This document shows, piece by piece, positions 1-64,000 of a stretch of DNA of 64,000 bases (within the stretch, counting starts at the first letter, position 1; every line of letters starts with the position of its first letter). Origin of the DNA: a sulfur-oxidizing endosymbiont of Gigantopelta aegis (GTDB lineage Bacteria; Pseudomonadota; Gammaproteobacteria; GRL18); the NCBI RefSeq assembly GCF_016097415.1, contig NZ_JAEHGE010000001.1, positions 4,046,610 through 4,110,609 of the forward strand, read 5' to 3'. Under the pieces are notes generated by a model. The model saw only the letters and a program-made list of their open reading frames with translations. It ran no database searches and had not been told where the DNA came from. The position numbers and the translations under genes were made by a program.

Positions 1-209
1 AAGGAAATTGCTGGGACAATGCTGTATCAGAGAGCTTCTTTCATAGTTTGAAAACTGAATTGACGCACCATTGTCGATTCAAAACCAGAGTAGAAGCAAA
101 GCAGGCAATATTTGAATATATTGAGGTATTTTATAATCGGGAGCGACTTCATTCGGCTAATGATTATTTGTCACCAGTCGATTATGAAATACAGCAGGAA
201 ATAGCTTAA
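1..209 (+). CDS. IS3-family transposase OrfB, C-terminal fragment
   Basis: Frame 3 from the window start encodes the last part of Orf[21 protein letters not shown], then the C-terminus ending QQEIA. The Glu in SESFF is the third residue of the DDE catalytic triad. The sequence is in frame to the TAA at 207-209. The N-terminus lies beyond the window. Confidence 0.85.
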   Translation, partial: GNCWDNAVSESFFHSLKTELTHHCRFKTRVEAKQAIFEYIEVFYNRERLHSANDYLSPVDYEIQQEIA

Positions 210-500
210 ATCGATTGATTGAAGAGGGGTAAAAGGCGACATAAATGCCGCCCATTACCGTTGACGGCCATCGGCTCCTCAGCCTGTGCCGTGAAGATAT
301 TGTAACAGGATCATTACCGTTGTGAAAATACCTTGGGTGAATGGAACGGCTCTATCGTTCCAGAGGGCAAAGCCCTTTCTCTTCATCTGTTTAAAGTTAA
401 CATGAGAAACTAAAATGATAGGAAATACAAAATGACAAAAATCACTTGAAACAGCCAAAAAAATATTTAGAAAACTGTCCGGAAAAGTGTTGACACATCA
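1..500 (+). mobile_element. IS-A copy 1 (IS3 family), right part, cut by window edge
   Basis: This is the 3' third of the IS3-family element repeated through the window. It holds the orfB C-terminus and the long non-coding tail, and ends in the right terminal repeat GTGTTGACACATCA at 500. The left end lies outside the window, so its target duplication cannot be checked; the right flank starts TGT. It cuts into the 5' part of an older transposase gene that continues from 501. It faces copy 2 right-end to right-end, only 369 bp away. Confidence 0.95.
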
Positions 501-869
501 TGTTTCAGCGGATACTACCACTCAATGAGCGACATGATAAAGAACTGAACTGGGTACATACTCAGATTTGGGAACTATTTTATGATCTCAAACAATATAA
601 ACTTGAGCCAGATGATCCGTTGAAGTCAGCGATTGCTGAACATTTTGATGAATTGTGCCGGACTAAAACAAGCTTTGAAACGTTGAATCAGGCACTGAAA
701 CGATTGGCAAGAAATAAAACAGAATTACTGCTGGTATTGGAACGGCCTGATATTCCTCTTCATAATAATTTGAGTGAAAATGATATTCGAGAATATGTTA
801 TTAAGCGTAAAATTAGTGGTAGTACACGCTCAAAGGATGGGCAACTTTGCAGAGATACCTTTGTCAGTT

Positions 870-2315
870 TGATGTGTCAACACTTTTCCGGACAGTTTTC
901 TAAATATTTTTTTGGCTGTTTCAAGTGATTTTTGTCATTTTGTATTTCCTATCATTTTAGTTTCTCATGTTAACTTTAAACAGATGAAGAGAAAGGGCTT
1001 TGCCCTCTGGAACGATAGAGCCGTTCCATTCACCCAAGGTATTTTCACAACGGTAATGATCCTGTTACAATATCTTCACGGCACAGGCTGAGGAGCCGAT
1101 GGCCGTCAACGGTAATGGGCGGCATTTATGTCGCCTTTTACCCCTTCTTCAATCAATCGATTTAAGCTATTTCCTGCTGTATTTCATAATCGACTGGTGA
1201 CAAATAATCATTAGCCGAATGAAGTCGCTCCCGATTATAAAATACCTCAATATATTCAAATATTGCCTGCTTTGCTTCTACTCTGGTTTTGAATCGACAA
1301 TGGTGCGTCAATTCAGTTTTCAAACTATGAAAGAAGCTCTCTGATACAGCATTGTCCCAGCAATTTCCTTTGCGGCTCATAGACTGAATTATGTTATGAT
1401 CCGACAATATTTTTCTATGACTATCAGAGGCATATTGGCTACCTCGGTCAGTATGCCAAAGCAATCCATCCATTGGTTTACGCTTCCATATGGCCATCAG
1501 TAAAGCATCATTGACTAGCTTGGCTTTCATTCGCTCATCCATCGACCAGCCAACAATTTGCCTGGTAGAATAAGTCAATGACAACCGCTAAATATAACCA
1601 GCCTTCCTTGGTGGCAATATAGGTAATATCACCCACATAGTAGCGATCAGGTTGAGAGACAGTAAACTCTCTTTCCAGTAAATTTGGAGATATACGCTTA
1701 TTATGCTTGGAATTAGTCGTCGCTTTAAAGCGTCTCTTCGTTTTACAAAACAAACCGGCTTTTTTCATTAATCGACCAATTCTCCGGCGGCTTATATGAA
1801 CGCCTTTTTTCAGCCAGTTTTCTTTTAAGACGACGGGTTCCATAAGTCTTGCGACTGTCTTCAAACAGTTTTTTAGCTGCTCAGTAAGCGCTTCATTTTC
1901 TTTCTCTCTATCCGTTTTAGGAGAGCTAACCCAATCATAATAGCAACTACGGAAACATCCATAAAACGGCACAGAATCGTTACCGGGTAATCTTTTAGCC
2001 TGATCAGTTATCCATGCGTACTTCACAAAGTTTCCTTGAAAGTACGCTGTGGCCTTTTTATAAATCACGCTCCTGAATCACTTTTGCCAATTCTTTTTTC
2101 AGACGTTTTACTTCATCATAAATGTGCCGTGATCACTTCTATTGGCTACCGTCTTCACCGGTTTGAATATTTACTGATCCAGGTATGTAGTGTTATGGAA
2201 CGTGATGTATAGTATAGCTTTTATTCGGTTTTTTTGTTTGATCATTCATTTTAGGTCACACTTTTTATCTTTTAGTTATTTTAAGTTGTGTGTCCGGTTA
2301 AGTATAGCCACATTA
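870..2315 (-). mobile_element. IS-A copy 2 (IS3 family), internally deleted
   Basis: The element starts TGATGTGTC (right end) and finishes TAGCCACATTA (left end). GTT at 867-869 and GTT at 2316-2318 form a 3-bp target duplication, and removing the element restores the reading frame of the host transposase (F-V-S-L-K-K-T). It is 1446 bp against about 1515 bp for full copies, because roughly 90 bp of orfA is lost around 2185-2210. Confidence 0.93.
1162..2249 (-). pseudogene. IS-A transposase (orfA/orfB), decayed
   Basis: The orfB catalytic part is readable at 1162-1584 and its N-terminal part at 1535-2068, offset by an indel near 1560 (CCTGGTAG where other copies have CCTAGAG). OrfA has lost its central helix-turn-helix region. 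This copy is useful because the segment around 2030-2068 reads YKKATAYF, the motif expected at the OrfA/OrfB junction of IS3 elements, in the same frame as [10 protein letters not shown]. In the other copies those two motifs lie in different frames. No functional transposase is expected. Confidence 0.8.
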
Positions 2316-2701
2316 GTTTAAAGAAAACTTGTTTGAAACAAGGAATTTCATTCTGGGATTTTATTAATGACCGGATCAGCAAGAGAAATTTGATCCCATA
2401 TCTGCCTGAGTTGCTGAAAGGTAAAGTTTGTGCTGTTTAAATGCACAGACTTATTGAGAAGTTACAGAAATTGCTTCTATCTTATTGTTTTACATTAATT
2501 TTAACCTAATTAAAAGTATTTTTTAAATACGATGAAAAATAAGCTTATTATTCGGAAAGTCATGTTTTATAGCAATTATTCTCCTAACAGGGCAAAATCC
2601 CTCAATACATAGACAAATATAACCATGATACGTGGAAAATTTCGCTTAATAGCGTTTATTTTTACACATTTGATTAGATAAAAAACGAAAGACTACAAAG
2701 T

Positions 2702-4891
2702 GTGCTAACTGAAAAACTAAAAAAAACCATACAAGATGCTTATTCCAAAGTTCTGGAAAGCAAAGGAATAAAAGCCCGTTATGGACAACGGCTAATGATT
2801 GCGGATATTGCTCGAACCTTGGGCAATATTGATCAAGAGAATATTGATCAAGAGAATACCGAACAAACTAATATTTGCACGCTTGAAGCTGGGACAGGAA
2901 CAGGCAAAACCATTGCTTATTTGGTTTCTGCCCTACCCATTGCCAAAGAAAACAAAAAGAAACTCATCATTTCTACCGCTACGATTGCCTTACAGGAACA
3001 AATACTGCTCAAAGATTTACCTGATATCCATCGCCATAGCGGTTTAAATTTTTCCTTTACCCTTGCCAAGGGACGCAAACGTTATGTTTGCCATTATAAA
3101 TTAGAAAACTTCATCGCCCATCGGGATCAGCCTGAACTGGGGCTGGATATGCCCTCCAATGAAAGCCTGCTAAATAATAAAGATGATATGCAACTCTATG
3201 AAGCCTTACATCAGGCATGGAAGAAAAAACAATGGGATGGCGAAATCGACAGTTGGGATGATTTTATTGGTCAGAGTAGTTGGCTACCCCTAACATCCGA
3301 CCAACACCAATGCAGTGGCAAGCGTTGCTCCTATTATAATGAATGTGTCTATTTCAAAGCCCGTGAATCCGTGTTTAAGGTCGATTGCATTATTGCCAAT
3401 CATGATCTAGTGCTCAGTGACTTGAATATGGGTGGCGGCTATATTTTGCCACCGCCCAATGAATGCATTTACATTTTTGATGAGGGTCATCATTTACCGC
3501 TTAAAGCGATTAATCATTTCAGCTATTCATTTCATATCAATAGTAGTCTTAAATGGTTGGAGCAAGTCAACGCAACACTGAATAACTTTGCCTCATTGGC
3601 TAAGCCGCCAGCACAAATTCAACAAATCATTACAAATTTTCCTGAACTGGCCAAAGAGATAAGCACTGAGCTTAACCATCTGGATAGCATCACACGGCAA
3701 TTCAAATTTCCTGAAAACCGATTCTCTGGGTCAAGCTCCTCAGCGCAAGCAGGCAATAATCAAAAGGAAATCTTACGATTTGAGTTCGGGCAAATTCCCG
3801 ATATATTGAAAGAGCAATGTCAGCAGCTTTTAAAACAGTTTGATAAACTTTCTTCACAATTAATGCATATCAATAAAGTATTAAAGGACAGTCTGGAAGG
3901 CGAAATAACCGGTCTCAAAAGTGAAATAGCAGAACAATGGATGCCCGCACTAGCACCTATGGAGGGACGCGCCACAGCGGCCATGGATTTGTTCGAGTTT
4001 TTCACTAAGGCCGACAAACAAGGTATGCCCCCCAATGCTCGATGGTTACAAAAAAATGAAGCATCCTCTAACACCCGTAACGAACTGCTGGGCATAGAAT
4101 TATCTTGTAGCCCTATTCTTGCTGCCAATACGCTGGAACAAATCCTCTGGTCACAATGTTATGGCGCGGTAGTCACCAGTGCGACAATAGCAGCACTGGG
4201 GAATTTTGATCGGTATATCTTAAACTCCGGTGTACCGGGTTTCTTTAATATCTTACCCAGCCCTTTTAATTATCAGGAAAATGTCGAATTTATTGTCCCT
4301 GCAATGCGTAGCGATGCGACTCAATATCAGGCACATACCGATGAGGTGGTTGAATTATTAACTCAGATCATCGATCCCAATAAGGGCACCTTGGTCTTAT
4401 TTGCCTCCAAAAAACAAATGAGTGATGTGGAATACGAGTTATTGCGCAGTGATGACATCTGGAAAAAATTACTACTTACCCAGGGACAAAGAAATAAACA
4501 AGTGATTATCAATGATCACAAGAAACAAATTGACAAGGGTCATGGTAGCGTTATTCTTGGCCTCAATAGCTTTGCCGAAGGTATCGACCTCCCCGGGGAA
4601 TATTGCGAACATGTTATCATAGCCAAACTCCCCTTTTCAGTTCCTAACAATCCCGTTGATGCTTCTTTAACCGAGTGGATTGAATCTCAAGGCCGCAATG
4701 CCTTTATGGAAATTGCTGTGCCTGATGCATCCATAAAACTAGTACAAGCCTGTGGTCGTTTGATCAGAAAAGAAACCGACTCAGGAAAAATCACCCTTTT
4801 GGACAAACGCGTAATCACAAAATTTTACGGTAAGAAAATTCTTAGTGCCCTGCCTCCTTATAAAATGCGCTTAAACGAAGTGATTGATTAA
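2702..4891 (+). CDS. dinG: DinG-family ATP-dependent DNA helicase
   Basis: The 729-residue product is close to the usual DinG size. It is an XPD-like 5'-3' superfamily 2 helicase expected to unwind R-loops and D-loops during repair and replication. Walker A reads EAGTGTGKT (about residue 62) and the DEAH-like box is FDEGHHLP. Four cysteines lie between them (RYVCHY, QCSGKRC, NECVYF), in the arrangement that binds the 4Fe-4S cluster. Later motifs include VVTSATIAALG, GLNSFAEGIDLPGE and the motif VI-like QACGRLIR. The start is GTG at 2702; no strong Shine-Dalgarno is visible, and a tandem IDQEN repeat near residue 43 is a local oddity. The frame is intact despite long A runs. It stands alone, with the IS66-like relic and copy 2 upstream and the MITE plus monooxygenase pseudogene downstream. 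Confidence 0.93.
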   Translation: MLTEKLKKTIQDAYSKVLESKGIKARYGQRLMIADIARTLGNIDQENIDQENTEQTNICTLEAGTGTGKTIAYLVSALPIAKENKKKLIISTATIALQEQILLKDLPDIHRHSGLNFSFTLAKGRKRYVCHYKLENFIAHRDQPELGLDMPSNESLLNNKDDMQLYEALHQAWKKKQWDGEIDSWDDFIGQSSWLPLTSDQHQCSGKRCSYYNECVYFKARESVFKVDCIIANHDLVLSDLNMGGGYILPPPNECIYIFDEGHHLPLKAINHFSYSFHINSSLKWLEQVNATLNNFASLAKPPAQIQQIITNFPELAKEISTELNHLDSITRQFKFPENRFSGSSSSAQAGNNQKEILRFEFGQIPDILKEQCQQLLKQFDKLSSQLMHINKVLKDSLEGEITGLKSEIAEQWMPALAPMEGRATAAMDLFEFFTKADKQGMPPNARWLQKNEASSNTRNELLGIELSCSPILAANTLEQILWSQCYGAVVTSATIAALGNFDRYILNSGVPGFFNILPSPFNYQENVEFIVPAMRSDATQYQAHTDEVVELLTQIIDPNKGTLVLFASKKQMSDVEYELLRSDDIWKKLLLTQGQRNKQVIINDHKKQIDKGHGSVILGLNSFAEGIDLPGEYCEHVIIAKLPFSVPNNPVDASLTEWIESQGRNAFMEIAVPDASIKLVQACGRLIRKETDSGKITLLDKRVITKFYGKKILSALPPYKMRLNEVID

Positions 4892-4989
4892 ATGTATGGT
4901 AATGAAGTGTAAATATAATATGCGCTTGAAGTAAATCGCTCATTAAATTATCATCGAATAGACTATTTGCTCTTATTAGCAGTAATTAT

Positions 4990-5165
4990 CCTAAAATAAT
5001 CAGTTGAATCGTAGCGAGAGCGACTTAGGTTCTGAAGATTAAGGGTTTTACAGGTTATTTTGGCTTTATTCGTAGTCACCCTACGGGTGAAGTCAAAATG
5101 TTCTGGAAAATCCTTAAGATTCAGTACATAAGGCGGTCGCAGTAGGTTCAACTGATTTTTTTAGG
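4990..5165. repeat. Palindromic MITE, copy 1 (176 bp)
   Basis: The element begins CCTAAAATAATCAGTTGAA and ends TTCAACTGATTTTTTTAGG. The outer 19 bp are near-perfect inverted repeats, and weaker complementarity continues inward to a central hairpin CACCCTACGGGTGA, so the whole element can fold on itself. It is flanked by ATTAT on both sides (4985-4989 and 5166-5170), which looks like a 5-bp target duplication. It has no coding potential. A near-identical copy lies at 57808-57982. It sits immediately upstream of the monooxygenase start codon and would alter that promoter. Confidence 0.85.
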
Positions 5166-5191
5166 ATTATACCCCAAGGATAAAATATGCC

Positions 5192-6712
5192 TAATGTGGC
5201 TACACTTAACCGGACACACAACTTAAAATAACTAAAAGATAAAAAGTGTGACCTAAAATGAATGATCAAACAAAAAAAACCGAATAAAAGCTATACATCA
5301 GAATTTAAAGAATCAGCTGTCAAATTAGCTAATGAGACGGATCAACCCGTTTCTCAGACTGCCAGGGAGCTAGGTGTTAATGTAAATACTCTACATACCT
5401 GGATCAGTAAATATTCCAAACCGGTGAAGACGGTAGCCAATAGAAGTGATGAACACATTTATGATGAAGTAAAACGTCTGAAAAAAGAATTGGCAAAAGT
5501 GATTCAGGAGCGTGATTTATTAAAAAGGCCACAGCGTACTTTGCAAGGGAAACTTTGTGAAGTACGCATGGATAACTGATCAGGCTAAAGATTACCCGGT
5601 AACGATTCTGTGCCGTTTTATGGATGTTTCCCGTAGTTGCTATTATGATTGGGTTAGCTCTCCTAAAACGGATAGAGAGAAAGAAAATGAAGCGCTTACT
5701 GAGCAGCTAAAAAACTGTTTGAAGACAGTCGCAAGACTTATGGAACCCGTCGTCTTAAAAGAAAACTGGCTGAAAAAGGCGTTCATATAAGCCGCCGGAG
5801 AATTGGTCGATTAATGAAAAAAGCCGGTTTGTTTTGTAAAACGAAGAGACGCTTTAAAGCGACGACTAATTCCAAGCATAATAAGCGTATATCTCCAAAT
5901 TTACTGGAAAGAGAGTTTGCTGTCTCTCAACCTGATCGCTACTATGTGGGTGATATTACCTATATTGCCACCAAGGAAGGCTGGTTATATTTAGCGGTTG
6001 TCATTGACTTATTCTCTAGGCAAATTGTTGGCTGGTCGATGGATGAGCGAATGAAAGCCAAGCTAGTCAATGATGCTTTACTGATGGCCATATGGAAGCG
6101 TAAACCAATGGATGGATTGCTTTGGCATACTGACCGAGGTAGCCAATATGCCTCTGATAGTCATAGAAAAATATTGTCGGATCATAACATAATTCAGTCT
6201 ATGAGCCGCAAAGGAAATTGCTGGGACAATGCTGTATCAGAGAGCTTCTTTCATAGTTTGAAAACTGAATTGACGCACCATTGTCGATTCAAAACCAGAG
6301 TAGAAGCAAAGCAGGCAATATTTGAATATATTGAGGTATTTTATAATCGGGAGCGACTTCATTCGGCTAATGATTATTTGTCACCAGTCGATTATGAAAT
6401 ACAGCAGGAAATAGCTTAAATCGATTGATTGAAGAGGGGTAAAAGGCGACATAAATGCCGCCCATTACCGTTGACGGCCATCGGCTCCTCAGCCTGTGCC
6501 GTGAAGATATTGTAACAGGATCATTACCGTTGTGAAAATACCTTGGGTGAATGGAACGGCTCTATCGTTCCAGAGGGCAAAGCCCTTTCTCTTCATCTGT
6601 TTAAAGTTAACATGAGAAACTAAAATGATAGGAAATACAAAATGACAAAAATCACTTGAAACAGCCAAAAAAAAATATTTAGAAAACTGTCCGGAAAAGT
6701 GTTGACACATCA
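5192..6712 (+). mobile_element. IS-A copy 3 (IS3 family), full length
   Basis: This 1521-bp element is complete at both ends and flanked by GCC (5189-5191 and 6713-6715). It inserted directly after the start codon of the monooxygenase gene. Its left end reads CTACACTT where most copies read CTATACTT, which weakens the -10 box of the proposed circle-junction promoter. Confidence 0.95.
5258..6419 (+). pseudogene. IS-A transposase (orfA/orfB), frameshifted
   Basis: The orfA start is displaced by an extra A (A8 in place of A7 after the ATG), but an internal ATG at 5262 reopens the frame to 5579. OrfB reads from GTG 5557 to a premature stop at 5790 and resumes at 5814-6419. The DDE motifs [15 protein letters not shown] and SESFF are present in the second piece. 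The break comes from four As in the run near 5755, where the only open copy (45455) has five. Confidence 0.8.
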
Positions 6713-8304
6713 GCCTATTGAAAGTCCATCAGAAACAGCACAGGACAGCAATATACCAAAGGATGTACAAAAAGACTCTCAGCATTTTGAAACAGTAATC
6801 ATCGGCACTGGATTTTCAGGTTTACTCGCGGCTATCCGTTTACAAAAAAGCATTTCAATGACTTTGTCTTATTAGAACGAAGTTCTGATATCGGTGGAAC
6901 CTGGCGGGACAACTCCTATCCGGGTGCCGAAGTAGACATTCCAACGAGCTTATATTCTATTTCCTTTGTGCCTTATAAATTCAAAAAACATATTCACCAC
7001 AGAGTGAATTGCTTGAATATACCAACTATATCATCAATAAATTTGATATTAGAAAGCACACAAAAACAAACCAAACCGTCACAAAACTTACATATAATGA
7101 AGATACTTTTTTATGGCATGTAGAGGTTGGGTCAGGAGAACACTATACCGCTCGGTTTATTATTGATACCAGTGGTGTGTTAGCCAATCCACATATTCCT
7201 GAAATTAACGGGGCTGATACTTTTCAAGGCGCTAAATTCCACACTGCGCGATGGGATCACAACATACCTTATGAAGGAAAACGTGTTGCAGTGATTGGGT
7301 CTGGATGTTCCGCAGCTCAGGTCGTTCCAGCCATTGCCAGTAAGGTTGAGCAATTAACATTATTTATGGGCAAGGCTCAATGGATCATTCCACGTTCAGA
7401 CCGCAACTATAGTTCCACCGAGCGTTTCATTCGTAATCTTCCTGGAATACGGCATATTATTCGTTTTGCAATCTTTAGTTATCATGAAATCAGATTTCTT
7501 GCCTTTCGTCGCTATCCAATCACGACAAATCTCAGTAAATTCATTAAAAGTATTTATAGAAAGGTACTCAAGAAGAATCTTGAAAAATACATTGATGATG
7601 ACAAGATACGCCAACATATGATGCCTGATTATGAATTGGGCAGCAGGCGAGTCATTCCGACAAATATTTATCTCCCGGCCCTTTCCCGAGACAATGTGAC
7701 TGTTAATATCAGTGGCATAGAAGCGATTACACCAACAGGCATTAAAACCAAAGACGGTAAAGAAATACCTTTAGACATCATCGTCTATGCCACAGGCTTT
7801 TATGCTTATTCAAATATGAAAAAAGCACTCTCATTTCAGGTCTATGGTCTCGATGGTCGAAACCTCAATAGTGAATGGGAAACAGATCTGGTCTCTTATA
7901 AGGGCATCATGGTTTCAGGCTATCCTAATTATTTTAAAGTAAATGGACCTAATACCGGTACCGGTCATAGTTCACAATTATGCTATATGGAAGCAATGAC
8001 CCATTATACCGTTAAGGCAATTGAGGCAATAAAAAGCGATACCAGCATCAAAGCCATCGACGTTAAACAGAACCTTCAGGATGAGTACGTTAAAAAAATG
8101 AGACAAACGATGCAATTGACCGTTTGGCAAAATAGTACTTGTACGGCTTTTTATAGAAAAAATATGACAGGTGATGTCACCAGCCTATCACCTGAATCTG
8201 TGGTCAACTTTATCTTTACCCGTAAATGGTTTCACTTAAGTGATTATAATTTATTAAAGTGAAATAAAACCATGTAATAAAACCTTAAAATATGCCAATT
8301 TATC

Positions 8305-8411
8305 TTTACATTTGTAGGATGTGGTGAGTATAACGAACCACATCAAAACGTATATTTAAAGCCATTGATGCAGTTCGTTATACTCACCACATCCTACATC
8401 TGAAGTGTAAA
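8305..8411. repeat. REP-like palindrome
   Basis: Two arms of about 45 bp form an inverted repeat: TTTACA...GTAGGATGTGGTGAGTATAACGAACC pairs with its complement ending CATCCTACATC...TGTAAA. The core GTAGGATG...GAACCACATC resembles the dispersed GTAGGATGGG...CCCATC palindromes common in proteobacterial intergenic DNA. It follows the monooxygenase stop and could form a strong hairpin in RNA. A related palindrome is at 29179-29270. Confidence 0.75.
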
Positions 8412-9034
8412 CAAGGTTTAATATGTGCCCTTTGTGAACAGTCTGATAATTTCAAGGTAAATATTAATCATTCAGGGAATTGAAATGAGCAATAAGAAAG
8501 TAGGTATTACTACAGCCATAACTGCCATAATAATTATGGCCTTTTTAATCATTTATTTGGCCAAGCCCTGCGATGGGGACTATAAGTTTAGCCTAAAAGA
8601 AATGTCATTTGAGTGTTCTCTAGCAACAATAAACCCTGACCCAACCCCAGGCCCAAGTTCAGGTTCAAGTTCAGGTTCAGGTGATATCACAACAACGCCA
8701 GATGATTCTAATAACTCAGATAAAATTATCCATGCCTGTATCAATAATAAAATTGCCAGTCTAGAAGCAAAAACACGCCAAGAAGTTGTTAGTTTGGGTG
8801 TGGCCGCAGGTCTTGGCAAATATTTTGCTTGCAAAACTGTCACCGTTAACAAAGAAAAAATTAGCGCAAGGTCCAAAGTCTAATGAATATTTATCCGGCT
8901 CCCCTGAGTGTTCACTGGTTTCTGCCGAAGTTGAAGATAGAGCAAAAGTCATAGAGTGCGGTACGAAAAATGGTAAGCCTTTTATTAAAATTGAAGTAAA
9001 AGGTAAAGGCTGTGAATATTCAAATAAAGCAACA

Positions 9035-10541
9035 TAATGTGGCTATACTTAACCGGACACACAACTTAAAATAACTAAAAGATAAAAAGTGTGACCTAAA
9101 ATGAATGATCAAACAAAAAAACCGAATAAAAGCTATACATCAGAATTTAAAGAATCAGCTGTCAAATTAGCTACAACCTGTTTCTCAGACTGCCAGGGAG
9201 CTAGGTGTTAATGTAAATACTCTACATACCTGGATCAGTAAATATTCCAAACCGGTGAAGACGGTAGCCAATAGAAGTGATGAACACATTTATGATGAAG
9301 TAAAACGTCTGAAAAAAAGAATTGGCAAAAGTGATTCAGGAGCGTGATTTATTAAAAAGGCCACAGCGTACTTTGCAAGGGAAACTTTGTGAAGTACGCA
9401 TGGATAACTGATCAGGCTAAAGATTACCCGGTAACGATTCTGTGCCGTTTTATGGATGTTTCCCGTAGTTGCTATTATGATTGGGTTAGCTCTCCTAAAA
9501 CGGATAGAGAGAAAGAAAATGAAGCGCTTACTGAGCAGCTAAAAAACTGTTTGAAGACAGTCGCAAGACTTATGGAACCCGTCGTCTTAAAAGAAAACTG
9601 GCTGAAAAAGGCGTTCATATAAGCCGCCGGAGAATTGGTCGATTAATGAAAAAAGCCGGTTTGTTTTGTAAAACGAAGAGACGCTTTAAAGCGACGACTA
9701 ATTCCAAGCATAATAAGCGTATATCTCCAAATTTACTGGAAAGAGAGTTTACTGTCTCTCAACCTGATCGCTACTATGTGGGTGATATTACCTATATTGC
9801 CACCAAGGAAGGCTGGTTATATTTAGCGGTTGTCATTGACTTATTCTCTAGGCAAATTGTTGGCTGGTCGATGGATGAGCGAATGAAAGCCAAGCTAGTC
9901 AATGATGCTTTACTGATGGCCATATGGAAGCGTAAACCAATGGATGGATTGCTTTGGCATACTGACCGAGGTAGCCAATATGCCTCTGATAGTCATAGAA
10001 AAATATTGTCGGATCATAACATAATTCAGTCTATGAGCCGCAAAGGAAATTGCTGGGACAATGCTGTATCAGAGAGCTTCTTTCATAGTTTGAAAACTGA
10101 ATTGACGCACCATTGTCGATTCAAAACCAGAGTAGAAGCAAAGCAGGCAATATTTGAATATATTGAGGTATTTTATAATCGGGAGCGACTTCATTCGGCT
10201 AATGATTATTTGTCACCAGTCGATTATGAAATACAGCAGGAAATAGCTTAAATCGATTGATTGAAGAGGGGTAAAAGGCGACATAAATGCCGCCCATTAC
10301 CGTTGACGGCCATCGGCTCCTCAGCCTGTGCCGTGAAGATATTGTAACAGGATCATTACCGTTGTGAAAATACCTTGGGTGAATGGAACGGCTCTATCGT
10401 TCCAGAGGGCAAAGCCCTTTCTCTTCATCTGTTTAAAGTTAACATGAGAAACTAAAATGATAGGAAATACAAAATGACAAAAATCACTTGAAACAGCCAA
10501 AAAATATTTAGAAAACTGTCCGGAAAAGTGTTGACACATCA
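9035..10541 (+). mobile_element. IS-A copy 4 (IS3 family), near full length
   Basis: The 1507-bp element is bounded by TAATGTGG and CACATCA and flanked by ACA on both sides (9032-9034 and 10542-10544). Removing it rejoins the membrane-protein gene in frame. It lacks about 12 bp of orfA after ATTAGCTA and has an extra-A run near 9315. Confidence 0.94.
9101..10251 (+). pseudogene. IS-A transposase (orfA/orfB), frameshifted
   Basis: OrfA is broken by the small deletion near 9172 and by an A insertion near 9317. OrfB is open at 9389-9622 and again at 9646-10251, with the same interrupting A4 run as copies 3 and 12. The catalytic core ([29 protein letters not shown]) is unaltered. Confidence 0.8.
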
Positions 10542-10754
10542 ACATTTAAAATGGTTGCCAATTACAAAAGAAATATTAATCAAAGCACCAGAAAACATAT
10601 TGAAGCTGAATGCAAAAAAAATAGTGAGTGAACGGCCGCCCATTGGGATTGATATTCTGAGCAATTGAAAAATTTCACTACCCGGTATCGGTGACCAATC
10701 TGCTATAAGAACGGGATGCTTTTGTTCGCCAACCAACTGCGATGTCAGATACTG

Positions 10755-12026
10755 TGATGTGTCAACACTTTTCCGGACAGTTTTCTAAATATTTTTTGGC
10801 TGTTTCAAGTGATTTTTGTCATTTTGTATTTCCTATCATTTTAGTTTCTCATGTTAACTTTAAACAGATGAAGAGAAAGGGCTTTGCCCTCTGGAACGAT
10901 AGAGCCGTTCCATTCACCCAAGGTATTTTCACAACGGTAATGATCCTGTTACAATATCTTCACGGCACAGGCTGAGGAGCCGATGGCCGTCAACGGTAAT
11001 GGGCGGCATTTATGTCGCATCGACAATGGTGCGTCAATTCAGTTTTCAAACTATGAAAGAAGCTCTCTGATACAGCATTGTCCCAGCAATTTCCTTTGCG
11101 GCTCATAGACTGAATTATGTTATGATCCGACAATATTTTTCTATGACTATCAGAGGCATATTGGCTACCTCGGTCAGTATGCCAAAGCAATCCATCCATT
11201 GGTTTACGCTTCCATATGGCCATCAGTAAAGCATCATTGACTAGCTTGGCTTTCATTCGCTCATCCATCGACCAGCCAACAATTTGCCTAGAGAATAAGT
11301 CAATGACAACCGCTAAATATAACCAGCCTTCCTTGGTGGCAATATAGGTAATATCACCCACATAGTAGCGATCAGGTTGAGAGACAGTAAACTCTCTTTC
11401 CAGTAAATTTGGAGATATACGCTTATTATGCTTGGAATTAGTCGTCGCTTTAAAGCGTCTCTTCGTTTTACAAAACAAACCGGCTTTTTTCATTAATCGA
11501 CCAATTCTCCGGCGGCTTATATGAACGCCTTTTTCAGCCAGTTTTCTTTTTAAGACGACGGGTTCCATAAGTCTTGCGACTGTCTTCAAACAGTTTTTTA
11601 GCTGCTCAGTAAGCGCTTCATTTTCTTTCTCTCTATCCGTTTTAGGAGAGCTAACCCAATCATAATAGCAACTACGGAAACATCCATAAAACGGCACAGA
11701 ATCGTTACCGGGTAATCTTTAGCCTGATCAGTTATCCATGCGTACTTCACAAAGTTTCCCTTGCAAAGTACGCTGTGGCCTTTTTAATAAATCACGCTCC
11801 TGAATCACTTTTGCCAATTCTTTTTTCAGACGTTTTACTTCATCATAAATGTGTTCATCACTTCTATTGGCTACCGTCTTCACCGGTTTGGAATATTTAC
11901 TGATCCAGGTATGTAGAGTATTTACATTAACACCTAGCTCCCTGGCAGTCTGAGAAACGGGTTGATCCGTCTCATTAGCTAATTTTTGACAGCTGATTCT
12001 TTAAATTCTGATGTATAGCCACATTA
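10755..12026 (-). mobile_element. IS-A copy 5 (IS3 family), two internal deletions
   Basis: Both termini are present, with a 4-bp duplication ACTG (10751-10754 and 12027-12030). At 1272 bp it has lost two segments. About 165 bp of the orfB C-terminus is missing at 11020 (GTCGC joined directly to ATCGACAATGG). About 88 bp spanning the orfA start and most of the left terminal repeat is missing at 12012-12018, where orfA sequence GATGTATAGC runs straight into the left-end GTATAGCCACATTA. The second deletion is flanked by the short repeat GTATAGC. Because the duplication is intact, the losses came after insertion, and the element cannot move by itself. Confidence 0.9.
11021..12015 (-). pseudogene. 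IS-A transposase, C-terminally and N-terminally deleted
   Basis: OrfB is open from 11697 down to about 11021, with A5 at the critical run so that the frame continues through [18 protein letters not shown]. It ends abnormally after THHC because the C-terminal 45 or so residues are deleted. All three catalytic motifs remain. OrfA has no start codon. Apart from copy 11 this is the only copy whose OrfB is open from MPFYG through the DDE core. Confidence 0.75.
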
Positions 12027-12537
12027 ACTGATAGAGATCCTTACGTTCAGTGTGCTGTTATTTATTACCTATTAATCTGATTTTATGCATATCAGGGCAT
12101 GCAGATGGTATTTTTTATGTAATAATTGTGAGGCTTTCATGACGTTCTCCAAATTGATTTGTGGTGAACTAATTTGATCATAGTTCGTCATGAAAGTCGA
12201 TCAATTTCAAAATATTCAACGCGTTACTAAAAAACTCGCGGGGATAACTCAGGAGTAAATATTGAAGCAACTTATAAATATGAACCCTCATCACTTATTT
12301 CTTGTAAAATCATTAGCATCATTATGCATACTTGGGCTTGATATTTCTACTACTGTTTTTGCACTAGAAAATAATGCCATCGCAGAAAATTTTGATGCGA
12401 CTACGGTCTGGTCTTATGGCTCACAAAATGGTGGTAATGCCATTATATCCAACAATACTGCTGAAAATTATCTTAATAGTCGCGGAAGCTTAAAGGCTAA
12501 CTATCCCATTGCCTCTGGCGGTGTTTATAACTGGGCT

Positions 12538-14033
12538 CATAGGCTGGATCTTTAAAGCTATTGATTTATAAGGTATTATTTTAAAAATATAAAAAAGAGT
12601 AAAAAACAGCTATATTTAAGCATTTAAGTTGAACTATTAGGCGTTCAAATGATCAGATCAAGTAGACCAATACTTATAGCGAACTGATCAAATGAACAAA
12701 ATCTATATTAAACAACTTGGAAATAAATGCAAAAAGTTTTTTTCAGAAAAGACATTAAATGATTTGGGAAATCCTTAAAACTGGCATCACGCTGTAGGCA
12801 AATAACACCTTACCGATTGGGCATGGCTTTTATAACGGTTCTTTCACAACATGAGATAAAAACAATAGCAGATCTTCATCGAGGATTTAATAATCTGTTT
12901 GGGATCAATATTGCTTATAAGCCATTTCATAACCAACTACGAAAGAAGCAATTCCCTGTTTTTATGCGTCATATGTTAGAACATTTACTCAATGAGTTTG
13001 CCTATCAATCACTGGCATTTAACAAAGGTAGTCCATTTGAAATATTTAAGAAAATCCTATTACAGGATGGTTCTTCTTTTGCTGTTAATCCCAAATTAAA
13101 AGACAAGCTTCCTGGTCGTTTCAGCCACTATAACCCAGCGGCAGTTGAGTTGCATGTTGCATTGGATTTATATTCAGAAACACCTGAGACGATTATATTA
13201 ACTCCCGACACAAATGCTGAAGCCCAATATTTACCAAAGCCTGAGCAATTAGAAGACACTTTAATTATGGGAGACAGAGGCTATTTTAAAAAGGATTACA
13301 TGTATCGTGTATTACAACAAAGCAGTGTTTATTGCATCATTAAAGCGACTTCAGCAATAAACCCTAATGTTAAAAAAGTACTGATCGATGATAAACAGCT
13401 TAAGAAATTTTCAAATAAAAAGCTCAAAGACATAAAAGAAAAATTATCTAAAACTGATGTAATTGATATGGATATTCAATGGGAAGAAAAAGATAAAATA
13501 ATTAATTGCCGAATGATTGTTAGTTGGAACCCCAGTGGCCAATTACTTTCAATATTTAACGACAAATTTGCCACGAGATACATTTTCACCAGAACATATT
13601 ATTGAAGCGTACCGACTTCGCTGGCAAATTGAGTTGATGTTTAAAGAATGGAAATCATTTGCCAATCTGAGGACATTTGTCACTGAAAAAGAAGCCATTG
13701 TTGAGGGGCTGATTTGGGCTTCCTTATGTGCGGCCATTTTAAAAGGTTTATTGCCCATGTTGCTCAAAAGGCGACAGGCGTTGCCATTTCAACACACAAA
13801 GTGGCTAAATCTGCTTGTTACTTTATGGGTGATATTATGAATTCAATAATACATGACCCCGATAAAATCAGAATGGCTCTTGAAAAAGCGATTCTATTTT
13901 TAAAAACAATACTCGGCGTGATAGTATAAAGCGAGATAAAAAATCTGGGCGATCAAAACTGGGGCTAAACCCTCTATATGGAGCGTAAATTTATGATGTT
14001 AAAAATTCATAATTCCTTAAGGTCCAGCCTATG
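12538..14033 (+). mobile_element. IS4-family insertion sequence, complete with 10-bp target duplication
   Basis: The termini are CATAGGCTGGATCTTTAA and, inverted, CATAGGCTGGACCTTAAGG, so the outer ten bases are identical. TAACTGGGCT occurs at 12528-12537 and 14034-14043, a 10-bp duplication in the IS4 range. Removing the element rejoins the lyase-like gene in frame (V-Y-N-W-A-S-L-N-I). The length is 1496 bp with one transposase gene. Confidence 0.93.
12692..13988 (+). pseudogene. IS4-family DDE transposase, frameshifted
   Basis: The ATG at 12692 begins MNKIYIKQLGNKCKKFF; one or more shifts near 12770-12820 lead into MAFITVLSQHEIKTIADLHR. The frame is then open to 13605 with the first Asp in LQDGSSFAVN and the second in IMGDRGYF. 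After another shift near 13560, the IS4 signature AYRLRWQIELMFKEWK gives the YREK motif with the catalytic Glu. After a third shift near 13900 it ends KSGRSKLGLNPLYGA at 13988. All catalytic residues survive but the frame is broken at least three times, so this copy is not autonomous. Confidence 0.8.
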
Positions 14034-14742
14034 TAACTGGGCTAGCCTTAACATTTCCAGTTGGCAAACAAATAGTATTAAAGTTGAGTTCTGGGCAAAA
14101 ATGCCTAAGGCTCGACATGGCGTAAAATTTCTAAAGATTTTTAGTGGTCGCAACGCTAATAATACTAATTCAGGCTATGCAAACACCACTTTTGGCCTAG
14201 ATTATACCGGCGGTGATAATGGTGGTATGTATCAGGTTTCTTTTGGTGACGGCACTAATATCTAAAATGATACAGCCAATGTTATTAATTTTGATGGTAC
14301 ATACCCGCAATGGATTGGCCGTTCATTTGGTATTGCCAAGATCTCTACGCCACAAAATCAACGCTGGTCATCAAGCAATTGGGGGGCTGATTGGCATCAT
14401 TTTAGTTTTAAAATCAAGTTTAATAGCGGAACAACAGCAGAAAATGAGCTACCGGATGGAGAGTACTCCGTTACCATTGATGGTATTGTCTATGTGGAAG
14501 CCACAAGACTTTTTAACCGCCACTATTCTAACTCACTCATCGATAGAGTTGAATTACTTGGCTGGTCTCAAAGTGGTTCAGAGCCATTTGAAATTTGGTA
14601 TGACAATGTCAAAGTTGAACAATATCCCTTAATCAGACCAACGGATACTGAAAAAACTTGCTGTCCCTCAGGCAATGTCATCAAGCTCATTAAAATGTCA
14701 CAAGCAAAAGATAAAAGCCTTTAGCTGTATATAAAAAAGCCT

Positions 14743-16062
14743 TTAGCCAATGACTTGCTTAACGGTGACTGAAAAACGCCAATAAAGAAAGGTAAAGACC
14801 GCTAGATTTAAAAATCCAATCAAGGCAAATAATTGTGGCAAAGAAAAACCATTATCCAATAACATCATAGTGAATAAGGCTGATACCACCATAAACAAAG
14901 AATTGATAATATTATTAGCAGCAATTGTTCTAGAGCGTGACTCAATAGCACTATGCTCTTGTAGAATGACATATAAAGGTACAATATAAAGGCCACCAGA
15001 AACACCTAATAAAAGTACAGAGAAAAGCACATGGGCGGTCATCGGATCATTAAACAGAGCTTGCCAAGTAGAAAGCTCATTGACATTTTTCAGCAGATTA
15101 TCAGTCATTAGCTGATTGCTTATCCAATAGAGATCAATAGCGGTTAGACTAATACCGATAGCACCCACAACAATCCACTTAACACTCTTTTTTAACGTTG
15201 CAGATTTACCCGCAACAATTGACCCAACACCCACACCAATGGAAAAAAGTGCCAGCAACAAAGTAATGACTTGTTCTTTAGCATGGAGGACATCCTGAGT
15301 AAATACCGGCAAGGGCAAGACAGATAACATGGTTGCGCCAACAAACCAAAACCAAGATATCGCAATTATCGCCCCAAAAATCAAGCGTGAGTCTGTGGAT
15401 GATACAATAATATTCCATGTTTCTGTGAAAATATTCCAATTGATTATCAGGTTTTCATTGGCTGACTCTGCCAAAGGAATTTTACGACTTGCGAACCAGC
15501 CGAGTAGAGCGACACTGACCACGGTAATACTGACATAAACACGACCCAACTCCCCTTCAAGAATTAAGATGCCACCTAATAATGTACCTAATAGGATAGC
15601 CAGAAAAGTCCCTAGCTCAATCATTGCATTGCCTTTTAACAAGCCTTCTTCAGTAAGGTGTTGCGGTAGAATACTGTATTTTACCGGCCCAAATAAGCTT
15701 GACTGGCAGCCCATAAAGAATAATACGGCTAATAAAAACCAGATATTTTCTAAATAAAAACCTAGGGCTGCAAGGATCATTATATTGATTTCACCCATTT
15801 TTACATAACGGATGAGGCGTGCTTTTTCGTATTTATCAGCCAACTGCCCCGCAAGTGCAGAAAATAAGAAAAACGGCAGAATAAATATGCCGCCACTGAG
15901 AGGGATTAATAACTCAACTGAAATACTGGTATAGCTCGCTGCATTCATTGTCACCAAAATAATGAGTGCATTTTTATAAACGTTATCATTAAATGCCCCC
16001 AAAAACTGTGTCCAGAATAAGGGTGCAAAGTATTTGCTACTCAGTAAAGTATTAAAATTCAT
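14743..16062 (-). CDS. MFS transporter, LplT-like
   Basis: The 439-residue integral membrane protein has about 12 hydrophobic spans. The N-terminal FWTQFLGAFNDNVYKNALII is the signature of the LplT branch of the major facilitator superfamily, which flips lysophospholipids across the inner membrane for re-acylation. The loop between spans 2 and 3 reads AGQLADKYEKARLIR, the MFS motif A. FGPVKYSILPQHL, just after span 4, is also characteristic. In many bacteria lplT lies beside or is fused to the aas acyltransferase, but no acyltransferase is visible here. It converges with the lyase pseudogene. The IS66 element inserted 58 bp upstream of its start codon and may have displaced its promoter. Lysophospholipid specificity is inferred. 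Confidence 0.82.
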   Translation of the reverse strand: MNFNTLLSSKYFAPLFWTQFLGAFNDNVYKNALIILVTMNAASYTSISVELLIPLSGGIFILPFFLFSALAGQLADKYEKARLIRYVKMGEINIMILAALGFYLENIWFLLAVLFFMGCQSSLFGPVKYSILPQHLTEEGLLKGNAMIELGTFLAILLGTLLGGILILEGELGRVYVSITVVSVALLGWFASRKIPLAESANENLIINWNIFTETWNIIVSSTDSRLIFGAIIAISWFWFVGATMLSVLPLPVFTQDVLHAKEQVITLLLALFSIGVGVGSIVAGKSATLKKSVKWIVVGAIGISLTAIDLYWISNQLMTDNLLKNVNELSTWQALFNDPMTAHVLFSVLLLGVSGGLYIVPLYVILQEHSAIESRSRTIAANNIINSLFMVVSALFTMMLLDNGFSLPQLFALIGFLNLAVFTFLYWRFSVTVKQVIG

Positions 16063-17031
16063 AGATTAAATGACAACTTATTTTAAATGAAGATATTATA
16101 GTGGGAATAATGATTTGTCGTATACGTCAAAACTTCCCACGTTGACGTATCATTCCACTTTATTTAAAGGCTGAATTTTTTCAGTCAAATTCCATGGCAA
16201 CAATTGCTCTAAAGCCTCATCATCATAATGCCTGCCCAGCTTAGGTAACTCAGTCAGAATGTGTGTTAAAAAGGCAAAGGGCTCTAGGTTGTTTGCTTTC
16301 GCTGTTTGCACGATTGAATATAAAATAGCACTGGCCTCAGCACCACGAGGATTTTGGTTCATGACCCAGTTTTTGCGCCCAATCACAAAGGGTTTGATCC
16401 GCCGCTCTGCCATATTATTATCAATCTGGAGGTTGCCCTCTTCAAGATAGACAGTCAGATACTTCCATTGATTGATCACATAACGAATAGCGACACCCAA
16501 CTTACTGTCTTTTGTTGTTTTAGTCACTTTATCATCACACCACTTTTTAAAGTCATCCAGTAGTGGTTTGCTTTTTCCTGACGGATCAGGTAACGTTGTT
16601 CAGCATTGAGCGGTTTGATTTGTTTTTCAATCGCATACAATTTAGCAATTTTACTGATCGCCATTTGTACCATGCCAGGCTTTTTCTGACTGTTCTTGGG
16701 TAATGCTTTTAAGGCATCATGGAACTTGCGACGAGCATGTGCCATGCAGCCTAATAAAGTGACTTCACTGTTCTCATTTTCGAATATATGATAACCGGGA
16801 AAGCCATCCGTTTGCAGGTAACCTGAAAACCCCGTTAAAAAGGTTTTGGCATGTTGGCCTGCACGAGTAGGCTGATACTCATACAAAACAATGGGACACT
16901 TGGAATGATAGCCGCCACTTTGATAGAGCCACATATAAGATTTAGGGCAATTCTCACGTCCATCATGGATCACTCGCATCGTTGTTTCATCGGCCTGGAT
17001 GATTTTCTGCCTAATGAGATAATACAACAAC

Positions 17032-18543
<1,512 letters not shown>

Positions 18544-19264
18544 AACCGATTATAAAAGGGTTTGAGTAATTCAGCTGATTTAAGCACCCAGTTGGACATA
18601 CTGGCTCTGGAAAGTGTTATCTTATAGCGTTTAAATATCGCTTCCTGTCGATAGAGAGGCAAGCTGTCTAGGAATTTAGAAACAATGATATAGGCCAGCA
18701 GGCTGGGTGATGCAAAACTTCTAGGAATGGGCTGTGCAGGCTTAGGAGCAGTTTTAACGCCTTCCTCACAAGCACGACAGGCATATTTAACCTGAACATG
18801 TTCTACAACATATACCTGAGCAGGAACAATTTCCAGTTGCTCTGAGGTCTCTTCACCAATTTCATGCAAGTGATGACCGCAGTCACAGACTTGTTCTGCT
18901 TCAGATAACTCATGACGAACAACTTTACGAGGTAGGTCTTTAGGTAAAGGCTTACGACCGGGCTTTTACGCTCATAAGTAATGGTTTCACGGACTTCCGG
19001 TGCTTCTTCGGCGAACGTTTCTGCCTCATTAAAGAAGTCGGGGTGAACTTCTTTTCACTGGAAGTACCAAACCGTTTATGTTGCAACAGACGAAATTGTT
19101 CCTCATACCAGTCCACTTTTGACTGGAGTTCAAGCACCCTGTTTTTGAGCGTTGGTATCTCTTCTGGTAGTATTTTGTCTGTTGAACTCATGCGTTATAT
19201 TATACTAAAATGAGCGTTAAATGCTTGTATTTATTCTGTTTAATGCGCATCTAAAGGGACTTTT

Positions 19265-19620
19265 TTAGTTGTTTTCCAGACCATGAATTTCAGGGTGAGC
19301 ATGGTGTTGTGTGCAAGATAAACCATCCAGTAACCACTGTAATTCTCTCAGTGTTAACGAAAGAGTGGGTTGTTCTTTTTCCATCGGCCACTGGAATTTC
19401 CCTTTTCAAGTGTACGATAGTAAAGCCAGAAACCATTACGCTCCCAGTACAGTATTTTAAGTTTATCTCGCTGACGATTACAAAAAACAAAGACACTGCC
19501 ATCAAAGGGATTGTGTTCCAATTGCTCTGAGACAATCAGTGATAGCCCATTGGTTGCTTTTCTCATATCGGTAACACCAGAAACCAGATAAACCTGATTG
19601 ACTGTGATGCCCGTTATCAT
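19265..19620 (-). pseudogene. tnpB: IS66 accessory protein TnpB, one frameshift
   Basis: The N-terminus VYLVSGVTDMRKATNGLSLI and then FVFCNRQRDKLKILYWERNG is the conserved core of IS66 TnpB (Orf2). At about 19405 one base is missing; restoring it continues as FQWPMEKEQPTLSLTLRELQ and WLLDGLSCTQHHAHP, ending at 19265. Its start overlaps the tnpA stop by 4 bp, as usual in this family. Confidence 0.88.
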
Positions 19621-19908
19621 GAAACAGTCCTGAGCAAATCCAGAATGGACTTGAGCTGATTCAGGTTCGTATCAGAATTGATTTCCAAACTGAAACCATT
19701 GGTATGGCTTACTTTAATTGCATTGCTTGTGGGGGAATTGGCCAGTAAATTAATGGGAATGAGTTGATTGTTGGTGTTGACCTGTTTTGATGAGCTAACA
19801 TAACCCAACTTCTTTCGATAATAGCTAAAAATATGAGAGGGTATCTTATGTTGTTGACAATAAACTGCCTGGCTTAAGTTACTGGCTTGGCAGGCCTCTA
19901 TGTGTTGC

Positions 19909-21415
<1,507 letters not shown>

Positions 21416-21718
21416 TGCTTCATCGAAGCATCTTTTGAATGGTTGCTCATTTGTATCTCCAAATTACGAATTGAAGATCATAGTTTGAGCTAACTGAAGC
21501 TTATTGTGAACGTGGGTTTTAATTGACGTTTACGATTTGTCTAAACTAGCACATTAATATTGTACCATCAATCAAGTTTATGAATTTATCTAATGGCACA
21601 AAACATCCTATTAAGGATTAAGTTATAAATCCTTAAACCTTAAAAACTGCTTAAATGAGAAAATTTATAAGTAGTTCACCCTATATATCTTTGAATAATG
21701 GATTTGCTATAGTATAAA

Positions 21719-21732
21719 TTGACTTGGATCAA
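21719..21732 (+). promoter_or_regulatory. Possible FNR/Anr-type operator
   Basis: TTGACTTGGATCAA matches the FNR consensus TTGAT-N4-ATCAA with one mismatch, about 90 bp upstream of the polyketide synthase start. A TATAGT/TATAAAT stretch lies just before it. This is a single motif match and might be chance. Confidence 0.3.
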
Positions 21733-22879
21733 TTGAATATCACACTCTAATTTTAAACTCTAAACAGAAATAATTAATGAGAATGGACCAGTGATATTTC
21801 TCTAACGGATGAGATATTGTAAAATGGACGAAATGATTTTTGCCTTGGGCACTGCTGTTCCTGAGCATAAAATAGCACAAAAACAATTAACAGATAGAAC
21901 AATTTCACCACTCAAGCTGCCTAGAAAGCTCGACTATTGGTTAAAAAAGTGTCTGAACTATCGGATATTCAGAATCGGTTTTCTGTGCTTGAAGACTATA
22001 AATCTCCACTTGCTCAAGGTGCTTTCTATGGTAAAGACTTTCCTGTGAAAGAGCCAACCATGAGTGATCGTATGGTAATTTATAAACAAGAAGCACCACG
22101 CCTTGCCCTGCAAGCAGCTAAAGAAGCCATTGCTCAATGGGGTGAGGATGCGAATAAAATCACTCATATTATTTCCATCTCCTGTACGGGGTTCATCGCT
22201 CCTGGCATCGAAGTTTCATTGATTAAAGACCTACAGCTTAACAATGATGTACGCCGTTTTGGCTTAAATTTTATGGGCTGTATGGCTGCCTTTAATGGTT
22301 TATCTGCAGCACAAGCCTTAGCTGCTGAAGATCCAAAAATCGAGTCTTAGTTGTTTGCACCGAGCTATGCACGCTCCATTATCAGCGTAGTGAAAAAGAG
22401 AAACCTTATTAGGTCACGTCTTATTTGGTGATGGTGCTGCCTGTGCTATTGTGGGCAACACACCAACAGAAAATGAAAACCCACTTTGGCGATTTGAAAA
22501 CAAAGCCTCATGGCTATTGGATGATAGTCAAAATGAGATGACCTGGATATCTGGTGATAACGCTTATATTATGAAGCTCACATCAAAAGTTCCCAAGTTA
22601 ATTAAAAAACAAATCCATGCTTTATTCTCTAAGCTGGTCAGCAAAGAACAATATAAAGATGCATTGTGGGCTATTCACCCTGGTGGCAAGGCGATTATTG
22701 ATGGTATACAGGAATCATTAAAACTCAGTCATAAAGATACTCAAGAGTCACGTGATGTACTTAATGATTATGGCAATATGTCCAGCCCGACCATTCTATT
22801 TGTACTCAAACAATTGGCCCAAAAACGCCATGAAAAGAAATGGACATTTGCTTTAGGTTTGGCCGGACTGAGCATTGAA

Positions 22880-24376
<1,497 letters not shown>

Positions 24377-24636
24377 GAAAGCTTAATCTTAGAAAATAGC
24401 AATCCAATAAAGCGGCTTAAATGTTTCCATTCATCGCACAATATTTACCAAGCTTTAAAAATAGAAGCTATCAAAAGAACTGATCGACTTAGGCGAAGCC
24501 TATTATAGTGAAGAAGAATATTTTGATTGTTTGGAAAAGCTAGGAGCCGTCGGGCGCTTACTACAGTGGACCCCATTGTCAAGACAGCTTTCTCAAATAT
24601 TAAGATATAATTCTGTTGGTTATTTATAGTATTAGT

Positions 24637-24728
24637 CTTATCCACATATCCACAGGTCTGCCAGTAGTCCAGAGACGCTTGCGATATATCTCAGGGCTAC
24701 TGGCTTGGCCTGTGGATATGTGGACAAG
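24637..24728. repeat. Palindrome with four DnaA-box-like 9-mers in the IS-B tail
   Basis: CTTATCCACATATCCACAGG pairs with CCTGTGGATATGTGGACAAG (one mismatch), with inner pairing CCAGTAG/CTACTGG. The arms contain TTATCCACA (24638-24646), ATATCCACA (24646-24654) and, on the other strand, ATATCCACA (24711-24719) and TTGTCCACA (24719-24727). TTATCCACA is an exact DnaA-box consensus. The hairpin could instead be a transcription terminator for orfB. Confidence 0.6.
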
Positions 24729-24759
24729 GCGGTTGCCAGTAAAGTTGATTATCCTCTCA

Positions 24760-25909
24760 TCATGCTGCCCGTTTTAAGTCTGGAACAACTTCTTTCATCA
24801 CGCCATAGATCTCTGCAGGCGTTTTTCCACCGTGTGTACTGTGTGGTCGTTCATGGTTGTAAAACTCAAAATATTCCTTTAATGAGCTCTTTAGCTCATC
24901 AATACTTTGGTAATCCTTGAGGTAAATTTCCTCATATTTTACACTTCGCCAGAGTCGTTCAATCATAATGTTATCCATTGCTCTGCCTTTGCCGTCCATG
25001 CTGATTTTTATATCATTGGCCTTTAGAACACCTGTAAATGCTCTGCTAGTATATTGAGCACCTTGATCCGTATTGAAGATTTCTGGCTTTCCATATCGTC
25101 GCAGTGCTGTTTCCAGACTACTGATACAAAAGCTTTCTTCCATGCTGGTTGACACTTCCCAGGACAGCACAAAACGGCTACTCCAGTCCATAACAGCACT
25201 TAGGTAGACAAATCCATGTGGCATCCGTAAATACGTGATATCTGTGCACCAAACCTGGTTATTCCTATTAATATCAATTCCTTTGAGCAAATATGGATAG
25301 AGGTTATTTACTTTGCAAGGCTTGCTGGTATTGGGTTTTGGTGCCACTGAAACCAATCCCATGATCCGCATAAGCCGTTGAACTTTTTACGATTAATTTT
25401 ATAACATTTCAATCTTAATGCATTACGAATTTGACGACTGCCATAGAATGGATGTTTTATGTACAACTCATCAATCAAATTCATTAATGTTAAATCTTTA
25501 TTTTGCAGAGGCTTTTTAGGTTGATAGTAATAGCTTGAACGGTTCAGGCCGATAAGCTCACATTGTTTTTGATGCTCAACTGAGGGTGCTCTTTTCTATG
25601 CAACACCGCTTTTCTGCTCTACTCAGTTGAACATCTTCAACTTTTTGACAGCCAGTCAGCCTCTACTTTTAGTTGACCTATTTGGCTGTACAGGTGTTCT
25701 TTTTCCTTTTCATGTTCAGCATCTTTATTCTCTAATTTTTTGAAAAGTATCGGCTGCACCATCAAGCATCTGCTTTTCCAGCTATTGACCTGGGTGGTGT
25801 GCACTTCAAATTCTGACGCAATTTCTGCGACTGTTTTTTGACCTTTCAAAGCCTCAATGGCTACTTTTGCTTTAAATTTGTTGTTGAATGTTTTTCTTTT
25901 TGTGCTCAT
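24760..25909 (-). pseudogene. IS-B transposase OrfA plus OrfB, frameshifted
   Basis: OrfA (25637-25909, 90 aa) begins MSTKRKTFNNKFKAKVAIEA and has the helix-turn-helix KTVAEIASEFEVHTTQVNSWK followed by a coiled coil. OrfB reads LIDELYIKHPFYGSRQIRNA and KINRKK, then needs one extra A near 25385 to continue VQRLMRIMGLVSVAPKPNT. The catalytic half 24760-25371 is open, with WCTDITYL, FNTDQGAQYTS and IERLWRSVKYEE as D, D and E, ending DLKRAA. The frame break makes autonomous activity unlikely. Confidence 0.82.
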
Positions 25910-26326
25910 TTTTTGTTCCCCGTTAGGTTAGCTCTTATATCTTAACCTATTGTCCAGTTTTCGGGGTCCACTATATACTCGGTGGCGACAGAGCCACTTT
26001 GAAAAGTTTTTCCCATATTGAGCCAAAACTATTCTCGACGTTGGCTGTGGCGGTGGCTTTACTGCGCAATTGTTATCCAAAAAGTTTCACCAATGCTCAA
26101 TTCTAGGCATAGATATGAGCAAAAAGCCATTGATTTTTGCCATCAACGACACAATAAAAAGTCCTAAACTTAACTTCAAACATCATATAAACAAAGGCAT
26201 TGAAGCACCAGACAATAGTGTTGATATAGTCACATCGACTCTTGTCTGTCATCACATGAATGATGATGAGCTGGTTGAGTTTCTAGATCAGGCTCAACGT
26301 GTCGCCAAGCATGAAGTTATTATCAA

Positions 26327-27850
26327 TGATGTGTCAACACTTTTCCGGACAGTTTTCTAAATATTTTTTGGCTGTTTCAAGTGATTTTTGTCATTTTGTA
26401 TTTCCTATCATTTTAGTTTCTCATGTTAACTTTAAACAGATGAAGAGAAAGGGCTTTGCCCTCTGGAACGATAGAGCCGTTCCATTCACCCAAGGTATTT
26501 TCACAACGGTAATGATCCTGTTACAATATCTTCACGGCACAGGCTGAGGAGCCGATGGCCGTCAACGGTAATGGGCGGCATTTATGTCGCCTTTTACCCC
26601 TCTTCAATCAATCGATTTAAGCTATTTCCTGCTGTATTTCATAATCGACTGGTGACAAATAATCATTAGCCGAATGAAGTCGCTCCCGATTATAAAATAC
26701 CTCAATATATTCAAATATTGCCTGCTTTGCTTCTACTCTGGTTTTGAATCGACAATGGTGCGTCAATTCAGTTTTCAAACTATGAAAGAAGCTCTCTGAT
26801 ACAGCATTGTCCCAGCAATTTCCTTTGCGGCTCATAGACTGAATTATGTTATGATCCGACAATATTTTTCTATGACTATCAGAGGCATATTGGCTACCTC
26901 GGTCAGTATGCCAAAGCAATCCATCCATTGGTTTACGCTTCCATATGGCCATCAGTAAAGCATCATTGTAAAGCATCATTGACTAGCTTGGCTTTCATTC
27001 GCTCATCCATCGACCAGCCAACAATTTGCCTAGAGAATAAGTCAATGACAACCGCTAAATATAACCAGCCTTCCTTGGTGGCAATATAGGTAATATCACC
27101 CACATAGTAGCGATCAGGTTGAGAGACAGTAAACTCTCTTTCCAGTAAATTTGGAGATATACGCTTATTATGCTTGGAATTAGTCGTCGCTTTAAAGCGT
27201 CTCTTCGTTTTACAAAACAAACCGGCTTTTTTCATTAATCGACCAATTCTCCGGCGGCTTATATGAACGCCTTTTCAGCCAGTTTTCTTTAAGACGACGG
27301 GTTCCATAAGTCTTGCGACTGTCTTCAAACAGTTTTTTAGCTGCTCAGTAAGCGCTTCATTTTCTTTCTCTATCCGTTTTAGGAGAGCTAACCCAATCAT
27401 AATAGCAACTACGGAAACATCCATAAACGGCACAGAATCGTTACCGGGTAATCTTTAGCCTGATCAGTTATCCATGCGTACTTCACAAAGTTTCCCTTGC
27501 AAAGTACGCTGTGGCCTTTTTAATAAATCACGCTCCTGAATCACTTTTGCCAATTCTTTTTTCAGACGTTTTACTTCATCATAAATGTGTTCATCACTTC
27601 TATTGGCTACCGTCTTCACCGGTTTGGAATATTTACTGATCCAGGTATGTAGAGTATTTACATTAACACCTAGCTCCCTGGCAGTCTGAGAAACGGGTTG
27701 ATCCGTCTCATTAGCTAATTTGACAGCTGATTCTTTAAATTCTGATGTATAGCTTTTATTCGGTTTTTTTGTTTGACCATTCATTTTAGGTCACACTTTT
27801 TATCTTTTAGTTATTTTAAGTTGTGTGTCCGGTTAAGTATAGCCACATTA
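26327..27850 (-). mobile_element. IS-A copy 9 (IS3 family), inside the methyltransferase gene
   Basis: CAA is duplicated at 26324-26326 and 27851-27853; excision restores V-I-I-N-D-L-H-R-H. At 1524 bp it is the longest copy, because AAAGCATCATTG is tandemly repeated near 26958-26983, inside orfB. Confidence 0.95.
26617..27784 (-). pseudogene. IS-A transposase, orfA intact, orfB broken by a short duplication
   Basis: OrfA (27464-27784, 106 aa) is complete, except that residue 3 is Gly (MNGQTKK) where other copies have Asp. OrfB is split into 26963-27235 and 26617-26979 by the tandem duplication in the ALLMAIW coding region, and its N-terminal third carries further contractions. Catalytic motifs remain. 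Confidence 0.8.
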
Positions 27851-28066
27851 CAATGACTTACATCGTCACCCTATCGCCTACTATTTTTATTATTTTATGG
27901 CCCCAGTTTTATTTCGTAACCGTCTCATATCACAAGATGGTTTGCTGTCAATAAAACGTGCTTTTGTTCGCTCTGATTGGCAACACTATTTACAAAGAGC
28001 TGGAGTGAACCCAACGCATTATTCAATCAAGTGGTATTTTCCCTTTCGCTATATAGTGAGGATACA

Positions 28067-29110
28067 ATGCAGTCAAAAACCATGCAGTCAGAAAAAATTG
28101 TAATCATTGGTGGTGGTGTTGGAGGCCTTGCGGCTGCTAACACACTAATTGATGGTGGTCATTCACCCGTTATTATCGAAGCCGGACATTATCCGGCCTA
28201 TAAGGTTTGTGGTGAATTCGTGTCACCAGAAGCCTTGCCCGTATTAGCTAATTGGGGGATAAAGCCCACTCGAAGTATTAGTAGCATTGAGTTTATCAAC
28301 AAAAAAGACAGTCGTTTTAGTTTAAAGATTGAGAAGAATGGTGGCGCTTTATCGCGAACTGACTTAGAAGATGCCTTAAGAAAAAGAGTATTAGATCATA
28401 ATATCACATTATATGAAGGTGTTCGGGTTATTGATATCAAAAAAATTAATACCCATTATCAACTCACCCTCAGTAATGATAAAACCATTATTGCAGAGAA
28501 AATTCTAGTCAGTGCTGGACGCTTTTTTACTAAAACAGGTAAAAAACCCGAGAGTAAATACGTGGGTTATAAAGCACATTTTACTGGCAAACAAATTGAT
28601 ACTCTAAAAATGCACATGCATCCCGGTGGCTATTTTGGCTTTCTACCCTTAGAAGATGGCAAAATCAATGCAACTTTATTACAAGTTAAGGGACAGGATC
28701 ATCTATTTGAAGAAATGAAAAAACACATGAAAGATTTATCAATTTGGGAGCCGGGCTGGATAAAAGTTGAAGCACCTGATTTTGGTTTTAAAAAAATACC
28801 CGTTGAAAAAAACATCTATTATCTTGGTGATGCTTGTGCTGCCATTCCACCAATTACAGGGCTTGGAGTCACCTTAGCTTTGCTGTCTGGAGTGGTTGCC
28901 GGAAAAACTTGTCTAGAGCTGAATTCTGAAGACTATAAAAAATTATGGCTAAAGAATTTTAAACGTCCGATTAAAGCCGGCTTATTTATTCATAAATTAT
29001 CATTATACTCTGTGACTTTACCTTTATTTTTTGTTTTAAATCGCTTAAATAATAGTCTGACACAGTTCTTTTTTCGCCGTACCCGTGTATCTCAGCTCTA
29101 TTTATCATAA
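28067..29110 (+). CDS. NAD(P)/FAD-dependent oxidoreductase of the PKS cluster
   Basis: ATG 28067 is chosen because GTGAGGATACA precedes it; a second Met follows at codon 6. The 347-residue product has the FAD-binding motif IVIIGGGVGGLAAANTLIDG, the geranylgeranyl-reductase-like VCGEFVSPEALP near residue 45, and the flavin-contacting YYLGDACAAIPPITGLGVTL near residue 260. It therefore belongs to the p-hydroxybenzoate hydroxylase/GGR flavoprotein superfamily. Its start overlaps the methyltransferase end, so the genes were co-transcribed. It is the only intact member of the PKS, methyltransferase and oxidoreductase set, and would hydroxylate or reduce the polyketide. With the upstream genes broken, its substrate supply and perhaps its promoter are lost. 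Substrate inferred only from context. Confidence 0.85.
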   Translation: MQSKTMQSEKIVIIGGGVGGLAAANTLIDGGHSPVIIEAGHYPAYKVCGEFVSPEALPVLANWGIKPTRSISSIEFINKKDSRFSLKIEKNGGALSRTDLEDALRKRVLDHNITLYEGVRVIDIKKINTHYQLTLSNDKTIIAEKILVSAGRFFTKTGKKPESKYVGYKAHFTGKQIDTLKMHMHPGGYFGFLPLEDGKINATLLQVKGQDHLFEEMKKHMKDLSIWEPGWIKVEAPDFGFKKIPVEKNIYYLGDACAAIPPITGLGVTLALLSGVVAGKTCLELNSEDYKKLWLKNFKRPIKAGLFIHKLSLYSVTLPLFFVLNRLNNSLTQFFFRRTRVSQLYLS

Positions 29111-29178
29111 AGTACCCAGTTCTATTAAACCAAAACAGATTAATTTAACATGAGTTCTGGATACAAGTTAACTTAATA

Positions 29179-29270
29179 GTGGTGCGCTTCGTTCCTCAGC
29201 AGCACCCTACGGTTGTCTGCAAGTGAAGTATTGGAGCAGTAGGATGCTGCTGAGGAACGAAGCACATCAC
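29179..29270. repeat. REP-like palindrome between convergent genes
   Basis: GTGGTGCGCTTCGTTCCTCA...CCTAC pairs with GTAGGATGCTGCTGAGGAAC...CATCAC over about 32 bp with few mismatches. It lies between the oxidoreductase stop and the stop of the converging pseudokinase gene, a usual place for such repeats and for bidirectional termination. It shares the GTAGGATG...CATC framework with 8305-8411 but has a different inner sequence. Confidence 0.75.
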
Positions 29271-29317
29271 AATAATACAAACTGAACAATACCGTTATTT
29301 ATTATCAAGAACTCAGG

Positions 29318-30628
29318 TTAATTTACCAAGGCCAAAGTATCTTTTTGCACAGGCTTCATTGATTGCTTATTTTTTTCAGCTCGTTTGATGGCTGCTAGGC
29401 GATTTTTTTGTTTAATATCAGCTTGTGTTAACTTCAGCTCTTCAATATTTGTTACTAAATCAGGATATTGAGTTTTATTCTTTTGAGCAGCAGTATACTC
29501 ACCGGGAAAGCGTATTTTTGTACGCTGTATTTCAGTGGGCACTTCAGCTTTAGTGTCAAACCATGCGGTATCCAGAGTATTAATGAGACTGAAAGTGGGA
29601 TTTTTCATATTAAAGAATGTAATACCGGAAAGCATTAGAAAAAAGACGGTGCTGGCGGCAAGACCTGTCATTATTGGCGTTTTATTATTCAATAGAAATT
29701 GATTTAATACCCCTCTAATAGAGGACTCATCATGGTTGGTCTTTTGCTCCAAAATCACGGGGAAATTATCACGTATGGCAGTGATTTTTATATTGCTAAC
29801 AGTTTCAAAAGCCTTATCTATTGCCTTATTATCAATACTATCATGTGCTAGGTGCTGATCGCTAACGAATGCTTCTGTTTGAATGTTTTGGCTTTTAAAA
29901 GCATCTTGTACCCGATTGATTTCCTGACGAAATTGCTGAATTGAATTAATTGAGTCATCCATCTGACTAGAAAACAATTTATTAATGGTTGTTTGCCAGC
30001 ATTTTGCTCTTTTACCACTCAGGCCATAAACAGGAATTTCTAGATAAGGCGTTGTTTCTCTATTAAGTAATTTAAAAAAAACTAAGCCTAGGCAACTCAA
30101 GTCCGATTGTGTATCAACCAATTGATTGAGTAGTAGCTCATCTTCACTAAAATGAATATCAGGACAGTTTTTTAATATTTGCGGAACAATTTCATATTCA
30201 GATAGGATGGTTTGATTATCTTTACTCAGAAAAATATTGCGCGGTTGGATATTGCCATGTTCTAGTTTTATTTTATTTATATACTCAAGTGCATCAATTA
30301 ACTGCTTAATGATCTGAGTAATTTGTTTCACTGGAAAGCCAAAAATCAATCTTGGGGCAATTGAACCATTAGGATAATAGTCCATAACGATATAACAATG
30401 CCGACCTGAAATTCCTGCATCATACACATGCATGCAATGCGTATGTTTAATTGATGTGAGTATTTTTATTTGCTTTTTAAATGCCTGACGAAATAAAAAC
30501 TGATTGGAAAGTGATGAATGAATGACTTTTATCGCCCTGATATCGCCCTGCACATTATGTGCTAGATAGAGCGACGCATATCTTCCTTTAGCAATACGAT
30601 ATTTTATAGTGTAACCAGGTATGTCCAT
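29318..30628 (-). CDS. Membrane-anchored serine/threonine kinase-like protein, probable pseudokinase
   Basis: The 436-residue protein starts at ATG 30628 after AAGGGAAGGGTAAA. Residues 1-250 form a Hanks-type kinase fold: glycine-loop-like IAKGRYASLYLAH, the Lys of beta-3 in RAIKVIHSS, the hinge IVMDYYPNGSI. The catalytic loop is HGNIQPRNIF in place of HRDxKPxN: the catalytic Asp is Asn and the following Lys is Gln. The Mg-binding DFG is replaced by SEY in QTILSEYEIV. One transmembrane helix (MTGLAASTVFFLMLSGITFF, about residue 330) precedes a basic extracytoplasmic tail. The lost catalytic residues argue for a scaffold or ligand sensor. It is followed on the same strand only by intergenic palindromic DNA; upstream lies the radical-SAM gene. 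Kinase fold confident, inactivity inferred. Confidence 0.85.
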   Translation of the reverse strand: MDIPGYTIKYRIAKGRYASLYLAHNVQGDIRAIKVIHSSLSNQFLFRQAFKKQIKILTSIKHTHCMHVYDAGISGRHCYIVMDYYPNGSIAPRLIFGFPVKQITQIIKQLIDALEYINKIKLEHGNIQPRNIFLSKDNQTILSEYEIVPQILKNCPDIHFSEDELLLNQLVDTQSDLSCLGLVFFKLLNRETTPYLEIPVYGLSGKRAKCWQTTINKLFSSQMDDSINSIQQFRQEINRVQDAFKSQNIQTEAFVSDQHLAHDSIDNKAIDKAFETVSNIKITAIRDNFPVILEQKTNHDESSIRGVLNQFLLNNKTPIMTGLAASTVFFLMLSGITFFNMKNPTFSLINTLDTAWFDTKAEVPTEIQRTKIRFPGEYTAAQKNKTQYPDLVTNIEELKLTQADIKQKNRLAAIKRAEKNKQSMKPVQKDTLALVN

Positions 30629-30714
30629 TTTACCCTTCCCTTTATCATGCCAATAGATGTAAAAATTAGTGATTGAAATTAGAGTTGTTGTTATTGTTTG
30701 TTTATTTGTTTATA

Positions 30715-30731
30715 AATAGATAGATAGATAG
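30715..30731. repeat. Tetranucleotide microsatellite (TAGA)n
   Basis: About four tandem ATAG units lie roughly 90 bp upstream of the pseudokinase start, within the 237-bp gap after the radical-SAM gene. No other feature is visible in that gap apart from AT-rich sequence. Confidence 0.6.
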
Positions 30732-30865
30732 TTAAAAAAAGTCATGGGTGTTTTTAAAGCGGATTGGTTTAGAGCCAGCTTGATTCAGTTAAACATCCAT
30801 TTCTAACTATCATTTTTACTAAGGGTAAATTATAAACATCTAAACGCGATTTTAATAGAGGAATT

Positions 30866-32377
30866 CTATTGTTTTATCAAGGGATTACCCTTAGAAGACC
30901 TCATGTTTTTATAAAACTCAGGCATGCCTTTTAAACCTGAAGATTTATAATCCTCCAATAGTGATGAAAGTATTTCTGCATTATCTTCATTAAAACAGTG
31001 GCTATAGCCATAATAAAGATAATCGTAGAGTTTCCTCATGGAAATTTGATGTGTTTTACCAGAGCTTTCATAGAGCCAATCAGTAAAAGCCAAAAAACGT
31101 TCAAAAGCTTGATCAGCTAATAAAACCTTGATTGATGAGGCAAAATTACCCGAATTAGCAATTAACTCCCAATAACGTGCAAATCGGCTAATCCTCTGAA
31201 TCAGTAAAAAGTCTATTTTATTAGTTGCCAGAATACTATATGGGGCATTAGTATCAAATACCATTTGATACTGTTCCGTATGACGAATAATCGGTGTGCC
31301 TCGCAGTCGTTTTAAGATGCCCAATTGAATATCATGGGGTTGTAATTGATAAAGTTGATTAAAACCACGAGCAAAGCTGGTCAAATCTTCATCAGGTAAG
31401 GCAAAAATTAAATCAGCATGAATATGGGCATTTGAATGCTCTCTTAACCAGGCTAAATTTGCTACAGTTTTACTATTGTCCTGCTTACGACTGATCAATT
31501 GCTGCACTTCGGGATTAAAACTCTGCACCCCCATTTCAAACTGCAAACTCCCCTGTGGGAAACGTTTAATTATTTCTTTAAGCGCATCAGGCAAGCGATC
31601 AGGAATAATTTCAAAATGTAAAAAAAGTGTATCATCCATACGCTCCAGAAAAAATTCAAGAATTTTTAGACTAGTTTGTATTTTTAAATTAAAGGTGCGA
31701 TCCACAAACTTAAAGTTGCGTGCACCTCGGTCATAAAGCTTTGACATTTCATTAAGAAACACATCAATATCAAAAGGAATAGAGGTCTTGTCTAAAGCGG
31801 ACAAACAGAATTCACATTTAAACGGACAGCCACGTGACGCCTCGACATAGAGCACTCTATTTTTTATATCTTCATCGCTATAGTATTGATAAGGTAATTT
31901 TATTTGATCGAGCTCAGGCTCTTTTTCCTGAAAAACTTTAGAATGTATGCTCAAGGTTTTCGACGGGCTGTCATCTCGATTTAATAATTGTCTACATAAG
32001 CGAGCAAACCGCGTGTCTGCAGCACCGGTAATTAGATAATCTGCGCTTTGAAATATTGCCTGTTGTTCATATTCATAACTCACTTCCGGCCCACCAATGA
32101 TAATAATGATTTCCGGACGAATATTTTTTATCAGCGCAATGACTTTACTCGTATGCTCCGTATTCCAAATATAGACACCAAAACCAATGATACATGGTGC
32201 TTTTTGCAAGAGCTTTTCAACAATGTCTGCTGGTCTCAAATTACTGGTAAATTCAAGGATATCGGTTTGTGCTTGTAGCTCGTTAAGATTAGCGTAGAGA
32301 TAACGTAAGCCAACGGCGGCATGGATATAACTGGCGTTAATCGTACAAAGAAGAATATCAGATTGTTTAGCAATCAT
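30866..32377 (-). CDS. B12-binding-domain radical SAM protein (DUF4080-type)
   Basis: The 503-residue protein has an N-terminal cobalamin-binding Rossmann domain (LLCTINASYIHAAVGLRYL, IGFGVYIWNTEH, IIIIGGPEVSYEYE). The radical-SAM cluster motif is RGCPFKCEFC near residue 185, the CxxxCxxC ligands of the 4Fe-4S cluster, followed by RNFKFVDRTFNLK and EMGVQSFNPEVQQLI typical of Elp3/HemN-like barrels. The C-terminal region (DUF4080-like) is helical. Such enzymes modify unknown substrates by methylation or rearrangement. The 165-bp gap between it and the Q/Y-rich protein gene upstream shows no clear signal. Family assignment is firm; reaction unknown. Confidence 0.88.
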   Translation of the reverse strand: MIAKQSDILLCTINASYIHAAVGLRYLYANLNELQAQTDILEFTSNLRPADIVEKLLQKAPCIIGFGVYIWNTEHTSKVIALIKNIRPEIIIIIGGPEVSYEYEQQAIFQSADYLITGAADTRFARLCRQLLNRDDSPSKTLSIHSKVFQEKEPELDQIKLPYQYYSDEDIKNRVLYVEASRGCPFKCEFCLSALDKTSIPFDIDVFLNEMSKLYDRGARNFKFVDRTFNLKIQTSLKILEFFLERMDDTLFLHFEIIPDRLPDALKEIIKRFPQGSLQFEMGVQSFNPEVQQLISRKQDNSKTVANLAWLREHSNAHIHADLIFALPDEDLTSFARGFNQLYQLQPHDIQLGILKRLRGTPIIRHTEQYQMVFDTNAPYSILATNKIDFLLIQRISRFARYWELIANSGNFASSIKVLLADQAFERFLAFTDWLYESSGKTHQISMRKLYDYLYYGYSHCFNEDNAEILSSLLEDYKSSGLKGMPEFYKNMRSSKGNPLIKQ

Positions 32378-32542
32378 GTTTAATCACCAAACCCGTTGAA
32401 AGGAGTTTAACTTTAAAAATTGGATAGGTCTGCATAGCTATCAGTATAACCAATACAATAAAAATTAGTATCGGCAATACTGACGATAAGCCACTAAAAC
32501 GTCACGAATAAAGACACTTTAGGGATAAAACAAACATATTTC

Positions 32543-33466
32543 TTATTGAGCAGGTTGTTGGTAAGGGTTGCCATATTGGTAAGGGTTTTGATAACCATTC
32601 TGATAAGCACCTTGATTACCATAGGGATTACCATATTGTGGCTGCCCGTATTGTGGTTGATACTGAGGTTGGCCATATTGGGGCTGAGCATAAGGTTGTT
32701 GATAATAGTTTTGTTGCTGAGGTGCTCCATATTGATATCCATAAGGTGTAGCTGCAGACTGTGCTTGAACTTGAGCGCTTACATCTTCAACCGCCTGCTC
32801 CGTCGTTTCATTAGCAGTTGTTGCCGCTGTATCAACAGCTTCTACCACGGGTGTCACAACAGTATCTACAGTCTGCATGGCAGAATCAGCCATTTTACCT
32901 GCCATATCAGCCATATTAGGCATCATACTTTGAGTGCTTTCAGGTATGTTGACTGGTTTGGATGTAGTTTCTGTTTTTAAGGCATCTGTTGCCGTATCTG
33001 TTACAGCATTAGCTTGTTGTTTTTCAGGCTTAGCCTCGGCAGCAACACCTGCTTCAACAGGAACAATCGCCGTTGTTACTACGGTTTTTTGTTCAATTTT
33101 TTCAACCACAACCGCTTCTGGCGTTGATTCAGTGGCTTCAATAGTAGCGATCGGGATGACTTCTACTGATTTAACTTTTTCAATTTGCACAATAATTGGC
33201 TCTAACACCATACCTTCATCTGTTCCCGCAACAGAGGCCATGTCACCATAACGTTGGGCACTATCATAAGAAATATAAAACCCCATACCAACAACCAATG
33301 CCAGTAGAATGACATAAAAACTCATATCTGAGGATGACGCTTGTGCCGAAGCTGTCTTTTTACCCTCTGAAGCCTTTTTACTCTCAGAAGCTTTGGAACC
33401 TTCGTTATTTATAGCACCCATTTTTTCCAGAGTGTCATTTAACTTATCACTTGTTTCTTTGTCCAT
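32543..33466 (-). CDS. Membrane protein with a Q/Y/N-rich repetitive C-terminus
   Basis: The start is set at the second ATG (33466), because the first overlaps a GGAGAG Shine-Dalgarno placed six bases before the second. The 307-residue product has a charged Lys/Ser/Ala-rich N-terminus, one transmembrane helix (FYVILLALVVGMGFYISYDS), then an acidic, Val/Glu/Thr-rich region with SVEVIPIATIEATES and Met-rich helices (MMPNMADMAGKMADSAMQ). It ends in about 65 residues made almost entirely of Q, Y, N, P and G (repeats of QPQYGQPQY, QNPYQYGNPYQQ). Such tails resemble prion-like or adhesive low-complexity segments. No family was recognised. It is probably inner-membrane anchored with the tail in the periplasm. 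Confidence 0.75.
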   Translation of the reverse strand: MDKETSDKLNDTLEKMGAINNEGSKASESKKASEGKKTASAQASSSDMSFYVILLALVVGMGFYISYDSAQRYGDMASVAGTDEGMVLEPIIVQIEKVKSVEVIPIATIEATESTPEAVVVEKIEQKTVVTTAIVPVEAGVAAEAKPEKQQANAVTDTATDALKTETTSKPVNIPESTQSMMPNMADMAGKMADSAMQTVDTVVTPVVEAVDTAATTANETTEQAVEDVSAQVQAQSAATPYGYQYGAPQQQNYYQQPYAQPQYGQPQYQPQYGQPQYGNPYGNQGAYQNGYQNPYQYGNPYQQPAQ

Positions 33467-33560
33467 GTCTCTCTCCATGTATTATTGTACAAAATAACCA
33501 TTTAATATTTACTAATTATCTAATACTATATCAATTAGCAGACAAATTAAAGCGTCATTT

Positions 33561-34532
33561 TCATGCATCATCTACATGAATCTGACAACTTAATTTTAAA
33601 CTTTGTCCTGGCGATAATGACGATTGATTATGCAAAACATTGGCTGGCTCAATACACACCATATTCAACCAAGCAGTCTCACCCATATCATTCATTTGAG
33701 CAGTTTTCTCCTGCCATGGATTCCAGATAATAGTTGATAATGAATCTGTTTTACTGACTTCAATCCCACGCTCAAATCCAGGATCAGATAATAAAACCGC
33801 TTGCTGGCTATCAAGATAAACCCGATCAGTTTCAGCCGTAAACTTTAACACTGAAGACTGTTTCGAGGATTTCCCTGCATTCAGCTTATCAATATAAATA
33901 GATTGCTCTAAGCCACTTATTTCGACATTGTGAATATCACTGACGGTAAAATAACTATGTAGAGCCTGACTTATCGGTATTATTGATTGACCTCGGTTTA
34001 TAGTTTTTAATTCCAACTTTAATTCCTGATTGATTATAATTGTTAATTCCAGATCACAATTATAATACCTGGCCAATAAATGATAAGGTGGTTTTATCTT
34101 GTCTCGTGGTAAAGACAATATTATTTTTGTGCCGCCATCTGGCATCACTTGTGTCGCTTGGATCTGCCAATGACTAATTCTCGCATAACCATGAGCGGGC
34201 AAACTGTTTGTATCAATATTTGAATCGAATACAGGCTCTTGCTCTAACTCTTGCTCTAAGAAAGCATGCTGTTCAAATGCACCAAACCAGGGCCAACAAA
34301 TGGGTATTCCCCCGCGAATGGCCTTATTTTTACTAAAAATGGCCTTTTTACTCAGCCAAATAATTGGCTCTTTCTGTGTATGGGGTTTAAAAGTCAGTAA
34401 TTGCCCGCCATATAGGCTTATAGTGGCAGTAGCATGAGCATTATTGACTTTAATCAAAGGAAAACCTTGATTTACTTCAATAATCTCTAATGTACCGTCA
34501 AGACAAAATGCTTGCCATAGATTGTTAATCAT
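33561..34532 (-). CDS. D-hexose-6-phosphate mutarotase (YeaD-like)
   Basis: The 323-residue aldose-1-epimerase-fold enzyme interconverts anomers of glucose-6-phosphate. Characteristic segments are ATISLYGGQLLTFKPH, AIRGGIPICWPWFG (phosphate-sugar pocket), HGYARISHW with the conserved His, and LHSYFTVSDI with the second catalytic His. The C-terminus WLNMVCIEPANV contains the conserved Glu. Size and motif order match E. coli YeaD. It is on the minus strand, divergent from the hydrolase at 34654. It would act in the same hexose-phosphate pool as the phosphoglucomutase at 42820. Confidence 0.9.
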   Translation of the reverse strand: MINNLWQAFCLDGTLEIIEVNQGFPLIKVNNAHATATISLYGGQLLTFKPHTQKEPIIWLSKKAIFSKNKAIRGGIPICWPWFGAFEQHAFLEQELEQEPVFDSNIDTNSLPAHGYARISHWQIQATQVMPDGGTKIILSLPRDKIKPPYHLLARYYNCDLELTIIINQELKLELKTINRGQSIIPISQALHSYFTVSDIHNVEISGLEQSIYIDKLNAGKSSKQSSVLKFTAETDRVYLDSQQAVLLSDPGFERGIEVSKTDSLSTIIWNPWQEKTAQMNDMGETAWLNMVCIEPANVLHNQSSLSPGQSLKLSCQIHVDDA

Positions 34533-34653
34533 ATTCTCATTCTATTTAATAAAAATTACATTGATGTTAAACATTAAAAAGTAAGAAAAATATTGCTATA
34601 GTAATATCCGCAATATATGGGTATAGGTACTATGAATATAAAGGACTTAAGTT

Positions 34654-35520
34654 ATGAAGGATACGTTATTGAAGCAATTATTTAAACCGTCACCTAAACA
34701 AAGGCTCATTTCCTTTTTCCTATTAATAGGTTTCATGTTACCTGGCCTAGTATTAGCAGATATTGCGGTCTTGATTCATGGTTATCATAGTTCAGGTAAT
34801 GCCTGGCGCTACAATGGTATCACACGGATTTTAGCTGATAATGGCTGGCATGATGCAGGTTCTTACTCGGTCTATGGCAACAAACTCTCCTTAGATAATA
34901 CCGGGAAGCATCTCGTGACGGTTGAACTGCCATCAGAAGCACCGATTGAAATTCAGGCCAACTTACTGAGCCAATACTTAGGCGATATAAGCAAGCGCTT
35001 TGCACAACAAAATTTGCACCTTATCGGCCATTCCGCAGGCGCACTTGTAGCACGTTTGTCACTGGTCAATGATTATGCGTTAGTTTCGGCTAAAAATTCC
35101 ACCGTGAAAGCGGCTTTTTACCCTAAGGTAGAACAACTCATAAGTATTGCCACCCCACACTTGGGCTCGCCCATCGCAGACATGGCAGAAAAAGCCTCCG
35201 ATACACCCATTGGTTTTTTTGCTCCACTCTTTGGTGCCGATGAAATTAATCGCTCATCACGACTTTATAAACAATTAGGGCAGGAAGATAAAAATTATTT
35301 TCTTTTTTGGCTCAATCGCCAGCCACATCCTCCGATGTACTACACTTCGATTATCAGAGCCAATGGTTCTATTCTCAAGGGTGATTGGTTAGTCCCACCC
35401 CGTAGTCAGAATATGGCATACGTGCCTGCAATTGGTGCAAAAGCAAGAGTCCTATTAACACCCGGTACACATGACCTTAAATTTGCCGATGGTCTACTAC
35501 TCATCAGGCTTTTGCCTTAA
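34654..35520 (+). CDS. Exported alpha/beta-hydrolase (lipase/esterase-like)
   Basis: ATG 34654 follows AAGGACTTAAGTT. The first 38 residues form a long signal sequence (LISFFLLIGFMLPGLVLA). The mature protein begins with the hydrolase strand IAVLIHGYHSSGNAWR (oxyanion HG), has the nucleophile elbow LIGHSAGALVARLS with Ser in G-H-S-A-G, and ISIATPHLGSPIADMA as in lipase-like proteins. The C-terminal THDLKFADG probably supplies the catalytic His. It is a periplasmic or secreted serine hydrolase of unknown substrate. The 63-bp gap to the methyltransferase downstream suggests possible co-transcription. Confidence 0.85.
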   Translation: MKDTLLKQLFKPSPKQRLISFFLLIGFMLPGLVLADIAVLIHGYHSSGNAWRYNGITRILADNGWHDAGSYSVYGNKLSLDNTGKHLVTVELPSEAPIEIQANLLSQYLGDISKRFAQQNLHLIGHSAGALVARLSLVNDYALVSAKNSTVKAAFYPKVEQLISIATPHLGSPIADMAEKASDTPIGFFAPLFGADEINRSSRLYKQLGQEDKNYFLFWLNRQPHPPMYYTSIIRANGSILKGDWLVPPRSQNMAYVPAIGAKARVLLTPGTHDLKFADGLLLIRLLP

Positions 35521-35582
35521 AGCTAAAAAAATCAGGTATAATTGTAAAAAAATTAATTAACGTATAAGTAGGCTTCATATTT

Positions 35583-36194
35583 ATGTCCCCCCCCAGTAAA
35601 TATTTTCAGAATATCGAGCAATATCGTCAAGACTTGCTAATTCAAACTGAATTATGTGGTGAAGCCATGCAATTTAAAACCACTTGGGGACTTTTTTCAC
35701 CTCGCGCTATTGATGATGGCACGAAATTGATGTTGCAATACATTCAAGTCAATGAGGACGACGATTGTCTCGATATTGGCTGTGGCTATGGACCACTAGG
35801 GCTCACGTTGGCAAAATTAGCCCCCAATGGCCACACCTGTTTAATTGATAAGGATTTCGTTGCCATTAAATACACCGAAAAAAACATTCAACTCAACAAA
35901 CTTAATAATTGTGACACGTTTTTAAGTAATGGCTTGGATCAGGTAAGCGAAAAAATCGGCAGGAAAAAATTCAATCTTATTGTGTCTAATATTCCCGCCA
36001 AGGTTGGCAATGAATTATTGAGCCTCTTTATGGTTGATGCCTTAAACCACCTTGAACCCGGGGGACGTTTTTATGTGGTCACCATCACCGGCATTCGAAA
36101 ATACATCGAACGTTCTTTTAAAGAGGTCTTTGGCAATTATAAGAAAGTAAAGCAAGGAAAAACCTATACTGTTGCTATGACGATCAAAGAATAA
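35583..36194 (+). CDS. Class I SAM methyltransferase, RsmC/MTS-like
   Basis: The 203-residue protein resembles the C-terminal MTS domain of RsmC (16S rRNA guanine N2-methyltransferase). Motif I is CLDIGCGYGPLGLTLAK near residue 62, motif II LIDKDFVAIKYTEKN, and motif IV is IVSNIPAKVG, where RsmC usually has NPPFH; the change from PP to IP is unusual. It ends KQGKTYTVAMT. It lacks the N-terminal half of RsmC, as in archaeal and Gram-positive single-domain relatives. The start ATG 35583 has no good Shine-Dalgarno. Only 7 bp separate it from the transglycosylase, so the two are probably co-transcribed. Target RNA not determinable. Confidence 0.83.
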   Translation: MSPPSKYFQNIEQYRQDLLIQTELCGEAMQFKTTWGLFSPRAIDDGTKLMLQYIQVNEDDDCLDIGCGYGPLGLTLAKLAPNGHTCLIDKDFVAIKYTEKNIQLNKLNNCDTFLSNGLDQVSEKIGRKKFNLIVSNIPAKVGNELLSLFMVDALNHLEPGGRFYVVTITGIRKYIERSFKEVFGNYKKVKQGKTYTVAMTIKE

Positions 36195-36201
36195 ACTATC
36201 C

Positions 36202-38469
36202 ATGATAACAGCCCCCTTTGGCCCCTTTGGTTTTTCGCCGCAAATATTAAAAAAATCCCTGACACTTTTTTTGTCCTTAGCGTTGCTGTTAGTATTAGTT
36301 TTTAACCTTATTTCATGCAGTGATGAACAATCATCTGCTAAAAAACAATCGACACCAGACACTGCTCAAGAAAGCAGTCAAAACACAGTCATTCATATTG
36401 ATGTTGATAAAAGCATTAATAAAACAGATGCAATCAGGCCTCACTCTCAAACAAACTATAAACAAACCATCAATAAAGACGATTGGGCAGCCATTAAAGC
36501 ATCAGGCAGCTTACGCATTATTGTCCCCTATTCTTTTCAACATAATGACTTTCTCCCACGACGTACTTTTTCATACAATAATGAGCTCAAATCCATTATC
36601 CGTTTTGCCGAAGAAAATAAACTGACACCGATACTGATATCAACCAAACGTTTTTCCAATATGCTGCCCTTACTTAAAGAAGGTCGTGGCGATATTGTTG
36701 TTGCCAACCTCACCATCACAAACAAAAGAAGAGAACTGGTGAGTTTTACTATCCCCGTTGATCAGAGTATTGAACAATTAGTGGTTGCACAATCATTCAA
36801 AAAGAAATTATCACTGACCACACTTGATGGACTAAAAATTGGCGTACGCAAAGATACCTCGTTCAAAGATACCCTGAACACCTTAATCGAAGAAGGCGAG
36901 CAAGCAATTGAGATTGTCATTTTAGATGATCGAATTTCCATCGATGAAAAATTTAACATTCTAAACTCAGGCAAGGTTGATGCTGTCATTGAAGACTCCA
37001 ATCGACTCGAATTGTTTAAAGAATATCGCAATGATATAAAATCAGTATTAGATTTAGGAAAAGAACGCCCTATTGCTTGGGCGGTTAGAAAAAATAATCC
37101 TAACTTTCTCAAACAATTAAATCGCTTTATTCGCACAGAAAAATTACTGCAATATTTACCCGAGAAACGTCTAGGTGATTTAGACAGCATAAAAAAACAC
37201 CGTCAATTACGTTTAATCACTCGGAACAATGCCTCAAGTTACTTTTTGTGGAAAAATCAACTCATGGGCTTTGAATATGACTTGCTCAAAGAGTTTGCTA
37301 AACAGCAAAAAATCAACTTAAAAGTCCTTGTGGCTAATGATTTTAAACAAATGGCACAATGGCTCGAAGAAGGCTATGGTGACATTGTATCAGCAGGTTT
37401 AATCATAACGCCTGAGCGTAAAAAATTGCCCATTAAATTCACTAATCCCTATTTGTTTGTGCAGGAAATTATTGTGCAACGCAAAAATAATAAGACCATT
37501 GACAATATTCAACAGCTTAATTCACGTACTTTTTATGTCCGTAAAAGCAGTTCTTATTGGGATACCTTAGCCCAATTACAAAACCAGTTAAAAACTGAAA
37601 ACATTCATTTTAATATCGAGCTTGCTCCGGAAAACATGGAGACCGAAGAAATCATCAAACGCGTTTTAGACGGTGAATATGATTTAACCTTGGCTGACTC
37701 TAATATCATTGCAATTGAGAAAAGCTGGAATAGTGAATTACAGGCCTCATTGGCACTAACAAGTGAGCGCGGTCATCGCTGGTTGCTGAGAAAAAATGAC
37801 TCTGAATTATTAGCCGCACTCAATCGTTTTATCAAAAAAGAATACAAAAAATTATTTTATAATGTCACTTATAACAAGTATTTTAAAAACTCTCGTAAAC
37901 TATTTGATGTTAAAAAACGTGAGCAAAATAACCAAACAATCTCCATCTATGATGACCTCATTAAATCACTCGCCAAAGAGTATAATTTTGACTGGCGACT
38001 CATTGCCGCACAAGTGAATAAAGAGAGTAAATTTAATCCCAAGGCCAAATCATGGGCTGGCGCCAAAGGTCTCTTGCAAGTCATGCCAAGAACCGCGCGC
38101 GAAGTTGGCATAAAAGATTTAGATAAAGCAGAGAATGGCCTGCGAGCTGGACTCAAATACATGGACTGGCTTAACTCACAAATCTCTGATGAACTACCGG
38201 CTGATGTGCAGTTCTGGTTTATATTATCCGCCTATAACGCCGGTCTAGGCCATCTTAAAGATGCTCGCATCTTAGCGAAACAACAGGGACTCAATCCCAA
38301 TCGTTGGTTTGGCAATGTTGAGCAAGCATTTTTAATGCTTTCTAAGCCCAAGTACCACAAAAAAGCGCGCTATGGTTATGTGCGTGGCACCGAACCTGTC
38401 GCTTATGTAAAAAAAATCCAGGCCTTATATGAGCTATACAGTAAAAAACATCCCGACACCTCTAATTGA
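36202..38469 (+). CDS. Lipoprotein lytic transglycosylase with two solute-binding domains (MltF-like)
   Basis: The 755-residue protein is larger than typical MltF (about 500). It begins with a lipoprotein signal (LALLLVLVFNLISC, Cys about 35). Two consecutive periplasmic binding-protein type 3 domains follow: residues about 90-320 (SGSLRIIVPYSF, FAEENKLTPILIS) and about 330-570 (RQLRLITRNNASSYFLWKNQ, LMGFEYDLLKEFAKQQ). The C-terminal SLT domain has the catalytic Glu in AQVNKESKFNPKAKS, then GLLQVMPRTA and LSAYNAGLGH. It cleaves peptidoglycan between MurNAc and GlcNAc from the outer membrane. The sensor modules probably bind amino acids or muropeptides. The next gene, an ABC transporter fragment, starts 8 bp after its stop. 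Confidence 0.9.
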   Translation: MITAPFGPFGFSPQILKKSLTLFLSLALLLVLVFNLISCSDEQSSAKKQSTPDTAQESSQNTVIHIDVDKSINKTDAIRPHSQTNYKQTINKDDWAAIKASGSLRIIVPYSFQHNDFLPRRTFSYNNELKSIIRFAEENKLTPILISTKRFSNMLPLLKEGRGDIVVANLTITNKRRELVSFTIPVDQSIEQLVVAQSFKKKLSLTTLDGLKIGVRKDTSFKDTLNTLIEEGEQAIEIVILDDRISIDEKFNILNSGKVDAVIEDSNRLELFKEYRNDIKSVLDLGKERPIAWAVRKNNPNFLKQLNRFIRTEKLLQYLPEKRLGDLDSIKKHRQLRLITRNNASSYFLWKNQLMGFEYDLLKEFAKQQKINLKVLVANDFKQMAQWLEEGYGDIVSAGLIITPERKKLPIKFTNPYLFVQEIIVQRKNNKTIDNIQQLNSRTFYVRKSSSYWDTLAQLQNQLKTENIHFNIELAPENMETEEIIKRVLDGEYDLTLADSNIIAIEKSWNSELQASLALTSERGHRWLLRKNDSELLAALNRFIKKEYKKLFYNVTYNKYFKNSRKLFDVKKREQNNQTISIYDDLIKSLAKEYNFDWRLIAAQVNKESKFNPKAKSWAGAKGLLQVMPRTAREVGIKDLDKAENGLRAGLKYMDWLNSQISDELPADVQFWFILSAYNAGLGHLKDARILAKQQGLNPNRWFGNVEQAFLMLSKPKYHKKARYGYVRGTEPVAYVKKIQALYELYSKKHPDTSN

Positions 38470-38477
38470 TAGTGACT

Positions 38478-38607
38478 ATGAATAGCAGTACATCCGAACA
38501 AAACTTTTTTTCCTTTAAGCGTATTATTCACTCTGCTTTAGCCTATAAGCCGCAGTTAATTAAAGCCAATATTATTGCCATTATTGCCGCCCTTTTGTCT
38601 GTACCCA
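38478..38607 (+). pseudogene. ABC transporter permease/ATPase, N-terminal fragment cut by IS-A
   Basis: ATG 38478 begins MNSSTSEQNFFSFKRIIHSA and continues LAYKPQLIKANIIAIIAALL SVP until IS-A copy 10. The start resembles the first transmembrane segment of MsbA-type exporters. The rest of the gene is not on the other side of the IS, so it has been moved or lost. The gene was probably co-transcribed with the transglycosylase. Confidence 0.6.
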
Positions 38608-40119
<1,512 letters not shown>

Positions 40120-40122
<3 letters not shown>

Positions 40123-40452
40123 TAATGCCCGTAAGTCGCCAGCAATGGACATCTCATCCAGTGCATTTTTCATGCAAAGTAACCATTGGTCACTTTCTGA
40201 CTGGCCAATGGTAAAGGGCATGTGGCGACGCCTTAAACGCGGATGCCCGTATTTTTCTATATATAAATCAGGCCCTCCCAGCCAGCCGGATAAAAATAAA
40301 AAGAGCTTTTCACGTGATGCTTTGAGGGATTTGGCATGCATTTGACGTATAGTGTTAGTCTCTGGCAGTGTGTCCATTTGATCATAAAATCGATCAACCA
40401 GTTCACGCAGTGGCTGTTCACCACCGAGTGCATCATAAGGTGTTTGAGTCAT
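40120..40452 (-). CDS. Group II truncated haemoglobin, last residues replaced by IS-A
   Basis: The 110-residue product contains the group II pattern YDALGGEQPLRELVDRFYDQ, REKLFLFLSGWLGGPDLYIE and GHPRLRRRHMPF. The last gives the proximal His of helix F, and WLLCM helix G follows. It binds O2 or NO at haem and is associated with oxidative or nitrosative stress. The normal C-terminus (a short helix after the residues reading DEM) is missing; the TAA stop is supplied by the first bases of IS-A copy 10 directly after LRAL. The loss of about 15 residues may still permit haem binding. It lies downstream of htpG on the same strand, beyond a terminator. Confidence 0.85.
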
Positions 40453-40473
40453 ATTTAGTGCTTATTATGAGCT

Positions 40474-40513
40474 AAAAAAAAGGGCTGAATATGAATAAAA
40501 CATATCCAGCCCT
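40474..40513 (-). terminator. Rho-independent terminator of htpG
   Basis: On the minus strand AGGGCTGGATATG pairs with CATATTCAGCCCT around a short loop and is followed by eight Ts. It starts 28 bp after the htpG stop codon and precedes the haemoglobin start. Confidence 0.9.
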
Positions 40514-40540
40514 ATTTGCTTGACGGTTTTATACCCGTGC

Positions 40541-42475
40541 TTAGCTGGTCAGTTCCAACAACATTTTATTCAATCGGCTTACGAAGGTAGCGGGATCTTC
40601 TAATTGACCACCTTCACTGAGAAGTGCCTGTTCAAATAAGATGCGAGTCCAGTCATCGAAACGCTCACCATCAACGTCTTTACTCAAACGCTTAATCAGA
40701 GGATGTTCCGGATTAAGTTCAAAGATAGGCTTATGCCCCATAACATCCTGACCGGCTTGCTGTAGTAGACGTTCTAGGTTAGCACTCATATCATGTTCAC
40801 CTGTCACTAAACAAGCTGGAGAGTCAGTTAGACGATGCGTCATGCGCACTTCTTTGATATCATCACCCAATGATTCTGTGACACGCTTAAGGAAGTCTTT
40901 GTACTCTTCCTGAGTTTTTTCATACTCTTTCTTTTCTTCTTCATCTTCCATTTCGCCCAGGTCTAGTTCACCACGAGCAACAGAAACAATATTTTTCTCT
41001 TCATAAGTTGGCAATGAAGACATTAGGAATTCATCAACTCTATCAGTTAACAATAAGACTTCAATGCCCTTCTTACGAAAGACTTCAAGGTGAGGACTAT
41101 TTTTAGCCGCTGCAAAGCTATCAGCAGTAATATAATAAATATCCTTTTGACCGTCTTTCATACGAGTAATGTACTCATCTAAAGAGACTGTTTGGTCTTC
41201 CTTGTTATCATTGGTACTGGAAAAACGGAGCAATTTGGCAATTTTATCTCGATTAGCAAAATCTTCTCCTGGCCCTTCTTTCATCACACGGCCAAATTCT
41301 TTCCAGAATGTCGCATAATCTTCTTTATCGTTATTAGCCATTCTTTGCAATAATGACAAAACTTTCTTCACTGAACCAGAACGAATATTATCCAGCACTT
41401 TTGAATTCTGTAAAATTTCACGGGAAACATTCAAGGGCAGATCATTAGAATCAATAATACCTTTCACAAAACGCAGGTAATTAGGCATTAACTTTTCGGT
41501 TTCATCCATGATGAAGACGCGACGTACATAAAGTTTAATACCATGCTGACGTTCACGATCCCACATATCAAAAGGTGCACGTTTGGGAATAAAGAGTAAG
41601 GAAGTATATTCATACTTACCTTCTACCTGATTATGAGAACGCGCTAGAGGCTCTTCAAAGTCATGACCAACGTGCTTATAAAACTCAGTGTATTCTTCAT
41701 CAGTGATGTCTTTCTTAGAACGAGTCCATAATGCAGAAGCATTATTGACAACTTCATATTCAATCACATCTTCGATATCGTCCTTCGCTTCCTCTTCACC
41801 CTCTTCAGTCGGCATAGGTGGCATTGCTTCTTTAAGCATTTCGATGGGCACAGTAATGTGATCAGAATATTTACGTACAATCGTTCTTAGACGTGTACCA
41901 TCAAGGAATTCATCTTCATCATCTTTAAGGTGTAGGGTGACTTCAGTACCACGTAGTTCTTTGTCCACTGTTTCAATGCTAAATTCACCTTCACCGGCTG
42001 ATTCCCATAAAACAGCCTGATCAGCAGCCGTGCCTGCACGACGTGTACGCAGGCTAACTTTATCTGCAATAATAAAAGATGAATAGAAACCCACACCAAA
42101 TTGACCAATGGCATTGGCATCTTTCTTTTGATCGCCAGTCAGTGAGTCTAAAAACTGACGCGTACCTGATTTAGCAATCGTACCAATATTATCCACCACT
42201 TCATCACGTGACATGCCGATACCATTATCAGAAATGGTGATGGTACGGGCTTCTTTATCAAAGGATAAAGAAATTTTCAGTTCCGAATCATTTTCGTATA
42301 GTTTGCTTTCGCTAATGGCTTCAAAACGAAGTTTGTCGATAGCATCAGATGCATTTGACACCAGTTCTCTAAGGAAAATCTCTTTATTACTGTATAAAGA
42401 GTGGATCATTAACTTTAATAATTGGTTGACTTCAGTTTGAAAGCCAAGTGTTTCCTTATGTGCTTCAACACTCAT
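40541..42475 (-). CDS. htpG: Chaperone HtpG (Hsp90 family)
   Basis: The 644-residue product matches bacterial Hsp90 throughout. The N-terminal GHKL ATPase carries [29 protein letters not shown] and [12 protein letters not shown]. The middle domain has [28 protein letters not shown] and the catalytic Arg region. The C-terminal dimerisation domain follows. An acidic linker lies at about residues 210-230 ([14 protein letters not shown]). It is a cytoplasmic ATP-dependent chaperone for late folding steps. A good Shine-Dalgarno (GAAGGGG) precedes the ATG and a heat-shock promoter lies upstream. A strong terminator follows. The frame is intact. Confidence 0.97.
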
Positions 42476-42561
42476 TCATTTTCCCCTTCAGGATTTAATT
42501 TTGACAATCGATCATTTAGCATTAATTGTGTGCCAAATGATTTTAGTAATAATGCTAGAAA

Positions 42562-42589
42562 ATGTGGGGCTAAATTTGTCACTTTCAAG
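42562..42589 (-). promoter_or_regulatory. Sigma-32 (heat-shock) promoter of htpG
   Basis: On the minus strand, CTTGAAA (42583-42589), a 13-base spacer and CCCCACAT (42562-42569) match the sigma-32 consensus CTTGAAA-N11-16-CCCCATNT, with one mismatch in the -10. It lies about 87 bp upstream of the htpG start. Confidence 0.85.
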
Positions 42590-42678
42590 GGGATTTCTAA
42601 CATTCTCTTGTTCTATATTGGGATAATGACCATTATCGGTTAAAATAGTCCTGTATTTCGAGTTTTGAAATATTTTAG

Positions 42679-44478
<1,800 letters not shown>

Positions 44479-44730
44479 GAAAGTTTGCTCCTGAATAATA
44501 ATCATTTATTAAAAATGGTTATTATCTGATGCAAAATATTTGACGATATTACTTGTTTTTTATTAATTTTAAACTACATTTATTAGTAGTAAAATAGCTT
44601 GTATAAAAACTCATTCGGCATGTTTTAAAGATATTTCATTAATATTTTAGCCTATAGGGAAAGTGAATTTATACATTTCTAAATTATATAAGGGAATTTT
44701 CCTTTGTTATATATGATTGAAGATTTGACC

Positions 44731-45090
44731 ATGAAAAAAATAGTATTTTTAAGCAGTTTGTGTTCCTTATTCCTAGCAATGAATTTACTTGCCGAAACAC
44801 CCGATAAGAGTACTTATTCATTAGGGATTTCCCCTACCTGCCACCGCAAATTCTAAAACAACTACACACACCACTCGTGACTGAAATAAATGAATCAATG
44901 TCAAAAAAAATCGTAATGACTAGCACTTCAAGTTATGGCCGATTTATTGAAAACCTAAAAAACGAATCTTATGACATAATCCTAGTACAACCCTTTGACT
45001 ATATATGGGCACACGATCAATATAATTACCAACCACTAGCAAAATATAGAACTCCCTTATCAGCTCTATTTATGGTGCCAATAGATAGTC
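44731..45090 (+). pseudogene. PhnD-like periplasmic binding protein, frameshifted and truncated by IS-A
   Basis: ATG 44731 begins a signal peptide MKKIVFLSSLCSLFLAMNLL (cleavage near LAETP). After one missing T near 44834 the mature protein reads FPYLPPQILKQLHTPLVTEI, MTSTSSYGRFIENLKNESYD and IILVQPFDYIWAHDQ. That is the first lobe of a PhnD/phosphonate-type binding protein, often fused to sensory proteins in gammaproteobacteria. IS-A copy 11 cuts it after VPIDS, and the rest is absent from the other side. Confidence 0.72.
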
Positions 45091-45099
45091 TAATGTGGC

Positions 45100-45105
45100 T
45101 ATACT
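45100..45105 (+). promoter_or_regulatory. Left-end -10 box of the IS-A circle-junction promoter
   Basis: TATACT begins nine bases inside the left end. In a circular intermediate joining right and left ends with a 3-bp spacer it lies 17 bp from the right-end TTGACA and would drive orfA. Confidence 0.65.
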
Positions 45106-45156
45106 TAACCGGACACACAACTTAAAATAACTAAAAGATAAAAAGTGTGACCTAAA

Positions 45157-45477
45157 ATGAATGATCAAACAAAAAAACCGAATAAAAGCTATACATCAGA
45201 ATTTAAAGAATCAGCTGTCAAATTAGCTAATGAGACGGATCAACCCGTTTCTCAGACTGCCAGGGAGCTAGGTGTTAATGTAAATACTCTACATACCTGG
45301 ATCAGTAAATATTCCAAACCGGTGAAGACGGTAGCCAATAGAAGTGATGAACACATTTATGATGAAGTAAAACGTCTGAAAAAAGAATTGGCAAAAGTGA
45401 TTCAGGAGCGTGATTTATTAAAAAGGCCACAGCGTACTTTGCAAGGGAAACTTTGTGAAGTACGCATGGATAACTGA
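45157..45477 (+). CDS. IS-A OrfA (IS3-family helix-turn-helix protein)
   Basis: This 106-residue DNA-binding subunit has the helix-turn-helix [20 protein letters not shown] and a leucine-zipper-like [18 protein letters not shown]. OrfA binds the terminal repeats and, fused to OrfB by frameshifting, forms the OrfAB transposase in this family. The frame ends with an abnormal tail ([17 protein letters not shown]). In the -1 frame after the A5 run the sequence reads [12 protein letters not shown] and stops at a TGA that overlaps the GTG of orfB (GTGA). ATG 45157 has no strong Shine-Dalgarno. Confidence 0.88.
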
Positions 45478-46318
45478 TCAGGCTAAAGATTACCCGGTAA
45501 CGATTCTGTGCCGTTTTATGGATGTTTCCCGTAGTTGCTATTATGATTGGGTTAGCTCTCCTAAAACGGATAGAGAGAAAGAAAATGAAGCGCTTACTGA
45601 GCAGCTAAAAAACTGTTTGAAGACAGTCGCAAGACTTATGGAACCCGTCGTCTTAAAAAGAAAACTGGCTGAAAAAGGCGTTCATATAAGCCGCCGGAGA
45701 ATTGGTCGATTAATGAAAAAAGCCGGTTTGTTTTGTAAAACGAAGAGACGCTTTAAAGCGACGACTAATTCCAAGCATAATAAGCGTATATCTCCAAATT
45801 TACTGGAAAGAGAGTTTACTGTCTCTCAACCTGATCGCTACTATGTGGGTGATATTACCTATATTGCCACCAAGGAAGGCTGGTTATATTTAGCGGTTGT
45901 CATTGACTTATTCTCTAGGCAAATTGTTGGCTGGTCGATGGATGAGCGAATGAAAGCCAAGCTAGTCAATGATGCTTTACTGATGGCCATATGGAAGCGT
46001 AAACCAATGGATGGATTGCTTTGGCATACTGACCGAGGTAGCCAATATGCCTCTGATAGTCATAGAAAAATATTGTCGGATCATAACATAATTCAGTCTA
46101 TGAGCCGCAAAGGAAATTGCTGGGACAATGCTGTATCAGAGAGCTTCTTTCATAGTTTGAAAACTGAATTGACGCACCATTGTCGATTCAAAACCAGAGT
46201 AGAAGCAAAGCAGGCAATATTTGAATATATTGAGGTATTTTATAATCGGGAGCGACTTCATTCGGCTAATGATTATTTGTCACCAGTCGATTATGAAATA
46301 CAGCAGGAAATAGCTTAA
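45455..46318 (+). CDS. IS-A OrfB (IS3-family DDE transposase)
   Basis: From GTG 45455 the 287-residue product has [18 protein letters not shown] near the N-terminus and the rve integrase core with Asp in VGDITYI, Asp in [11 protein letters not shown] and Glu in [13 protein letters not shown]. It closes [20 protein letters not shown]. Between EQLK and KRKLAEKG the protein reads [15 protein letters not shown]. The +1 frame of the same DNA encodes [14 protein letters not shown], the conserved IS3 sequence, so a 15-residue stretch appears to be out of frame between two compensating indels. Catalytic competence is therefore uncertain. Confidence 0.88.
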
Positions 46319-46609
46319 ATCGATTGATTGAAGAGGGGTAAAAGGCGACATAAATGCCGCCCATTACCGTTGACGGCCATCGGCTCCTCAGCCTGTGCCG
46401 TGAAGATATTGTAACAGGATCATTACCGTTGTGAAAATACCTTGGGTGAATGGAACGGCTCTATCGTTCCAGAGGGCAAAAGCCCTTTCTCTTCATCTGT
46501 TTAAAGTTAACATGAGAAACTAAAATGATAGGAAATACAAAATGACAAAAATCACTTGAAACAGCCAAAAAATATTTAGAAAACTGTCCGGAAAAGTGTT
46601 GACACATCA
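46319..46609 (+). other. Long non-coding tail of IS-A with hairpins
   Basis: The 290 bp between the orfB stop and the right end occur in nearly every copy. They include GGAACGGCTCTATCGTTCC, and an AGAGGGC/GCCCT stem followed by TTTCTCTT that looks like a terminator, plus complementary stretches around GGCGACATAAATGCCGCC. On the opposite strand a frame of about 73 codons starts with an ATG inside the terminal repeat ([13 protein letters not shown]...). Its A/T runs vary between copies, so I do not treat it as a gene. Confidence 0.6.
46599..46604 (+). promoter_or_regulatory. Right-end outward -35 box of IS-A
   Basis: A perfect TTGACA ends five bases before the right tip and points outward. It is present in most copies; copies 7 and 8 have lost a base within or next to it. 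It forms the -35 of the proposed circle-junction promoter and might also pair with chance -10 boxes in flanking DNA. Confidence 0.65.
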
Positions 46610-46747
46610 CAATGGCTTTATCTGACTACGCTGACTCAAGAGTTTATTATGTGCACTTTCAGCGTGGTTTCAAAAAGCGTGGCCGCCCTATAAATATTTA
46701 TTGGACAGACTTTTAAATGCTTTTATGCTATATTGTAGTTCCTGAAT
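46610..46747 (+). other. Orphan 138-bp fragment between two IS-A copies
   Basis: One frame, ending TAA at 46716, reads MALSDYADSRVYYVHFQRGF then KKRGRPINIYWTDF, a plausible C-terminus of a lost gene. No family was recognised. Neither neighbouring IS-A copy has a target duplication, so this piece has been separated from its original context on both sides. Confidence 0.4.
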
Positions 46748-48264
46748 TAATGTGGCTATACTTAACCGGACACACAACTTAAAACAACTAAAAGATAAAA
46801 AGTGTGACCTAAAATGAATGATCAAACAAAAAAACCGAATAAAAGCTATACATCAGAATTTAAAGAATCAGCTGTCAAATTAGCTAATGAGACGGATCAA
46901 CCCGTTTCTCAGACTGCCAGGGAGCTAGGTGTTAATGTAAATACTCTACATACCTGGATCAGTAAATATTCCAAACCGGTGAAGACGGTAGCCAATAGAA
47001 GTGATGAACACATTTATGATGAAGTAAAACGTCTGAAAAAAGAATTGGCAAAAGTGATTCAGGAGCGTGATTTATTAAAAAGGCCACAGCGTACTTTGCA
47101 AGGGAAACTTTGTGAAGTACGCATGGATAACTGATCAGGCTAAAGATTACCCGGTAACGATTCTGTGCCGTTTTATGGATGTTTCCCGTAGTTGCTATTA
47201 TGATTGGGTTAGCTCTCCTAAAACGGATAGAGAGAAAGAAAATGAAGCGCTTACTGAGCAGCTAAAAAACTGTTTGAAGACAGTCGCAAGACTTATGGAA
47301 CCCGTCGTCTTAAAAGAAAACTGGCTGAAAAAGGCGTTCATATAAGCCGCCGGAGAATTGGTCGATTAATGAAAAAAGCCGGTTTGTTTTGTAAAACGAA
47401 GAGACGCTTTAAAGCGACGACTAATTCCAAGCATAATAAGCGTATATCTCCAAATTTACTGGAAAGAGAGTTTACTGTCTCTCAACCTGATCGCTACTAT
47501 GTGGGTGATATTACCTATATTGCCACCAAGGAAGGCTGGTTATATTTAGCGGTTGTCATTGACTTATTCTCTAGGCAAATTGTTGGCTGGTCGATGGATG
47601 AGCGAATGAAAGCCAAGCTAGTCAATGATGCTTTACTGATGGCCATATGGAAGCGTAAACCAATGGATGGATTGCTTTGGCATACTGACCGAGGTAGCCA
47701 ATATGCCTCTGATAGTCATAGAAAAATATTGTCGGATCATAACATAATTCAGTCTATGAGCCGCAAAGGAAATTGCTGGGACAATGCTGTATCAGAGAGC
47801 TTCTTTCATAGTTTGAAAACTGAATTGACGCACCATTGTCGATTCAAAACCAGAGTAGAAGCAAAGCAGGCAATATTTGAATATATTGAGGTATTTTATA
47901 ATCGGGAGCGACTTCATTCGCTAATGATTATTTGTCACCAGTCGATTATGAAATACAGCAGGAAATAGCTTAAATCGATTGATTGAAGAGGGGTAAAAGG
48001 CGACATAAATGCCGCCCATTACCGTTGACGGCCATCGACTCCTCAGCCTGTGCCGTGAAGATATTGTAACAGGATCATTACCGTTGTGAAAATACCTTGG
48101 GTGAATGGAACGGCTCTATCGTTCCAGAGGGCAAAGCCCTTTCTCTTCATCTGTTTAAAGTTAACATGAGAAACTAAAATGATAGGAAATACAAAATGAC
48201 AAAAATCACTTGAAACAGCCAAAAAAATATTTAGAAAACTGTCCGGAAAAGTGTTGACACATCA
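46748..48264 (+). mobile_element. IS-A copy 12 (IS3 family), full length, mismatched flanks
   Basis: The 1517-bp copy has complete ends, left flank AAT and right flank CAA. It has the same orientation as copy 11, 138 bp away. It truncates the HD-GYP gene that follows. Confidence 0.93.
46814..47973 (+). pseudogene. IS-A transposase, orfA intact, orfB broken twice
   Basis: OrfA (46814-47134) is complete. OrfB reads from GTG 47112 to a stop at 47345 (A4 run) and again from 47369. Near 47920 one G is lost (CATTCGCTAAT for CATTCGGCTAAT), which changes the last residues from [10 protein letters not shown] to LMIICHQS. Catalytic D, D and E are present. Confidence 0.8.
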
Positions 48265-49086
48265 CAAGTCACACCCGTCGTCGATAAAATGACGGAGTCT
48301 GTATTGGAAAATCATAACGCCTTACTGGGTCTTTCTCGCATTCGCAACATGGATACCTACACCTTCGAGCATTCCGTTAATATTGGTGTGCTGATGATGT
48401 CATTTGCTAAAGGTCGTGGCATGTCTGCTGAAATCATTCATGAAGTAGGTGTCGGTGGCCTATTGCACGATATTGGCAAAGCACGTACACCACCGGAAAT
48501 TCTTAACAAGCCCAGCAAACTTACCGATGAAGAATTTGTGATTATGCGCCAGCACGTGGTGGATAGTCGTATCATTTTATCCCAAACGCCTGGCGTCAGC
48601 CAAAACGCCTTAGATGTTGGCGCTCTACACCATGAGAAATATGATGGCTCAGGCTATCCCGATGGTAAAAAAGGCGATGAAATTAGCCTCATTGGACAAA
48701 TGTCCGCCATTGTCGATGTGTATGATGCCCTGACAGCAGATCGTTGTTATCACAAAGGCCAAGATCCTTCTGTGGTACTAAAACGCATGTTGTCATGGAC
48801 GGGTTCACACTTTAATCCACAATTGATGCAAGAATTTATTCAGTGTGTTGGCATTTACCCGCCCGCCACTTTAGTCATGCTCAGTAATCATCGTCTTGCC
48901 GTAGTGATTGAAAATAATAGCAACATTTTGCTGCCACGCGTGGTGGTTTTTCTTAATACTAAAAGCAATGAAACACTTGAACCAACCGTTATTGATTTGT
49001 CAAAACAGGATAAACTGAAAATAATTAGCTCTGAATCCGATCACAAGTGGAATGTTGATCCACAAAAATACCTTGATCTGATTTAA
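48265..49086 (+). pseudogene. HD-GYP domain protein (c-di-GMP phosphodiesterase type), N-terminus removed by IS-A
   Basis: The fragment enters in frame at the IS edge as QVTPVVDKM and holds a whole HD-GYP domain: HSVNIGVLMMSFAKGRG, the metal-binding GGLLHDIGKARTPPEI, and the signature HHEKYDGSGYPDGKKGDEIS. A C-terminal tail of about 90 residues follows. Related proteins (compare 53933) carry an N-terminal DUF3391, and that part is missing here. An internal ATG at 48289 could in principle start a shorter protein. The ferredoxin-reductase-like gene begins 50 bp later on the same strand, suggesting an operon whose promoter was removed. Confidence 0.82.
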
Positions 49087-49136
49087 GTTTTTCACTTTAT
49101 ATAGACCTATTATTTTTTACCAGACAGGAATAAGCA

Positions 49137-50678
49137 ATGGATCGCCATTTATCTCTTTCTCAGGCCGCTCGCCTTATTGGTGTTAAACGCGGTGATATTC
49201 AAAAAAAGATTCAGGAAAACAAGCTCACGGTCATGGAAGGCACGGTGGTACTTTCTGACTTAAAGCTAGCCTTTCCCGATGCGGTTTATGAAGATAATAC
49301 CATGCTGGAAAAGATGGAAAAGTTCATGAAAGATGCCGTGCATAAAATGGCTCAAAGTGAACGCGAAGGCGCACATGTTGACGCACTGAGCCGACGTCTG
49401 GTCGCAGTCAGCAAAGAACTCAACGATGAACATAACCGTGTCAGTCAAATGGAAGCACTCATTGATGGCATGAAACAAAAGCTCATGGATCTCTCAGCCA
49501 ATAACACTCATGAGCAATCACTCCAGGAAATAAATGACTGGTTTGAGACAGCTCTATCTTCCCTCAATGAAGAAAAAGCAAGTCCACCCATCACATTAGA
49601 ACACCAGATAAAGCAGTTTATGCTTCCGCATGTACGCTTATTACCCAGTCGCCATGATTATATTTCAGACAAATCAGAGACTTTGCTAGAGTCTGCACTT
49701 CGCTCTGGTTTAGCCGTTGATTATGGCTGTAATAATGGTAAGTGTGGCAAATGTAAAGCCAAGCTATTGTCTGGGCGAGTAGAGAAAACAGCCCATCAGG
49801 ATTATGTGTTTTCTGAAAGTGAAAAAAGCCAGGGCTTTATTTTGACCTGCGCCAATACGGCTGTGACCGATATTACTTTGGAGTCAGAAGAAGCGGTGAG
49901 CTCAGACGATATTCCACAACAAAGTATTGCCACCAAGGTGAAAAAATTACAGCGAATTAATGATAATGTCATGGTACTAACCTTAAAAACACCACGCAGT
50001 CAGCGTCTAAGATTTTTGGCGGGACAGCATATTGAATTAGCACTGGATAACTATCTGCAACAGCATATGCAAAACAATCAGAGCGATGAAGAAAAACCGC
50101 CCATTATTGCGGAATACTCAATCGCCAGTTGTCCTTGTGAGCCCGCTAATCTGGAGTTTCATATTCCGATTGGTGCCGATGAACCCTTTGCCAAGGTGAT
50201 TAAAAATGATTTGAAAACCGGGGATAGTCTGACCCTGAATGGGCCACACGGTAGCTTTGTACTCAATGAAGACTCACCCAACTCTTTAATTTTTGTTGCC
50301 TGGGATACCGGCTTTGCGCCAATTAAAAGTCTGATAGAACATGCCATGTCTCTGGAACATGCAGAAACGATTCACTTATATTGGATGACCACTAAAGTAG
50401 AAGATCACTATCTGGATAATCTCTGCCGTTCCTGGCACGATGCCCTGGATAATTTCACTTATACCCGCATCATGTGTGACGCGAAAACAGATGTGGTAGC
50501 CGACTCGCTGATGCAGCATTTACATGATGAGCATAGTCATTTATTGAATTTTGACTTATACATCGCTGCACCGAGTCACCTCAACCATTTACTTAAACCC
50601 TTGCTCATTTCACATGGCATCAAGGGGCAGAACCTACACTTTGAAAGCATTTTTCACGGTAAAGAGATTAGGGATTAA
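49137..50678 (+). CDS. HTH / coiled-coil / 2Fe-2S ferredoxin / flavin reductase fusion
   Basis: The 513-residue protein has an N-terminal helix-turn-helix-like segment (LSLSQAARLIGVKRGDIQKK), a coiled coil (about residues 55-125, rich in E, K and M), then a plant-type 2Fe-2S domain with Cys ligands in YGCNNGKCGKCKAKLLSG and ILTCAN. A ferredoxin-NADP reductase module follows: the FAD site includes EYSIASCPCEPANLE (normally RxYS) and LNGPHGSF, and NAD binding is VAWDTGFAPIKSLIEHA. It would transfer electrons between NAD(P)H, flavin and the cluster. The DNA-binding-like and coiled-coil N-terminus is an unusual addition and suggests a scaffolding or regulatory role. It follows the HD-GYP gene directly. 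Reductase assignment is firm; the HTH function is inferred. Confidence 0.85.
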   Translation: MDRHLSLSQAARLIGVKRGDIQKKIQENKLTVMEGTVVLSDLKLAFPDAVYEDNTMLEKMEKFMKDAVHKMAQSEREGAHVDALSRRLVAVSKELNDEHNRVSQMEALIDGMKQKLMDLSANNTHEQSLQEINDWFETALSSLNEEKASPPITLEHQIKQFMLPHVRLLPSRHDYISDKSETLLESALRSGLAVDYGCNNGKCGKCKAKLLSGRVEKTAHQDYVFSESEKSQGFILTCANTAVTDITLESEEAVSSDDIPQQSIATKVKKLQRINDNVMVLTLKTPRSQRLRFLAGQHIELALDNYLQQHMQNNQSDEEKPPIIAEYSIASCPCEPANLEFHIPIGADEPFAKVIKNDLKTGDSLTLNGPHGSFVLNEDSPNSLIFVAWDTGFAPIKSLIEHAMSLEHAETIHLYWMTTKVEDHYLDNLCRSWHDALDNFTYTRIMCDAKTDVVADSLMQHLHDEHSHLLNFDLYIAAPSHLNHLLKPLLISHGIKGQNLHFESIFHGKEIRD

Positions 50679-50695
50679 TTTTTAATGCTTAATTT

Positions 50696-51397
50696 TTAAT
50701 TGGGTAGCTTAGATTTTAATGCTACACGGTCAAACCACCAATTATCTTCACCGACAATTGCACCGACGACCATGCCCATGCGTGGCAGGAAGACATCGGG
50801 ATCTCTAAGGTCGAGTTTATCCATCCAGACATCTAGGCCAACTTGAGTTTCTACTTTGCTATGGCGTAGAGCAACTTTGGCTAACATATTTGAGGTCAGT
50901 ATTTTTAAGTCATCACGTTTTTTGCCTTCGGTACGCTGATCGACAATAAAATGTGCGGTAATAGCAGCCAGTGCCGCGCCATCAGCATCATCGCTGGTTT
51001 CATTAATGACATTGTTCAACATATTAATACTGTATTCTGGTTCAACGGGATAAGTGACCGACAACCAAACACCATGCCCAAGTGCCACAATGGATGAAGG
51101 TAATTCAGTCTGATATAACATATCACAAGCTTCAATGGCTAATTGCCACTCTTCATGGGCAATGCACACGTCAAAGGCCGCTTTGGCATGATTCCAAACA
51201 TCACTCATTTGTGTCATACCCAATTCAGCATTTGCCAAATCCAATAATAGTCTGGCTCGGATCATTGGCTCGACGACAGATGGCAGTTTTTCTAATTCTT
51301 CGGCTAATTCAACCACTTTGGCCGCAAGAAATTCACGTGATTCCTTGGCATCAGAGGTTTCAATAAAATCTGTTTTTTGCTCACTTTCCTGGCTCAT
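50696..51397 (-). CDS. Conserved helical protein of unknown function
   Basis: The 233-residue soluble, acidic and mostly helical protein has recurring helix pairs (MIRARLLLDLANAELGMTQM, WNHAKAAFDVCIAHEEWQLA, SINMLNNVINETSDDADGAA) reminiscent of TPR-like repeats. Its distinctive C-terminus is GMVVGAIVGEDNWWFDR. There is no signal peptide or membrane segment. It converges with the reductase gene (17 bp between stops). I do not recognise the family. Confidence 0.75.
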   Translation of the reverse strand: MSQESEQKTDFIETSDAKESREFLAAKVVELAEELEKLPSVVEPMIRARLLLDLANAELGMTQMSDVWNHAKAAFDVCIAHEEWQLAIEACDMLYQTELPSSIVALGHGVWLSVTYPVEPEYSINMLNNVINETSDDADGAALAAITAHFIVDQRTEGKKRDDLKILTSNMLAKVALRHSKVETQVGLDVWMDKLDLRDPDVFLPRMGMVVGAIVGEDNWWFDRVALKSKLPN

Positions 51398-51542
51398 GTA
51401 AATTCTCTCAGTTCATTTTCTACTACAAGATGTTTCAATTATAAGATGTTTCAACTATAAGGTTTTTCTACTACAAGAAGAAATCCTGACTAATTTGCTA
51501 TAGATTGGGGCTGTTCCGTGCTGATTCAACCCTTTTCTATCT

Positions 51543-52082
51543 TCAGTCAGTCATACATTTTGCTAACATTTGTTGCATTTTTTCCAAACCAAGGGTCTGA
51601 CAATACTCAATATTTCGAACGGGTATCAGTTCTGGCTCTGGATAATTCTGTAGTGCCTGCTCAAGACTTTTTTCACGAATAATATGCAAGGTAGGATAAG
51701 GAGAACGATTGGTATAATTAGCAGGATCTTCATCATCACTGCCTGCAAAACAGTAATTGGGATGAAAACTGGCTAATTGATAAATTCCTTCGCAATCTTG
51801 CTCAATCAGCAATTGATTAGCAATCTCCAAGATATCTAAATACTCATTAAAGTCATGGCCGATATGAGCCAACATAAACAAGGTGGTTTCAATTTCAGGC
51901 TGTTCATCCAAGCGCTCCCATTCAAGCACCAATTGCTCCAGCATTTGGCTCATTTCTTCTGCTTGTGAAACAAAGAAACGAATACGCCCTTTGTCTCGTT
52001 CTTGTTTCGCAAAAGGGCAGATATTATGCTCGATAATAACCGAGTCTAACCAGCATTGTGTCGCTTTAATTATATTTTCCAT
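51543..52082 (-). CDS. DUF1415 family protein
   Basis: The 179-residue protein has the DUF1415 pattern: WLDSVIIEHNICPFAKQERD near the N-terminus with its conserved Cys, TTLFMLAHIGHDFNEYLDIL, then YQLASFHPNYCFAGSDDEDP and NRSPYPTLHIIRE. Function unknown; the family is common in gammaproteobacteria. The frame is intact. The ~200-bp region between its start and IS-A copy 13 ends with TTGACTAAGAGCCG after a GAGG, possibly the start of a lost plus-strand gene. Confidence 0.88.
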   Translation of the reverse strand: MENIIKATQCWLDSVIIEHNICPFAKQERDKGRIRFFVSQAEEMSQMLEQLVLEWERLDEQPEIETTLFMLAHIGHDFNEYLDILEIANQLLIEQDCEGIYQLASFHPNYCFAGSDDEDPANYTNRSPYPTLHIIREKSLEQALQNYPEPELIPVRNIEYCQTLGLEKMQQMLAKCMTD

Positions 52083-52284
52083 ACGTGTTTATCCTAGGGG
52101 CTTACTCATATCTTAGAGCTTCATTGAGGTAATTTTTTTGGCTTATTTTTTGAACCTGAATTATTCAGGAATTTTTCAAACATTGAGTGTGATTGTCATC
52201 AACCTGTCATGAAATCTCGCTAGCATATACCCATGACACTTGGAAATTCAGCGAGGCATTTTGACTAAGAGCCGATTGATTGTA

Positions 52285-52821
52285 TGATGTGTCAACACTT
52301 TTCCGGACAGTTTTATTTCATAATCGACTGGTGACAAATAATCATTAGCCGAATGAAGTCGCTCCCGATTATAAAATACCTCAATATATTCAAATATTGC
52401 CTGCTTTGCTTCTACTCTGGTTTTGAATCGACAATGGTGCGTCAATTCAGTTTTCAAACTATGAAAGAAGCTCTCTGATACAGCATTGTCCCAGCAATTT
52501 CCTTTGCGGCTCATAGACTGAATTATGTTATGATCCGACAATATTTTTCTATGACTATCAGAGGCATATTGGCTACCTCGGTCAGTATGCCAAAGCAATC
52601 CATCCATTGGTTTACGCTTCCATATGGCCATCAGTAAAGCATCATTGACTAGCTTGGCTTTCATTCGCTCATCCATCGACCAGCCAACAATTTGCCTAGA
52701 GAATAAGTCAATGACAACCGCTAAATATAACCAGCCTTCCTTGGTGGCAATATAGGTAATATCACCCACATAGTAGCGATCAGGTTGAGAGACAGTAAAC
52801 TCTCTTTCCAGTAACACATTA
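52285..52821 (-). mobile_element. IS-A copy 13 (IS3 family), deleted remnant
   Basis: Only 537 bp remain. The right terminal repeat (TGATGTGTCAACAC...GACAG) joins internal orfB sequence at 52313 (TTTTATTTCATAATCG), removing the whole tail. At the other end orfB sequence CCAGTAA joins the last seven bases of the left end (CACATTA), removing orfA. Flanks GTA and TTA do not match. Confidence 0.88.
52322..52817 (-). pseudogene. IS-A OrfB core fragment
   Basis: [20 protein letters not shown] through SPVDYEI is in frame, then runs into the shortened right end. The DDE motifs are present, but there is no N-terminus or OrfA. Non-functional. Confidence 0.78.
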
Positions 52822-53063
52822 TTATGCTCTTTGTCGGCACAGAAGGATTGATCAAAAATGAGTCTCCGGATAGTCTGGCCTCATTAAGCTCAATTGGTTC
52901 AGGCTTTTTCCATTTTCCCGGCATGCATAGCTTAATCATTGTCGGCGCCCTGGGTCTTACCTTTATTGTTTGGTTGTTAACCCGTAATTTATGGAGCAAT
53001 GTTGACAATAAAAAATATAAGCGCGCAAACAAACAAGAAAAGTCCTCGACACAGCCGCAGTAA
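52822..53063 (+). CDS. C-terminal fragment of a membrane protein, 5' end removed by IS-A
   Basis: The open frame from the IS edge reads [35 protein letters not shown], then a transmembrane helix [20 protein letters not shown] and a basic tail [17 protein letters not shown] ending at 53063. The in-frame ATG at 52824 has no Shine-Dalgarno, so this is more likely the tail of a longer gene than a small protein. Family not recognised. Confidence 0.5.
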
Positions 53064-53066
53064 ACT

Positions 53067-53818
53067 TTATGAGTAAAAAATCCAACAAGGCAGGTTTTTC
53101 GTCTCCTGATTGACTTGCTTATCCCTCACTCGAGCATCACTCATTAAACTTTCCAAATGAGTCCAAAAAGACGCTGAGTGATTCATTTGCACCGTATGAA
53201 CCAGTTCATGTACTAAAATATAATCCAACAAGACTTCATCAATAAATAATAAACGATAATTAAGGTTAATGTTCTTTTTTGCAGAACAACTACCCCAGCG
53301 AGTTTTTTGTGCTCGCACAGTCAAGCGATTGTAGGGTAACTGATATTGCTCACTATAATGATCCAGCTTTTCCTTAAAATAACTGCGCGCATAATCTTTA
53401 AAAAAGCTTTCCAATAAGGCAAATACCGATTTCTTATGCTCTAAATTTCCTCTAATTTCTAATTGTTGTGCTGCGACCAACCTTAACTTTAAACTACGAC
53501 CCGACATAGCCGATTCAGTACGGTAAACAATAGAAAAATTTTCGCCCAATGCTTTTAGAGCAACGTTTTCAGGCAATAGACATTCATCAATTGATCGGGT
53601 CGCAACACCGCTGTCACGTAGTTTTTAACCGCCTGCTGTAACCAGCTCTGCTTCTCGTTGATAAACTGTGGTACAACTTGCTGTATTTTTTGTTCACTCA
53701 TTGTTGCAGGGACTACAACGACAATTCCTTTTTCTAAAGAAACCGTCAGGCGTATGTATTTTGCCCGCTTAGACCACCGGATAGTATAGTTTTCAAGTGT
53801 CAACTCAGATGATAACAA
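53067..53818 (-). pseudogene. YgjP-like M48 metallopeptidase, single frameshift
   Basis: The N-terminal part 53818-53630 reads YTIRWSKRAKYIRLTVSLEK and VVVVPATMSEQKIQQVVPQF. Adding one A to an A5 run near 53628 joins it to KKLRDSGVATRSIDECLLPE and ENVALKALGENFSIVYR. The catalytic zinc motif is YILVHELVHTVQMNHSASFW, preceded by RAQKTRWGSCSAKKNINLNY, both diagnostic of the YgjP/WLM-type family. The protein would be about 245 residues. It lies between IS-A copies 13 and 14 and shows the same A-run contraction as other broken genes nearby. Confidence 0.85.
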
Positions 53819-54110
53819 TTTGTATTTAGAACCTTTTTAGTAAATGTTAAGCAGCACTTAGAATTATACCATTTTTACTGCTATGCTGAGATTAAAGCAT
53901 GTAATATAAAAACAAATAAGTGGCTGACATAGATGGCTGAAGTAAGCTCTACTGAATACATTGAACTCAAACGTTCTGTTGATTTACTTGAATTAGGCAT
54001 GTTTGTTGCCCGTCTGGATCGTCCCTGGGAAGAAACCGACTTCATTTATCAGGGTTTTCAGATTAATACGCTGGATGAATTACACGCACTCAAAGCAGTC
54101 TGCGAGTATG

Positions 54111-55264
54111 TAATGTGGCTATACTTAACCGGACACACAACTTAAAATAACTAAAAGATAAAAAGTGTGACCTAAAATGAATGATCAAACAAAAAAACCG
54201 AATAAAAGCTATACATCAGAATTTAAAGAATCAGCTGTCAAATTAGCTAATGAGACGGATCAACCCGTTTCTCAGACTGCCAGGGAGCTAGGTGTTAATG
54301 TAAATACTCTACATACCTGGATCAGTAAATATTCCAAACCGGTGAAGACGGTAGCCAATAGAAGTGATGAACACATTTATGATGAAGTAAAACGTCTGAA
54401 AAAAGAATTGGCAAAAGTGATTCAGGAGCGTGATTTATTAAAAAGGCCACAGCGTACTTTGCAAGGGAAACTTTGTGAAGTACGCATGGATAACTGATCA
54501 GGCTAAAGATTACCCGGTAACGATTCTGTGCCGTTTTATGGATGTTTCCCGTAGTTGCTATTATGATTGGGTTAGCTCTCCTAAAACGGATAGAGAGAAA
54601 GAAAATGAAGCGCTTACTGAGCAGCTAAAATACTATGTGGGTGATATTACCTATATTGCCACCAAGGAAGGCTGGTTATATTTAGCGGTTGTCATTGACT
54701 TATTCTCTAGGCAAATTGTTGGCTGGTCGATGGATGAGCGAATGAAAGCCAAGCTAGTCAATGATGCTTTACTGATGGCCATATGGAAGCGTAAACCAAT
54801 GGATGGATTGCTTTGGCATACTGACCGAGGTAGCCAATATGCCTCTGATAGTCATAGAAAAATATTGTCGGATCATAACATAATTCAGTCTATGAGCCGC
54901 AAAGGAAATTGCTGGGACAATGCTGTATCAGAGAGCTTCTTTCATAGTTTGAAAACTGAATTGACGCACCATTGTCGATTCAAAACCAGAGTAGAAGCAA
55001 AGCAGGCAATATTTGAATATATTGAGGTATTTTATAATCGGGAGCGACTTCATTCGGCTAATGATTATTTGTCACCAGTCGATTATGAAATACAGCAGGA
55101 AATAGCTTAAATCGATTGATTGAAGAGGGGATACCTTGGGTGAATGGAACGGCTCTATCGTTCCAGAGGGCAAAGCCCTTTCTCTTCATCTGTTTAAAGT
55201 TAACATGAGAAACTAAAATGATAGGAAATACAAAATGACAAAAATCACTTGAAACAGCCAAAAA
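54111..55264 (+). mobile_element. IS-A copy 14 (IS3 family), right end and internal parts deleted
   Basis: The left end is intact, and ATG is duplicated at 54108-54110 and 55265-55267. The last 38 bp or so, including the whole right terminal repeat, are missing: GAAACAGCCAAAAA runs straight into the duplicated ATG. About 230 bp of orfB is lost at 54630 (CAGCTAAAA joined to TACTATGTGG) and about 95 bp of the tail at 55130. The surviving duplication shows a complete element inserted first. It is immobile now. Confidence 0.9.
54177..55110 (+). pseudogene. IS-A transposase with in-frame deletion in orfB
   Basis: OrfA is intact (54177-54497). OrfB (54475-55110, 211 aa) runs [20 protein letters not shown], so the internal deletion joined the N-terminal and catalytic parts in frame and removed the region in which the other copies are frameshifted. 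D, D and E motifs are retained, but the linker domain is gone. Confidence 0.78.
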
Positions 55265-56374
55265 ATGTTTATGTCCGAGCAGCCAAGCAAACCTGGCAAA
55301 CAGATCAAAGCACCAGTACTGAGAAAACGGAAACGCCTCAAGTAAGTACCAAGGAACGTATTTCCTACATCAACAAGATCCCCATCGATCAAGAATTAAA
55401 CACCGCCCGCTCAGCCTATAAAGATGCCTGTGCACAAACCAGTGCCATTCTTGATACCATTCGACTCAGCGGTGAGCTTGACATCAAACAGGTCAATGAC
55501 GTGGTTGATGACTGTGTTGACAGCATCTTACGCAATGACTCCGCACTCGTCTGGCTTACTCAGATCCGCACTAAAGATAACTATACTGCCGAACATTCCC
55601 TGCGCGTCTGTATTTACGCCATTGCACTGGGCAGAGAGCTGGGTTTTCGTGAGCTAGAATTGCAAAATATTGGGGTTTGTGGACTGCTTCATGATGTTGG
55701 AAAGGTACGCATTCCCAAAGAATTGCTACAAAAACAAGAAAATCTCAGTGCTGAAGAAATAGAGATTATGCAACAACATCCTACTTATGGCAAAAAGTTG
55801 CTTATTTCAAAATCAGGTGTTTACCCTGGTGCGGTCGATGTGGCATATTGCCATCACGAACGTCTTGATGGCTCGGGTTATCCTCGTGGTATTACTGCCG
55901 AGCGCATCCCCTATTATGCCAAAATCATTGGCATTCTGGATTCCTATGATTCCATGATATCCGATAAACCCTATAGTAAGGGTATAACAACACTGGATGC
56001 TTGCCGACATATCTACCAATGCAAAGATAGTCTGTATGACAAAACCATTTTAGGGCATTTTATTCATTTTATTGGTATTTACGCACCGGGTAGCCTAGTT
56101 GAAATGAATACCGGTGAAGTGGGGATCATTATTGAAACCAATAACGAAGATGGCATCAAACCCAAAATCTTATTAGTGCTAGGCTCGGACAAGCAGGAAA
56201 AAAATGAACGTGTCGTGGATTTAAAGCGAGGCGATATCACCTTTACCAATACCCTTTATACCATCAAAAAATCACTCTCTAATGGGGCTTATGGCATACA
56301 AATAGAAGAGTATCTGGACAAGGGTACCATTGGATTGGCCGTTAACCAATAGCGCCGGTTATAAGCCCCGCATA

Positions 56375-57151
56375 TTATTTATCAGGAAACTTAAAAATTG
56401 CGCCAATCGGGAGATGATCGGATAATTTACGCCAACGCTTATGTCGAAAAGAGAGTGTTTCCTGTAACTCCAGACCTCGGTAGTAAATCCTATCCACCTG
56501 TAAAGTTGGTCGCCAGACAGGGAATGTTCGAGCATGCTGTCCCGAATCATTCAAAAAAGCTTCCTTCAGCCCCAGATCGATTTTCATATGATCCAATGCC
56601 CGTTTACGCCAATCATTAAAATCACCCGCCATAATCAACGACTCATCCTCAGGAATAGTCTGTTCTATGGTTTGCGCAATCATATCCAATTGCGACTCTC
56701 GTTCTGCTTCAAATAAGCCCAAATGTATACAAACTAAATTGAGGTGGGTTTGATTGGGTAATAAAATTTTGGCGTGCAAATAACTACGACTAGCAAATTT
56801 TGCCTTAGATAGGTTGGTGTTTTGCCAGGAAATAATAGGGAATTTACAGAGCAAGCCATTGCCATGATGACCTTTTTTATACACTGCATTTTTTGCATAG
56901 AGAGAGAACGGCCAAAGGTTTTCGGCAAGGAATTCCCCCTGAGGCTTAAGCGGCCAGGTGGCAATTTTACGACGGCGTTTATGATGCTCACCCTGCAACT
57001 CCTGCAAAAAAATCACATCAGGATCGATATCTTCCAATGCTTCGCGGATTGCAAACAAAGTAAAGCGCCTATTCGCGATACTGAAACCTTTATGAATATT
57101 ATAGGTCAGTATTTTTATAGTATTGGGCGCTGAAATCGATTTATCTGTCAC
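56375..57151 (-). CDS. Endonuclease/exonuclease/phosphatase (EEP) family protein
   Basis: The 258-residue cytoplasmic protein has the DNase I-like fold. Motifs in order: KILTYNIHKGFS (Asn), DPDVIFLQELQGE (catalytic Glu), NLVCIHLGLFEAERESQLD (His), LIMAGDFNDWRKRALD (Asp and Asn) and the terminal RKLSDHLPIGAIF (Asp-His pair). These metal-binding residues are complete, so it is probably an active phosphodiesterase. Substrate unknown; relatives act on DNA, phospholipid or sphingomyelin. It ends 22 bp from the HD-GYP stop (convergent) and starts 30 bp after the S24 peptidase stop on the same strand, a likely two-gene unit. Confidence 0.88.
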   Translation of the reverse strand: MTDKSISAPNTIKILTYNIHKGFSIANRRFTLFAIREALEDIDPDVIFLQELQGEHHKRRRKIATWPLKPQGEFLAENLWPFSLYAKNAVYKKGHHGNGLLCKFPIISWQNTNLSKAKFASRSYLHAKILLPNQTHLNLVCIHLGLFEAERESQLDMIAQTIEQTIPEDESLIMAGDFNDWRKRALDHMKIDLGLKEAFLNDSGQHARTFPVWRPTLQVDRIYYRGLELQETLSFRHKRWRKLSDHLPIGAIFKFPDK

Positions 57152-57180
57152 TTAGTTTGCAAATATTTAGTTAGCGAATA

Positions 57181-57651
57181 TTAGTGGAAAGTTCTCACTA
57201 TGCCGGAAACCACACCTAATATTTGCACCTCTTCATTTTTAAGAAAAATAGGATCCATATCCGGATTAGCCGGTTGCAAGCGAATACCATTTTTTTCAAT
57301 ATAGAATTTTTTCAGTGTGACTTGTTCATTGTTGATCAAACAAACCACAGACTGACCATTTGTCGCACTGACTGTTTTCTCAATAATCACCACGTCACCA
57401 TCCTGAATATTATCATCAATCATGGAATGACCGCGTACTTTCAATGCATACGTGTTCCGACTGACCATATTCTCAGGCACCGCAACGGACTCATTCTGCT
57501 CCACCCGTTCGATAGGCTGACCCGCAGTAATAAAACCCAACAATGGTACCGACACAAGTGCCTCTGTACTTAAGTCATCCAGCACTTCTAATTCTGGCGT
57601 CCAGACTGAGTGCTTATTTTTTGGCAATAAATAACTAATTTCTGTCGACAT
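57181..57651 (-). CDS. S24 (LexA/UmuD-type) self-cleaving peptidase-like protein
   Basis: The start is put at ATG 57651 (MSTEISYLLPKN), preceded by a G-rich stretch; an upstream in-frame extension to 57744 looks non-coding. The 156-residue product has the S24 fold: cleavage-site-like VPLLGFITAGQPIERV with Ala-Gly, the catalytic Ser in ALKVRGHSMIDDNIQDGDVV and Lys in NNEQVTLKKFYIE. No helix-turn-helix precedes it, so it resembles UmuD or the C-terminal half of a repressor. No umuC partner is adjacent. No clear SOS box is visible upstream. It might mediate a RecA-dependent response, perhaps with the EEP gene. Confidence 0.8.
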   Translation of the reverse strand: MSTEISYLLPKNKHSVWTPELEVLDDLSTEALVSVPLLGFITAGQPIERVEQNESVAVPENMVSRNTYALKVRGHSMIDDNIQDGDVVIIEKTVSATNGQSVVCLINNEQVTLKKFYIEKNGIRLQPANPDMDPIFLKNEEVQILGVVSGIVRTFH

Positions 57652-57807
57652 ACAACCACCCCCCAACATATTACCTTTATAATTAAGTTTAAGAGTATAC
57701 ACTTTATGTACATTATTCAAGGTATTATTTGATATTTTTGACATACTTTTAAATTAACTTTAATTAGCAGGAGCCAGTCCTCGATTGATGGCGCTGAATT
57801 ACATAAA

Positions 57808-57982
57808 CCTAAAATAATCAGTTGAATCGTAGCGAGAGCGACTTAGGTGCTGAAGATTAAGGGGGTTACAGGTTATTTTGGCTTTATTCGTACACCCTAC
57901 GGGTGAAATCAAAATGTGCTGGAAAATCCTTAAGATTCAGTGCATAAGGCGGTCGCAGTAGGTTCAACTGATTTTTTTTAGG
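57808..57982. repeat. Palindromic MITE, copy 2 (175 bp)
   Basis: Same element and orientation as 4990-5165, with the same terminal CCTAAAATAATCAGTTGAA and central CACCCTACGGGTGA. The flanks are ATAAA and TTAAA, a degenerate duplication at best. It occupies most of the 419-bp gene-free region between the S24 gene and the lysine-rich gene; the rest of that region is AT-rich with no further feature seen. Confidence 0.85.
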
Positions 57983-58163
57983 TTAAACTCTGAGAATATC
58001 AATGGAATTATGCTCATGTTCATTTTTCCTGAACTTTTAATAAAATTCACTACAATTAACTAATATTCATCCTTGTTACTTGACTTTCCATACAAACACG
58101 ACAGGATACATTTCATGACGTCATTACGTCATGAAAACTTTAACCTTAAAATAGGAATTTATT

Positions 58164-58271
58164 ATGTCTAAGAAATCAAAGTCGGTAAAAAAAGAAATCA
58201 AAGCACGCTCAGCAAAAATTGCTAAGCAAGCTAAGAAAATTAAAAAGCTAAAAAAATCTTTAAAGAAGTAA
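58164..58271 (+). CDS. Lysine-rich 35-residue basic protein
   Basis: ATG 58164 follows ATAGGAATTTATT. The product MSKKSKSVKKEIKARSAKIA continues KQAKKIKKLKKSLKK, almost half lysine, with no acidic residue except one Glu. The heptad-like spacing of Ile, Ala and Leu suggests an amphipathic helix. It resembles the lysine-rich tails of histone H1-like bacterial proteins and would bind nucleic acid. It is followed by a hairpin and the ribbon-helix-helix gene. Short, but the ribosome site, composition and neighbour support a real gene. Confidence 0.6.
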   Translation: MSKKSKSVKKEIKARSAKIAKQAKKIKKLKKSLKK

Positions 58272-58332
58272 ATTGAGAAAGGTGACTAGTTGATAGTAAT
58301 AGCAATATTGAAAATCTATCACTAAATTCTCA

Positions 58333-58358
58333 AGGGCGTAGCATTATGGCTGCGCCCT
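58333..58358 (+). terminator. Hairpin, probable terminator
   Basis: AGGGCGTAGC pairs with GGCTGCGCCCT around ATTAT, followed by TATATTTATT. It lies 60 bp after the lysine-rich gene. The T tract is poor, so termination might be partial. Confidence 0.5.
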
Positions 58359-58377
58359 ATATTTATTGAGGTCTGTT

Positions 58378-58551
58378 ATGAATGTAAAACAAAAACAAAA
58401 AAAATCTGAAAAAAGCAAAAGCAATAAAAAAAACACCTCATTACGTTTAGATAAACAAACCCTAAAAGCACTAAAAATTAAAGCCATCGAACAAGAAACC
58501 AGTATTCAAAATTTAATTGAATCTCTGATATTGAATTATTTAAAAAATTAA
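58378..58551 (+). CDS. Ribbon-helix-helix (Arc/CopG-type) small protein
   Basis: ATG 58378 is chosen because GAGG lies six bases upstream; an in-frame TTG at 58366 is less likely. The 57-residue product has a lysine/serine-rich N-terminal arm (NVKQKQKKSEKSKSNKK) and a ribbon-helix-helix NTSLRLDKQTLKALKIKAIE, QETSIQNLIESLILNYLK. It could be an antitoxin or a local repressor, but no toxin gene is adjacent: the next gene converges 20 bp away. Its lysine-rich arm echoes the preceding small protein. Confidence 0.72.
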   Translation: MNVKQKQKKSEKSKSNKKNTSLRLDKQTLKALKIKAIEQETSIQNLIESLILNYLKN

Positions 58552-58570
58552 TTCAACACATTTAAAGGCT

Positions 58571-61500
58571 TTAGCCTCTTAAAATCACCTCGATCACTGG
58601 TACCCACCAACAACTCATTTTATTATGCGTATCATACTCATTTTCCGAATCAGTCTGACGCTGAATTAATGCAATAACTTTTGCCTGATAAGGCCTGTTA
58701 AGCAAATGCGCCAATTTATCCTGACCCTGACGTGACAATCTAATGACATCACTCTTATTGAATTGAAAAAACAATTGCTCTTTATCATTCATCTTTAACT
58801 TAAGCTCATCACCCACAGACAATTTTTCCAGTGACTGATTAACAATATGAGCGGCTGGAAATTTAGCCGCATAGCTTAAATACAACTGGCTTAATCCTAT
58901 CGTATAAAAAAACATGGGCTGTTTAATCTGTTCGGCGGCCTGACTATATTCATTATCACAATAGGTTTTATCAATGAGACTGATATGTGGGTTTGGCATA
59001 TTGGAATATTGCATCAACACGAGATGTTCAATGCTACGGGTCATAGCCACATAATAAAGTCGGCGCTCTTCTTCAATTTTATTTTTATCCAGTGTTTTAA
59101 ATTGCCATTGACCATCCAATAAAATCACATGCTTAAATTCTTCACCTTTAACCCCATGCACGGTACTGAGCAAGATCCCTTGTCCATAACGAGTTTGTCG
59201 TTTCTGTTCAAGTAAATAGTCATTGAATTGTCGGACAAAGTGAGAACTGGCTAATGACTGATGACCAAATTGCATTTGCCAGTCAATAATGATGTTTTCT
59301 AATAGTTGTTGCCAGTGATTTTTTTCTTCAGGTAAATAACTTAGCATCTGCTCAGTGGATATCATTATACTTTGTTCACTACTGAGCCAGTTTTTAAATT
59401 CTATAATCTCTTTGACAGCATGTAGTGGAAATGAATCCTCTTTGACAGCGCTATAACAATAGTTGATACCCGCTTGATGCAGCACCGAACGTACACTTGA
59501 TAGTTCTATTTTATCAATGCCGTGACGCGCTAGCACCGCAATATCCTCATTCTGAACACTATCATCTAGGATTTGAATATGGCGTATTTGTTGTAAAACT
59601 GCATTGGCTTGTTGTTCGACATTATTACAATGAATGATAGCAACTTTTCCCTGAGTGGCTTTTCCCAGCGAGAGTTGTCCCACTGAGCTTTTTCCTATAG
59701 AGCTATCTCCTATAGAGAGTGTCGTAATAGACTGCCAATGCCCACCAGGTAATTCCATCTGTCTGGCTTGGTTAATTTCAATGGCATGCTCCGTTTTCAT
59801 TCTATCCTGATTGGCTTCAATCAAAGAGTTAGCAGCAGCAATGATATTTTTTGTGGAACGATAGTTTTCTGTAAGATAGTGCTTTTCAGCTTGATAATCC
59901 TGCTGAAATTGATGAATATATTTAACATTTGCCTGACGAAACTGATAAATAGATTGATCATCATCACCCACCACCATTAAAGACAGCTTTTCATCTTCCG
60001 CAAGATGTTTGCCGGTTAATGCTGAAATCAGATTATATTGCAGTTGATCCACATCCTGGTACTCATCCACTAGAATATGTTCTACACCATCTAAAATAGC
60101 AGCACGCTGATGCAGAGTGTCCATCCCCAATTCATGTGCTTCGCCGGTCAGTAGATTGATTGCCTGATGAATTAATTGGTCAAAGTCCGTTGCACCATTT
60201 TTTCCCGTCATTTGTTGCGGATCAAATGTCTGTCCCAGTATGCGTAAAGCCAGTCCATGAAAGGTATGAATGCGCACAAAGCGGGCATCCACTGCCAATA
60301 ATTCAACAAGACGCTTTTGTAATGCCAATGCCGTATTATGATTAAAACACAGCACCAAAATTTTATTTGCCGGTACTTGTTTTACCCGTACTAAAAAGGC
60401 GATTCGATGCAAAATTACTTTTGATTTTCCTGAACCGGGTCCAGCCAGTACTAATTGATTTTTTCGAATGCTGGCATGAACGATTCTTTGTTGCGCTTGA
60501 TTATTTAAAGCGACAACAATATTATTCCATGACTCCTGGCTGGTGGCTCGCTCCAGCATGGTTTTTCTATTGTTAAAATACTGGCGAACAAAAGATTCAT
60601 TGAGCAGGGAAAAATAATCTTTTATCAGCCCCATTGCCAGCTTTATTTGTTCCATACCCAACCGAGCATATTCATTCATTACATGAATTTGAATGATTTT
60701 CTGCTGATAATGATCATCCAGTTGATGATAATTATTTTTACTATAACGATGGTGATTAGCTGTATTAAGGTTTATTTCCATCGCCTGTTTAAACACCGCC
60801 ATGCCATTTTGTAGTTCAATGGCTTTATGGGCATCTAAAAATAATAATGCCCGCTCAATGCCTTTGAGCAGAAATTCATCTTGCGCAACGGGGGATTTAT
60901 CACTTAATAGCGGCGCTATAAACAGATCGTTTTTTAACACTGTGATCGCTTCTTCCAAAGAGAATTCCAGCATGACTTTCTTCTTTGATTGCGCGTTCTG
61001 AGAACTCAAGCGAGCATAAAGAAAATCCACAATCTTACCCGTCATCTCCTGGCGCTGTTGCACCACTTGTTTTATCTCTGACCAACTACGATTTAACTGC
61101 ACATTAAACTGCTCTCTGGCAATAAAGGCAAAGCTAATCGAACCCGTACTACCGGATAATTTGCCATCCTCACTCCATGTTTTTAGTAACTGGCGAATTA
61201 TTCGTGTGGATGATTTTAATTGACAGTCATTAATCAAGCTTGAATTAACAGCCCGTATATCCAATTGATGAGTCATTTGTAGGTCTTCATCCGAGGAAGA
61301 CTCTGGTAAGAGCTGCAATAAGGTATTCTCAATATGACTGATAGATTTAAAGGTATAACGACTATTATCACAGCCTTTAGGCCGCAACCAGGCGGTCATG
61401 GAAAGCCCTTTGCTCAGCAGACCACAACTGGCCATTTGCGCCAGGATTTCCATAATACGTTGTGGGGTCATTAATTGTTTTTGCTGCTGTTCTTGATGAT

Positions 61501-64000
61501 GTTCCTGGTGTTGGAATTTGATGCGACTGAGCACTGAGTCTAGAATGTCATCAGCATTGAGGCCTTCATCATCTTCAGCATTGATTAAGGCTTCTAAAAT
61601 TAAACGCCATTCCTGTCTGGCACTGGCAGACAATTGCAATGTCTGTAGTTTTACTTCAGCTTCTTGTAGGTCGGCAAATAGTGGCTTGCCCTGAAACACA
61701 CTATTAATGTTATCATCACGCTGTAAAAAACCTTCTCGCTCTAGCCAGGCCAAAGCTGTTTTCACTTTGGTATCAGCCATCCGGTCTTCAACACTGATAT
61801 CTGAATTCATATAATCAGAACGCAACAACTCCTTACTGGTCGCAACCACACGACCATCAGTGGACTTTGCCCGATAGCGAAGTTCTTTGAGAATTTCTGT
61901 AATATCTTTTAAGCGGATTTCAGAATGCTTGCTCAGTTTAAACTGTTGCTCAATATCTTCTTTATCAAATAGTAATATACATTGGGCTGGTTGCTGATCA
62001 CGCCCTGCCCGTCCAGCTTCCTGTAAATAATTTTCAACTGATCCGGGAATGTCATAATGAATCACCAAACGCACATCTTCTTTATCAATCCCCATACCAA
62101 AGGCGTTGGTGGCACAAATAAGTCGAAACTCACCCGCCACAAAGCGCTCCAGAATATCCCTTTTTGCCGATGCATCCAGACCGGCATGAAAATAGCTCAC
62201 GGACAAATCTTGTGCCTGACTGAGATCTTCGGCAAGTTGTTCTACTTTTTTTCGGGTCGCACAATAAATCACACAACTACCACTTTGCCCATCCGCAAAG
62301 CAATTTTTGGTCAGTTCAATAATTTGTGCAAGTTTATTATGTGCCTGAGCAGGCACCACGTCATAGAGCAAATTTTGTCGCTCAACTCCACCCTCAAAAC
62401 GTCTTAAATCACAGCCCAATTGCTGTTTGAAATGATGACAAATATCATCAATAACATCCATCTTTGCCGTAGCGGTATAGCACCAGATAGGCGGAGGCGT
62501 TTCTTTTTGTTGTGCTGCAATCTGCGCAATCACCTTGGCACAATATAAATAATCAGGCCGAAAATCATGTCCCCATTTTGATAAGCAGTGTGCCTCATCA
62601 AACACCCAGGCACCAATCTGACGGGATAAAAGTACCTGTTTGACGCGGCGATTACGTAATTGCTCAGGCGATAGATATAAGATGCTAATGTCGCCCAGAC
62701 GCACCGCTTCTAGCACCGCACTTCGTTCTGTCATGGTGAGCATGCCATAAACGGCTGCAACACTTTCAATGCCGACTTTATCTTTGAGGTTATCAACCTG
62801 ATCTTTCATCAAAGCCTGTAGTGGTGAAATAACAATCGTCAATGCCCCATTGCGTTTGTTCTTTATCAAGGCTGGTAATTGGAAGCAAAGTGACTTGCCT
62901 CCGCCAGTCGGTAGAATAGCCAATAACGACTCAGATCGAATTGCCGCATCAATAATTTCTTTTTGTAAGGCTGTGCCATCTGCCTGCAAGCGAAAATCAT
63001 CCCATTCATAATAGTTTTGCAGATGCAATCGGGCATCAAAATTATCGCGACAATAATCACATGATACATCACCACAAGGTGTTTCACGTAGTTGATGAAT
63101 CAGTATTTTTGTCGCGGGAAACTGGTGCCATACCCAGGCAGGTAAAATAGAATTAGTATCAGCAAGCTGTAGCCAGGCAACTGCATAGGCCAAACTAAGT
63201 GCATGAATTTTTTGTTGCCGAAAATCTTTTATTAACTGCCGTAATTGATTGGCACAACACTTATCCACCAGACAATCAGCTATCAGCATCTCAATTCTTC
63301 TAATAGGCTTTTCTGCTACCACTCCGGCTTTCTTCTCAGCCTTCTTTTCAAATAGCACCTCATGGCTCACATCGGCCATCACTTCCGCCAGCCCAATAGT
63401 ATCTATAGTTGAATCAGAATGATGCCGAAAAAGACTGGCATAAAGGTCAATTAAACTAGGATTCTGCCGATATTGCTGCTTTAATGCGTCATACTGTTCA
63501 CTAAAAACGCTCAAAGCCAACTGCGCATCAGCAACCGGATTGTTATAACTATCCTTAATGATTTTATAGTCTTTTATCAGACGGTGATATGGATTTTTTG
63601 GAAAGGCTAGTGGGGATAGGAATAAAGTGTCGATAACCGGTAAAGTGTCGATAACCGGTAAAGTGTCGATAACCGGTAAAGTGTCTACAACCGGCAAAGT
63701 GTCTACAACCAGCAAAGTGTCTACAACCAGCAAAGAGTCTACAACCAGCAAAGAGTCGATAACGGGTTCTGCCAAATTAGCTAGTCTCTGCTGTTTCAGC
63801 CAGGGTAAATCATGATGTAGAATATTATGCCCTAGGAGGAATTTAGCTTTTTCAGCTAAGCGATTAAGCTGTTCAATAGCACCGGCATAATCATTGCGAA
63901 TATCCAGCCTTTGCTCACCAAGCACAGCCCCCAGATGCAATAATTTTTTTGCATCTTTACTGATTTCTAAATCTAAGGATAAAATCTGTTCAAGAGGCAT
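58571..64000 (-). CDS. DEDD exonuclease - RecQ helicase - UvrD/Rep helicase fusion protein
   Basis: At least 1809 residues; ATG is exactly at the window edge (64000), so it may start here or upstream. Residues 1-190 are a DEDD-type 3'-5' exonuclease: SLDLEIS (Asp and Glu), GHNILHHDLPWL, and NNPVADAQLALSVF. RecQ follows: ILPTGGGKSLCFQLPAL (Walker A), VFDEAHCLSKWGHDF, AFGMGIDKEDVRLVIHYD and QEAGRAGRD. The last 600 residues are a UvrD/Rep-type superfamily 1 helicase: LVLAGPGSGKSKVI, VDEYQDVDQLQYN, VVGDDDQSIYQFRQAN, STVHGVKGEEFKHVILLDG and LYYVAMTR. Both helicase modules look intact. The enzyme would process recombination or replication intermediates. An 18-bp tandem repeat expands the exonuclease domain. 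Confidence 0.92.
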   Translation of the reverse strand: MPLEQILSLDLEISKDAKKLLHLGAVLGEQRLDIRNDYAGAIEQLNRLAEKAKFLLGHNILHHDLPWLKQQRLANLAEPVIDSLLVVDSLLVVDTLLVVDTLPVVDTLPVIDTLPVIDTLPVIDTLFLSPLAFPKNPYHRLIKDYKIIKDSYNNPVADAQLALSVFSEQYDALKQQYRQNPSLIDLYASLFRHHSDSTIDTIGLAEVMADVSHEVLFEKKAEKKAGVVAEKPIRRIEMLIADCLVDKCCANQLRQLIKDFRQQKIHALSLAYAVAWLQLADTNSILPAWVWHQFPATKILIHQLRETPCGDVSCDYCRDNFDARLHLQNYYEWDDFRLQADGTALQKEIIDAAIRSESLLAILPTGGGKSLCFQLPALIKNKRNGALTIVISPLQALMKDQVDNLKDKVGIESVAAVYGMLTMTERSAVLEAVRLGDISILYLSPEQLRNRRVKQVLLSRQIGAWVFDEAHCLSKWGHDFRPDYLYCAKVIAQIAAQQKETPPPIWCYTATAKMDVIDDICHHFKQQLGCDLRRFEGGVERQNLLYDVVPAQAHNKLAQIIELTKNCFADGQSGSCVIYCATRKKVEQLAEDLSQAQDLSVSYFHAGLDASAKRDILERFVAGEFRLICATNAFGMGIDKEDVRLVIHYDIPGSVENYLQEAGRAGRDQQPAQCILLFDKEDIEQQFKLSKHSEIRLKDITEILKELRYRAKSTDGRVVATSKELLRSDYMNSDISVEDRMADTKVKTALAWLEREGFLQRDDNINSVFQGKPLFADLQEAEVKLQTLQLSASARQEWRLILEALINAEDDEGLNADDILDSVLSRIKFQHQEHHQEQQQKQLMTPQRIMEILAQMASCGLLSKGLSMTAWLRPKGCDNSRYTFKSISHIENTLLQLLPESSSDEDLQMTHQLDIRAVNSSLINDCQLKSSTRIIRQLLKTWSEDGKLSGSTGSISFAFIAREQFNVQLNRSWSEIKQVVQQRQEMTGKIVDFLYARLSSQNAQSKKKVMLEFSLEEAITVLKNDLFIAPLLSDKSPVAQDEFLLKGIERALLFLDAHKAIELQNGMAVFKQAMEINLNTANHHRYSKNNYHQLDDHYQQKIIQIHVMNEYARLGMEQIKLAMGLIKDYFSLLNESFVRQYFNNRKTMLERATSQESWNNIVVALNNQAQQRIVHASIRKNQLVLAGPGSGKSKVILHRIAFLVRVKQVPANKILVLCFNHNTALALQKRLVELLAVDARFVRIHTFHGLALRILGQTFDPQQMTGKNGATDFDQLIHQAINLLTGEAHELGMDTLHQRAAILDGVEHILVDEYQDVDQLQYNLISALTGKHLAEDEKLSLMVVGDDDQSIYQFRQANVKYIHQFQQDYQAEKHYLTENYRSTKNIIAAANSLIEANQDRMKTEHAIEINQARQMELPGGHWQSITTLSIGDSSIGKSSVGQLSLGKATQGKVAIIHCNNVEQQANAVLQQIRHIQILDDSVQNEDIAVLARHGIDKIELSSVRSVLHQAGINYCYSAVKEDSFPLHAVKEIIEFKNWLSSEQSIMISTEQMLSYLPEEKNHWQQLLENIIIDWQMQFGHQSLASSHFVRQFNDYLLEQKRQTRYGQGILLSTVHGVKGEEFKHVILLDGQWQFKTLDKNKIEEERRLYYVAMTRSIEHLVLMQYSNMPNPHISLIDKTYCDNEYSQAAEQIKQPMFFYTIGLSQLYLSYAAKFPAAHIVNQSLEKLSVGDELKLKMNDKEQLFFQFNKSDVIRLSRQGQDKLAHLLNRPYQAKVIALIQRQTDSENEYDTHNKMSCWWVPVIEVILRG
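63624..63767 (-). repeat. 18-bp tandem repeat (8 units) inside the exonuclease domain
   Basis: Eight units of AAAGTGTCGATAACCGGT and variants (CTACAACC(A/G)GC, GAGTC) encode hexapeptides PVIDSL, LVVDSL, LVVDTL twice, PVVDTL and PVIDTL three times. The unit lies just before FLSPLAFPKNPYH, where relatives have a single VIDTL. Being a multiple of 3 bp, copy-number change keeps the frame. Confidence 0.93.

What the first reader, a model, noticed from the sequence alone, without database searches (positions are those of the whole stretch)
4990..5165. A 176-bp fully palindromic MITE, two copies 53 kb apart
The arms of about 85 bp are complementary end to end, with 19-bp near-perfect tips CCTAAAATAATCAGTTGAA and a central CACCCTACGGGTGA. 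Copy 1 has a clean ATTAT duplication, and copy 2 (57808-57982) is highly similar. No transposase with these ends is in the window. It may be mobilised by an unseen element, and as RNA would form a very long hairpin. It could be a regulatory or small-RNA source, and copy 1 sits in the monooxygenase promoter.
Basis: partly seen in the sequence, partly recalled or inferred. Interest (0 to 1): 0.6.

Follow-up and report, generated by a model that had tools for sequence, protein, structure and literature searches.

The report
Hairpin mini-transposon moved by IS1380-type transposase
This is a 176-base mobile DNA hairpin with no gene of its own, present about 70 times in this bacterium and in its relatives; it carries the end sequences of IS1380-type insertion sequences, so their transposase very probably moves it, and over the long term it has been held to a shape that folds well as RNA from only one strand.

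Summary
Observation confirmed. 4990-5165 is a MITE with a 5-bp ATTAT duplication; copy 2 is 57808-57982 (flanks ATAAA/TTAAA, one mismatch). It is not limited to two places: about 70 copies lie in this 4.9-Mb genome, all 66 mapped ones between genes, and two genera of the family carry it widely. Of 100 complete copies, 85 have perfect 5-bp duplications obeying NTNAN. The unseen mobiliser was found: an IS1380-like clade (about 1.69 kb, PF13701) has the same ends (identical to the MITE tip in Methylobacter-type copies) and the same duplication rule. This genome keeps only two broken IS copies. The MITE also keeps, at bp 88-100, a CACCCnnnGGGTG dyad found about 88 bp from the left end of these ISs. 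The palindrome covaries (26 of 68 pairs with double changes), and its non-Watson-Crick pairs are G.T, not A.C, on the + strand (13 to 0 positions), so + RNA folds about 31 kcal/mol better than - RNA on average, and better in all 85 distinct copies. That points to long-term constraint on a one-strand RNA fold. Transcription and function are untested. Known kind (MITE), new family; the RNA-level signature is the interesting part.

The parts
4990..5165 (+). MITE copy 1, full element; + is the strand whose RNA folds best
4985..4989 (.). 5-bp target duplication ATTAT, left
   Evidence: (L002)
5166..5170 (.). 5-bp target duplication ATTAT, right
   Evidence: (L002)
4990..5008 (+). left tip CCTAAAATAATCAGTTGAA, IS1380-like end; stop codons in all three frames within 18 nt
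5147..5165 (-). right tip CCTAAAAAAATCAGTTGAA; identical to IS ends in L152/L153
5077..5089 (+). central dyad CACCCTACGGGTG at bp 88-100, matching the CACCCnnnGGGTG dyad near the left end of the IS1380-like elements
57808..57982 (+). MITE copy 2 (175 bp), flanks ATAAA/TTAAA, not a perfect duplication
5176..5195 (+). AAGGA ribosome-binding site and ATG CCT AA start of the former FMO-like gene, cut by an IS3-family element at about 5195

Best explanation
A non-autonomous transposable element (MITE) moved in trans by the transposase of a distant IS1380-like insertion-sequence clade. SHOWN: shared terminal 16-20 bp, shared NTNAN 5-bp duplications, shared CACCCnnnGGGTG dyad about 88 bp from the left end, high copy number, intergenic placement, arms that covary across species, and a one-strand G.T bias. 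INFERRED: the transposase binds the tips, with the dyad as a second cis site or regulatory site, and inserts the element with a 5-bp stagger at WTNAW-like targets. INFERRED, less certain (about 0.5): the palindrome is kept not only because both ends must match but because the + strand, when co-transcribed from neighbouring genes, forms a long RNA hairpin that makes insertions tolerable (mRNA 3' end protection or RNase III processing, as proposed for NEMIS and ERIC). Copies then decay, partly by deletion inside the palindrome, to relics such as the four 37-bp mini-palindromes.
For: Tips: own genome 205 tip matches against 43 control. 70 centre matches, 0 control. 85 of 100 complete copies have perfect 5-bp duplications, position 2 always T and position 4 always A. 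IS1380-like elements of about 1.69 kb with CCTAnnnnnn[TG]CAGTT at both ends and duplications ATGAT, TTGAA, TTTAA, TTTAT, ATCAT, ATTAA, TTAAA, GTCAA, which obey the same rule; own-genome IS copies with TTAAA and ATAAA duplications. Transposase P0001: PF13701 68.9 bits, above cut-off; NF033539 IS1380 122.6 bits, best NCBIfam family. Dyad at offset 86-89 in 18 of 19 IS left ends and at 100 in one, and at 88 in the MITE. Its His codon is CAC in 17 of 17 and its Gly codon GGT in 16 of 17, against 38% and 29% elsewhere in the same genes, so the dyad looks constrained as nucleic acid. Covariation: 26 of 68 pairs with double changes, 98.1% paired cells, 0 of 500 shuffles as high. Strand asymmetry: G.T 606 cells, A.C 18; + RNA more stable in all 85 distinct copies. 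66 of 66 mapped copies intergenic. 37-bp relics, two of four with perfect duplications.
Against: No intact IS1380-like transposase in this genome: two broken copies only, whose ends match less well than those of IS copies elsewhere. Between bp 18 and 86 the MITE shows no detectable similarity to either IS end, so a simple internal-deletion origin is not shown. For the RNA role: mutations in individual own-genome copies show no G.T preference (WC to A.C 26 cells, WC to G.T 16); orientation towards neighbouring genes is only mildly skewed (22 ++ against 13 --); no convincing internal promoter; no Rfam family at gathering score.
Confidence: 0.85

Rival explanations
1. A plain MITE (same mobiliser) whose palindrome is only a by-product: inverted duplication of one end plus occasional template-switch correction between arms, with no RNA role.
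For: Individual recent copies mutate without regard to RNA pairing; no significant orientation bias; tips must match each other anyway for the transposase.
Against: Arm correction would turn mismatches into Watson-Crick pairs, yet 13 G.T positions and a tandem G.A mismatch (columns 49-50 with 133-134) are retained across genera while 26 other pairs change on both sides. No position is dominated by A.C (13 to 0, two-sided sign test 2.4e-4).
Confidence: 0.35
2. A host-domesticated structured small RNA or cis-regulatory RNA that happens to be spread by transposition.
For: Covariation and one-strand bias; many copies begin within about 25 bp of the stop codon of a co-directional gene.
Against: About 70 near-identical copies with free decay, IS-type tips, target duplications and truncated relics are the pattern of a mobile element; low-score Rfam hits are unrelated microRNA hairpins.
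Confidence: 0.1
3. A MITE moved by some other DDE transposase with a 5-bp stagger; resemblance to IS1380-like ends is convergence.
For: No intact IS1380-like gene in this genome; interior not related to the IS.
Against: Identity over 20 bp at the tip, the same NTNAN duplications and the same dyad at the same offset in one IS clade. None of the unpaired tips inspected belonged to another autonomous element.
Confidence: 0.05

Closest known systems
ERIC/IRU (enterobacteria, 127 bp) and NEMIS/Correia (Neisseria) MITEs (PMC2229807)
   Same: Small intergenic multi-copy palindromic elements with target duplications whose transcripts form long stem-loops; ERIC acts on mRNA stability in an orientation-dependent way, NEMIS is proposed to be cut by RNase III.
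   Different: Those have TA-type termini; this has CCTA...CAGTTGAA tips, 5-bp NTNAN duplications and an IS1380-like partner. No expression effect has been tested here.
IS1380-family insertion sequences (published: IS1247 1672 bp, IR 16/13, DR 5; ISPsp9 1718 bp, IR 21/18, DR 5; PMC3281130, PMC4133298)
   Same: Length of the autonomous partner (mostly 1685-1710 bp), imperfect terminal repeats, 5-bp duplications, PF13701 transposase.
   Different: The MITE has no gene; the partner transposase scores below NCBI's IS1380 cut-off (122.6 of 180 bits), so it is a distant clade.
TIMEs (Tn3-derived miniature elements, 262 bp; PMC4133298)
   Same: Gene-less elements moved by a transposase in trans, 5-6 bp duplications, long RNA stem-loops of -70 to -115 kcal/mol.
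   Different: Tn3-type 38-bp ends, usually single copy; this one has IS1380-like ends and about 70 copies.

Membership tests
MITE (non-autonomous miniature inverted-repeat element) | Short (under 300 bp), no transposase gene | tested here: met
   176 bp, no ORF
MITE (non-autonomous miniature inverted-repeat element) | Terminal inverted repeats and target-site duplications | tested here: met
   19-bp tips; 85 of 100 complete copies with perfect 5-bp duplications
MITE (non-autonomous miniature inverted-repeat element) | Multiple dispersed copies in a genome | tested here: met
   70 centre matches in G000
MITE (non-autonomous miniature inverted-repeat element) | Ends match an autonomous element that could mobilise it | tested here: met
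   IS1380-like elements; L152/L153 identical to the right tip over 20 bp
MITE (non-autonomous miniature inverted-repeat element) | Transposition in trans demonstrated | not testable with these tools
   needs a transposition assay
IS1380 family (for the autonomous partner) | DDE transposase of PF13701 / NF033539 | tested here: inconclusive
   PF13701 above cut-off (68.9 against 34.7 bits); NF033539 is the best NCBIfam hit but below its cut-off (122.6 against 180)
IS1380 family (for the autonomous partner) | Imperfect IRs of 13-21 bp, 4-5 bp DRs, length about 1.6-1.7 kb (PMC3281130, PMC4133298) | tested here: met
ERIC/NEMIS-like RNA-active MITE | Transcribed as a hairpin that alters mRNA stability | not testable with these tools
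   only fold, covariation and strand bias could be tested
Known Rfam RNA family | Match at gathering score | tested here: not met
   none in the window; only low-score microRNA hairpin matches

The most novel reading that the evidence does not exclude
A bacterial MITE lineage whose transpositional success depends on an RNA made from one defined strand: the element is a mobile structured RNA as well as mobile DNA, keeping G-U wobbles, a tandem G.A motif and compensatory pairs across at least three genera, and keeping an internal dyad of its parent IS that works as a nucleic-acid signal.
Probability: 0.4. Interest if true: 0.7.

Novelty: new member of a known kind. Interest (0 to 1): 0.42.

Why it matters
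It assigns an apparently undescribed, high-copy, family-wide bacterial MITE to a mobiliser (an IS1380-like clade, distant relatives of ISEcp1) and points to a conserved internal dyad in those ISs that may be an unrecognised cis signal. The strand-specific wobble pattern offers a simple sequence test for whether palindromic MITEs are selected as RNA or only as DNA, a question that also applies to ERIC- and NEMIS-like elements.

Tried and rejected
Plasmid and phage collections: no match. Unpaired tips as ends of a larger element: they proved to be MITEs with one mutated end, MITEs interrupted by other ISs (ISL3-like with IS21-like nested in L058), truncated copies or 37-bp relics. Tip-bearing loci in G018/G013/G014/G005: ordinary host genes beside them, no transposase. 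Fold-back duplication of one IS end as the origin: the palindrome axis (about bp 88.5) does not coincide with the dyad axis (bp 94), and the interior is not similar to the IS, so not claimed. Orientation bias towards genes: mild, not significant. Rfam low-score hits: microRNA-type hairpins, meaningless here.

Full report
WHAT IS THERE. Window 4990-5165 holds a 176-bp element that starts CCTAAAATAATCAGTTGAA and ends TTCAACTGATTTTTTTAGG, with ATTAT on both sides. Copy 2, 57808-57982, is about 95% identical and has ATAAA on the left and TTAAA on the right. The tip is found four times in the window, against 0.07 expected in shuffles. As DNA the palindrome is strict only over the outer 24 nt, but the + strand as RNA folds end to end at -87.7 kcal/mol, z -14.

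HOW MANY. The genome that holds the window (4.91 Mb, 11 contigs) has 205 tip matches at up to 3 mismatches, against 43 for a control pattern, and 70 matches to the central 26 bp, with none for the control. The best 40 scored copies are 98-100% identical to copy 1; the 66 distinct mapped copies range from 91 to 100%. In a survey of 40 genomes including the own one, 20 have a match: the own genome, 13 of 15 others of the genus and all six of a sister genus (g3), none outside the family. Divergent copies in genus g4 of the family were found through their tips. Plasmid and phage collections had no match.

MOBILITY. Of 45 complete own-genome copies 38, and of 55 complete copies from relatives 47, have perfect 5-bp target duplications; where perfect, position 2 is always T and position 4 always A (the script breaks boundary ties in favour of a duplication, but most copies came out at 176 bp, as in the unrefined listing). 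All 66 distinct mapped copies lie between predicted genes (crude ORF caller). The left tip carries stop codons in all three frames within 18 nt.

THE MOBILISER. PF13701 found weak, broken hits in the own genome. Two of these are remnants of one insertion sequence with ends CCTAAAAACCGCAGTAG and CCTATAAAAATCAGTTA and with 5-bp duplications TTAAA and ATAAA. A related element in G009 has an uninterrupted 526-codon frame (P0001; L105, ends CCTAGTTTAATCAGTTA and CCTAAAATCATCAGTTA). P0001 matches PF13701 above its cut-off and NF033539 (IS1380) at 122.6 of 180 bits, so it is a distant IS1380-like clade. Genus-mate G002 holds about 40 matches, mostly fragments, with ends CCTAGTTTAATCAGTTGAAAATAGG and CCTAAAAAAATCAGTTAACCCTGCC. 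A scan of named genomes gave 59 loci. G002 appears to be the MAG 'Thiohalomonas sp. L138_T1' (contig numbers such as 245, 146, 241 and match positions agree), so the window comes from a relative of that organism; its own name was not established. Most full-length loci have CCTAnnnnnn[TG]CAGTT at both ends, about 1.69 kb apart, and the perfect duplications among them obey NTNAN. In Methylobacter and Methylococcaceae copies (L152, L153) the end is identical to the MITE right tip over 20 bp.

THE SHARED DYAD. All 19 IS left ends examined have CACCCnnnGGGTG or a near form, at 86-89 bp from the tip in 18 and at 100 in one; the MITE has CACCCTACGGGTG at 88, near its centre. In the IS this encodes His-Pro-X-Gly, but the His codon is CAC in 17 of 17 and the Gly codon GGT in 16 of 17, against 38% and 29% elsewhere in the same genes. 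The loci are related, so these are not independent observations, but they suggest a nucleic-acid signal. Outside tip and dyad the MITE arms do not resemble either IS end more than shuffles do.

RNA-LEVEL CONSTRAINT. An alignment of 51 copies gives a 68-pair consensus, 26 pairs of which have kept pairing through changes on both sides; 98.1% of cells pair, no shuffle of 500 reaches this, and sliding partners by one column drops it to 42-52%. Departures from Watson-Crick pairing on the + strand are G.T in 606 cells and A.C in 18, symmetric internal loops included; 13 positions are mostly G.T and none mostly A.C (sign test 2.4e-4, treating positions as independent). Hence + RNA is more stable than - RNA in all 85 distinct copies (means -86.2 and -55.0 kcal/mol own, -90.7 and -59.5 relatives). 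Gene conversion between arms would have erased the G.T pairs. Mutations in the recent own-genome copies show no such preference, so constraint appears to act on the propagating lineage, not on each resident copy. Orientation to genes is only mildly skewed (22 ++, 13 --).

DECAY. Four 37-bp palindromes consist of the two tips joined near CAGT repeats; two of them keep perfect 5-bp duplications (TTTAA, ATAAT), and 104-bp (duplication TTTAA) and 55-bp forms also exist. This is what deletion inside a palindrome would leave (inference).

CONTEXT OF COPY 1. It lies 98 bp after a helicase gene (Helicase_C_2, DinG-type by the family) and just before AAGGA...ATG CCT AA, the start of an FMO-like gene that an IS3-family element interrupts at the third codon; the frames beyond are also broken.

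LITERATURE. Published IS1380 elements have 13-21 bp ends, 4-5 bp duplications and 1.56-1.72 kb length (PMC3281130, PMC4133298). Bacterial MITEs with long RNA stems, and effects on mRNA stability, are known (PMC2229807). Five open-access papers hold both 'miniature inverted-repeat transposable' and 'IS1380'; in the passages read from three of them none described an IS1380-linked MITE, but subscription journals were not searched.

Noticed in passing
window 5195-6640, 9035-10457, 17116-18543, 19908-21334, 22880-24293, 26411-27850, 38693-40122, 45090-46525, 46748-48179; pieces at 955-2193, 11019-12019, 52314-52814, 54111-55130: One IS3-family element (about 1.45 kb, HTH_Tnp_1 + rve) is present about nine times nearly full length at 95-99% identity in this 64-kb window, plus pieces: an unusually dense local accumulation.
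   Followed up: partly
window 5187-8262: FMO-like monooxygenase gene broken by an IS3-family element at its third codon and by frameshifts further on.
   Followed up: yes
L058 3131-7314 (G000 C1:848130-852313): A MITE copy split by an ISL3-like element, which itself seems split by an IS21-like element: three nested insertions.
   Followed up: partly
G002 (apparently Thiohalomonas sp. L138_T1), many contigs: About 40 fragmented or decayed matches to the IS1380-like transposase, a large expansion in a genus-mate.
   Followed up: partly
L001 (G000 C6:27790-30967) and window 3489-6625: Contig C6 carries a 98% identical copy of the helicase-MITE-IS3 region with the same insertion site: a segmental duplication or an alternative assembly of the same locus. 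C10 likewise repeats the site at C1:3151132.
   Followed up: no
own-genome MITE copies: Substitutions against the consensus on the + strand are strongly asymmetric: G>A 50 against C>T 14.
   Followed up: no

Follow-up and report, generated by a model that had tools for sequence, protein, structure and literature searches.

A transmembrane pseudokinase gene truncated by a mobile element, possibly the remnant of a barrel-linked trans-envelope system

The window analyzed here, a 64,000-nucleotide stretch of the 4.91-Mb genome of the Gigantopelta aegis endosymbiont (G000 in our genome comparison), encodes a membrane-anchored pseudokinase whose 3′ end has, with high confidence, been cut off by a MITE-like repeat. 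The gene belongs to a clade of pseudokinases whose other members share a C-terminal tetrapeptide and mostly lie beside the gene of a putative outer-membrane barrel. Taken as a whole, the explanation that the window gene is the remnant of a tag-docked, barrel-linked trans-envelope pseudokinase system stands, in our judgment, at an even balance between right and wrong.

Anatomy, truncation, and kinship of the pseudokinase

The window ORF encodes 436 amino acids and scored 62.2 bits with the Pfam Pkinase profile (PF00069), whose cut-off is 31.7; no other Pfam domain was identified. Motif reading bore out the degenerate active site described in the earlier note: the HRD position reads H124-G-N, the lysine of HRDxKxxN is replaced by Q128 (N131 is kept), the DFG position reads S143-E-Y, and the ATP-anchoring β3 lysine, K34 in AIKVI, is retained. 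Lacking the aspartates of both HRD and DFG, the protein is predicted not to be an active Ser/Thr kinase. The one transmembrane (TM) helix reported to follow the kinase domain was likewise recovered as the only hydrophobic stretch above KD 1.6 (Table 1). An AlphaFold2 model of the protein alone had a mean pLDDT of 34.

Table 1. Features of the window and parts of the pseudokinase (window positions unless marked as residues).
Feature	Position	Strand	Basis or remark
MITE-like palindromic repeat, terminal inverted repeats TTAAC..	29145..29321	.	177 bp; BLAST, copy alignment
3′-truncated transmembrane pseudokinase ORF	29318..30628	-	Pfam, motifs, 52% identity to G004 orthologue over residues 1-419
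Kinase domain	residues ~1-240		
TM helix	residues 319-337		Hydrophobicity
Residual tail	residues 338-436		
B12-binding/radical-SAM/DUF4080 enzyme	30866..32377	-	Pfam; not part of the pseudokinase system
One-TM protein with conserved NPYG/Q/Y-rich tail, partner of the radical-SAM enzyme	32543..33478	-	Not part of the pseudokinase system

The reading frame stops 99 residues past the TM helix, with the C terminus LALVN at the MITE, whose right end provides the TAA stop codon (complement of 29318-29320); beyond the element lies an unrelated FAD gene. BLAST returned 73 matches to the MITE on both strands of its own genome, including five further near-full-length copies of 83 to 91% identity, and its terminal inverted repeats are identical at 17 of 19 bases as counted by eye. 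Because its stop codon falls within a repeated mobile element, we regard the ORF as 3′ truncated.

Relatives of the window kinase are few. Among 57 genomes (56 others plus its own), matches above 100 bits were restricted, besides the window itself, to G004 (the orthologue of Table 1) and G016 (34% identity over residues 1 to 242). A profile built from these three kinases and searched across 369 genomes of the class added two more pseudokinases, from G254 (motifs HLS and SEV) and G139 (HHG and GEI), which, among the places listed and with self matches set aside, ranked first and fourth. The 30 highest-ranking loci of that search comprised the window, the two new pseudokinases, and 23 loci with intact HRD and DFG (17 from the motif table, 6 read by eye); L059, L067, L070, and L071 were left out. 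Named genome contigs yielded one distant relative, a Pleurocapsa kinase, and viral contigs yielded none. Two of the relatives lie near Sox- and DsrL-like genes, as we presume these to be, a gene content by which the class searched is presumably Gammaproteobacteria.

Both HRD and DFG are degenerate in all five pseudokinases, the HRD position reading HGN, HRN, HQS, HLS, or HHG, whereas every one of the other 23 rows of the motif table retains both aspartates. In a tree of 28 kinase domains a branch supported at 100/100 separated the five from the rest, and the same split received 100/100 when the columns of the glycine loop, the catalytic loop, and the activation segment were removed. Since the five form a single clade and the other 23 rows keep both aspartates, the loss of catalysis is probably ancestral to the clade. 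That both sites have also degenerated in four relatives of the window copy supports the earlier assignment of the protein as a pseudokinase. Between the window protein and its G004 orthologue the domain is 63 to 69% identical, peaking at 69% around the dead active site, whereas the linker is only 17% identical, so that the dead domain looks constrained.

All four relatives (582 [G004], 717, 851, and 827 amino acids) are longer than the window copy and have a predicted periplasmic tail of coiled coil or TPR. The window gene is a broken member of this clade, sharing its ancestry and its degenerate motifs and lacking both the C-terminal tag and a barrel gene in its genome, and its remnant is inferred to be nonfunctional or only partly functional. 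The truncated protein might still work as a short membrane pseudokinase, made of the cytosolic domain and TM helix, that has lost its link to the outer membrane; neither part contains a stop codon or frameshift, and the domain is well conserved relative to the intact G004 orthologue. Nevertheless, the protein lacks its tail, its tag, and its barrel partner, no second truncated example was seen, and an undecayed frame may merely reflect recent truncation, which leaves a functional short form rather unlikely.

The C-terminal tag and the putative outer-membrane barrel

The four intact pseudokinases end in FATF, FGTF, FGTF, and FGTF, and in three of them (G004, G016, and G139) the product of the preceding gene is a protein of about 265 amino acids with a signal peptide; in G254 the gene for this protein is present in the genome on a different contig from the pseudokinase, and in G004 it is split over two frames. 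The protein had no match in Pfam, NCBIfam, or the PDB. Strand-like alternating hydrophobicity gave z values of 1.1 to 3.7 in six such proteins, weak in some (1.1, 1.7, and 1.9), and negative values in two controls, and most of them end in phenylalanine. The strand-like alternation and C-terminal phenylalanine, together with the signal peptide, make an outer-membrane β-barrel the likely fold. As an aside, the barrel and pseudokinase genes of G139 directly follow an operon (L112:2-7114) that looks to us like type II secretion (gsp).

Homologues of the barrel were detected in 4 of 24 genomes in one search and in 14 of 369 genomes of the class in another, and were not detected in the window's own genome, among plasmids, or in any of the 398 genomes of a phylum-wide sample at E <= 1e-12. 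The search of 369 genomes located 15 barrel places, in 8 of which a neighboring gene ends in the tag. The tagged neighbors were diverse: two START-domain proteins in G007; the pseudokinase in G139; kinases in G221 (HRD and DFG intact), G331 (frame split), and G305 (ending in TPSF, aspartates present); and TPR-like proteins in G231 and G108. The remaining 7 places (G254, G075, G199, G126, G176, G055, and G056), 3 of them on short contigs or at contig ends, had no tagged neighbor, so the link between barrel and tag is not obligatory. Outside that search, the barrels of G004, G016, and G012 have a tagged neighbor and that of G001, at a contig end, has none.

Pattern searches further pointed to an association between tag and barrel. 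Across the 369 genomes, VFGTF followed by a stop matched 27 times, and 6 of these matches are the ends of ORFs of at least 100 amino acids; 5 of the 6, every one from among the 14 genomes with a barrel, encode a kinase or a TPR protein, and 4 lie directly beside the barrel gene (hypergeometric P of 2e-7 for VFGTF versus barrel genomes, uncorrected for relatedness, G108 and G231 being of one genus). The broader pattern F[GAPR][TS]F matched 123 times in six genomes (101 matches frame checked, 21 reading Trp, 1 left out), and only 5 of the 101 frame-checked matches end an ORF of more than 73 amino acids with a stop: the four pseudokinases and one START protein. START-domain proteins adjoining the barrel gene carry signal peptides and end in FPTF, YPSF, YPTF, or HPTF (L115, L116, and L117). 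The ending was also observed outside the barrel context in two proteins, a GntP-like transporter (L243) and a Pro/Ala-rich protein of G091 (L234:3237-3902, minus strand), which ends in LTPTF and has no adjacent barrel gene. Overall, the tag occurred on 14 of 593 ORFs in a non-neutral sample, many of whose loci had been fetched via the barrel or the motif.

Periplasmic proteases and the barrel-assembly machinery read C-terminal aromatic residues, and many barrel proteins end in phenylalanine. F-x-T-F might accordingly be read by a general machine of this kind, with co-location reflecting joint regulation; the tag's final phenylalanine and the barrels that have no tagged neighbor are in keeping with such a reading. 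A general signal would, however, be expected on many proteins, whereas in the six genomes only those described above bear the F[GAPR][TS]F ending, and we consider this explanation unlikely.

A candidate envelope link and its comparison with known systems

In the system that we propose instead, docked through the tag, an intact member would have its pseudokinase domain in the cytosol, cross the inner membrane with one TM helix, and extend into the periplasm with a tail ending in F-[GA]-T-F. The tail would span the periplasm and dock by its tag on the barrel, or on something that the barrel recruits, so that an event at the outer membrane could reach the cytosolic domain; docking of the tail on the barrel is proposed tentatively. 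The pseudokinase domain would signal by binding a cytosolic partner rather than by phosphorylation, and related loci would have fitted a tag of this type to other proteins (intact kinases, secreted TPR proteins, and START-domain proteins). In the window, by contrast, the MITE has closed the reading frame after the TM helix, the further tail and the barrel gene are missing, and the remnant sits at a breakpoint next to an unrelated radical-SAM pair; on this account the window offers a clean case of a mobile element cutting such an envelope link.

The earlier suggestion of an envelope association thereby stands for the intact relatives, with a putative outer-membrane barrel as the partner in place of the neighboring genes of the window that the note had named. 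A front that varies between active, dead, and absent kinase fits a module in which tag and barrel are the constant part. More generally, and again tentatively, the tetrapeptide (an aromatic or aliphatic residue, then [GAP]-[TS]-F) may be a docking tag for a dedicated barrel family, carried by periplasm-facing proteins that have no relation to one another (kinases both active and dead, TPR proteins, and START proteins) in a plug-in arrangement for trans-envelope signaling or tethering, in which the link can outlive the activity of the kinase. Should the tag prove to be a docking signal, it would represent a simple and unrecognized coupling of an outer-membrane protein to cytosolic signaling across the periplasm, and the intact relatives offer a concrete candidate partner and a four-residue handle. 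Literature searches that left most subscription papers outside their reach found nothing on this system under bacterial pseudokinases and the periplasm, and no publication on an FGTF or C-terminal phenylalanine tag in connection with the outer membrane.

Kinase activity might persist by some unusual mechanism although the aspartates are missing, as the β3 lysine is kept in all five clade members and the catalytic-loop asparagine in four; yet all five lack both the catalytic-loop and the metal-binding aspartate, and some also have a degenerate glycine loop, making residual activity very improbable.

The clade shares with PknB-like Ser/Thr kinases the fold and the order of kinase domain, TM helix, and extracytoplasmic repeats, but differs from them in lacking the HRD and DFG aspartates, in having TPR or coiled coil in place of PASTA, and in having the C-terminal F-x-T-F and, in most members, an adjacent barrel gene. 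The type VI threonine-phosphorylation pathway of PpkA and TagQRST, in which outer-membrane input is reportedly thought to reach an inner-membrane kinase, is an analogy only: it has an active kinase and a lipoprotein and periplasmic relay, as against the barrel and C-terminal tag here. An assignment as anti-phage kinase was rejected, as the many PADLOC kinase models that matched the window protein did so weakly, reaching 80.7 bits at most, and by way of the domain they have in common; NCBIfam MAD6 was rejected at 48.5 bits against a cut-off of 460.

Bacterial pseudokinases have hardly been studied experimentally, and a review lists seven annotated bacterial families whose functions it states to be unknown (PMC12599244). 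Nearest in kind, as described there, is EssB/YukC, a transmembrane pseudokinase of type VII secretion in which all three motifs are degraded (PMC12599244): it too is a single-pass membrane pseudokinase, one that works by binding, which for our clade is only proposed, and it differs in lineage, in context, and in the β3 lysine, which the clade keeps. Three families reported from proteobacteria were compared as the same review describes them (PMC12599244): GLW, in which GLW replaces HRD and the β3 lysine is missing; CP1, which has a COG3899 domain and no TM region; and DLHK, which keeps the HRD aspartate and has no TM region. The clade does not fit any of these as there described, a comparison covering three of the seven families and leaving out ActPs1-3 and DYD. 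Its varied HRD replacements and retained β3 lysine set it apart from GLW; the TM helix of the window protein, with no further Pfam domain, sets it apart from CP1, and the lost HRD aspartate together with that helix sets it apart from DLHK.

The neighboring radical-SAM pair

As the earlier note had it, the neighbors on the same strand are a radical-SAM enzyme and a membrane protein with a Q/Y-rich tail; Pfam identified the former, and the latter has one TM helix and Q, Y, G, P, and N as 90% of its last 70 residues. In 14 homologues of the Q/Y-rich protein these five residues make up 69 to 90% of the same stretch; 12 of the tails were picked by coordinates, a pattern search for Q/Y proteins having found only 2. 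Of 40 genomes, the window's own counted, 21 had a match to the radical-SAM protein and 16 to the Q/Y-rich protein. In the 14 genomes where the two were detected together, their genes were always adjacent; G018 and G025 encode the enzyme with no Q/Y partner detected. The Q/Y-rich tail may be the substrate of the enzyme. For DUF4080 itself no paper was found in a literature search that left out most subscription papers.

The pair was conserved without a kinase alongside in all 13 other genomes containing both genes, and no kinase was found within about 1.5 kb after the radical-SAM gene at any of the 15 other radical-SAM loci examined, where mostly oxidoreductase (subunit) or protease-like genes follow. 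In G004, the kinase orthologue and the pair lie on separate contigs (C288 and C207, respectively). Since the pair is conserved elsewhere without the kinase, the latter appears, as far as seen, to have joined it in the window's lineage only. That the three genes cooperate at the envelope, as had been proposed from their adjacency on one strand, is scarcely credible given this synteny, the gap of about 240 bp between the pseudokinase and radical-SAM genes, and surroundings rich in IS elements and MITEs, and we reject the trio with strong confidence. In rearranged genomes, as the window shows, gene neighbors can mislead. Elsewhere in the window, a gene that we take to be chalcone/type III polyketide synthase-like is broken over frames (21809-22882), within a stretch (~16-28 kb) full of what are presumably transposase fragments.
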